Positions 1 to 40,204 of a DNA stretch of 40,204 nt are shown one piece after another (positions within the stretch are counted from its first letter, which is position 1; every line of letters begins with the position of its first letter). The position numbers and the translations under genes are program-made. The notes under the pieces were generated by a model, which saw only the letters and a list, made by a program, of their open reading frames with translations, had not been told where the DNA came from and made no database searches. This DNA is from Alistipes sp. (GTDB taxonomy: Bacteria > Bacteroidota > Bacteroidia > Bacteroidales > Rikenellaceae), in NCBI GenBank assembly GCA_017647025.1, contig JAGCLL010000155.1:1-40204 (forward strand), in the 5' to 3' direction.

Positions 1-243
1 ACCCTCGACTACGGAGTGCTTTGCCACATCGAAACGAGCCGATAGATTTTTCCAGAATTCGATGTATTCAGACGGTAGAACTACCACAATGCGTGATGCG
101 GGTAGTGCCTTGCGAAAGGCATTTATGGTGCGTGCAAGGATAGGCTCTCCGCCTACCAAAGCAAACTGCTTGGGGAGCGTGCCTCCCATTCGCTTACCAC
201 TGCCTCCGGCAACGATTATGACTCCTACTCTTGGTTGTTCCAT
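1..243 (-). CDS. ispD: IspD, 2-C-methyl-D-erythritol 4-phosphate cytidylyltransferase (partial, N-terminal 81 residues)
   Basis: The first 81 codons are present and the rest lies beyond the left edge. IspD transfers CMP from CTP to methylerythritol phosphate in the cytoplasmic MEP route to isoprenoids. The sequence shows the nucleotidyltransferase start VGVIIVAGGSGKRMGG followed by LPKQFALVGGEPIL, the glycine-rich CTP-binding loop with its Arg and Lys. The ATG at 243 lies inside the end of the upstream yhbP-like gene (19 bp overlap), so translation is probably coupled. It is the third gene of a leftward operon. The fold is certain; another sugar-nucleotidyltransferase is possible but the KRMGG/LPKQ combination is typical of IspD. 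Confidence 0.9.
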   Translation of the reverse strand, partial: MEQPRVGVIIVAGGSGKRMGGTLPKQFALVGGEPILARTINAFRKALPASRIVVVLPSEYIEFWKNLSARFDVAKHSVVEG

Positions 244-641
244 ATCAACTTCTTTCCAAAACCGAGCGTATTGTCGGTCAATTTTATAAATGTAGGCGTT
301 ACTGCCCAGATGTTCAACGGTGCAACTGCGGCATAAGGAAAACGCTTTATGTATGTCGCCTTGTCCTTATCATCTCCACGCTTTGCGGTGCCACAAATCT
401 GTGCGCCCTGCACCTTGCCCACAATGCGAGTTTCAAGCGTTATGCCAATGGCAACTTTCGAGTTCTGTAACATCTGCTGTGCGTGGCGAGTGGCATCGTC
501 AGAGGTGAAAATTAGACGATTGCGCTCCTTGTCGTAGGTGTAGAAGCAGGCTGCACAATATGGCTCGCCCTCGCCCGAAATGGTGGCGAGTGTGAGGACA
601 TGGTGTCGCTTAATGAAATCTACGATGCGCTTATCAACCAT
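225..641 (-). CDS. YhbP/UPF0306-like pyridoxamine-phosphate-oxidase-fold protein
   Basis: A 138-residue cytoplasmic protein of the split-barrel flavin-binding fold. It resembles E. coli YhbP: an N-terminal helix, an LTLATISGEGEPYCAACFY strand pair, TRHAQQ, and the near-diagnostic C-terminal TDNTLGFGKKLIW. The biochemical function of the family is not established. The start lies 6 bp after the stop of the M23 peptidase gene and the end overlaps ispD by 19 bp, so the three genes look like one transcript. No functional link between a flavin-fold protein, a wall hydrolase and isoprenoid synthesis is obvious. Confidence 0.82.
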   Translation of the reverse strand: MVDKRIVDFIKRHHVLTLATISGEGEPYCAACFYTYDKERNRLIFTSDDATRHAQQMLQNSKVAIGITLETRIVGKVQGAQICGTAKRGDDKDKATYIKRFPYAAVAPLNIWAVTPTFIKLTDNTLGFGKKLIWNNQE

Positions 642-647
642 TGTGAT

Positions 648-1886
648 TTAGAGTATTTCGAGGTTTGTAACCTTCATTGAGTCGGGCACTTCGCCATTCA
701 ACTCTGCCATAACTCGCTCCTTAATCTTGTCGAACTTCTCTCGGTTGCTCTTGGCGATTGGCTCGGCAGGTTTTTGCGGCACATTCAATGGGTTGATTGG
801 GGTGTTACCCTTCCATAAGCGGAAGTCGAGGTGTGGGCCAGTAGAGTAGCCGGTGCTACCAACATAACCAATAACCTGACCTTGCGATACTCGTGTGCCG
901 ACATTTATACCCTTGGCAAAGCCTTTCAAGTGGAGGTAGCCCGACGAAAGATTGCCTGGATGCTTGATTTTCAGGATGTTGCCATCTGCTTTTTTACGAG
1001 TCTTAACGGTTACTACACCATCCGCTACGGCACGAACAGGGGTTCCAATCGGTGCAGCATAATCTACACCGTGGTGAGGTCGTACCTTGCGTGTTACGGG
1101 GTGCAGTCGTGCGTGTGAGAACTTCGAGGAGATGCGTGTGAATTTGAGCGGAGCCTTCAAGAGTTGTTTGCGCAATGAGCCTCCATCAGCCTCCCAGTAC
1201 TGCAACTTACCTCCCTGCTCGAAAGGTATGGCGTATATCTCTTTGCCACGATGGTTGAACTTTACGCCCCATACACGACCAACACCTACCGAGAGGGTGT
1301 CAATAAACTTCTCGTCGTAGATTACGGTGAAACTGTCGCCCTGCTGAATGGCGAAGAAATCGACTGTCCATTGGTATATATCCTCCATCTCCGAAGCGAG
1401 AGAGTAGGGGAGTTTCGCCTCCATAATTGCTCCCCAAAGCGAGGTGTTGATGGTGGCGGTGCTTTTTTGGCGTTTAATTTCGACCTCTCGCTGTCCCTCT
1501 CGTACCGATATGGAGTCGCCTACGAAGGCGAATACGACATAGTCGATAAGAGTCTTTTCGTAGACGAGGTAGTCGAGTCGTACCGAGGTTGAATCTTGCT
1601 GTGTGAATGTGGTGTAGTGGCTTCCTGCTCGAATGTTTCGCAAAGGACATATATCCTTGGTTAGTTGGTCGAGTCGCAGGAGTTTCTGCGTGCCAATACC
1701 ATAGTTTCCAAGTATTTTACTCCACGACTCACCCTTCTCGACAGTCTTGCGTTCGAGGGTGTAGTTATCGGCATTTATGCCAAATATAATGTTGGGTTCG
1801 TGGGAGTTATCAGCACCCTTTGATGAGCACGAGATTATCGCAGTAGCGATAAATAGTGAGATTATGGTGTAATACAATCGTTTCAT
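648..1886 (-). CDS. M23 (LytM-type) peptidase lipoprotein, MepM-like
   Basis: A 412-residue predicted lipoprotein that probably cuts peptidoglycan cross-bridges in the periplasm. The frame is open 12 codons further upstream, but the ATG at 1886 starts a clean lipoprotein signal (MKRLYYTIISLFIATAIISC), so it was chosen. An N-terminal LysM/OapA-like part (YTLERKTVEKGESWSKILGN) and a middle domain precede the LytM domain at about residues 265-370. The domain shows HHGVDYAAPIGTPV (zinc His and Asp), GYLHLKGF, and TGPHLDFRLW. In the last motif the usual HLH is HLD, so the third zinc ligand would be Asp. The order of domains matches MepM/Csd3-type endopeptidases. It is the first gene of the operon with yhbP-like and ispD. 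A possible -7 match (TAATTTTG on the minus strand, 1892-1899) lies almost at the ATG and has no -33 partner. Confidence 0.85.
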   Translation of the reverse strand: MKRLYYTIISLFIATAIISCSSKGADNSHEPNIIFGINADNYTLERKTVEKGESWSKILGNYGIGTQKLLRLDQLTKDICPLRNIRAGSHYTTFTQQDSTSVRLDYLVYEKTLIDYVVFAFVGDSISVREGQREVEIKRQKSTATINTSLWGAIMEAKLPYSLASEMEDIYQWTVDFFAIQQGDSFTVIYDEKFIDTLSVGVGRVWGVKFNHRGKEIYAIPFEQGGKLQYWEADGGSLRKQLLKAPLKFTRISSKFSHARLHPVTRKVRPHHGVDYAAPIGTPVRAVADGVVTVKTRKKADGNILKIKHPGNLSSGYLHLKGFAKGINVGTRVSQGQVIGYVGSTGYSTGPHLDFRLWKGNTPINPLNVPQKPAEPIAKSNREKFDKIKERVMAELNGEVPDSMKVTNLEIL

Positions 1887-1947
1887 AACCACAAAATTAG
1901 AAAAAAAGAGTAAGATTTCCAATTTTTAGAAAAATATAGTGTAAAAT

Positions 1948-1979
1948 TTTGGCGCAATTAATAATTTGTTGTATCTTTG
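1948..1979 (+). promoter_or_regulatory. Bacteroidetes sigma-A promoter for lpxK operon
   Basis: A -33 TTTG (1948-1951) and a -7 TATCTTTG (1972-1979) are separated by 20 bp, which fits the Bacteroidetes consensus exactly. Transcription would start near 1986, about 17 bases before the lpxK GTG. Confidence 0.65.
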
Positions 1980-2002
1980 ATTGGATTATGATGTAATGGG
2001 GC

Positions 2003-3064
2003 GTGAAGGCAGTATTTCTTAAAATAGCATCACTGTTTTATGGTGTCGCAATAAAGTTGCGCCATCTGTTATTCGATATGAATATACTTCATAGCGAGCG
2101 CTTCGATATTCCAATTATATGTGTAGGAAATATAACCGTTGGTGGAACGGGAAAAACACCTACCGTAGAGATGCTCGTAGAGCACTACTCCGAGAACTAC
2201 AATGTGGCTATCCTTTCACGAGGATATGGTAGATTGACTAAGGGCTATCGTGTTGTTACGGCAGAGGATAGTTATCGTGATGTGGGCGACGAGCCGTTGC
2301 AGATGAAGCGTAAATATCCGAATGCTACGGTTGTAGTGTGTGAGAAGCGTGCTTTTGCTATACATCGTATCCGTGAGGAGTTCCCAGAGGTTAATATGAT
2401 AATTATGGATGATGGTTTCCAGCATCGCTATGTTGAGCCACTCATAAACATAGTTCTTATTGACTACAATCGCCCTGTCGAGCGTGATCACCTCCTTCCG
2501 TATGGTCAGTTGCGTGATACGAAGTCGTCGTTGTATAGGGCTCACTACTTTATCGTTACCAAGTGCCCTGAAATGATGAAGCCTATCAATATGCGTGAGC
2601 GTATGTGGCTTATCGAGAAACCTTCGCAGGGAATGTTCTTTTCTCGAATGATGATTATGCCTCCTTGCCCGATTTTTGCAGAGGTAAACGATACGGTGGA
2701 GCAGGGAGCCGAGGTTATTGCTATGTCGGGTATTGGGGACAATGAGGCGTTCAATAGAGGATTGTCGCAGCGCTACAAGGTTGTTGCAACAATCAATCTT
2801 GACGACCATCACCCATATCGTATGAGCGATTTAAGGCGTATATCAGAACTCCTTGCCCAGCATCCGAATGCGGTAGTGATGACTACCGAGAAAGATGCCG
2901 TAAAGTTGATGCATAGTACGGCTATTCCTGACTCTATGCGTCATAAGTTGTTCTACGAGCGAATCTCTTTGCGCTTTGCGGGAGGTAGTAGAGCCGAACT
3001 ATTCGCAAGAATTGATAACGATATAAAAAATAAGGATAATGGAGCATATATTAGAGGCTTGTAA
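2003..3064 (+). CDS. lpxK: LpxK, tetraacyldisaccharide 4'-kinase
   Basis: A 353-residue membrane-associated kinase that phosphorylates the 4' position of the lipid A disaccharide. The Walker A segment GNITVGGTGKTPTVE is near residues 42-56, after a hydrophobic amphipathic N-terminus. IIMDDGFQHR and the NRPVERDHLLPYGQLRD stretch are LpxK hallmarks. The start is GTG at 2003: no ATG lies between the promoter and the conserved N-terminus, and the next in-frame ATG would remove the membrane-binding helix. The last 26 bases overlap the purine nucleoside phosphorylase gene, which suggests coupled translation. It is first in an lpxK-pnp-ssb operon. Confidence 0.93.
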   Translation: MKAVFLKIASLFYGVAIKLRHLLFDMNILHSERFDIPIICVGNITVGGTGKTPTVEMLVEHYSENYNVAILSRGYGRLTKGYRVVTAEDSYRDVGDEPLQMKRKYPNATVVVCEKRAFAIHRIREEFPEVNMIIMDDGFQHRYVEPLINIVLIDYNRPVERDHLLPYGQLRDTKSSLYRAHYFIVTKCPEMMKPINMRERMWLIEKPSQGMFFSRMMIMPPCPIFAEVNDTVEQGAEVIAMSGIGDNEAFNRGLSQRYKVVATINLDDHHPYRMSDLRRISELLAQHPNAVVMTTEKDAVKLMHSTAIPDSMRHKLFYERISLRFAGGSRAELFARIDNDIKNKDNGAYIRGL

Positions 3065-3842
3065 GGCGATTCAAGAGGCTACAAATAACTTCAAACCAGA
3101 GGTCGGAATAATCCTCGGTACTGGTTTGGGCGGTTTTGTAGATAGCATTGATGTCGAGTATCGATTGGAGTACAAGGATATTCCTAATATGCCAGTATCA
3201 ACCGTTGAGGGACATAAGGGTTGCCTTATATTCGGAACGGTGGGAGGTAAGAAGGTCGTTGCTATGCAGGGACGCTTCCACTACTACGAGGGCTATACGA
3301 TGAAGCAGGTAACATTCCCTGTTCGTGTTATGGCGTTGCTTGGCATTCGTTGCCTCTTTGTGTCGAATGCGGCAGGAGGTATCAATACCTCGTTCTGTGT
3401 GGGCGATTTGATGATTATCACCGACCATATCAACCTCTTGCCTAATCCGCTTATCGGCCCAAATATGGCAGAGTTTGGACCTCGATTCCCTGATATGCAC
3501 GATTGTTACAGCCACGCCATTCGCAACAAGGCAACTGCAATTGCCGAGCGTGAGCATATCAAGTTGCAGTATGGTGTCTATGTAGGCACTACGGGTCCAA
3601 CCTTCGAGACTCAGGCAGAGTATCGTTATTTCAAGGCTATCGGTGGCGATGCGGTAGGAATGTCTACTGTGCCAGAGGTTATTGTGGCTCGTCATATGAG
3701 CGTACCGTGCTTCGGTGTATCGGTTATCACCAACTGCGGTTTGAGCGACGAGAAGGGCGACCACGAGGATGTTCAGTTGCAGGGTAAAAAGGCGGGAGAG
3801 CGTATGTCAAGGCTCTTTACCGAGTTGATTAGAGAGTTATAA
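3039..3842 (+). CDS. Purine nucleoside phosphorylase (inosine/guanosine type)
   Basis: A 267-residue trimeric-type phosphorylase that splits inosine and guanosine with phosphate to give the base and ribose 1-phosphate, for purine salvage. Visible signatures are ILGTGLGGF (phosphate loop), GRFHYYEGY, FVSNAAGGIN, TGPTFETQAEYR, GMSTVPEV and TNCGLSD (purine-binding Asn). The length is normal for the family. The ATG lies inside the end of lpxK in another frame (26 bp overlap). ssb follows after 11 bp. Base and codon use match the neighbours. Confidence 0.93.
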   Translation: MEHILEACKAIQEATNNFKPEVGIILGTGLGGFVDSIDVEYRLEYKDIPNMPVSTVEGHKGCLIFGTVGGKKVVAMQGRFHYYEGYTMKQVTFPVRVMALLGIRCLFVSNAAGGINTSFCVGDLMIITDHINLLPNPLIGPNMAEFGPRFPDMHDCYSHAIRNKATAIAEREHIKLQYGVYVGTTGPTFETQAEYRYFKAIGGDAVGMSTVPEVIVARHMSVPCFGVSVITNCGLSDEKGDHEDVQLQGKKAGERMSRLFTELIREL

Positions 3843-3853
3843 AAAGGAGAGAT

Positions 3854-4363
3854 ATGATAAACAAAGTTATTTTAGTCGGAAATGTGGGACTCGACCCAGA
3901 GGTTCGTGCCTTGGAGTCGGGCGTAAAGGTTGCTCGTATTCGTTTGGCTACAACCGAGCGTTATACCGACCGCCAAACAAACGAAACAAAGGAGTTGACC
4001 GAGTGGCACACCGTAACATTGTGGCGAGGTTTGGCAGATGTAGTTGATAAGTATGTGCACAAGGGTAGCCAACTCTATGTTGAGGGTTCGTTGCGTACTC
4101 GTGAGTGGACAGACAAGGATAATCAGAAACGCTATACTACCGAGATTGTAGCAACAGAGATGAAGTTGCTTGGTCGTCGTATGGATGGCACTCAAACACC
4201 ATCTACGCCAGGCGTAGTTCAGGATTATGCACAGCCAATGCAACCGGCACAGCCAGTATATCAGGCGCCTGCACAGAGTGTTGTTCCGCCAGTTGTTGAG
4301 CCGCAGCCAGTAGCACAACCTGCTATTCCACAGCCAAATCCATCGGACGATTTGCCATTCTAA
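3854..4363 (+). CDS. ssb: Single-stranded DNA-binding protein
   Basis: A 169-residue SSB. The N-terminal OB fold covers about residues 1-110 (MINKVILVGNVGLDPEVRAL, TEWHTVTLWRGLADVVDKYV, GSQLYVEGSLRTREWTDKDN). A Pro/Gln/Val-rich linker follows, and the protein ends in the acidic tip DDLPF that recruits replication and repair partners. It is last in the lpxK-pnp-ssb operon. The next gene comes from the other strand, with a hairpin at 4380-4414 between them. Confidence 0.95.
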   Translation: MINKVILVGNVGLDPEVRALESGVKVARIRLATTERYTDRQTNETKELTEWHTVTLWRGLADVVDKYVHKGSQLYVEGSLRTREWTDKDNQKRYTTEIVATEMKLLGRRMDGTQTPSTPGVVQDYAQPMQPAQPVYQAPAQSVVPPVVEPQPVAQPAIPQPNPSDDLPF

Positions 4364-4379
4364 TCGGCTTGATTGATGT

Positions 4380-4414
4380 AAAAAGCAGGGGCGAGAATTT
4401 TCTCGCCCCTGCTT
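4380..4414 (-). terminator. Intrinsic terminator ending the SusCD-protease locus
   Basis: A 14-bp perfect stem (4384-4397 with 4400-4413) is GC-rich in the middle. On the minus strand it is followed by a run of T, the normal layout for the leftward operon ending at 4435. On the plus strand no T run follows ssb, so stopping of that transcript here would be less classical. Confidence 0.75.
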
Positions 4415-4434
4415 GTGTTAGGTACTATTCTGTT

Positions 4435-4953
4435 TTAGAGAAATCTCTTTATGATAGAAGAACGAACAGGCTCTGGTTGCGATGCTCCCTTTGCCTCTTC
4501 GAGAACCGATGTAGGAACTACACTCTCGGTGTAGATTAAAACCTCGTTCTCCTCCTTAACATTTGTAAGGCGGATGCGTCGTGGATTCTCGGCGTATTGT
4601 ATGGCGTAATCTCCATACCACTTCTCACCGTCCGAATAGGTACCCGATAGGATATTCTCCTCCGATACGGAGTAGTTGCCATCATAGTGAGTCCAGTTGG
4701 AGGTATAAACCTTCTGATACATATCGAATGAACTATCCTCGTTAAGAATGAGGTATATGAGTGGTTTTGCATTGTTGTTGCCACTCCACGAAGTGAGTTC
4801 CCACTCTCCAACTATCGAGCCGACATCCTCCCACTTGGTATGGTCTACATTGCCACCTCCTTCAATGTTTGGAGCGCAGCCAATAGTGGTGCCGAGGGCG
4901 ATTATTGCCGCTAAAAATATCTTCGAAAATCTCATAATCTTCATACTCTTCAT
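4435..4953 (-). CDS. Lipocalin-like lipoprotein of the SusCD-protease locus
   Basis: A 172-residue secreted lipoprotein of unknown function. A signal peptide ends at a lipobox (ALGTTIGC). The mature part reads like a small lipocalin-type beta barrel: SIVGEWELTSW (the G-x-W near the first strand), LILNEDSSFDMYQ, DGNYSVSEENILSGTYSDG, RIRLTN, VLIYTES. The start could be any of three close Met codons (4953, 4944, 4935); all give a working signal peptide. It begins 6 bp after the subtilase stop, so it is co-translated with it and belongs to the SusCD locus. A small-ligand or inhibitor role is only a guess. Confidence 0.72.
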   Translation of the reverse strand: MKSMKIMRFSKIFLAAIIALGTTIGCAPNIEGGGNVDHTKWEDVGSIVGEWELTSWSGNNNAKPLIYLILNEDSSFDMYQKVYTSNWTHYDGNYSVSEENILSGTYSDGEKWYGDYAIQYAENPRRIRLTNVKEENEVLIYTESVVPTSVLEEAKGASQPEPVRSSIIKRFL

Positions 4954-4959
4954 AGATTT

Positions 4960-6999
4960 CTACATCCAACCTCCATTTGAGGAGAAGCCCTCACGCACAA
5001 TCAATGCAAACTGCTTGGTAATCTCCATACCTCCTGGGTTATCGTTTGTACCAACTTTGTCGCCACCTGCAATCATCTTAACACTAACAATTGCCGAGCC
5101 TGCATTGCTGCAAGTGATTGTGATTTGATTGTTCGCTCCTACACGAGTGTAGGTTACGCCCAAACGCTTCTTATCCTTATCACTGATAACAAAATCGGTT
5201 ACTTTGAGTGCTGCCTCACCCTCGGCAAGATATTCGTTCATATCGATTTTGAAGCGATCCTCGCCCTTAACTACTGGAATGCAAGCAATACCCTCCACAT
5301 TCATCAACATACGGAATGCGTCGATGCGACCAGTTCCCATTTTGCCGAGATACTTCGAGAATTTGGTATCTTTCAAATCTTGGTCAATATCGTTTACAGA
5401 GAGCAAAATCATCGACTTGAACTCCTCCAACGAGAAACTCTTATTGAGGGCTTTTGCATAGGAAAGACCGAGTGCCGCAACGCCTGTTACATGTGGACAA
5501 GCCATAGATGTACCCTGGAAGAATGTGTATGGTTCTCCATTCACCAACCTTACAGATTCCTCATCGTATCCCTTCGATACAGTAGAGAGAATTCCGCCCG
5601 ATTCGCCGTGACGCAACTGATCACCGCCTGGGGCTGTGATATTTACGCCTGGTCCGTGGTTGGAGTAGTTGGCTGGCATACCATCAACCGCAAACGAAGA
5701 GACGCAGATGAAATCACGATATGAGCCGGGATAACTTGCACGCTCTGCACTATCATTTCCTGAGGCAAAAATCACAAGACCACCTTTGAGTGTAGAGTGG
5801 TTTTTTACCTTGGTAAAGTATTTTATCGCCTCGAACTCGGCACCTCCATCGAGATACTCAAACCAACCATCGTTTTGTCCTTCTCGTGGTGGCATACCCC
5901 ACGAGTTGCTCGATATTACAGCACCATTGTCTGCTGCATATTTGAACGCCTGAGCCACAACAGCACTGCTACCCGTGTTATCTAAGTTGCCGCAGAATAT
6001 CTGTGCTGACATCAATCGCACGCCATTGCCAGAGCCATCTCCTCCTGCTATGCCATTTATGCCCTTGCCGTTGTTGTTCTCCGCAGCGATAGTTCCGGCA
6101 CAGTGAGTTCCGTGACCAATATCATTTGGACTCATATTCCAGTTTAACTCGCCATTTGTCCACTTGCCATTCTTGTATACTCCTGTAACATGGTTGAAAC
6201 CGTGAATATCGTCGACATATCCGTTCTTGTCGTTGTCGATACCATCGTTCGGAATTTCACCCTCGTTTACCCACATATTGGCAACCAAGTCCTCGTGAGT
6301 GTAGTCGACTCCCTGATCCATCACGGCTACGATAATCGAAGGATCACCCGTAGTGTACTTCCACGCCTCGTGAACATTGATGTCCATTCCAGCCACACCT
6401 ACAACCGTATCGCCATATCTGAAATCTCCATTATTTTTGAGGTCCCACTGCAAATGTGCCATTGGATCGTTGAACTGTGGAGTCGAAAGACGAGTGGTCG
6501 ATGTGGATAGGGTAGCGCCACCATTGCTTCGCTGTGGTTGAGGTGCTGTTACCTTAACATCGAACTGCACCTTATCTACAACATCAATCTCCGAAAGGCG
6601 AGTCGCCACCTTATCGAGCGACTGCTGCTTGTCGAAGTTGATGATATACCAACGGTGCAAACCCGCCTCACGAGTACGCTCCTCGTGGCGCTCATCAACG
6701 GGGAAGAGTCTAATGATTGACTCTGCTCCGATATTATCCAATACACTATTCAACTTCTCGTTGTTGGTGCGAGTAACCTCGCCACTGCGTGATGTGCTCT
6801 CGATGGCTATGGAGGTGTTCTCGTTGAACTTTACGAGCAATACACCATTCGAAGCCCCCTCTGAACTATGAACGATTTTTGCAGCCAATGGATTTTCTCC
6901 TCCGTTTACTGCAACCTCATTGTCGGGCATCTGTGTGCACTGCGTCAATGCAAGAGCAACGATACTTACGGCACATAAACTTCTAATAAGTCGATACAT
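4960..6999 (-). CDS. S8 (subtilisin-family) serine protease lipoprotein
   Basis: A 679-residue predicted surface or periplasmic lipoprotein protease. The signal peptide ends at Cys21. Residues about 45-150 look like a prodomain of the kind found in fervidolysin-type subtilases. The catalytic domain spans about 180-560 with Asp228 (AVMDQGVDYTHEDL), His296 (GHGTHCAGTIAA), the oxyanion Asn415 (FASGND) and Ser498 (GTSMACPHVTG). A DGIDNDKNGYVDD segment looks like a calcium-binding insert. About 100 C-terminal residues look beta-rich and Ig-like. All catalytic residues are present, so it should be active. No type IX secretion tail is recognisable. It sits between the SusE/F-position gene (102 bp upstream, with a hairpin) and the lipocalin-like gene (6 bp downstream), which points to digestion of protein taken up by the SusCD pair. 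Confidence 0.9.
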   Translation of the reverse strand: MYRLIRSLCAVSIVALALTQCTQMPDNEVAVNGGENPLAAKIVHSSEGASNGVLLVKFNENTSIAIESTSRSGEVTRTNNEKLNSVLDNIGAESIIRLFPVDERHEERTREAGLHRWYIINFDKQQSLDKVATRLSEIDVVDKVQFDVKVTAPQPQRSNGGATLSTSTTRLSTPQFNDPMAHLQWDLKNNGDFRYGDTVVGVAGMDINVHEAWKYTTGDPSIIVAVMDQGVDYTHEDLVANMWVNEGEIPNDGIDNDKNGYVDDIHGFNHVTGVYKNGKWTNGELNWNMSPNDIGHGTHCAGTIAAENNNGKGINGIAGGDGSGNGVRLMSAQIFCGNLDNTGSSAVVAQAFKYAADNGAVISSNSWGMPPREGQNDGWFEYLDGGAEFEAIKYFTKVKNHSTLKGGLVIFASGNDSAERASYPGSYRDFICVSSFAVDGMPANYSNHGPGVNITAPGGDQLRHGESGGILSTVSKGYDEESVRLVNGEPYTFFQGTSMACPHVTGVAALGLSYAKALNKSFSLEEFKSMILLSVNDIDQDLKDTKFSKYLGKMGTGRIDAFRMLMNVEGIACIPVVKGEDRFKIDMNEYLAEGEAALKVTDFVISDKDKKRLGVTYTRVGANNQITITCSNAGSAIVSVKMIAGGDKVGTNDNPGGMEITKQFALIVREGFSSNGGWM

Positions 7000-7047
7000 C
7001 TGTTAAATTCAATTATACCTAGTATAAATATATAATCTCTTTTTAGA

Positions 7048-7088
7048 CACCATAAGCCGACCGTTATTCTGCGGTCGGCATAATGGTG
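7048..7088 (-). terminator. Hairpin between the SusE/F-position gene and the subtilase gene
   Basis: An imperfect inverted repeat has a GC-rich core (AGCCGACC with GGTCGGC) extended by CACCAT/ATGGTG. No T run follows on the minus strand, so it may be an attenuating or mRNA-stabilising hairpin inside the operon rather than a full terminator. No TAnnTTTG element is seen between it and the subtilase start. Confidence 0.45.
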
Positions 7089-7101
7089 TTATTCAGCCCA
7101 A

Positions 7102-9693
7102 TTAGCGAGCATTGAACTTAAATGAGCGAAGTTCCTTTGCCTCTGGGGTGTAGGCCTCTGCCGCTGTTGGCTTTACAAAGCGCAACTTTGGCTGAGTAGG
7201 TGCTGCATATCCGCTAATTGAGTGAGTGCGGAGTTGCTTACTGTAAGGCTTTAATACCTTGATTACACCCTTGCTGCAGAATGGGATAGACAAACTCTTT
7301 GAATATGGGTTGTTAATAGTGTTGTTTGTGTTGCTATTATCACTATTCTCCTTCTCGATAAATCTGTCATCAGAGTTACCACCATTCTGGCTACCATCTG
7401 CCTTAATCTCCTCTGGAACATAAGGAGTGATTGTGGTCTTATTAGACAAATAGATGCGCATAATACCCAATTCTTCATATGTAGCAGGGTCGAATACCGG
7501 CAATATCACATCCGAGAGCAAACCTATCGGCTGGTTATTGCTTGCATCAATGTCGAAGATTATTGGATCCAATCCCATCGAATTTTCATTCTTAGGGTTG
7601 TATGACAAGTAGGTGTAACATTCGAGCATATTTCCATATGAGTCAATCTTGGTCGCCACCTGTACAGCACCAAGGGCATTACCCCAAAGTTTCATACCCT
7701 GAATATATCCATACAAAGTAAGTTTATGCTTAGCGCTATCATAACTTGCATACCACGAGAGATCATCATTGTTTCCCAGGTTAGTTACGAAGAATTGGTC
7801 GTTAGAACCTACGATATTTTTAAGTGTAAATAGACTCTCCGAGAGGAAGTTCTTCTCCACATCATTCTCTTTGTAGGTATACAAGCAACTCATTGTGTAG
7901 TCGCCAAGTACAAGTTCACCATTGTATTTAGGTGCCGAAGAGGTGTCGAATGATTTGATAGCCAAAGCCTCCTTGTCGTATGAGTTCTTCGCCTTGATGA
8001 GAATAGAGTAGTTAGTCTCAGGGGTTAACTGTACCTCTGGGTCTGCACCTCCGATGAAACTAATCATCTGACCACCATTGTGAGTCTCCATAATCTTCTC
8101 CTGAGCGATAGAGATGCCCTGGGTTGCAAGGAGATAGTCGTAAACCTCCTGCTCGTTTGCATATTTACCGGTCTCCATCTCCTCCTTAATATAGAGGTTC
8201 AAATCGGTAGTCTCTGCAAAGATATACTGAGCAGACTTTAACAATTCGCCCTTAACAACAAGAGCCATCGAAGAGTAATCAGGGTATGCACTTAGTTGAC
8301 TGAAATCTGTGGTACCCACATCTTTCAGGGCAACATCGAGTTGGCACGAGAGATCCTGTGTTGCGCCAAGTCCTACAAAGTAGAATGGTGTTGCCACTGC
8401 ATCTCTTGAACGAGCCTTTCCATTATCATCAAATGGAACTGCTACAATGGTGTAGAGACCGTGCTGCAATGCGAGTTTAACATTGTGTGAACCCTCGCCC
8501 TTTACCAAACCTTCGATTGTGCAGATATTCTCATCTGTGCCAGCAACGATAGTGTCTACAACGGTATTAATTTGATCGCTATAATACTCAATATCTCCAT
8601 CGACAATGATATACTTAACGCCAGCAACATCTGTACCATACGAAAGTGCAAACTTTGCGTATGCATTTTCGTGGTCAAGACCAACCTCCATTCCGTTGTA
8701 ACTCAAACTCAAAGCGAAGTCGGTAGCCTTAACACCAGGGAATAGGAGTCGGAACATTCCGTCTGTGTTGCTCTTGAAATCTGCCCACGAGTAGTTTGGA
8801 TACATTTCAAATATCTTCTCGTGTGCGAAGGTGATTCCGTATTGAGGGAAGGTTATGATTCCATCGTCCAATATACCGCCATTACCCTCAATGTATGCTA
8901 TGCCGTAACCATAAGCAAACTCGTTTACGCCAGTAGACTGCTTCTCGATAATTACATTGTTAGGGTTGGTACAATCGAATACTAAGTCTGCTGAACTGAA
9001 AGAGAACATTCCGTATGTTGGATCCGAAAGAAGAGATTCGTCAACGCCAAATGCCAACTCGAAAATCTCTACCCAAGGATTCTTAACCTTGTACTGTTCC
9101 AAGTTCTTGTGCTTGTATAGGTCGAATTCAAGTTCCTGAACACTACCTGCTTCCCAGAATGAAGAGATGGCACTTACGGCACGAAGTTTTGCCTTTGCGT
9201 TGTTGCCATTTGCATCCTTAACCAACAACCAAGGATCGATGCTGAAATCTACTCGCCACTCCTTATCGCCATAAGGGGTAGAGTAGACATCCTCGATAAC
9301 GAAGTTGTAGGTGTAGGTCTTGTCGGCATAGAGTTTCGATAGGTCTGCAACCTCCATCTCGATAGTTGCAGTGTCGCTACCAGCCTCGAAATAAGCCTCA
9401 TACTCCTCTGGCATACCGAACTCCTTGATAGACTCCTTGTCCATATTGTCGTGTGGCTCGACGATGATATATACCCAAAGAGGCTTCTCGGTCGCAACTC
9501 GTTTGAGTGTAAGTTCGAACTTACCCTTGCCTTCCTCCTCCAAGAAACCTATCGAAGTAGGGTTATTCTTTGGGAAGAATACCTGTGGACCACTAACAGG
9601 CTCGCCCGGAGTATATGGGTCGGTAACACACGAAGCAAATGCTCCTGCAACCAACATCATAAGGGCGATAAATAACATTTTTATATTTTTCAT
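7102..9693 (-). CDS. Large surface lipoprotein in SusE/F position
   Basis: An 863-residue lipoprotein (signal MKNIKMLFIALMMLVAGAFASC, lipobox AFASC). No enzyme motif is recognised. The first ~150 residues (FLEEEGKGKFELTLKRVATE, TATIEMEVADLSKLY) resemble Calx-beta or immunoglobulin-like strands seen at the N-terminus of other Bacteroidetes SusCD-linked lipoproteins. The rest is beta-rich with Tyr, Asp and Gly typical of surface binding proteins. Position, 50 bp after susD, and the lipoprotein signal suggest a SusE/F-type ligand-binding partner; this is inference from context. The C-terminal 90 residues are low-complexity (Asn/Ser rich, then basic). The frame is intact. Confidence 0.7.
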   Translation of the reverse strand: MKNIKMLFIALMMLVAGAFASCVTDPYTPGEPVSGPQVFFPKNNPTSIGFLEEEGKGKFELTLKRVATEKPLWVYIIVEPHDNMDKESIKEFGMPEEYEAYFEAGSDTATIEMEVADLSKLYADKTYTYNFVIEDVYSTPYGDKEWRVDFSIDPWLLVKDANGNNAKAKLRAVSAISSFWEAGSVQELEFDLYKHKNLEQYKVKNPWVEIFELAFGVDESLLSDPTYGMFSFSSADLVFDCTNPNNVIIEKQSTGVNEFAYGYGIAYIEGNGGILDDGIITFPQYGITFAHEKIFEMYPNYSWADFKSNTDGMFRLLFPGVKATDFALSLSYNGMEVGLDHENAYAKFALSYGTDVAGVKYIIVDGDIEYYSDQINTVVDTIVAGTDENICTIEGLVKGEGSHNVKLALQHGLYTIVAVPFDDNGKARSRDAVATPFYFVGLGATQDLSCQLDVALKDVGTTDFSQLSAYPDYSSMALVVKGELLKSAQYIFAETTDLNLYIKEEMETGKYANEQEVYDYLLATQGISIAQEKIMETHNGGQMISFIGGADPEVQLTPETNYSILIKAKNSYDKEALAIKSFDTSSAPKYNGELVLGDYTMSCLYTYKENDVEKNFLSESLFTLKNIVGSNDQFFVTNLGNNDDLSWYASYDSAKHKLTLYGYIQGMKLWGNALGAVQVATKIDSYGNMLECYTYLSYNPKNENSMGLDPIIFDIDASNNQPIGLLSDVILPVFDPATYEELGIMRIYLSNKTTITPYVPEEIKADGSQNGGNSDDRFIEKENSDNSNTNNTINNPYSKSLSIPFCSKGVIKVLKPYSKQLRTHSISGYAAPTQPKLRFVKPTAAEAYTPEAKELRSFKFNAR

Positions 9694-9743
9694 ACTTATA
9701 TATTGTCTTGTTTGTGTTCTACAATATCCGTTATACGCCCCTA

Positions 9744-11426
9744 TTAATGTGATGTAATAGACTGCGATGGGTCAGGATTGTTGAAGCCCTTGATTGCAAC
9801 ATTCTGCTGCTCCTCAGCCAATGGAATACATACATTCCAAGCAGGGCAACGGCCCGATGTCTGGAATTTAAGACCTGCCGGTGCATTTGTACCAGAGTAG
9901 GCATTGTCAATACCCATATTCAAACGCTTGAAGTCGAAGAAGAGAACACCCTCGCCCCACAACTCAACACGCTTCTGGAAGATAATCTCCTCAATGATGT
10001 CGGCTCCGTAAGGGATGAAGTATCTCGGATCACGATGCTCCTTCATAAAGTTGATGATGAGTTGCTTACCGCCATTCTCATTGAAGTGTGCAGTAGCCTC
10101 CGCCTCGATGAAGTACATCTCCTCGACACGCATCATAGGAATATCTACAACGCTACCAACCGAACTGTTAATCTTCTCACCGTTACCAGTGCGGAACTTC
10201 ATATGTGCATAGGTACGCATACCTGCACCCTCCATTCCGAATGTTGTCCACTCCTTCTCGGTCAATGTTGTTACCTTCTTGTAGTTTGCGTACGAGGTAT
10301 CTGGGCCTACAATAATCTTCTTACGGAAGTCCGAGTTCGACATACGGTCGTAAGTCGCCTTACGAACACCCGGTTGTGTACCCGAACCATAAGCCCAACC
10401 AGCCATACAACTCATATGGGTAGCCCACGAGTGGAGGTTCGAGAGAACAGTCTTGCTCGACTGAATCATACCCCACATCCAAGCGTTGTTGATCTTGTTG
10501 AAGCCATTGATAGGATCGCAGTACTGACTCTCGGTGAGTGGAGTACAACCCGACTCGTCGATAGCCTTACGAGCATACTCGGCAGCCTTCTTGTAGGCAT
10601 CGATGCCAGTAACTACATCAGGGTATTTTGTTGTGTCGTATACGCCTGGCTTGAAACCACCCAACCAAAGGTATGCACGAGCCTTCAAACCGTAAACTAC
10701 TGCCAACGAAGGCAAGTTCTTGCTTGCAACGGTTGCATCCTTCAAGCACTCCTCTGCCTCGTTCAAATCATCGAAGATGAACTGGAACATAACCTCTCGC
10801 TTTGCACGAGGATTGTTGCGGGTAGATGCCTCGGTAGCCTCCTCGGTTACGATAGGTACTGTCAAACCATCAACCTTCATCAATGCAGGGATGTAATCTG
10901 CATACTCAGACTCGGCGTAGAGTGCGTCGCAATAACGAGCCAAGTCGAGGTAGTGGTGAGCACGGAAGGCCTTTGCTCTACCTCGCAACTCGGTGTACTT
11001 CTCATCGTCGCCAATGAGTTTGAGTACATCGTTGGTTGTCTTGATAAACTCGTAGTAGTTGTGCCATACCAATACGCACGCACCACCAGGACCAATGCCA
11101 AACTGGTATGCGTAGTACTGGAAACGGTCGTAGTATGGGTTACCTCCGCTATATGCGTTAGAAGGCAATACTTCACCGATTGAACGGTCGAATTGAGCAT
11201 ACAACGATGGAAGACCGAAGTCGAAATCCTCGCCTGTCACAGTATTCTTGATAAGAATGGTGTGCATACTGTTGCTCTTGTGTTCAATTTCGCTTTCAGG
11301 ATCTTGCTCAATTCTATCCTGTGTGGTGGTACCAGTCAAAGGAATAGGCTCCTGAATACAGCTCGTAGCCAACATTGTTGCGCCGAGCATCAAAACTGCT
11401 ATTTTATATATATTGTTCATTTTCAT
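9744..11426 (-). CDS. SusD/RagB-family outer-membrane lipoprotein
   Basis: A 560-residue SusD-like lipoprotein that forms the lid of the SusC channel and binds the nutrient at the cell surface. The signal peptide ends at LATSC. Helical TPR-like segments typical of the family are visible (ELRGRAKAFRAHHYLDLARY, VPIVTEEATEASTRNNPRAK, IFDDLNEAEECL, LAVVYGLKARAYLWLGGF), and the C-terminal RagB part (EMYFIEAEAT, EEIIFQKRVELWGEGVLFFDFKRL, WNVCIPLAEEQQN). It starts 24 bp after susC. The ligand cannot be told from sequence; the linked protease suggests peptides. Confidence 0.92.
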   Translation of the reverse strand: MKMNNIYKIAVLMLGATMLATSCIQEPIPLTGTTTQDRIEQDPESEIEHKSNSMHTILIKNTVTGEDFDFGLPSLYAQFDRSIGEVLPSNAYSGGNPYYDRFQYYAYQFGIGPGGACVLVWHNYYEFIKTTNDVLKLIGDDEKYTELRGRAKAFRAHHYLDLARYCDALYAESEYADYIPALMKVDGLTVPIVTEEATEASTRNNPRAKREVMFQFIFDDLNEAEECLKDATVASKNLPSLAVVYGLKARAYLWLGGFKPGVYDTTKYPDVVTGIDAYKKAAEYARKAIDESGCTPLTESQYCDPINGFNKINNAWMWGMIQSSKTVLSNLHSWATHMSCMAGWAYGSGTQPGVRKATYDRMSNSDFRKKIIVGPDTSYANYKKVTTLTEKEWTTFGMEGAGMRTYAHMKFRTGNGEKINSSVGSVVDIPMMRVEEMYFIEAEATAHFNENGGKQLIINFMKEHRDPRYFIPYGADIIEEIIFQKRVELWGEGVLFFDFKRLNMGIDNAYSGTNAPAGLKFQTSGRCPAWNVCIPLAEEQQNVAIKGFNNPDPSQSITSH

Positions 11427-11450
11427 ATCTTAATCTCCTTTCTTGCATTA

Positions 11451-14400
11451 TTAGAATGTGATAGTTACACCTCCCGAGAATGTACGGATAGGAGAGTAGT
11501 TATAAGGTGTGGTGCTACCCGAAATTGATTGACGAGGGTCGAAACCTTGACGCTTCGAGAAGTACCAAACATTGTCGCACGATACATATACACGCAACTT
11601 GTGAACCATAAACTTGCGAGTGATGTTCGCAGGAATGGTATATCCCAAGGTGATGTTCTGAATGTTGAAGTACGATGCGCTTGTCAAGAAACGGCTCGAC
11701 GATGCCGAGGTGTAGTAGTCATCATACTGCAAACGAGGCGAGTCTGACGCCTTGTCGTATGTCCAAGCATCCCACAAATCTCGGTGATATGCGAAGCCTG
11801 CCGAGGTCTGCATAGGCGAGCCCATCATCGATGCGTAGCCAGAGTCGTATGCCAAACCTCCAATCTGGTAGGTGAAGTTTGCCGAGAAGTCTACGCCATA
11901 GAACTGCATAGAGGTGTTAAGACCACCATACAAATCTGGTGTAGCGTCGCCCTGCAACTCACGACCATAACTGCTTGCCAATGCATACTCGTTGGTTGTC
12001 TTGCGCTTGTTGTTGTCCATTGGGTCGTAATACCACCACAATGATTCACCATCCTTACTTACGCCTGCGTATGTAGGCAAGTACCAAGTCCAACGAGAGT
12101 AGCCCTCTGCAAGGAAGTACGAGCCATTGTCGTAACCTGCAACCTTACCATCAGTGGTGGTGTGGCTACGGTACTCATCAGGCAAGCGAGTAACCTTGTT
12201 CGAGTAGTGGGCCATATTCAAACTTACATTCCAAACAAAGTTCTTCTTGCGGAAGATGTCAGCACCCAACTCCAACTCAAAACCGTTGTTTACCATATCA
12301 CCGATGTTGGTGTAGTACGATGTATAACCGAGCGATGGTGCTACCGACAACGAGAACAACATATCGGTAGTGTTGCGGTTGAAGTAGTCAAGACCTCCAT
12401 AAAGGCGACCTCCCCACAAACTGAACTCAACTCCGATGTTGAGGTTGCCGTTGGTTTCCCAAGTGATGTTTGGATTACCCTTCACACTGAAAATAGTCGA
12501 GATGCCATCCTGACCATCATTCGAGATTGAGTACTGGTCAACATAGAGGTATGAAGGGATGTTGTCATTACCCTGAACACCATACGAAGCCTTAACCTTC
12601 AACATATCAACGAATGAAGCCTTGAACCAGTGCTCACGGTTAATCAACCATCCTGCCGAAATTGCCCAGAAGTTACCCCAACGGTGATCTGGGTGGAAGT
12701 TAGACGATGCATCACGGCGGTACGATACCATAGCGTGGATGCGCTGGTCGAAGTCGTACTGCGCACGGAAGAGGTAACCCTCGGTGTTGTAGTGCGAACG
12801 GTACGAGTTGGCACTCTGCTTATCTACAACCGCACCATTCAACTCGTCATAATCGTAAGAGTACATCTTCGCCTTGGCTGCACCCAACGAGTATCCCTTG
12901 TAGTCGTACGAAACATGACCGACCAAGATGTCGATGTTGTGCATATTGTCGAATGTGTGAGTATAGTTGAGCAACTGCTCCAAGTTGTAGGTGATAATGC
13001 GCTGATGCTCCTTCGATATGATACCACCCTCGGTTGCAAACTGTCCGTAGTATGGGTTGAGCAATGTAGAGTGACGAGTCTCATCGATATCGCTACCTGC
13101 ATTGAAGCGGAACTTCAAATCACGATAGAAGCGAATCTCTGCAAAACCCTTTGCCGAGAAGGAGTTACCCTCGCTGGTGTAGCGGTTGAGTTGAATATCC
13201 TGCAACTCGTTCGACATACCACCTGTGGTACGCATCGAACCTGCGTTAGCACCGTTACCAATATCGTAAACCTTGAAACCCCACTGGTCGTATGTGTAGT
13301 TGCCCTTACCATCACGAATGTAGATAGGGTAGATAGGTGCAGTGTTTACTGCGGTAGCAAATACATTGGCATCGCTTGCACCCTCGTAACTTGAATCGTC
13401 GCCACTCTCCCAGGTAAAGTTGGTGTATGAGAAGTTTCCTCCGAGTTTCAACCACTTCTTCGCATTGTAGTCAGCACGCAAACGAGTGGTGTAGCGCTCG
13501 TTGTGTGAGCCGTCGATGATACCGTCGTTATCCAAGTATCCGAACGAAGCAAAGAAACTTCCCTTGTCGTTTGCTGCTGCAACATTCACATTGTACTCCT
13601 GACGGAACGAAGGCTTGTAGAGTTCGTTCATCCAGTCATCTGGCTGCAACCAATAATCCTTGCCTTTGTAAGTTACCTTGCGACCTTCGGTAGCGTTAGG
13701 GTTCATCTTGCCATTGGTGCCGATGAGGTACTGTCCAGCGGGAACGGTCATCACATTATATCCCAAACCACCAGGATTGTTCGATGTGAGCAACTCGTTA
13801 GCCTGCTTGTGGGCTTTGAGGTGATCCTTCTCTGCACCATAGAACTTGTTGTAGAGCGCACGGTAGTGCAACTCGTAGTACTCGCTTGCATTGTCTACAT
13901 AGTCGTAGGTCTGCAACGCACGAGTGTTTAAGCCCCACTTGCCATCGAAGGTGATGGTTGCATCGCCAATGCGAGCACGCTTTGTGGTAACCATAATCAC
14001 ACCATTTGCACCACGAGCACCATACAATGCGTTCGAAGCCGCATCCTTCTGTACGGTGATAGACTCGATGTCGGCAGGGTTGATGTTGTTGATGTCGCCC
14101 TCGTAAATCATACCGTCGACAACCCAAAGCGGAGCAGTACCTGCATTCACCGAACCGATACCACGAATAGAGATGCTCTGCTGCGAACCAGGACGACCTG
14201 ACGAAGAGGTGGTCTGCATACCTGCCACCTTACCAACCAACGCATCAGAGATGTTTGTCGATTGGGTTTTGCTCAAATCGTCAGCATTGACAACCTTAGC
14301 CGAGCCGGTGAAGGCATCTTTCTTTGCCTCACCGAAGGCGATGACGATAACATCGTCGATAGTCTTCGAAGCCTCCTTCAAAACCACATTGATGGTGGTC

Positions 14401-14666
14401 TTTCCGTTGATTTCAACTTTGTTGTCTTCGTAGCCGATAAACGAGAATACAAGCACTCCGTTCGTTGGAGCGGAGAGCGTGTAATTACCCTGCAAATCGG
14501 TCGAAGTACCGATAGTGGTGCCATCTACCACTACGGTAGCACCGACAACTGGATAACCATCTGTGCCGGTAACGCTACCTGAAACCTGCTTGTTCTGCGC
14601 AAACACCGAGATGCTCGCAAGCAGAATAGCAGCGATTGATAGCATAATTTTTTTAACCATAAGCAT
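11451..14666 (-). CDS. SusC/RagA-family TonB-linked outer-membrane transporter
   Basis: A 1071-residue TonB-dependent channel. A signal peptide (to about residue 23) is followed by a carboxypeptidase-regulatory-like domain at about 27-110 (VSGSVTGTDGYPVVGATVVV, LVFSFIGYEDNKVEING). Then come a plug domain (SISIRGIGSVNAGTAPLWVV, DIESITVQKDAASNALYGAR) and a 22-strand-type barrel that ends in aromatic VTITF. ATG at 14666 or 14660 are both possible; 14660 gives the more usual MVKK start. A good promoter lies 41 bp upstream. It is the first gene of the locus susC - susD - lipoprotein - subtilase - lipocalin-like. Confidence 0.95.
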   Translation of the reverse strand: MLMVKKIMLSIAAILLASISVFAQNKQVSGSVTGTDGYPVVGATVVVDGTTIGTSTDLQGNYTLSAPTNGVLVFSFIGYEDNKVEINGKTTINVVLKEASKTIDDVIVIAFGEAKKDAFTGSAKVVNADDLSKTQSTNISDALVGKVAGMQTTSSSGRPGSQQSISIRGIGSVNAGTAPLWVVDGMIYEGDINNINPADIESITVQKDAASNALYGARGANGVIMVTTKRARIGDATITFDGKWGLNTRALQTYDYVDNASEYYELHYRALYNKFYGAEKDHLKAHKQANELLTSNNPGGLGYNVMTVPAGQYLIGTNGKMNPNATEGRKVTYKGKDYWLQPDDWMNELYKPSFRQEYNVNVAAANDKGSFFASFGYLDNDGIIDGSHNERYTTRLRADYNAKKWLKLGGNFSYTNFTWESGDDSSYEGASDANVFATAVNTAPIYPIYIRDGKGNYTYDQWGFKVYDIGNGANAGSMRTTGGMSNELQDIQLNRYTSEGNSFSAKGFAEIRFYRDLKFRFNAGSDIDETRHSTLLNPYYGQFATEGGIISKEHQRIITYNLEQLLNYTHTFDNMHNIDILVGHVSYDYKGYSLGAAKAKMYSYDYDELNGAVVDKQSANSYRSHYNTEGYLFRAQYDFDQRIHAMVSYRRDASSNFHPDHRWGNFWAISAGWLINREHWFKASFVDMLKVKASYGVQGNDNIPSYLYVDQYSISNDGQDGISTIFSVKGNPNITWETNGNLNIGVEFSLWGGRLYGGLDYFNRNTTDMLFSLSVAPSLGYTSYYTNIGDMVNNGFELELGADIFRKKNFVWNVSLNMAHYSNKVTRLPDEYRSHTTTDGKVAGYDNGSYFLAEGYSRWTWYLPTYAGVSKDGESLWWYYDPMDNNKRKTTNEYALASSYGRELQGDATPDLYGGLNTSMQFYGVDFSANFTYQIGGLAYDSGYASMMGSPMQTSAGFAYHRDLWDAWTYDKASDSPRLQYDDYYTSASSSRFLTSASYFNIQNITLGYTIPANITRKFMVHKLRVYVSCDNVWYFSKRQGFDPRQSISGSTTPYNYSPIRTFSGGVTITF

Positions 14667-14706
14667 TTAAGTTTGTATTTAATTATAATATATGTATTCC
14701 AATCGG

Positions 14707-14738
14707 CAAAGATAAAAATAAAATATAAGACCATCAAA
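14707..14738 (-). promoter_or_regulatory. Promoter of the SusCD-protease operon
   Basis: On the minus strand TTTG (14735-14738) and TATCTTTG (14707-14714) are 20 bp apart, the full Bacteroidetes consensus. Transcription would start near 14700, giving a leader of about 35 bases. Confidence 0.65.
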
Positions 14739-15042
14739 TTTATTTCGAATAAAAATGCGTGTTTTTTACGATTTGAAAGCAGATATATACTAATTGCTTA
14801 TAATTTGAAAGCAACAGATGGTATATAACTCATAAAACAATATGTAAATTTTTTAATAATTGCAAATGGCTACTAATCTTCTATCTCTATGCTCGATTTT
14901 CTCCTTTTTTCGATATGGTGTTGGAGTGTACAATTAAAGAGTGTAATCCGATAAAATATGCGAATATCTGCATAAAAATGCGGATGTGTAAAAAAATCTC
15001 AAATTTTGGTGCGAGAGCGCTCATTTTCACGATAGTTTTTAT

Positions 15043-15050
15043 TATATTTG
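15043..15050 (+). promoter_or_regulatory. -7 promoter element of purC
   Basis: TATATTTG matches TAnnTTTG, 38 bp before the purC ATG. No TTTG is found at the usual distance upstream, so only this half is supported. Confidence 0.4.
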
Positions 15051-15088
15051 CACCAATTAAGAGATAATTACAAACAATAAAAAGTGAT

Positions 15089-16036
15089 ATGGAAGCAGTA
15101 GTAAAAACTAATTTGCAGTTGCCTGGTCAGACCAACCACTATGTAGGCAAGGTTCGTGATGTGTATAGCATTGAGGGCGACTATCTTGTAATGGTTGTTT
15201 CAGACCGTATTTCGGCATTTGATGTCGTATTGCCAAAGGGTATTCCGTTCAAGGGACAGGTGCTTAATCAGATTGCAGCGAAGTTCCTCGATGCAACAAC
15301 CGATATTCTTCCTAACTGGAAAATCGCTACTCCCGACCCAATGGTTACCGTAGGTCATAAGTGCGAGCCTTTCAAGGTGGAGATGGTTATTCGTGGTTAC
15401 CTTTCGGGACACGCTTGGCGTGAGTATAAGGCTGGTAAGCGTGTGCTTTGCGGTGTTGAGATGCCAGAGGGTATGGTTGAGAACCAGAAGTTCCCAACTC
15501 CTATCATCACCCCTACAACCAAGGCAGCCGAGGGACACGACGAGGATATTTCGAAGGAGGAGATTATCGCTCAGGGTATCGTTTCGCGCGAGGACTACGA
15601 GCAGTTGGAGAAGTATACCCAGGCAATCTTCCAGCGTGGTACAGAGATTGCTGCCAAGATGGGATTGATTTTGGTGGATACAAAGTATGAGTTTGGTAAG
15701 AAGAATGGTGTAATCTACCTTATGGACGAGATTCACACGCCTGACTCATCTCGTTACTTCTACGCAGAGGGTTATGAGGAGCGTCTTGCGAAGGGCGAGA
15801 AGCAGAAGCAACTCTCGAAGGAGTTTGTGCGTGAGTGGCTTATGGCAAATGGCTTCCAAGGTCAGGATGGTCAGCAGGTGCCAGAGATGACTCCTGAAAT
15901 CGTTGCAAGCATCACCGAGCGTTACATCGAGTTGTACGAGAATATCGTTGGCGAGAAGTTCGAGAAGGCGGAGTGCGACGATGTTGAGGCTCGAATCTCT
16001 GCTAATGTGGCAAAGTGTCTTGCCGATTTGAAATAA
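15089..16036 (+). CDS. purC: SAICAR synthase (phosphoribosylaminoimidazole-succinocarboxamide synthase)
   Basis: A 315-residue cytoplasmic ligase joining aspartate to CAIR with ATP, in de novo purine synthesis. Signatures are [19 protein letters not shown] (glycine loop), [38 protein letters not shown] and [14 protein letters not shown]. The length is that of the longer class, about 300 residues, with a C-terminal extension. The phosphoesterase gene starts 3 bp after the stop, so the two are co-transcribed. Confidence 0.95.
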
Positions 16037-16039
16037 AAA

Positions 16040-17470
16040 ATGAAAAAAATATCAATTTTAGCAGTAGTAGTACTGACTTTGGCAGGTGTGTTATTTTATC
16101 GCACCTGCCTTCGTCATAGTGAGTTCGTTATTCTCTCGACCAACGATATGCACGCCTCGCTCGACAATATGGCGAGGTTGGCTACGGCAGTCAAGGAGTG
16201 TCGTGATACTATCTTTACGATTGTGGTCGATGCGGGAGATAGATGGACTGGCAATGCGTATGTCGATTTGGCAGAGGGACGATTGCCGATTATCCGTCTG
16301 ATGAATGCTGTTGGCTACGATGTGGCAACGCTCGGAAATCACGATTTTGATGCAGGACAAAGAGTGCTTGATAGTGCGATAGCCAAGGCAGATTTCGATG
16401 TCGTATGTGCCAATATGTTCTCCACCGGCTCTCTGCTTAACGAGGTGGCAAGAAGCAAGCAATTTACTACCCCAGAGGGCATTAAGGTCGATTTTGTCGG
16501 TGTTGTAACGAGTTATGCGAATGGTCATCCCGACGGAAACGATGTCAATTTTGATGGGTTGAAGTTTGAAAATCCGCAGAGTGTTGCCGAGCGTGAGTGC
16601 GAGAGTTTGGAGGGTGATGTAAAGGTGCTCTTATCGCATATGGGCGATGATCGAGATATGGAGTTAGCATCTCGATATGGCGGATATGATGCAATTATTG
16701 GCGGTCATACACACGCCATCTTGGATACTCTCGTAAAGGGTACATTGGTAGCCCAGACAGGTCGTAAATTGCGCTATGTTGGTGCGATAAGGGTGCAGAT
16801 GCGAGGTCGTAGGGTAGTGAGTGTTCACTACGAAAATATACCATTGAAAGGGTATGCAAAGGATGCGAATATCGAGCGTATAATTACGGATATAGAGTCA
16901 AATCCAGCATTGAAGGAGGTGGTTGGCTCGATGGCAAAGGATGTAAACCATACAGGTTTGTGCAATTTGCAGACAAAAATTATCAAGGAGGCGACAGATG
17001 CCGAGATAGGTATTTATCATCGTGGCGGAGTGCGTCTTGTAGATGGTTTGTCAGAGGGCGATGTTACGGTGAAGATGCTCTTCGACAATGAACCATTTTT
17101 CTCGCAAGTACACACTATGTTGATGACTCCTGAGCAGTTGCGAAAACTGATTATTTCGAAGTATAACGACACCGAAAATATGAAGGAGTCACATTGTGTA
17201 GACCTCTATGCCACAACGCCTTACCGCATTGTGGTTGATGAGAATAATGAGGCTTTTGATGTGCGATTTCCTCTCCTCAAAGAGGGTGTGAAATATCGTA
17301 TTGCAATGGCGGACTATGTTGCTCGAAACTACAAGAATTTGGAATGCGAGAATGAGGTGCGAACACCTCTTTTGGTCTTCGAGTTGGATAGGGCTTACTT
17401 CGAGAATAATTCGCCTGTTTCGATCTCGAACAAATCGTTGCAAAGTGTCGTTGTCCGCAAAAAACGATAA
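16040..17470 (+). CDS. 5'-nucleotidase/UshA-type metallophosphoesterase, membrane-anchored
   Basis: A 476-residue protein with an N-terminal hydrophobic segment (residues 4-20, signal anchor or signal peptide). The metallophosphoesterase domain carries the full two-metal set: STNDMHAS, VVDAGDRW, TLGNHDFD, LLSHMGDD and IIGGHTHA. From about residue 290 a 5'-nucleotidase C-terminal domain follows (AEIGIYHRGGVRLVDGLSEG, MLFDNEPFFSQV), where the usual N-x-GG is HRGG. The likely role is release of nucleosides from nucleotides outside the cytoplasm. That fits purine salvage with the pnp gene seen earlier, although the substrate is not shown. It is co-transcribed with purC. Confidence 0.88.
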   Translation: MKKISILAVVVLTLAGVLFYRTCLRHSEFVILSTNDMHASLDNMARLATAVKECRDTIFTIVVDAGDRWTGNAYVDLAEGRLPIIRLMNAVGYDVATLGNHDFDAGQRVLDSAIAKADFDVVCANMFSTGSLLNEVARSKQFTTPEGIKVDFVGVVTSYANGHPDGNDVNFDGLKFENPQSVAERECESLEGDVKVLLSHMGDDRDMELASRYGGYDAIIGGHTHAILDTLVKGTLVAQTGRKLRYVGAIRVQMRGRRVVSVHYENIPLKGYAKDANIERIITDIESNPALKEVVGSMAKDVNHTGLCNLQTKIIKEATDAEIGIYHRGGVRLVDGLSEGDVTVKMLFDNEPFFSQVHTMLMTPEQLRKLIISKYNDTENMKESHCVDLYATTPYRIVVDENNEAFDVRFPLLKEGVKYRIAMADYVARNYKNLECENEVRTPLLVFELDRAYFENNSPVSISNKSLQSVVVRKKR

Positions 17471-17498
17471 AAAGAGTAACAAAGTGGTAAATTTTCAT

Positions 17499-17506
17499 TA
17501 CCTTTG
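17499..17506 (+). promoter_or_regulatory. -7 promoter element of proS
   Basis: TACCTTTG matches TAnnTTTG. It lies 75 bp before proS, giving a leader of about 68 bases that contains the GGCTAATGGC repeats at 17524-17556. No -33 TTTG is visible. Confidence 0.4.
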
Positions 17507-17523
17507 CACTCTGTGCAATAAAA

Positions 17524-17556
17524 GGCTAATGGCTAACGGCCAATAGCTAATGGCTG
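17524..17556 (+). repeat. GGCTAATGGC short repeats in the proS leader
   Basis: Thirty-three bases made of degenerate copies of GGCTAAT/GGCCAAT. The same motif, shorter, occurs upstream of tyrS at 36424-36439. The role is unknown. Confidence 0.55.
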
Positions 17557-17580
17557 AAAATATAAAAAATATCGAAATAT

Positions 17581-19065
17581 ATGGCAGTAGAATTGAAAGA
17601 TTTGACCAAGAGCGAAGATAACTATTCGCAATGGTACAACGACCTTGTAATGAAGGCTGGTTTGGCGGAGAATTCCGCAGTGCGTGGTTGTATGGTTATC
17701 AAACCTTATGGCTATGCTATTTGGGAGAAGATGCGCGATGTGTTGGACGGTATGTTCAAGGAGACAGGCGTGCAGAACGCATATTTCCCACTCTTCATCC
17801 CTAAATCGTTCTTCTCGAAGGAGGCAAACCATGTTGAGGGCTTTGCCAAGGAGTGCGCCGTGGTTACTCACTACCGTTTGAAGAATGATGAGAACGGCAA
17901 GGGTATCGTTGTAGACCCTGCGGCTCGCTTGGAGGAGGAGTTGATTGTTCGTCCTACATCGGAAACAATCATCTGGAATACATACAAGGGTTGGATTAAC
18001 TCGTATCGTGACCTTCCAATCCTCTGCAACCAGTGGGCAAATGTTGTTCGTTGGGAGATGCGTACCCGTTTGTTCTTGCGTACCGCAGAGTTCTTGTGGC
18101 AGGAGGGACACACCGCACACGAAACTCGTGAGGAGGCAGAGGCAGAGGCATTGCAGATGATTAAGGTATATCAGAAGTTCGCTGAGGAGTGGCTCTGCTT
18201 GCCTGTAATCGTTGGTCACAAGTCGCCAAACGAGCGTTTTGCAGGTGCAGAGGATACTCTCACCATCGAGGCGTTGATGCAGGATGGTAAGGCTTTGCAG
18301 AGCGGTACTTCGCACTTCCTCGGTCAGAACTTCGCAAAGGCTTTCGATGTGAAGTATGCTAACCGTGAGGGTAAGTTGGAGTATGTATGGGCTACATCGT
18401 GGGGTGTTTCTACCCGTTTGATGGGTGCTTTGATTATGGCTCACTCGGACAATAACGGTTTGGTGTTGCCTCCGAAGTTGGCTCCAACACAGGTTGTTAT
18501 CGTTCCTATCTACAAGGGTGAGGAGCAGTTGGAGGCGGCTCGTGTAAAGATGAACGAGATTGCCGATGCTTTGAAGGCAAAGGGCGTGCGTGTTAAGGTT
18601 GATGACCGCGACAATGTTCGTGCAGGCTTCAAGTTCGCAGAGTACGAGTTGAAGGGTGTACCTGTTCGTTTGGCACTCGGTCAGCGTGACCTCGCAAATG
18701 GCACTATCGAGTTGGCTCGTCGTGATACTCTTACCAAGGAGACCGTTTCGCAGGAGGGACTCGTGGATTATATTGTAAACTTGCTCGACGAGCAGCAGAA
18801 GAATATCTTCAAGAAGGCACTCGATTATCGTAACTCGATGATTACCAAGGTTGATACTTGGGATGAGTTCGTTGAGGTATTGAACAATAAGGGCGGTTTT
18901 ATCTCGGCACACTGGGACGGAACACCAGAGACCGAGCAGGCTATCAAGGAGGCTACCAAGGCAACCATTCGTTGTATTCCTTTGGATGTTGAGCCAGAGG
19001 AGGGTAAGTGTATCTTCACAGGCAAGCCATCGCCTTATCGTGTATTGTTTGCGAAGAGTTACTAA
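17581..19065 (+). CDS. proS: Prolyl-tRNA synthetase (archaeal/eukaryotic-like class)
   Basis: A 494-residue class II synthetase charging tRNA-Pro. It is the short form without the editing insertion typical of E. coli ProRS. Seen are the motif 2 region [52 protein letters not shown], motif 3 [19 protein letters not shown], an anticodon-binding domain ([32 protein letters not shown]) and a C-terminal domain ending in a Tyr. This class is usual in Bacteroidetes. It has its own -7 element. A CDF exporter gene follows after 7 bp. Confidence 0.95.
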
Positions 19066-19072
19066 AAAGGGT

Positions 19073-19975
19073 ATGAGCGAAAACGCTACAAACATACGAA
19101 CAAAACAGATATACCGAGTAACCCTACTCGGTATGTTTGTCAATATGCTCCTCTTCGCCTTTAAACTCGTGGCGGGTATTTTTGGTCGAAGTGGTGCGAT
19201 GATAGCCGATGCTGTTCACTCGGCATCGGACTTTGTTACTGATGTTGTTGTGTTGGCATTTGTTCGTATAAGCGCAAAACCTCGTGACGATGACCATAAG
19301 TGGGGGCACGGCAAGTACGAAACTCTCGCTTCGTTGATTATTGGAGTGTCGTTGTTCGCTGTTGGCGTTGATATTTTTATAGATAGTGCCCAGAAAATCA
19401 ACTCTGTTATTGCAGGCGAGGTGTTGCCACGCCCAGGTGTAATAGCGATTGTTGCCGCTGTGGTGTCAATCCTTACGAAGGAGGCATTGTATCAATTCTC
19501 CGTGCATAAGGGCAAGCAACTGGATAGTCCATCGGTTGTGGCAAATGCGTGGCATCATCGTAGCGATGCCCTCTCTTCGATTGGTGCGTTGCTGGGTATT
19601 GGTGCAGCCTACTTCCTCGGCGAGAAGTGGCGCATCGCCGACCCGATAGCGGCGATTGTGGTGGCGGCTCTTATTGTAAAGGTTGCTATTGACCTTTGTC
19701 GTACGGCTCTTGCTGAACTCCTCGAAAAGAGTTTGCCAAAAGAGGTCGAAGAGGAGATTTTGTCGATTATCTCGGCTGTACCAAATGTCTACAAACCTCA
19801 CAATCTTCGCACACGCCGCATAGGTGCAAATATCGCCATCGAGGTGCATATTCGTGTCAATGGCGATATGAGCGTCTTCGAGTCGCACGAGATTTCGAAA
19901 GAGATTGAGCGTTCTTTGCGCTCACGCTTTGGCGAGCATACGGCAGTGGCTATCCATATTGAGCCGTTAAAATAA
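19073..19975 (+). CDS. Cation diffusion facilitator (CDF) metal exporter
   Basis: A 300-residue inner-membrane exporter, likely for zinc or another divalent metal. About six membrane helices are followed by a cytoplasmic C-terminal domain (EEILSIISAVPNVYKPHNLR). The transport site reads HSASD in helix 2 and HRSDALSS in helix 5, an H-x3-D pair in each; His/Asp pairs of this kind are usual in zinc-selecting CDF proteins. The frame is open back to 18986, but that part lies inside proS. The ATG at 19073, 7 bp after the proS stop and preceded by AAAAGGG, is the natural start. Confidence 0.92.
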   Translation: MSENATNIRTKQIYRVTLLGMFVNMLLFAFKLVAGIFGRSGAMIADAVHSASDFVTDVVVLAFVRISAKPRDDDHKWGHGKYETLASLIIGVSLFAVGVDIFIDSAQKINSVIAGEVLPRPGVIAIVAAVVSILTKEALYQFSVHKGKQLDSPSVVANAWHHRSDALSSIGALLGIGAAYFLGEKWRIADPIAAIVVAALIVKVAIDLCRTALAELLEKSLPKEVEEEILSIISAVPNVYKPHNLRTRRIGANIAIEVHIRVNGDMSVFESHEISKEIERSLRSRFGEHTAVAIHIEPLK

Positions 19976-20291
19976 TCTCTAAAAATGTTTGAAAAGGCGT
20001 AATTCACCTACGCTTTTGGGCGATTCACCCCAAATGAAATAGTGCTTAAAAATCGAAAAAGTGCCGTTACAGCCCGTTTACGGCACTATTTTTGTCTACT
20101 ACTCTCCGATGAATCGGGAAGTAGAGTGTTTGTAAGGATTTGGCGCTTTGGTAAAAATTTTCTACCTTGCAGTCGCAAAGGTGATATGTTTTGCACCTTC
20201 GCATATATAAATAACGAGAAGTTTAACTAAAAAATTGTATTGCCTATCGAAAAACATCTACTCTTAAAACCATTTTAGAAAGGAGAAGAGT
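19976..20291. other. Intergenic region before the sigma factor, with hairpins
   Basis: The 316 bases show no credible gene. They hold a bulged hairpin at 19992-20017 (AAAAGGCGTA with TACGCTTTT), the terminator at 20056-20093 and a two-part stem at 20096-20124. A weak promoter-like pair, TTTG at 20139-20142 and TACCTTGC at 20163-20170 with 20 bp spacing, could serve the sigma factor gene; the -7 box has two mismatches. Confidence 0.5.
20056..20093 (+). terminator. Intrinsic terminator after the proS-CDF operon
   Basis: An 8-bp stem AGTGCCGT/ACGGCACT (20060-20067 with 20080-20087) is followed by ATTTTT and preceded by A5, so it could work in both directions. Confidence 0.75.
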
Positions 20292-20876
20292 ATGAAAAGT
20301 GGAATGTTAAGCGACCAGGCTCTGCTTGAAATGTATCAGCAGGGCGATAGCGATGCCCTTTCACAACTTTTAGAGCGCCACACACGCCGTTTGCGAGATT
20401 ATGTTCGTATGATGGTCAAAGATAACGATGTGGCTGACGACCTGACGCAGGAGATACTTATAAAGGTCGTTAAGGTGATAGACGAAGGCCGCTACACAGA
20501 CACAGGTCGATTTCAGCCTTGGTTGTTGCGCATTGCGCACAACAGAGTGTTAGACCACTTCCGAGCACAAAAGCAGGTTAAGACCGTAAGCGAGTCGAGT
20601 GCAGGATTTGATGTTTTAGGCAGTAAAAAGTTTGCAGAGCCTTCGATAGAGGATAATATAATATCGGAGCAGCAAGCCGAGGAGTTACGCTCGTTGATTG
20701 AAATGCTACCAGAGGAGCAGCGAGAGGTTGTCCGAATGCGCTACTACGAGGGGTTAAGTTTCAAGGAGATCGCTGAGCATACTGGGGTGAGTATCAATAC
20801 TGCACTTGGCAGAATGAGATATGCCCTGATTAATATGCGACAGATGATAAAAGAGAAAAATTTGGTTCTTTGTTGA
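20292..20876 (+). CDS. ECF-type sigma-70 family RNA polymerase sigma factor
   Basis: A 194-residue sigma factor with regions 2 and 4 only. Region 2 covers about residues 24-95 (RDYVRMMVKDNDVADDLTQE, FQPWLLRIAHNRVLDHFR). Region 4 covers about 135-185 (MLPEEQREVVRMRYYEGLS, FKEIAEHTGVSINTALGRMR). An AAAGGAGAAG sequence before the ATG is one of the few Shine-Dalgarno-like sites in the window. No FecR-type anti-sigma gene is adjacent. Instead a 44-codon frame follows after 65 bp and a strong terminator closes the unit. Targets are not visible. Confidence 0.92.
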   Translation: MKSGMLSDQALLEMYQQGDSDALSQLLERHTRRLRDYVRMMVKDNDVADDLTQEILIKVVKVIDEGRYTDTGRFQPWLLRIAHNRVLDHFRAQKQVKTVSESSAGFDVLGSKKFAEPSIEDNIISEQQAEELRSLIEMLPEEQREVVRMRYYEGLSFKEIAEHTGVSINTALGRMRYALINMRQMIKEKNLVLC

Positions 20877-20941
20877 ACTTATTGACAATAAAATACTCAA
20901 CTTTGTCGTTGTATAGGTGAAGTTCATTAAAATTCTTGCCT

Positions 20942-21076
20942 ATGGAGAATATCGACAATCGAGTATTACACCATGTCTGCGAGGAGGATCTATTTCTATC
21001 GCAAGTTATTTGCGGAGATGCGGAACTACTCTATTTAGATTCGTTCTTACATACGATTCTTCGTTCGGAGGCATAA
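20942..21076 (+). CDS. Small acidic protein (44 residues) downstream of the sigma factor
   Basis: A short frame not previously recognised by family. It starts MENIDNRVLHHVCEEDLFL and continues SQVICGDAELLYLDSFLHTI, ending in SEA. It is acidic, with two Cys, and looks helical and amphipathic. It lies between the sigma factor and the terminator at 21095, so it is probably on the same transcript, and its codon use fits the neighbours. A regulatory partner of the sigma factor is possible, but this is inference from position only. The alternative 64-codon frame in the same place (20917-21111) runs into the terminator stem and reads as noise. Confidence 0.45.
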   Translation: MENIDNRVLHHVCEEDLFLSQVICGDAELLYLDSFLHTILRSEA

Positions 21077-21094
21077 AGAGGGTTAATTTGTGGG

Positions 21095-21123
21095 AGGGTT
21101 GCTACTTGTAGCAACCCTTTTTT
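21095..21123 (+). terminator. Strong intrinsic terminator of the sigma factor unit
   Basis: An 11-bp perfect stem (AGGGTTGCTAC with GTAGCAACCCT), a 2-base loop and a run of six T. Confidence 0.88.
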
Positions 21124-21124
21124 G

Positions 21125-21251
21125 TAAAATCGTTTTTAAGCAGCGATAGCTTCGTTACGCCAAAATTTTCAAGACAGGAAAATACATCTAGTATTCCCCA
21201 GCCTTGAAAATTTTAGCAAGCCTTGCTCTCATCTGCTTAAAAAGCAATTTT
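21125..21251. repeat. Large imperfect inverted repeat, non-coding
   Basis: Two roughly 49-bp arms, 21125-21173 and 21203-21251, are inverted copies with the same internal layout: CTTGAAAATTTT, then RGC and 15 variable bases, then CTGCTTAAAAA followed by a CRATTTTAC-like end. The loop is 29 bases. The folded RNA would have a 12-bp inner stem and a roughly 19-bp outer stem around a symmetric internal loop. No coding frame fits. It may be a small RNA, a REP-like element or a decayed mobile repeat. Confidence 0.6.
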
Positions 21252-21456
21252 ACTTGGTTGGTGGGAGTCCTGCGGTTTCGCTACCTTGTTTAGCACAAAA
21301 TTTTCTCGTTAATTTCCAATTAAAACTATTCACAAAATAATCTCGTCATAGACGATTTTTTTGTTGTTTACCTTGCTCTCATCTGCTTAAAAACAATTTT
21401 ACTTGGTTGGAGGGATGGTTGTTATGCGCTTTTCTTGCCTTACTATTTACACAAAA
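21221..21456 (+). repeat. Direct repeat pair (~80-86 bp, 150 bp apart)
   Basis: Copy 1 is 21221-21300 and copy 2 is 21371-21456. The first 45-46 bases (from CCTTGCTCTCATCTGCTTAA to GTTGG-T/A-GGGA) differ by one deletion and one substitution. The remaining 35-40 bases have diverged more but both copies end in CACAAAA. Between the copies a short stem followed by seven T (21343-21362) looks like a weak rightward terminator. Confidence 0.6.
21343..21362 (+). terminator. Possible weak intrinsic terminator inside the repeat region
   Basis: TCGTC-ATA-GACGA is a 5-bp stem followed by T7. It has the shape of a terminator but the stem is short. If used, it would end a non-coding transcript from the repeat region. 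Confidence 0.35.
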
Positions 21457-21486
21457 AACCGAGTCTACGCATATGGTAGACTCGGT
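21453..21486 (-). terminator. Intrinsic terminator of the dapD-birA-gcvH unit
   Basis: An 11-bp perfect stem (ACCGAGTCTAC 21458-21468 with GTAGACTCGGT 21476-21486) is followed on the minus strand by six T, 21 bp after the gcvH stop. Confidence 0.85.
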
Positions 21487-21506
21487 TACCTATTATATAT
21501 ACTGCT

Positions 21507-21890
21507 CTACTTCTCGATGAATGCAGCGTAGTCGTCAGCCGAAAGGAGCGACTCAACCTCCTCCGGAGCAGACATCTTAATCTTTACCATCCAACCCTCG
21601 CCGTATGGATCTTTGTTTACGAGTGCAGGGTCAGCATCGATTGCAGGGTTTACCTCTACAACCTCGCCCGAAACAGGAGTAAATGCGTCAGAAACGGTCT
21701 TTACAGCCTCGATAGTACCGAAGATGTCGCCAGCAGCCAAGTTCTCGCCCTCGCTCTGGATATCAACAAATACGATATCGCCCAACTCGCTCTGTGCAAA
21801 GTCGGTAATACCAACATAGGCGTATTCGCCCTCTACTCGACACCACTCGTGGTCGTTCGAATACTTCAATTCAGCAGGAATGTTTGACAT
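21507..21890 (-). CDS. gcvH: Glycine cleavage system H protein
   Basis: A 127-residue lipoyl carrier that shuttles the aminomethyl group between P, T and L proteins. The lipoylated Lys64 sits in GTIEAVKTVSDAFTPVSGEV. The N-terminal HEWCRVEGEYAYVGITDFAQ and the C-terminal DPYGEGWMVKIKMS are typical. No other gcv gene is in the window. It lies 40 bp after birA, and has its own -7 element in that gap. A biotin ligase next to a lipoyl protein is suggestive but BirA does not lipoylate. Confidence 0.96.
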   Translation of the reverse strand: MSNIPAELKYSNDHEWCRVEGEYAYVGITDFAQSELGDIVFVDIQSEGENLAAGDIFGTIEAVKTVSDAFTPVSGEVVEVNPAIDADPALVNKDPYGEGWMVKIKMSAPEEVESLLSADDYAAFIEK

Positions 21891-21921
21891 AGTTATATAG
21901 TTTTTAGTTGTTTGCTTTCTG

Positions 21922-21929
21922 CAAAGATA
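21922..21929 (-). promoter_or_regulatory. -7 promoter element of gcvH
   Basis: TATCTTTG on the minus strand matches TAnnTTTG, 31 bp before the gcvH ATG. No TTTG lies at the expected -33 distance. Confidence 0.4.
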
Positions 21930-21930
21930 G

Positions 21931-22689
<759 letters not shown>

Positions 22690-22691
22690 TT

Positions 22692-23525
22692 TTACGCCTG
22701 AACACCAAAATCTCGCAATGCGTCGTTCAATGTGGTCTTCTTGTCGGTAGACTCCTTACGCTTGCCGATAATCAAGGCGCACGCCACATTGAATTCGCCA
22801 GCAGGGAACTTCTTTGGATAGGTGCCCGGAATAACCACCGAGCGAGCAGGAACATAACCCTTATAGGTTACAGGCTCCTCGCCCGTAACATCGATGATGT
22901 GTGTTGAGCCGGTGATTACGGTATTCGAGCCGATAACAGCCTCACGGCAGATGTGCGCACCCTCAACGATGATGGCACGAGAGCCGATAAAACAGTTGTC
23001 CTCAACAATTACGGGAGCAGCCTGCACAGGCTCCAATACGCCACCGATGCCAACTCCACCCGAAAGGTGGACATTCTTACCAATCTGCGCACACGAACCC
23101 ACAGTAGCCCAGGTATCAACCATAGTGCCCGTATCGACATAGGCTCCTATATTTACATACGAAGGCATCAATACTGCACCCGGAGCGATATAGGCTCCGT
23201 AGCGAGCCATTGCGTGAGGAACAACTCGCACGCCCAACTTCTCGTAGTCGTGTTTAAGGTCGATTTTGTCGTACCACTCCAACTCGCCAGCACGCATTGT
23301 GCGCATCTTCTGAATAGGGAAGTACATAATAATAGCCTTCTTCACCCACTCATTTACCTGCCACTCGCTCTTCTCCAAGTCGATTGGCTCAGCCGTGCGA
23401 AGTTCGCCCTTGTCTACCGCCTCAACAACGGCACGAATTGCCGCTTTTGTATCCTCTTGTTCGAGCAAGGCACGGTTATCCCATGCCTGCTCGATTATTG
23501 TTTTAAGTTCCGAAAAATTACTCAT
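22692..23525 (-). CDS. dapD: Tetrahydrodipicolinate N-succinyltransferase
   Basis: A 277-residue left-handed beta-helix acyltransferase in lysine and diaminopimelate synthesis. Hexapeptide-repeat turns are visible (GAYIAPGAVLMPSYVNIGAY, GKNVHLSGGVGIGGVLEP, EDNCFIGSRAIIVEGAHI). RTMRAGELEWYDKIDLK and the C-terminal GKRKESTDKKTTLNDALR are typical of DapD. It starts 31 bp after the upstream phosphoesterase-like gene and ends 2 bp before birA. No promoter pattern is seen in the 31-bp gap, so read-through from the upstream gene is likely. Confidence 0.95.
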   Translation of the reverse strand: MSNFSELKTIIEQAWDNRALLEQEDTKAAIRAVVEAVDKGELRTAEPIDLEKSEWQVNEWVKKAIIMYFPIQKMRTMRAGELEWYDKIDLKHDYEKLGVRVVPHAMARYGAYIAPGAVLMPSYVNIGAYVDTGTMVDTWATVGSCAQIGKNVHLSGGVGIGGVLEPVQAAPVIVEDNCFIGSRAIIVEGAHICREAVIGSNTVITGSTHIIDVTGEEPVTYKGYVPARSVVIPGTYPKKFPAGEFNVACALIIGKRKESTDKKTTLNDALRDFGVQA

Positions 23526-23556
23526 CTAAAATGACTTTTCAGTCTAATTATTATTC

Positions 23557-26385
23557 CTACCACTTAACCTCTTGAGTGTAAGTAACGCCGAAGTTGTCGG
23601 TTACACGAATCTCACCCGAAGTAACACCCTCGCTTGGCTTAACACGGAAGATGAAAGGCGAATTTACTGGGTGCGAGTAGTGTGATGGCCACTTCGACAA
23701 CTTCTGCTTTTTGTGCTCTCCGTAAATCTTCATATAGTCGGCATCGCGCTCCGATACACGAGCCATATCTGCAACCTTCACGCCATTCTCCCACCACTCT
23801 GGGGTTGACCAACCCTCTGGCGAGTGATTCCAAATGGTAACCTTAACCCAGCCACCTTTGTTTTGGGCAGGGGTGTATGAGCGCATCTGGTAACTGCGGT
23901 CGTGGTTGAGAGTCTTGTAATACCACTCCATCTTGCCACCTTTAACCTCGACAACCATATATCCATTTGGAGTTCCATCGTTTGTGAGTTCACGGTTGAG
24001 GTGTGGCTGACCCATACAACGAGCAACGCTTATTGTCTCAACATTCGAGAGGTGACGAAGTTGCTCAGGAGTCTTCTCGTGCTGGTAGTTGTAACTGTAA
24101 TTCTGACGCATAAATCCTGAGAGCGCATAAACCTTGCTGAACTCCGAGAGAAGTTTGCTGTAAACATTGTAGTTGACTTTGTCAAGACCGAAACTTGCAC
24201 GGCTCTTCAAGAGTGGAGCATTGCTGCACAATACAATAGTCTTATCCTTGCTAACGAGTTTCAAGTCGTTCTCCAACCACTTGCAAGTGCTCTCCTCCAA
24301 ACCAAGTTCGTGCTTGTCATAGCCGGTCTGACGATTGAAAATCGAACTATCAACCACTACAAAGTGCATCTTGCCGATGTTGAACGAGTAGTTTACAGGT
24401 GTTATGTAGTTCTCGTAGAGAGCAGCACTGAACACAGTTTCGAGAATGTTGTTATCATAGTGGTCGTGGCGACCAATTACGTTAAATACAGGGAATTTAG
24501 CCGAATTAACAACATTTACATACTCTGGGAATGCCTTTGCGTTGTTAGCAACCAAGTTGCCAAGTGTAATTGCATAGAGTGGATCTGTGTTACCCTCCTG
24601 CAACTTTGCAATATCGGCGTAAACGCTCTCGCGGAGAATCTTTATGCTCTTGCCGTCAGTAAGTTGAGGATCGCCTACCAAGGCGAGGGTGAAATTCTCG
24701 GCTACAACCTCACGCTTCTTCAATGTGAAGTCTGCACGAACTGCCTCGGCATAACGAGGTATGCGGAGGAAGAACTGTGGCATATTGCCCAAGGTTGGTA
24801 CTTCGTGTGTCGCAGGTACAGAGATCTGCACGAAACGAGCATTTGCAAGGTTGCTCTTCATTGCAAAACCTCCGCTGACATCGGTCAAAACGCTCTGCTC
24901 ACCATCGCTTACTACTACGCCCTGAATAGGGTTGCCGTCGGTGTCGAGAATACGACCATACACATTTGTGCCATCTTTGAGTGGCTTAACATACTTTGCC
25001 CAAGTGTTGGTGAACTCACCCTTGATGATAGATGTACCTGGCTTACCGCAGAACTCATTTGGTGTATTATGCTCGCAGGTTACAGTACCCTTGTTAGCGC
25101 AGTTGTAGATGTAGTGATGCATCGGCTTCTCGTTTACCTTTTTGCAGAAGAGCAAACCAACGATGCCACCAATGCCACCCGATGTGTTGGTAGAGATGCT
25201 GGAAACTTTACCATAGTTTACGCAGTTGAGGAATGTTGAACCCTTCTTTACATTCTTGGCGAGGAAGAAACCACCACCAATACCACCGATGCAAGCGTAG
25301 CGGTCGCCCTTGTTCATACAAGCAATCTCGCCATAGTTAACACAGTTGGTAACTTGGAGTGTAGAAGAACTCTGTGCTACAATACCTGCGGTGTATGATG
25401 GCAACGAAGTGTTAGAAGTAACCTTGCCATAGTTAACACATCCCAATATAGAGTTGTTCAAAGGGCAAGCCGCAATACCCGATGTGAAGGTCTCGGATGT
25501 ACCCGATGAAGAGATTGCGCCAAAGTTGTTGCAAGCAACCACATCTCCACCTGTCCAAGTTACAATACCTGCGATGCGGATAAAGCCCTTACCATTGTTC
25601 GAGAGAGGAGTTGTAATAGCAGCCACATTACCACGGTTTACACAATACTTAACAGGAGTATGTGGACCACCATCACCAATAACGCCCGAAACGTGGATGT
25701 TAGGGAAGTCGCTGATTGAACTGATAAAACCTGTATTCTCGCAACGATAGATGCCGACATCCTTTCCAACTCGTCCAAGTGACATCGCTGCGACACCTGC
25801 CAAACGCAAACGCAAACCTTTGGTGATAGTTGTCGAGCCGATATTTGACGAAATTTTACCGGTATTCTTGCAGTTGTATACGAGGTTGTAGTTGTGTGCT
25901 ACGATACCTGCGATAAATACGCTCTTCGAGAGTCCTTCGCCAGTGTGCTCAATGAAACCATTGTTCACGCAGTTGATAATGCGTCCCTCGTTGGTTTCTG
26001 CCAAGTAACTGATGTAGAGAGGCTCCAAGTCGTAGCGTGAGTCGATGTTCATAACGCACGAGTTGTCTACGATGAGGTTCTTCAATGTTCCGCCCATAGC
26101 AATGTTTTTGATTAACGCCTTCTGGGCATTCCAATTGCAAAGTTTGTGGCCACAACCATCGATTTCAAATTCGAGGTTGAGCAACTGAGGTAACTTCTTT
26201 GCCTTTGTCATATCGATGTCGGCCTTGAAGCATACCACACCTTGCTCATTCTTCCAAGAAGAGAGGTTTGCTTTGTTGTTTACATCATTAATGAATGCTA
26301 CAAGTTCTTTGTAGTTCGAGATGCCCTCTGCGTAAGTTGAGAGCGAGAATGCTGCAAATAGCAACAAAAGGAGTGTTTTTTTCAT
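23557..26385 (-). CDS. Secreted C-x-N-x-G repeat protein fused to a degenerate calcineurin-like phosphoesterase
   Basis: A 942-residue exported protein (signal MKKTLLLLLFAAFSLSTYAE). Residues about 30-455 contain nine GLUG-like repeats with C-x-N-x-G-x-[IV], e.g. CVNNGFI, CKNTGKI, CENTGFI, CVNYGKV, CVNYGEI, each followed by a Gly-rich GIV strand; this should form a beta-solenoid. From about 470 comes a regulatory-like beta domain (GRILDTDGNPIQGVVVSDGE), then a calcineurin-like domain (about 565-800) with GDPQL, LGNLVAN, GRHDHY, CSNAPL and GFMRQNY. At the last four the standard metal ligands GD, GNHD, HxP and GHxH are altered. A C-terminal metallophosphoesterase-associated domain closes the protein (NGYMVVEV, YQMRSY). 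Probably a surface or periplasmic binding protein rather than an enzyme. The frame is open to 26418, but the signal peptide fits the ATG at 26385. Confidence 0.82.
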   Translation of the reverse strand: MKKTLLLLLFAAFSLSTYAEGISNYKELVAFINDVNNKANLSSWKNEQGVVCFKADIDMTKAKKLPQLLNLEFEIDGCGHKLCNWNAQKALIKNIAMGGTLKNLIVDNSCVMNIDSRYDLEPLYISYLAETNEGRIINCVNNGFIEHTGEGLSKSVFIAGIVAHNYNLVYNCKNTGKISSNIGSTTITKGLRLRLAGVAAMSLGRVGKDVGIYRCENTGFISSISDFPNIHVSGVIGDGGPHTPVKYCVNRGNVAAITTPLSNNGKGFIRIAGIVTWTGGDVVACNNFGAISSSGTSETFTSGIAACPLNNSILGCVNYGKVTSNTSLPSYTAGIVAQSSSTLQVTNCVNYGEIACMNKGDRYACIGGIGGGFFLAKNVKKGSTFLNCVNYGKVSSISTNTSGGIGGIVGLLFCKKVNEKPMHHYIYNCANKGTVTCEHNTPNEFCGKPGTSIIKGEFTNTWAKYVKPLKDGTNVYGRILDTDGNPIQGVVVSDGEQSVLTDVSGGFAMKSNLANARFVQISVPATHEVPTLGNMPQFFLRIPRYAEAVRADFTLKKREVVAENFTLALVGDPQLTDGKSIKILRESVYADIAKLQEGNTDPLYAITLGNLVANNAKAFPEYVNVVNSAKFPVFNVIGRHDHYDNNILETVFSAALYENYITPVNYSFNIGKMHFVVVDSSIFNRQTGYDKHELGLEESTCKWLENDLKLVSKDKTIVLCSNAPLLKSRASFGLDKVNYNVYSKLLSEFSKVYALSGFMRQNYSYNYQHEKTPEQLRHLSNVETISVARCMGQPHLNRELTNDGTPNGYMVVEVKGGKMEWYYKTLNHDRSYQMRSYTPAQNKGGWVKVTIWNHSPEGWSTPEWWENGVKVADMARVSERDADYMKIYGEHKKQKLSKWPSHYSHPVNSPFIFRVKPSEGVTSGEIRVTDNFGVTYTQEVKW

Positions 26386-26427
26386 ACTTGGTATAGTGTT
26401 AAGTTTATTTATGTTCATAAATACCTA

Positions 26428-26459
26428 CAAATTTAGGCAGTTTTTACCACAGATGCAAA
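26428..26459 (-). promoter_or_regulatory. Promoter of the repeat/phosphoesterase-like gene
   Basis: On the minus strand TTTG (26456-26459) and TAAATTTG (26428-26435) are 20 bp apart. The start of transcription near 26421 supports the ATG at 26385. The -33 box lies in a 9-bp inverted repeat, GATGCAAAT at 26452-26460 and ATTTGCATC at 26504-26512. Confidence 0.65.
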
Positions 26460-26544
26460 TTTAAGCGGAGAAATTTACTCTTTTACTCGAATTTTGGCTT
26501 GTGATTTGCATCTTTTGGAGGTGTAATTCGTAAAAATAAGATCT

Positions 26545-26742
26545 ATGAAAAACACAACATTGTCAGTTTTGGCGCTACTCGGAGGTATGGTACTTGGTTC
26601 GGCTGTGGCGCTTGCATTTGCCCCAAAAACGGGCGAGGAGATGCGAGGTATGGTACGAGATTTCTTGGGCGATGAGATGAACAAGTGGCACGAGGCGTGC
26701 AGACAAGCAAAGGCGGCGTGCGAGAGTGAGTCTAAGGGGTAA
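26545..26742 (+). CDS. YtxH-like small membrane protein
   Basis: A 65-residue protein with one N-terminal membrane helix (LSVLALLGGMVLGSAVALAF) followed by APKTGEEMR, the hallmark junction of YtxH-family proteins, and a short charged helix. The function of the family is poorly known; it is often linked to stress. The holin-like gene follows after 3 bp, a pairing common in Bacteroidetes. The first Met is the only sensible start. Confidence 0.82.
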   Translation: MKNTTLSVLALLGGMVLGSAVALAFAPKTGEEMRGMVRDFLGDEMNKWHEACRQAKAACESESKG

Positions 26743-26745
26743 TCT

Positions 26746-27033
26746 ATGCAGGAGCATCGATCAGGATTCGCCGCTCTTTTCATCGCTCTTTTGGCGGCAT
26801 TGGCGGCTGCACTACTCTTGTTAGTTGCGCTTGTGGTGTGGTTGGCGGATTTGATGGGTGGAGTACTCTACCCCTGCCTTATAGTAGGCGGCTTTATGGC
26901 GTTGATAGCCATTATTGTCTATAATGTATCGCTACGCCACACCCTCCGTGCTGTCCACGAAGAAATTTTGGCGATCTCCGAGATCGCCAAAATTATCCGT
27001 ATCGCCCTATCGTGGTTGGGGCGACTAATATGA
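26746..27033 (+). CDS. Small holin-superfamily-like membrane protein
   Basis: A 95-residue protein with two strong membrane helices (about 8-35 and 40-60) joined by a short loop, and a basic amphipathic C-terminal helix. This layout is like the phage-holin-family (Holin-X/YqjE-like) proteins that accompany YtxH genes; no phage genes are near. It ends 18 bp from ridA on the other strand. A perfect 14-bp hairpin lies in its last 70 bases. Confidence 0.68.
   Translation: MQEHRSGFAALFIALLAALAAALLLLVALVVWLADLMGGVLYPCLIVGGFMALIAIIVYNVSLRHTLRAVHEEILAISEIAKIIRIALSWLGRLI
26964..26994. terminator. Perfect 14-bp hairpin inside the holin-like gene
   Basis: Arms AATTTTGGCGATCT (26964-26977) and AGATCGCCAAAATT (26981-26994) surround a 3-base loop. 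It lies 39 bp before the stop codon. The convergent ridA gene ends 58 bp away, so the hairpin may end one or both transcripts; there is no long T run. Confidence 0.5.
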
Positions 27034-27051
27034 TTTTTATAGGTCTTGATG

Positions 27052-27441
27052 CTACTTTACAGCCACAGCATCAATCTCAACCTTTGCACCCATCGGCAAG
27101 GCTGCTACTTCGTAGCACATACGAGCAGGTTTCTCGCCCTCAAAGTACTCGGCATATACCGCATTCATCGCCGCAAAATCCTTGATACTGTCGAGTAAAA
27201 CGGTAGTCTTTACTATGTCGCTGTAATCCATTCCCGCCTCCTTCAAAATAGCACCGAGGTTGTTGAGTGACTGGCGAGTCTGCTCCTCGATGCTCTCTGG
27301 CATAGTGCCAGTTGCTGGGTTTATTGGGAGTTGTCCCGAAACATAGAGTGTAGCCTCTGCCTCCACAGCCTTGCGAGCCTGTGAGTAAGGGCCTACCGCC
27401 TTTGGTGCGTTCTGCGCCGCAATCGTGATAATTTTAGTCAT
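27052..27441 (-). CDS. ridA: RidA family enamine/imine deaminase
   Basis: A 129-residue protein that hydrolyses reactive 2-aminoacrylate formed by PLP enzymes. Seen are the N-terminal APKAVGPYSQA, YVSGQLP, and the active-site Arg107 in KPARMCYEVAALP with Glu122 after GAKV. The length is normal. It lies 20 bp after the C-GCAxxG-C-C gene and is probably co-transcribed with it. Confidence 0.93.
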   Translation of the reverse strand: MTKIITIAAQNAPKAVGPYSQARKAVEAEATLYVSGQLPINPATGTMPESIEEQTRQSLNNLGAILKEAGMDYSDIVKTTVLLDSIKDFAAMNAVYAEYFEGEKPARMCYEVAALPMGAKVEIDAVAVK

Positions 27442-27461
27442 AACTTTACATTATTTAGTTT

Positions 27462-27935
27462 TTAGTTCTTATTTTCAAGGTATTTACCAACAATCAACGC
27501 AGCGTCGTAGACATACTCGGCGCAAGGGCGTTTCTTGTAGTATTCGGCGGTGCGAGGCGATGGCGTAGGCTCATCTTTTGGATGGTCGAGTCCAAGCAGT
27601 GAGCGACATACTATATTGCCATTTTGCTCTCGGAACTTCTCGGCAAACTCCTGTACCAAAGCGTAGTTTGCCTTCTTGGCTGTTGCATCTGTGGCAGTGG
27701 GGCAGGGCGATAGGAAACTCGCAACAAATGCCATTCCGCTCACAGCACCGCACACCTCGCGCAGTCGTCCCATACCGCCACCAAACGAGGCGGTGATGGT
27801 GGCAACCATCTTCTCGTCAAGGTTTGTGATGTCGGCATACGCCATAGCCACCGATTGTGCGCAGTTGTAACCTTCGTTAAATAGGGCTTTGGCACGCTCG
27901 GCACGCTCTATTGGGTTAATTTTTACCTCTGACAT
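27462..27935 (-). CDS. C-GCAxxG-C-C family redox protein
   Basis: A 157-residue protein with the conserved cysteine set of this family: Cys25 (YNCAQSV), Cys62 (VCGAVSGM, the GCAxxG-like centre), Cys78 (SPCPT), Cys110 (VCRSLLG) and Cys138 (RPCAEYV). Members are thought to be redox-active or metal-binding; the exact role is unknown. A weak leftward promoter-like box TACCTTTA (27960-27967) lies upstream. It precedes ridA. Confidence 0.82.
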   Translation of the reverse strand: MSEVKINPIERAERAKALFNEGYNCAQSVAMAYADITNLDEKMVATITASFGGGMGRLREVCGAVSGMAFVASFLSPCPTATDATAKKANYALVQEFAEKFREQNGNIVCRSLLGLDHPKDEPTPSPRTAEYYKKRPCAEYVYDAALIVGKYLENKN

Positions 27936-28010
27936 AACTTAAAAATGTGATATTTTGCGTAAAGGTAGCAATTTTTTGGCGAGAAAGTTCCAAAAATTGT
28001 AATAAAAAAG

Positions 28011-28018
28011 TAAATTTG
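28011..28018 (+). promoter_or_regulatory. -7 promoter element of the receiver/ATP-grasp gene
   Basis: TAAATTTG matches TAnnTTTG, 20 bp before the ATG. No -33 TTTG is found at the usual distance. Confidence 0.35.
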
Positions 28019-28038
28019 TCGGAGTAAAAAGCAGATTT

Positions 28039-30990
28039 ATGGATATTGCCCACAACGAACAAGGCTTGGATTATGGCTCTTTGATGAGTCGTCGTATCCG
28101 CCGTATATTATTAGTTTGCAACAGTTACGACAGTTATGCGCTCGAAGAGGATGGTCGTATCGATGCTCGTATTAAGCAGGAGTACAACGAACTTAATTTG
28201 AGTAATCCGCCAGCAATCTCTCGTGTCGAGACTCCGGTCGAGGCTCTCGACTTGGTGCGTAGCGGTGAGAAGTTCGACCTCGTTATGACAATGTATAATG
28301 TGGGTACACTCGATGTCTTCACCTTTGCCGAGCAGATGAAGGAGTTGCAACCGTTGACACCTATCGTTTTGTTGACAAACTCCACCAAGGAGATACATCG
28401 CCGAATAAGCGAAAATCACACTACGGCAATTGATAAAATTTTCTGCTGGAACAACTCCACAGACCTCATTATCGCCATCATCAAGTTGTTGGAGGATTCG
28501 ATGAATGCCGACCACGACATCTTGGAGGTGGGTGTTCAGGCGATTTTGTTGGTTGAGGATTCGATTCGTTACTACTCAACATATCTTCCTGCGTTGTATA
28601 AGTTGGTACTGCAACAAAATATCGCCTCGGTGCGTGATGCGTTGAACGAAAATCAGCAGATTATGCGTAAGCGTGCCCGTCCGAAGATTTTGATGGCTAC
28701 GAACTACGACGATGCCGTTGCGTTGTATGAGCGATATAAGCAGAACTTGCTGGGTGTTATATCGGATATTGGCTTTGTATTGCACAAAAATGATGATCCG
28801 AGTACGGAGAAGTTGGATGCGGGCGTGGATTTGTGTAATCTTATCCGTGAGGATAATCCCGAAATGCCATTTCTGATGCAATCCTCGCAGGCTTCGATGC
28901 GTTCGGTAGCAGAGCAGTTGGGCGTAGGTTTTATTGTTAAAAATTCCAAGACTCTGCTTCACGAGTTGAATGAGTATATAGGTCGTGCCTGCGCATTTGG
29001 CGACTTTGTTTTGAGCGACTCGGATACTCACGATGAGATTGCCCGTGCCAAAGATTTGTATGGTTTGGAGCGATTGCTGCACAATGTGGCAGATGACATC
29101 CTCTATCGTGTAGTTTCGACAACTTACCTCTCGAAGTGGCTATTTGCACGAGGTATCTTCTCGCTCGGAAACTCCTTCCGAGCCTTGACAATAGCGGAGT
29201 TCTCGGACTTGGCTGCTGTACGCCGATTTTTGACTGACAGCATTCGTGACTACCGCATCAAACAGGGTTTGGGCGTGGTGGCTCGCTTCTCACCAGAGAC
29301 ATATAATGATGCAATATGGTTCTCGAAGTTGGGCAATGGCTCGCTCGGAGGCAAGGCACGAGGCCTGGCGTTTATGAACCATATATTGCAGAAATATAAC
29401 CTATATAATAAGTGGGATAGTGTGCGTGTTTTGGTACCACGAACACTTGTTATCACCACCGAGTACTTCGACCGCTTTATCGTAGAGAATGGTCTGCAAT
29501 ATGTGATAAATGCTGATGTGAGCGATGACGAGATTTTATCGGAGTTTGTCGCTTCGGTCTTGCCGAAAGAACTTACGGAGGCGTTGCGAGTATTTATCCG
29601 CCATGTGCGTAAACCATTGGCTATTCGCTCGTCGTCGAAGTTGGAAGACTCATATTATCAGCCATTTGCGGGTATCTATTCTACCTATATGATTCCGCAT
29701 ACCGAGAATGAAGATCAGGAACTCCGACTCCTCTCGAAGGCGATAAAGAGTGTCTATGCTTCGGTCTATTTTGCCTCATCTCGTGCCTATATCACCGCCA
29801 CGGCAAATGTGATTTCGGAGGAGAAGATGGCGATTGTCATCGAGGAGATTTGTGGCTCGGAGGATAAAGGTTACTACTTCCCAACATTCTCTGGTGTGGC
29901 TCGTTCGTTGAACTACTATCCGATAGGTTACGAGCGTGCCGAAGATGGTATTGCAAAGGTCGCTTTCGGTTTGGGTAAGGCGGTAGTAGATGGAGAACAG
30001 GTGTTGCGTTTTTCGCCAAAGTATCCGCAGAATATACTGCAAACCTCCGTGCCGGCACTCGCTATGCGAGATACGCAGCAGGTTATGTATGCCCTAAATC
30101 TCCAACCCGATAAGTTTAAGACCTCGCTTGACGATGCTGTAAACCTCGAAAAGATTAAAATTGCTGATTGTGGCTCGTTCCGCAATATGAAGCATGTCGC
30201 TTCGACTTGGGATATGCAGAATATGCGTATGACCGATTCGTCGTTGGTTGAGGGTATCAAAGTGGTTACTTTTGCCCATATCTTGAAGTATAACACCTTC
30301 CCATTGGCGGAGATTTTGGTGGAGTTGCTCGAAATTGCCGAGCGAGAGATGAAGTGCTGCGTCGAGATTGAGTTTGCTGCCAATATGGATAGAGGCGAAA
30401 GATTGGCTATCTTCAATGTTTTGCAGGTGCGACCTATTGCCGAGGGGGCTTCGGGTGCGGCGATTGACTGGTCGAAAATCGACACTTCGAATGCTTTGAT
30501 ATACTCGGAGAGTGCGCTTGGTACGGGCGCAGTGAATGATGTTTGTGATGTGGTTTATCTGCGAGAGGAGAACTTCAATCCTGCCTCAACCGAGAGAATT
30601 GCCGAGGAGGTTACCCGTCTTAATGCCAAGATGCGAGAGGAGGGAAGAGGATATGTACTGGTAGGCTTTGGTCGTTGGGGTTCGAGCAATCCGTGGTTGG
30701 GAGTGCCGGTTAAGTGGAGCGATATTTCGGAGGCGAAGGTAATCGTGGAGTGTGGTCTTGATAATTTCCGCATTGAGCCGAGTCAGGGTACGCACTTCTT
30801 CCAAAATCTCACCTCGTTTGGCGTAGGCTACATCACGGTAAATCCGTATATAGAAGATGGCTCACTTGACTTTGCCAAGTTGAATGCTATGCCTGCAACC
30901 TATGAGAGTGAGTTTGTGAGATGTGTGCGCTTTGATAACCCTCTCGAAATATGTATAGATGGAGTTGGCAATAAGGCTATTGTTAAATAG
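28039..30990 (+). CDS. Dual receiver-like domains fused to a PEP-synthase-type ATP-grasp domain
   Basis: A 983-residue cytoplasmic protein. Residues about 20-150 form a receiver-like domain (RRILLVCNSYDSY) in which the phosphoacceptor position reads FDLVMTMYN, so it is a pseudo-receiver. Residues about 165-315 form a second receiver with the acidic pocket (ILLVEDS), the acceptor Asp (GVISDIGF) and the Lys (FIVKNS). From about 430 the PPDK/PEP-synthase N-terminal ATP-binding domain is clear: GNGSLGGKARGLAFM, LAIRSSSKLEDSYYQPFAGI, and LQVRPI at about 795-800. The phosphohistidine and PEP-binding domains of real PEP synthase are absent; instead a C-terminal domain (about 830-983) with VGFGRWGSSNPWLGVPV and SQGTHFF ends the protein. 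Similar long proteins occur in Bacteroidetes, often called PEP synthase, but the missing domains argue against that reaction. It stands alone, closed by a terminator. Confidence 0.85.
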   Translation: MDIAHNEQGLDYGSLMSRRIRRILLVCNSYDSYALEEDGRIDARIKQEYNELNLSNPPAISRVETPVEALDLVRSGEKFDLVMTMYNVGTLDVFTFAEQMKELQPLTPIVLLTNSTKEIHRRISENHTTAIDKIFCWNNSTDLIIAIIKLLEDSMNADHDILEVGVQAILLVEDSIRYYSTYLPALYKLVLQQNIASVRDALNENQQIMRKRARPKILMATNYDDAVALYERYKQNLLGVISDIGFVLHKNDDPSTEKLDAGVDLCNLIREDNPEMPFLMQSSQASMRSVAEQLGVGFIVKNSKTLLHELNEYIGRACAFGDFVLSDSDTHDEIARAKDLYGLERLLHNVADDILYRVVSTTYLSKWLFARGIFSLGNSFRALTIAEFSDLAAVRRFLTDSIRDYRIKQGLGVVARFSPETYNDAIWFSKLGNGSLGGKARGLAFMNHILQKYNLYNKWDSVRVLVPRTLVITTEYFDRFIVENGLQYVINADVSDDEILSEFVASVLPKELTEALRVFIRHVRKPLAIRSSSKLEDSYYQPFAGIYSTYMIPHTENEDQELRLLSKAIKSVYASVYFASSRAYITATANVISEEKMAIVIEEICGSEDKGYYFPTFSGVARSLNYYPIGYERAEDGIAKVAFGLGKAVVDGEQVLRFSPKYPQNILQTSVPALAMRDTQQVMYALNLQPDKFKTSLDDAVNLEKIKIADCGSFRNMKHVASTWDMQNMRMTDSSLVEGIKVVTFAHILKYNTFPLAEILVELLEIAEREMKCCVEIEFAANMDRGERLAIFNVLQVRPIAEGASGAAIDWSKIDTSNALIYSESALGTGAVNDVCDVVYLREENFNPASTERIAEEVTRLNAKMREEGRGYVLVGFGRWGSSNPWLGVPVKWSDISEAKVIVECGLDNFRIEPSQGTHFFQNLTSFGVGYITVNPYIEDGSLDFAKLNAMPATYESEFVRCVRFDNPLEICIDGVGNKAIVK

Positions 30991-31022
30991 AAAATCGGCA
31001 GGGGTTTTCCCTGCCGATTTTT
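30991..31022. terminator. Bidirectional terminator between the ATP-grasp gene and clpB
   Basis: A 13-bp stem (AAAATCGGCAGGG with CCCTGCCGATTTT), a short loop, and T or A runs on both sides. It touches the stop codons of both convergent genes. Confidence 0.85.
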
Positions 31023-33171
31023 AGTTGCTGAACGAGAGTTCGTCGCCTGAAAGATCTATTACAATAGGCTGCGATTTGTCTACCTTGCCTGCCAAGATAC
31101 GCTTCGACAACTCGTTGATAACCTCTCGCTGAATTACTCGTTTCACGGGGCGTGCGCCGTATGCAGCATCGTAGCCGATATGGGCAATCCATTTGCGAGC
31201 CTTGTCGGTTACTCGCAACTCTACGCCGCTCTGTTTGAGCATCTTGTGTACAATGCCGAGTTGGATATCGACAATCTCCAAAATGTTCTTTTCGGACAAT
31301 GGCTCGAACATCACAATCTCGTCAATACGATTCAAAAATTCGGGTTTGAGGTGCATTTTTAGTTGCTCAACTACCTCTCGGCGAGTATCTTCAACTATCT
31401 CTGCCGAGACCTCACCACCTTCGCTCATAGCACGGGCGAAACGCTCCTGAATTGTGAGTGCGCCCATATTTGAGGTCATAATAATTATCGTATTGCGGAA
31501 GTCGACCGTGCGACCTTTGTTGTCGGTCAGACGACCATCGTCAAGCACCTGTAACAAGATGTTGAATACATCGGGGTGAGCCTTCTCAATCTCGTCGAGC
31601 AAGACCACCGAGTAGGGCTTGCGACGCACTGCCTCGGTGAGTTGTCCGCCCTCATCGTAACCGACATATCCCGGAGGCGCACCGACCAAGCGTGATACGG
31701 CGTGTCGCTCCTGGTACTCGCTCATATCTATTCGAGTCATCATATTCTCGTCGTTGAACAAGAACTCCGCCAAGGCACGAGCCAACTCGGTCTTTCCAAC
31801 ACCCGTTGAGCCAAGGAATATGAACGAGCCGATTGGCTTTTTCGCATCGGATAAACCTGCTCTTGCACGGCGTACAGCATCGGAAACAACCTCAATCGCC
31901 TGCTCCTGACCGACCACTCTGGCGTGGAGTGCCGACTCCATATTGAGTAACTTCTCACGCTCGGAGGCGAGCATTCGCTTTACGGGTATTCCTGTCCAGC
32001 GAGATACCACCTCGGCAATATCCTCGGCGTCGACCTCCTCCTTGATCATTGAGCCGGCAGAGGTCTGTGCCTTCAACTCCTCGTTGAACGATGCGATGCG
32101 CTTCTCTGCCTCAACAATAGAGCCGTATCTAATCTCGGCAACCTTACCGTAGTCGCCAGTGCGCTCTGCCTGTTGCGCCTCGATTTTGAGTTGCTCGATG
32201 CGCTCCTTTTCGTGCTGAATTTTGCGGATGAGATCACGCTCGCCCTCCCACTTGGCACGCATTGTCTGCGATTTCGACTTCAACTCCTTTATGTCGTTAT
32301 CGAGGGTTGCGATACGCTCCTTATCCCCCTCACGACGGATTGCCTCACGCTCAATTTCGAGTTGACGAATACGGCGGTCGAGCGAGTCCAACTCTTCGGG
32401 TACGGAGTTCATCTCCAAGCGCAAGCGAGAAGCCGCCTCATCGACCAAATCTATCGCCTTGTCGGGCAAAAATCGGGAGGTGATGTAGCGGTGCGACAAC
32501 TCCACAGCCGATACAATCGCCTCATCTTTGATACGCACCTTGTGGTGGTTTTCGTATCGCTCCTTCAAACCTCGCAAAATCGAAATCGAATCCTCTGGTG
32601 TAGGCTCATCGACCATCACCTTCTGGAAGCGGCGTTCGAGCGCCTTGTCCTGCTCGAAATACTTCTGATATTCGTCGAGCGTAGTCGCTCCGATTGTGCG
32701 CAACTCGCCACGAGCAAGGGCAGGTTTGAGGATGTTGGCAGCATCCATTGCTCCGCTGGTTTTGCCTGCTCCAACGAGGGTGTGAATTTCATCGATAAAG
32801 AGCAATACTTCTCCCTCACTCTCAATCACTTCGTTGATTACTGCTTTGAGTCGCTCCTCAAATTCGCCTTGGTACTTTGCGCCCGCAATCAACGCTCCCA
32901 TATCGAGCGAAAATATACGCTTTGAACGGAGATTTTCGGGCACATCGCCATCGATAATTCGGTGGGCAATACCCTCGACAATGGCGGTCTTTCCGACTCC
33001 CGCCTCGCCCACGAGTACGGGGTTGTTTTTGGTGCGTCGTGAGAGAATTTGCAACACCCTTCTAATCTCCTCATCACGACCAATCACAGGGTCCAATTTA
33101 CCCTTTTGCGCCTGTTCGTTGAGATCTATCGCATATCGTGATAGAGCCTCGGTTTTTTGATTACTGTTCAT
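31021..33171 (-). CDS. clpB: ClpB disaggregase lacking the N-domain
   Basis: A 716-residue AAA+ chaperone that rescues aggregated proteins with DnaK. It begins [20 protein letters not shown], which aligns to the linker before the first AAA+ module; the first Walker A (GEAGVGKT) is at 55-62, against about 206 in E. coli ClpB. So the roughly 150-residue Clp_N domain is missing, and the 174 bp upstream hold no trace of it. The first AAA+ module, the coiled-coil M-domain (about 245-370; [20 protein letters not shown]), and the second AAA+ ([48 protein letters not shown]) with D2 small domain are complete. It is not ClpA or ClpC, since the M-domain is the long ClpB type. Confidence 0.93.
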
Positions 33172-33258
33172 TGCTTTCTTATTTTTGGTTCTCTTTCTGA
33201 TTGTCGCCCCAGCAAATCCTTTGCCAAGTCAATTTTGAGTGCCGTTATGACGGAGAGA

Positions 33259-33341
33259 TGACATAAGTGTCAAAAAATATGACAAGAAGACGCCATTTTG
33301 ACCGAAAAATGGTATATTTGTGCAGCGAAATGTCATATTTT
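33259..33341. promoter_or_regulatory. TGTCA/TGACA boxes in the clpB-acyltransferase divergent region
   Basis: TGACATAAGTGTCA (33259-33272) is a short palindrome. AAAATATGACA (33274-33284) and TGTCATATTTT (33331-33341) form an 11-bp perfect inverted repeat. The second pair flanks the acyltransferase -7 element. It looks like an operator for one or both genes; the regulator is unknown. Confidence 0.4.
33313..33320 (+). promoter_or_regulatory. -7 promoter element of the acyltransferase gene
   Basis: TATATTTG matches TAnnTTTG. It lies inside the longer open frame and so favours the ATG at 33346 as the start (leader about 19 bases). No -33 box at the usual distance. Confidence 0.4.
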
Positions 33342-33345
33342 GGCG

Positions 33346-34434
33346 ATGAGAACTCTCAATAGATATGCCTCTGATGAAGAGGGCGTGCTTGCAACCTTCT
33401 CGTTTTTGCGATTTCCGCTGATAGTGATGGTGGTGATTTGCCACGCATATATCTACAAGTTACCGGCTAGCGGCTCCGTTGAGGGGTTTGCTGCACTCTC
33501 GTTTGTACTATCTAAAATTGTTGCCCGAATAGCCGTTCCAAACTTCTTGTTTATATCGGGTTATCTGCTTTTTAGGGGCGTAGAAAATCCCTCGTTAAGG
33601 CTCTATTGCGAGAAGTTAAAACGCAGACTGCGCACCTTGGTTATCCCATATATATTTTGGAATCTGGCGATTATTCTGCTCTACTTTATGGGGCAGATAC
33701 TCGTGCCCGACCTCTTTTCGGGTGGCAATGCCAGAGTGTGCGACTATACACCACTTGAATGGTTACAGGCTTTTTGGAGGGTAGATGGTACGGATAGTCC
33801 AATAAATCCGCCATTGTGGTATATGCGCAACCTTATGGTGCTGGTGGTGTTGTCGCCTGTGGTCTATCTGCTCCTGAAAAATAGGGTAGTCGGAGCGCTA
33901 TTCCTCGCAACGATGCTTGGCTTGTGGCTGGGTGTGCCAAAGTGTGGCGAGGTGGTATGGTTACAACCAAAGGTTGTATTCTTCTTCTCGTTAGGAGCGT
34001 GGTTTTCAATACATAGGGTGGCATTTCCGAAGTTTAGACTATCGGCTACGGCGGTGCTGCTGTTCCTCTATATTGCCGCCATAGTGGGCACACTTTCGAC
34101 GGTGGGCGAGTGGCAACGATTTGTCTATGAGGTTGCTATACTTCTCGGTATGCCGCTATCGCTCTATGTGGCGCACTACTTGGTGGTAGAAAGGGGGTGG
34201 CAGGTGCCTTCGTTGCTTGGTTCGAGTTACTTCTTTATCTATCTCTACCACTATATCCCTCAGGCGCTGGTGCAGAGGGTTATGCTTCGTGTTCTCTCTC
34301 CTGCAACCAATGGCGGTTATCTTGTTATCTACATATTTTCTGTTGTTGTAACGCTGTTTGCAGGCGTTCTTCTCTTTCACTTGATGAAACGATTTTTGCC
34401 GAAAACTACCGCCTTTATCCTTGGTAATCGCTAA
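33346..34434 (+). CDS. Acyltransferase family 3 integral membrane protein
   Basis: A 362-residue membrane protein with about ten helices. The family signature is in helix 1, RFPLIVMVVICHAYIYK, with the Arg and the putative catalytic His. IAVPNFLFISGYLLF and NPPLWYMRNLMVLVVLSPVV are also characteristic. Such enzymes O-acetylate or otherwise acylate polysaccharide, lipid or peptidoglycan; the substrate cannot be told. The frame is open from a TTG at 33298, but the -7 element lies within that part, so ATG 33346 is preferred. It is divergent from clpB and precedes dnaX by 95 bp. Confidence 0.85.
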   Translation: MRTLNRYASDEEGVLATFSFLRFPLIVMVVICHAYIYKLPASGSVEGFAALSFVLSKIVARIAVPNFLFISGYLLFRGVENPSLRLYCEKLKRRLRTLVIPYIFWNLAIILLYFMGQILVPDLFSGGNARVCDYTPLEWLQAFWRVDGTDSPINPPLWYMRNLMVLVVLSPVVYLLLKNRVVGALFLATMLGLWLGVPKCGEVVWLQPKVVFFFSLGAWFSIHRVAFPKFRLSATAVLLFLYIAAIVGTLSTVGEWQRFVYEVAILLGMPLSLYVAHYLVVERGWQVPSLLGSSYFFIYLYHYIPQALVQRVMLRVLSPATNGGYLVIYIFSVVVTLFAGVLLFHLMKRFLPKTTAFILGNR

Positions 34435-34463
34435 TTTTGGTGCGGGGAGTGATAAAAGATGGG

Positions 34464-34482
34464 GCTAAAATTATATTTTAGC
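34464..34482. terminator. AT-rich hairpin between the acyltransferase gene and dnaX
   Basis: GCTAAAAT and ATTTTAGC form an 8-bp stem with a 3-base loop. The stem is weak and no T run follows, so termination is uncertain. Confidence 0.3.
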
Positions 34483-34513
34483 GAAAAAATGGCAAGAAAT
34501 AGACAAAGTTTAT

Positions 34514-34521
34514 TAACTTTG
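34514..34521 (+). promoter_or_regulatory. -7 promoter element of dnaX
   Basis: TAACTTTG matches TAnnTTTG and ends 8 bp before the dnaX ATG at 34530, so the mRNA could be nearly leaderless. The GTG at 34521 would lie inside the promoter and is unlikely to be the start. No -33 TTTG is seen. Confidence 0.45.
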
Positions 34522-34529
34522 TGCCAATT

Positions 34530-36398
34530 ATGGAGAAGTTTATTGTATCGGCTCGAAAGTATCGCCCTGCCAACTTTGAAAGTGTGGTAGGACAATCGCA
34601 TATCACCTCGACATTGAAAAATGCAATCGAGCGTGGTCAGTTGGCTCACGCCTACCTATTTTGCGGACCTCGTGGCGTGGGTAAAACCACTTGTGCGAGA
34701 ATTTTTGCAAAGGCTATAAACTGCTTGCACCCCGTAGGTGCAGAGGCGTGCGATAAGTGCGATTCGTGCCTCTCATTCAACGAAAATCGTTCGCTTAACA
34801 TCCACGAGTTGGATGCTGCGTCGAACAACTCGGTAGAGGATATTCGCAACCTGATAGAGCAGGTGCGAGTGCTTCCGCAGATTGGTCAATACTCGGTCTT
34901 TATCATCGATGAGGTACATATGCTCTCGGCAGCGGCGTTCAATGCCTTCCTCAAAACATTGGAGGAGCCACCGCAGCACGCTATCTTTATCCTTGCAACA
35001 ACCGAGAAACATAAAATTATCCCGACAATTCTTTCGCGTTGTCAGATTTACGATTTCAATCGTATTAGAGTGGAGGATGCAGTGGGATACTTGCGCTATA
35101 TCGCCCAGAGTGAGGGTGTAGAGGCTGACGATGAGTCGCTCAACCTTATCGCACAGAAGGCAGATGGTGGTATGCGTGATGCATTGTCGATGTTTGACAA
35201 GGCGGTGTCGTTCTGTGGTACAAAGTTGGAGTATCACGATGTTGCAGCGACCTTGAATGTTCTCGACTACGAAACATATTTCCGCTTTACGGAGTTGCTC
35301 TACGGAGGCGACTATGTAAATGCCTTGTTGGAGTATGATGCTGTGTTGTCGAAGGGCTTCTCCGGTCAGATATTTATGGGCGGATTAAATCAGCACTTAC
35401 GTGACCTTCTCGTAGCGAAAGGCCCGGCGGTGAAGTTGATTGAGTATACGGGCTCATTGCTCGAAAAGTATCGCCAACAAGCGGCATCGTGCGAGGCGGC
35501 TTTCCTCTTTGGAGCAATATCGCTTCTGACCGAGGCAGACTCGAAGTTGCGCACAGCCTCTTCGCAGCGATTGTTGGTCGAACTTACATTGATGAAAATT
35601 GCGGCTCTCGGTCAAAAAAAAAACCTTGACCTGACCGCACCATTTGAGGCGAAATACTCATTACCCGATTTAGATGCGCCAAAGCCACAGGTGGTGGTAG
35701 CGCCACAACCTGTCGCTCAGAAGGTGGAACAGACTACGGTAGCACCTGCGCCAACTCCTCAACCAATATCAGTGCAGGTGCCAACCGTTGAGCCAGCGGT
35801 TGCTCCAATGCCACAGCCAGTGCCGCAACCAACCGTTAAACCTGTGGTTAGTCCAACACCACAGCCAGTTGCAGAATTGACTCCACAACCGACACCTGCG
35901 GTGAAACCGACTGTTGAGTCGAAGGTGTCAGGCGTATCGCAGTTGAAGGGCTCTTCGATTTTGGGCGGTACGATAGATGGTCTTCTGAAAGAGGTGTCAA
36001 ATCCGGTAGATAAGGAGGGTAAAAGTTCTCAGATTGTTATTGATGAGGCGAGTGAGGAGAAGTTGTTGCGTGCAAAGGATGAAATCGTGAAGCAGATGTG
36101 TGCCGAGCGACCTCGCTTTGTTTCGGCTTTCGAGAATGTAGAGTTTGAGGGCAATGTCGTTAAGTTGGCTGTACCATCCGAGTCGTTGCGAGATGAACTC
36201 CTTGGAGAGCGTTTCGGCATTTTGAAACGAATGTCCGAGATGGCTGGTGTAGAGGGTTGGCTCGATATGAAAATCGAGATTAAGAATATAGATTTTAAGT
36301 TGAAGCCTATTAAACTCGAAGATAGAGTAGCGCATATTCGCAAGGTGATGCCTGAGTTTGACTATATGCAAAAGGTGTTCGATATTGATGTAGAATAG
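34530..36398 (+). CDS. dnaX: DNA polymerase III tau/gamma subunit
   Basis: A 622-residue clamp-loader ATPase. Walker A GPRGVGKT is at 46-53; zinc cysteines are 65, 74, 77 and 80 (CLHPVGAEACDKCDSC); the DEVHML Walker B and the TTEKHKI sensor follow. Clamp-loader domains I-III end at about residue 360. Residues 362-365 are coded over a run of ten A (35614-35623). Both other frames stop within five codons after it, so slippage would give a gamma-size protein of about 366 residues. Beyond lie a Pro/Gln/Val-rich linker (about 385-470) and a C-terminal tau domain (EEKLLRAKDEIVKQMCAERP, SLRDELLGERFGILKRM). Start: ATG 34530 rather than the in-frame GTG at 34521, which lies in the -7 box. tyrS follows 55 bp after the stop. 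Confidence 0.95.
   Translation: MEKFIVSARKYRPANFESVVGQSHITSTLKNAIERGQLAHAYLFCGPRGVGKTTCARIFAKAINCLHPVGAEACDKCDSCLSFNENRSLNIHELDAASNNSVEDIRNLIEQVRVLPQIGQYSVFIIDEVHMLSAAAFNAFLKTLEEPPQHAIFILATTEKHKIIPTILSRCQIYDFNRIRVEDAVGYLRYIAQSEGVEADDESLNLIAQKADGGMRDALSMFDKAVSFCGTKLEYHDVAATLNVLDYETYFRFTELLYGGDYVNALLEYDAVLSKGFSGQIFMGGLNQHLRDLLVAKGPAVKLIEYTGSLLEKYRQQAASCEAAFLFGAISLLTEADSKLRTASSQRLLVELTLMKIAALGQKKNLDLTAPFEAKYSLPDLDAPKPQVVVAPQPVAQKVEQTTVAPAPTPQPISVQVPTVEPAVAPMPQPVPQPTVKPVVSPTPQPVAELTPQPTPAVKPTVESKVSGVSQLKGSSILGGTIDGLLKEVSNPVDKEGKSSQIVIDEASEEKLLRAKDEIVKQMCAERPRFVSAFENVEFEGNVVKLAVPSESLRDELLGERFGILKRMSEMAGVEGWLDMKIEIKNIDFKLKPIKLEDRVAHIRKVMPEFDYMQKVFDIDVE
35614..35623 (+). promoter_or_regulatory. Putative slippery site (A10) in dnaX
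   Basis: Read in frame as CAA AAA AAA AAC. A -1 shift gives AAA CCT TGA and a +1 shift gives ACC TTG ACC TGA, so both end at once. A short inverted repeat GGTCAA/TTGACC brackets the run. E. coli and Thermus dnaX make gamma by slippage at similar A runs. Confidence 0.6.
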
Positions 36399-36423
36399 TT
36401 GAAATAAAAATCGATAATAAAAA

Positions 36424-36439
36424 GCCAATGGCTAATAGC
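36424..36439 (+). repeat. GCCAATGGCTAATAGC repeat in the tyrS leader
   Basis: A short relative of the repeats at 17524-17556 in the proS leader, 15 bp before the tyrS ATG. In both places AATAAAA stands just upstream. Confidence 0.5.
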
Positions 36440-36453
36440 AAAAGTATATAAAG

Positions 36454-37752
36454 ATGGAAAGAAAGAATTTTGTTGAGGAGTTGCAGTGGCGTGGTATGAT
36501 TCACACAATTATGCCGGGCGCAGAGGAGCAACTCAAAAAGGAGATGACAACCGCTTACCTCGGTATTGACCCTACGGCAGACTCGTTGCATATTGGTCAC
36601 TTGGTGGGCGTTATGATATTGAAGCACTTGCAGATGTGCGGACACCGCCCAATCGCCTTGGTTGGTGGTGCTACGGGTATGATTGGCGACCCTTCGGGTA
36701 AGTCGCAGGAGCGTAATCTCTTGAACGAGGAGGCTCTGCGCCACAATCAGGAGGCTATCAAGGCGCAGTTGGCTCGCCTTATCGACTTCGATTCGGATGC
36801 CGAGAATGCAGCCGTAATGGTGAACAATTACGACTGGATGAAGGAGTTCTCGTTCCTCGATTTCGCCCGTGAGATTGGTAAGTGCATCACCGTAAACTAT
36901 ATGATGGCGAAGGATTCGGTTAAGAAGCGCTTCAATGGCGAGGGCGACGGTATGTCGTTCACCGAGTTTACATATCAGTTGTTGCAGGGTTACGACTTCT
37001 TGCACCTCTACCAGACTATGGATTGCAAGTTGCAGTTGGGTGGCGCAGATCAGTGGGGTAACATCACCACAGGTACCGAACTTATTCGTCGTAAACTCGG
37101 CTCGGAGGCTGAGGCTTTCGCTATTACCTGCCCGCTTATTACCAAGGCTGATGGAACAAAGTTCGGTAAGACCGAGAGCGGAAATGTTTGGTTGGATGCC
37201 CGCTACACCTCGCCTTATAAGTTCTACCAGTTCTGGTTGAATGTTAGCGATGACGATGCAAAGCGTTATATCAAAATCTTCACATTGCTCGACCGTGAAA
37301 CCATCGAAGGCTTGATTGCCGAGCACGAGGAGGCACCGCACTTGCGTGTATTGCAGAAGCGTTTGGCCGAGGAGGTTACTACAATGATTCACTCTCGTGA
37401 GGAGTACGAGAAGGCTGTTGAGGCTTCGCAGATTTTGTTCGGTCAGTCTACTTCGGAGGCGTTGCATCGCCTCGACGAGCAGACCTTGTTGCAGGTGTTC
37501 GATGGCGTACCACAGTTCAAGGTATCGAAGGAGGAGTTGGGTTGCTCGTTCATCGACCTCTGCGCCGAGAAATCGTCGATTTTCCCATCGAAGGGCGAGT
37601 GCCGCAAGATGATTCAGGGCGGTGGCGTATCGCTCAACAAGGAGAAGGTGGCAGATATTCAGCGTGTGGTTACAGCCGAGGATTTGATTGCCGAGAAGTA
37701 CATCTTGGTGCAGCGAGGCAAGAAGAACTACTATCTTGTAATTGTTGAGTAA
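36454..37752 (+). CDS. tyrS: Tyrosyl-tRNA synthetase
   Basis: A 432-residue class I synthetase. The HIGH motif is at 46-49 ([12 protein letters not shown]), the tyrosine-binding segment reads [29 protein letters not shown] is present, and the KMSKS-type loop is KFGKTESG. The C-terminal S4-like RNA-binding domain is seen at about 365-432 ([19 protein letters not shown]). folB follows with no spacing. Confidence 0.96.
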
Positions 37753-38115
37753 GTGAGTAAAAAATTGTATACAATCGAGTTGGAAGGTATGGATTTCCAC
37801 GCCTTCCACGGTTGCTACGAGTTGGAGCGACAGACAGGAAGCCACTTCGAGGTGTCGTTGCGCCTTACAACCGAATTAGGGGCGGTTGCCGAGGATGACG
37901 ATGTTACCAAGGCGGTAAACTATCTGACTGTCTATGAGGTGGTGCGTGAGCAGATGCAACGCACACAACACACCATCGAGCGAGTAGCACAAAACATTAT
38001 AGAGGCGTTACACGAGCGCTTTCCGCAGATTTGCGAAACGGAGTGTAGGGTAACAAAAATCGCCCCACCTCTGGGAGGCAAGGTGGCGAGAGTTAGTGTA
38101 ACGCTCAAAGGTTAA
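37753..38115 (+). CDS. folB: Dihydroneopterin aldolase
   Basis: A 120-residue folate-pathway aldolase making 6-hydroxymethyl-dihydropterin. Signatures are MDFHAFHGCYELERQTGSHF (His and Glu of the pterin pocket), VNYLTVYEVVREQM, TIERVAQNIIEAL and KIAPPLGGKVARVSV. The start is GTG at 37753, directly after the tyrS stop; the next in-frame ATG would remove the first strand. The transporter gene starts 18 bp later, so tyrS-folB-transporter look like an operon. Confidence 0.92.
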   Translation: MSKKLYTIELEGMDFHAFHGCYELERQTGSHFEVSLRLTTELGAVAEDDDVTKAVNYLTVYEVVREQMQRTQHTIERVAQNIIEALHERFPQICETECRVTKIAPPLGGKVARVSVTLKG

Positions 38116-38133
38116 TGCGAGTTTAATTAGGTA

Positions 38134-39435
38134 ATGGAGCAAAATAACGATTCATTTGGTAGTAAAATAGGTGCGGTACTGGTTGCTGCGGGCAGTGCGA
38201 TAGGCTTGGGTAGCATTTGGCGCTTCCCATATATTGCTGGCGAAAACGGAGGTGGAGCATTTGTATTGCTCTACCTTGTTAGTGTGCTGATACTCGGTAT
38301 CCCGGTTATGTTGTCGGAGTTCGCAATTGGTACATATACTCGCAAAGGTCCAGTAAAGGCTTATGGACAATTCTCGAAGTGGTGGAAGCCACTTGGCTAC
38401 AACAGTATCATAGTATCGACCTTGATATCGGGCTTCTACTATATTGTGGCAGGCTGGTCGCTCTACTACTTTGTGGCGTCGCTCAATGGCACGCTCTATT
38501 CGGGCGAGGAGTTTCACTCCATATTCGAGGACTTCCGTGCATCGTGGCAGGAGCCTCTCTACACTCTCCTCTTTAGTCTTGCCACCCATATTGTTGTGGC
38601 ACGAGGTGTCCGCAAAGGGTTGGAGCGTACCGCCGAGTGGGTTATGCCCATACTCTTTGTTATGTTGCTTATTATCGCAATTCGTGCAGCGATGATGCCA
38701 GGCGCAAGGGCGGGCTACGAGTTCTTCTTTACGCCCGACTTCTCGAAGGCATTTACCATTAAAACAGTCGTTAGTGCCATAGGTCAGGCATTTTTCTCAC
38801 TCTCGATAGGTTTGGGTTGCTTGATAACCTTCTCCTCATATTTCAAGAAGGGAACAAATCTCGCAACTACGGCGTGGTCATCCTCTATGCTTACCTTCTT
38901 GGTTGCACTATTGTCAGGCGTGGTGATATTTCCCGCAGTGTTTAGTGTAGAAGGCTTGGAGCCGACACAAGGCCCTACTCTTATCTTCGAAACGCTCCCA
39001 TTTGTCTTCCGAGGTATGGCAGCCTCTCAACTCTGGTCAGCAATGTTCTTCCTCTTGATAGCCCTGGCGGCATTGACCTCCACTATAACATTCCACGAGG
39101 TTATAACCGAGTATTTTCAGGAGCATCACTATTGCTCACGCCGTACGGGCGCTGCAATCTCTACTGTGGTGGCAATTGTCGCTTCGATTGTCTGCCTGTG
39201 GTCAAGTCGTTGCTTCGATTTCTTCGATATGATTACCGCCGATGTGCTGATGCCACTCGGAGGCTTGATGACCTGCATCTTTGCGGGCTGGTATCTCGAT
39301 AGAGCACTCTTTAAGGGGGAGATTTCCAACCACGGAGCACGCCGAGCACGCTTCTTTGGTCTGCTTGTATTTCTGCTTAAATGGGTCGCACCACTATTGA
39401 TTGGTGTTACCTTTATATATAATTTGATATTTTAG
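38134..39435 (+). CDS. Sodium-dependent transporter of the NSS (neurotransmitter:sodium symporter) family
   Basis: A 433-residue inner-membrane symporter with about 11 helices. Helix 1 has GAVLVAAGSAIGLGSIWRFP, the unwound Na/substrate-binding stretch, followed by YIAGENGGGAF, IPVMLSEFAIG, and LSIGLGCLITFSSYFKKG in helix 6. The substrate is probably an amino acid; bacterial members carry tryptophan, tyrosine or leucine. The length is slightly below the usual 440-500. The gene is last in the tyrS-folB run. Confidence 0.92.
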   Translation: MEQNNDSFGSKIGAVLVAAGSAIGLGSIWRFPYIAGENGGGAFVLLYLVSVLILGIPVMLSEFAIGTYTRKGPVKAYGQFSKWWKPLGYNSIIVSTLISGFYYIVAGWSLYYFVASLNGTLYSGEEFHSIFEDFRASWQEPLYTLLFSLATHIVVARGVRKGLERTAEWVMPILFVMLLIIAIRAAMMPGARAGYEFFFTPDFSKAFTIKTVVSAIGQAFFSLSIGLGCLITFSSYFKKGTNLATTAWSSSMLTFLVALLSGVVIFPAVFSVEGLEPTQGPTLIFETLPFVFRGMAASQLWSAMFFLLIALAALTSTITFHEVITEYFQEHHYCSRRTGAAISTVVAIVASIVCLWSSRCFDFFDMITADVLMPLGGLMTCIFAGWYLDRALFKGEISNHGARRARFFGLLVFLLKWVAPLLIGVTFIYNLIF

Positions 39436-39442
39436 GAGGCTC

Positions 39443-39477
39443 TTTGTTATAAAATCTCAAAAAAATTAGTAACTTTG
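39443..39477 (+). promoter_or_regulatory. Promoter of the aldolase gene
   Basis: TAACTTTG (39470-39477) matches the -7 consensus. TTTG at 39443-39446 is 23 bp upstream, slightly longer than the usual 19-21. The leader would be about 45 bases. Confidence 0.45.
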
Positions 39478-39528
39478 AGCGCAAATTGAGAAACACTTTA
39501 TAACTCATAAATAAAAATTTACACAACT

Positions 39529-40204
39529 ATGATTTCGTACAAGGAATTGGGTCTTGTGAACACAACCGAGATGTTCGCAAAGGCAATTGAGGGTGGCTAC
39601 GCTATCCCAGCATTCAACTTCAACAACATGGAGCAGTTGCAGGCTATCATTATGGCTGCTGCCGAGACAAAGTCGCCAGTTATCCTTCAAGTATCGAAGG
39701 GTGCTCGTAACTACGCAAACCAGACTCTCCTCCGTTATATGGCAGAGGGTGCTGTTGAGTATGCAAAGGAACTCGGCTGGGCAAAGCCACAGGTAGTTCT
39801 TCACCTCGACCACGGTGATTCGTTCGAGACTTGTAAGTCTTGCGTTGATATGGGCTTCTCGTCGGTTATGATCGACGGCTCGCACCTCCCATACGATGAG
39901 AATGTTGCTCTCACAAAGAAGGTTGTAGAGTATGCACACCAGTATGGCGTAACCGTTGAGGGTGAACTCGGCGTATTGGCAGGTGTTGAGGATGAGGTAG
40001 TTGCTGAGGAGAGCCACTACACAAAGCCAGAGGAGGTTGTTGACTTCGTAACTAAGACTGGTTGCGACTCGTTGGCTATCTCAATCGGTACTTCACACGG
40101 TGCTTACAAGTTCACTCCTGAGCAGTGTACTATCGACCCACAGACTGGTCGCCTCGTACCACCACCATTGGCATTCGATGTTCTCGCTGCTATCGAGAAG
40201 GAAC
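39529..40204 (+). CDS. fba: Class II fructose-bisphosphate aldolase (partial, N-terminal 225 residues)
   Basis: The gene is cut by the right edge. It is a zinc-dependent glycolytic aldolase. Seen are YAIPAFNFNNMEQLQAI, VVLHLDHGDSFETCKSCV (zinc His and catalytic Asp), FSSVMIDGSHLPYDEN, VTVEGELGVLAGVEDEV and SLAISIGTSHGAYKF. The ATG at 39529 (MISYKELGLVNTTEMFAKA) is the first possible start after the promoter and matches the family N-terminus. Strongly biased codons suggest high expression. Confidence 0.94.
   Translation, partial: MISYKELGLVNTTEMFAKAIEGGYAIPAFNFNNMEQLQAIIMAAAETKSPVILQVSKGARNYANQTLLRYMAEGAVEYAKELGWAKPQVVLHLDHGDSFETCKSCVDMGFSSVMIDGSHLPYDENVALTKKVVEYAHQYGVTVEGELGVLAGVEDEVVAEESHYTKPEEVVDFVTKTGCDSLAISIGTSHGAYKFTPEQCTIDPQTGRLVPPPLAFDVLAAIEKE

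What the first reader, a model, noticed from the sequence alone, without database searches (positions are those of the whole stretch)
35613..35634. Ten-A slippery run in dnaX placed at the gamma/tau boundary, with immediate stops in both other frames
Seen: A10 after codon 361, a -1 shift gives TGA after two codons (27-29 in the 356xx block) and a +1 shift gives TGA after three. Position matches the end of clamp-loader domain III. Known: E. coli makes gamma by -1 ribosomal frameshifting and Thermus by transcriptional slippage at an A9 run in the same gene. Inferred: this organism makes a roughly 366-residue gamma as well as tau from one gene. The homopolymer would be expected to drift if not selected.
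Basis: partly seen in the sequence, partly recalled or inferred. Interest (0 to 1): 0.7.

Follow-up and report, generated by a model that had tools for sequence, protein, structure and literature searches.

The report
Poly-A slippage site in dnaX
A run of ten A's inside a DNA-replication gene of an Alistipes-like gut bacterium appears to be kept by selection, very probably so that RNA polymerase slips there and one gene yields a long and a short clamp-loader protein; the trick is known, but in this phylum it is widespread and the long protein can lie in any of the three reading frames.

Summary
A10 at 35614-35623 in dnaX (34530-36398) lies just after the clamp-loader part, with TGA in the -1 (35627-35629) and +1 (35632-35634) frames. 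All 60 Rikenellaceae dnaX read keep A10-A12 there, though lysines in residues 1-362 are 32% AAA; in 53 of 53 with tau in frame 0 both off-frames stop within 21 nt, against 4.2% of control positions. Of 282 Bacteroidota loci, 157 have A>=9 at this boundary; five control windows of the same genes have it in 0-2 of 280-282. While the run stays, the tau frame moves: 0 in 111, -1 in 33, +1 in 11, unclear 2. A -1 ribosomal shift cannot serve the +1 genes, nor explain the closed third frame; RNA-polymerase slippage explains both. Best reading: Thermus-type programmed transcriptional slippage making gamma and tau; a new member of a known kind. No RNA or protein data. In passing: an unnamed Bacteroidales family carries AGG CAA YCR here with tau in +1 (41 of 42 loci), apparently another recoding signal.

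The parts
34530..36398 (+). dnaX, full frame-0 product tau, 622 aa
34530..35615 (+). clamp-loader part shared by tau and the predicted gamma (residues 1-362)
   Evidence: aligned to E. coli gamma 1jr3_A over residues 4-359; Pfam domain III 236-360, below cut-off
35614..35623 (+). A10 run, predicted slippage site
   Evidence: A10-A12 in 60 of 60 Rikenellaceae read
35627..35629 (+). TGA in the -1 frame (met if the mRNA has A11): predicted gamma of 366 aa ending QKKKP
   Evidence: a stop within 21 nt in this frame in 53 of 53 relatives with tau in frame 0, control 17.7%
35632..35634 (+). TGA in the +1 frame (met if the mRNA has A9): predicted gamma of 367 aa ending QKKTLT
   Evidence: 53 of 53 relatives with tau in frame 0, control 22.7%

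Best explanation
The A10 run is a programmed transcriptional slippage site of the Thermus dnaX kind. RNA polymerase slips on the A stretch and makes dnaX mRNAs of mixed run length. Molecules with the templated length (or plus or minus three) are translated into tau, 622 aa. Molecules one A longer or shorter run into TGA at once and give gamma, about 366-367 aa, which keeps the AAA+ clamp-loader domains and loses the tail. Shown here: the run, its place, both stops, their conservation, and the movement of the tau frame around a kept run. Inferred: the slippage itself, the two proteins and their ratio.
For: Run kept as A10-A12 in 60 of 60 Rikenellaceae although lysines of residues 1-362 are 300 AAA to 643 AAG, and nine conserved lysine columns are 8-68% AAA. 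Both off-frames stop within 21 nt in 53 of 53 versus 4.2% of 30,798 control positions; each frame alone 53 of 53 versus 17.7% and 22.7%. Across Bacteroidota 157 of 282 loci have A>=9, specific to the place. Tau frame among the 157: 0 in 111, -1 in 33, +1 in 11, unclear 2; among 125 loci with A<9: 0 in 122, +1 in 2 (family f2, see noticed), unclear 1. Fewest changes of tau frame among run-bearing loci: 29 on a FastTree, a number that weak branches inflate. In Rikenellaceae four changes, one of them a clade of three species with tau in -1 (support 100/100). In Rikenellaceae no excess RNA structure downstream (mean z -0.40, control -0.43, n 59) and an SD-like 4-mer upstream in 2 of 60.
Against: No RNA or protein evidence. 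The site also holds A_AAA_AAA and A_AAA_AAC, on which ribosomes can shift -1. Of the genes with tau in -1, 16 of 33 end the run as in-frame AAG, the E. coli-like A_AAA_AAG. Outside the family folding is not neutral: in 58 other run-bearing loci with tau in frame 0 the mean z is -0.43 downstream and -0.79 around the run against -0.04 in controls, and one near relative (L002) folds at z -2.25 downstream. The three Rikenellaceae +1 genes (L035, L036, L037) look like kin with one extra A and could be assembly errors; the other eight +1 loci were not checked for this. L271, counted as -1, has a -1 stop 2 nt after its run and is not explained by it. In 8 of 154 typed loci one non-tau frame has no stop within 24 nt.
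Confidence: 0.84

Rival explanations
1. Programmed -1 ribosomal frameshifting at A_AAA_AAA or A_AAA_AAC, as in E. coli dnaX, makes gamma; the mRNA keeps A10.
For: The heptamers are present and the -1 TGA follows closely; 16 of 33 loci with tau in -1 carry an in-frame AAG at the run's end; a weak excess of folding in run-bearing loci outside the family.
Against: Eleven loci have tau in +1 (at least three may be assembly errors). The +1 frame is closed as consistently as the -1 frame (53 of 53 each), which a -1 shift does not need. In the own family an SD-like 4-mer upstream in only 2 of 60 and no excess downstream structure. A heptamer needs seven bases, but ten or more are kept.
Confidence: 0.11
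2. Neutral homopolymer in a low-complexity linker, with the stops there by chance.
For: Whole-window shuffles produce runs of A8 about as often as seen.
Against: A>=9 in 156 of 281 at the site against at most 2 of 280 in linker windows; AAA share of lysines 32% in residues 1-362 and both stops in 53 of 53.
Confidence: 0.02
3. DNA-level phase variation: the run lengthens and shortens by replication slippage to switch tau on and off in subpopulations.
For: Run length and tau frame differ between related species.
Against: dnaX is essential in bacteria studied (recalled), so an off state would be costly unless RNA slippage rescues it; run length is narrow (106 of 157 are A10).
Confidence: 0.03

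Closest known systems
Thermus thermophilus dnaX transcriptional slippage (Larsen 2000, not held; seen only through passages of PMC1088944, PMC5009743 and PMC3711429)
   Same: A run in the gene with tau in one ORF and stops close by in both other frames
   Different: A10 instead of A9; other phylum; slippage not measured here
Two-ORF dnaX genes found by GeneTack (PMC3711429, passages): 17 genes with a -1 step, nine with 10 As, three Chlorobi with 7-9 As
   Same: A10 in the same gene; the -1 relatives L029, L033, L034 and others have this layout
   Different: The window has tau in one ORF; the passages read speak only of -1, while 11 loci here are typed +1
Escherichia coli dnaX -1 programmed ribosomal frameshift (passages of PMC5009743 and PMC3711429)
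   Same: Same gene, same two kinds of product
   Different: E. coli uses A_AAA_AAG with an upstream SD and a downstream stem-loop; I found none of the three in the window

Membership tests
Thermus-type dnaX transcriptional slippage | A run of at least 9 in frame near the end of the clamp-loader part | tested here: met
   A10 at 35614-35623; limits
Thermus-type dnaX transcriptional slippage | Stop codons close by in both other frames | tested here: met
   TGA 35627 and 35632; 53 of 53 relatives with tau in frame 0
Thermus-type dnaX transcriptional slippage | mRNA population with varied run length | not testable with these tools
   no RNA reads
Thermus-type dnaX transcriptional slippage | Gamma and tau both made, about 1:1 | not testable with these tools
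   no protein data
E. coli-type dnaX -1 ribosomal frameshift | A_AAA_AAG heptamer | tested here: not met
   frame 0 is CAA AAA AAA AAC
E. coli-type dnaX -1 ribosomal frameshift | Upstream SD-like stimulator | tested here: not met
   2 of 60 Rikenellaceae have an SD-like 4-mer 5-18 nt upstream; by eye none in the window
E. coli-type dnaX -1 ribosomal frameshift | Downstream stem-loop | tested here: not met
   window downstream z -0.14; Rikenellaceae mean z -0.40 against control -0.43; relative L002 alone z -2.25
GeneTack two-ORF dnaX | Tau coded in another frame than gamma | tested here: not met
   window tau is frame 0; met in 33 (-1) and 11 (+1) of 157 run-bearing loci

The most novel reading that the evidence does not exclude
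In Bacteroidota the dnaX run is frame-agnostic: RNA slippage supplies both products whatever run length the DNA has, so single-base frameshift mutations in this essential gene are close to neutral. The tau frame has wandered between 0, -1 and +1 many times (29 fewest changes on one FastTree) while the run itself was kept. In one Bacteroidales family the run was exchanged for an unrelated +1 signal (AGG CAA YCR) with the same two products.
Probability: 0.6. Interest if true: 0.68.

Novelty: new member of a known kind. Interest (0 to 1): 0.5.

Why it matters
It indicates that making a short and a long DnaX is under selection in much of a large phylum; I found no report of it for Alistipes (searches, held library only). 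It offers a natural series in which the same output seems to be reached from three DNA frames. Split genes of this kind are easily taken for pseudogenes or sequencing errors. It would also make the question of what gamma is for testable in Bacteroidota that can be handled genetically.

Tried and rejected
Chance and neutrality were disfavoured by the window and synonymous-codon controls. A conserved RNA stimulator was looked for; none in Rikenellaceae, a weak excess of folding in other run-bearing loci. In the window the run is flanked by GGTCAA/TTGACC (35610-35615 and 35626-35631), which could fold around it (z -1.39); L002 and L112 lack it by eye, so I give it no role. Typing of the tau frame by ORF length was replaced by a tail HMM, which changed L150 and L227 to frame 0 and L271 from unclear to -1. 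Dropped rows: 11 duplicate loci, and L140 and L289 as too short. Undetermined: L032, L211, L251. G042, G047 and G053 gave only weak paralogue-like matches and were not fetched. Of the 116 genomes with a match in the phylum survey only 30 became loci (29 new, the best-scoring); 86 were not read, many of them with short open frames, so the phylum counts lean to near relatives. Another 24 genus mates (G061-G084) were seen only in the A10 count.

Full report
Observation. The A10 run is at 35614-35623, in frame as CAA AAA AAA AAC, inside an ORF that is dnaX by curated models. The -1 frame meets TGA at 35627 and the +1 frame at 35632. Residues 4-359 align to the E. coli gamma chain 1jr3_A, so the run begins three codons after that part, in codon 362. 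A run of eight or more A occurs nowhere else in the window, but shuffles expect 2.9 A8 matches against 3 seen, so the case rests on position and conservation.

Where it comes from. The closest named relatives are Alistipes (Rikenellaceae, Bacteroidales) by record titles. The window's genome is a 219-contig assembly, 87% complete.

Conservation in the family. I read dnaX from 36 genus mates (of a larger group) and other Rikenellaceae in scripts. All 60 distinct Rikenellaceae sequences carry A10 (48), A11 (11) or A12 (1). In residues 1-362 lysine is AAA in 300 of 943 codons, a count that includes residue 362 itself where the run begins one codon position earlier, and nine conserved lysine columns range from 8% to 68% AAA. 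In the 53 with tau in frame 0, the farther of the two off-frame stops lies within 21 nt in 53 of 53, median 8 nt; among 30,798 control positions in the same genes 4.2% do so. Each off-frame alone is closed in 53 of 53, controls 17.7% and 22.7%. In the two nearest species (L002, L112) residues after the run differ from the window, yet both stops stay at the same distance, 3 and 8 nt.

Across the phylum. From order-level genomes (148 searched, 142 with dnaX, plus some), the phylum survey (118 searched, 116 with dnaX, 29 new loci read, 86 not read) and 80 named loci I had 282 distinct readable loci; 11 duplicates and 2 short ones were dropped. 157 of 282 have A>=9 between 45 nt before and 160 nt after residue 362, most often A10 (106) or A11 (36). 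Same-sized windows elsewhere in the same genes have A>=9 in 0, 0, 0, 2 and 2 of 280-282, against 156 of 281 at the site. Among 142 order-level loci, one of them of the own family, 69 have the run. The 45 named loci titled Bacteroidaceae, Prevotellaceae, Barnesiellaceae or Muribaculaceae all lack it.

The tau frame moves, the run is kept. A profile of the tau tail, built from 231 frame-0 genes, placed the tail in frame 0 in 111, -1 in 33 and +1 in 11 of the 157 run-bearing loci, with 2 unclear. One of the 33, L271, is not explained by its run. Of 125 loci without the run, 122 have the tail in frame 0, 2 in +1 and 1 is unclear. The fewest changes of tau frame among run-bearing loci on a FastTree of residues 1-345 is 29, and of run presence 33; both depend on weak branches. 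In Rikenellaceae a DNA tree by IQ-TREE gives four changes: a clade of three species with tau in -1 (L029, L033, L034; 100/100) and three single +1 genes. The three +1 genes each look like kin with one extra A and may be assembly errors; the eight +1 loci elsewhere were not checked for this. The -1 clade has A10 like its kin, keeps a frame-0 stop 19-20 nt on and a +1 stop 2-3 nt on, and three species share it, so an assembly error is unlikely. Five genes of one genus in another family (L336, L342-L345) share A10 with tau in -1 and equal stop distances of 13 and 2 nt.

Mechanism. A -1 ribosomal shift can make gamma from frame-0 genes and tau from -1 genes. It cannot make tau in +1 genes, and it gives no reason to close the third frame. 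Yet both non-tau frames are closed within 21 nt in 53 of 53 Rikenellaceae with tau in frame 0, in 52 of 58 other loci with tau in frame 0 (control 13.7%), in 25 of 30 other -1 loci (control 15.6%) and in 8 of 8 other +1 loci. At the longest A run of loci without A>=9 it is 19 of 122, control 11.1%. Slippage by RNA polymerase lengthens and shortens the run and so explains its length (10 rather than 7), both stops, and the movement of frame. In Rikenellaceae the classical ribosomal helpers were not found: an SD-like 4-mer upstream in 2 of 60, and downstream folding equal to control. Against this, run-bearing frame-0 loci outside the family fold somewhat better than control (mean z -0.43 downstream, -0.79 around the run, control -0.04), L002 folds at z -2.25, and 16 of 33 -1 loci have an in-frame AAG at the run's end. 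So ribosomal shifting may contribute in some lineages.

Known background, as seen in passages only. Thermus dnaX slips on A9 with stops in both other frames and makes gamma and tau about 1:1 (PMC1088944; PMC5009743). GeneTack reported 17 two-ORF dnaX genes with a -1 step, nine with 10 As (PMC3711429; the figure with the A10 species is in a supplement that I did not see). The window gene is therefore a new member of the Thermus kind. I saw no statement of +1 dnaX genes or of Alistipes in those passages, nor in the listings of searches of the held library.

Own genome. The assembly has 5 A10 runs. One of the other four overlaps a 116-aa ORF with a TTG start and one is antisense to a 144-aa ORF; I doubt that these are genes but did not test them. 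The other two show no listed gene-like ORF over the run, one of them lying in a 220-codon open frame without a listed start.

A second signal, seen in passing. In the unnamed Bacteroidales family f2 (59 genomes searched, 55 with a match) I read 52 dnaX loci, two of them from one genome. Forty-two carry AGG CAA YCR in frame 0 after the clamp-loader part: 36 followed by CGGGAG, CAGGAG or one variant (L379), six (L414-L419) followed by TGAGG. In 41 of the 42 the tau tail is in +1; in L416 no tail was found. All ten without it have tau in frame 0, and three of these show an A9-A10 run instead (L380, L432, L433). Stops bound the shift to the nine bases AGGCAAYCR: in L359 the +1 frame opens only at GGC, and in L414-L419 the frame-0 stop follows YCR at once. 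The 15-base pattern occurs in 36 of 59 f2 genomes, 37 hits, 35 of them beside the dnaX match, and in 4 of 148 order genomes, two of them f2, the other two not examined. This looks like a programmed +1 shift. AGG is the rarest arginine codon in the N-terminal part of these genes (38 of 803), which would fit a slow-codon mechanism but proves nothing.

Noticed in passing
L058, L321, L352-L381, L414-L433 (family f2, Bacteroidales, unnamed): AGG CAA YCR motif (often AGGCAATCACGGGAG or AGGCAATCGCAGGAG) in dnaX with the tau tail in the +1 frame: 41 of 42 motif-bearing loci, while 10 of 10 loci without it have tau in frame 0. Probably a +1 recoding signal that replaces the A run; I found no mention of it in the searches made.
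   Followed up: partly
L035, L036, L037: Single Alistipes relatives with one extra A and an in-frame stop straight after the run, so tau is in +1; either real switches or homopolymer errors in assemblies.
   Followed up: partly
35610-35631: Inverted repeat GGTCAA/TTGACC around the A10 run that could fold as an RNA hairpin; not seen in L002 and L112.
   Followed up: partly
L271: dnaX with A10 and tau tail in -1, but the -1 frame stops 2 nt after the run and frame 0 stays open for 132 nt; a second shift site may exist downstream.
   Followed up: no
the 45 named loci of L113-L168 titled Bacteroidaceae, Prevotellaceae, Barnesiellaceae or Muribaculaceae: These lack the A run and have tau in frame 0; how or whether they make gamma is open.
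   Followed up: no
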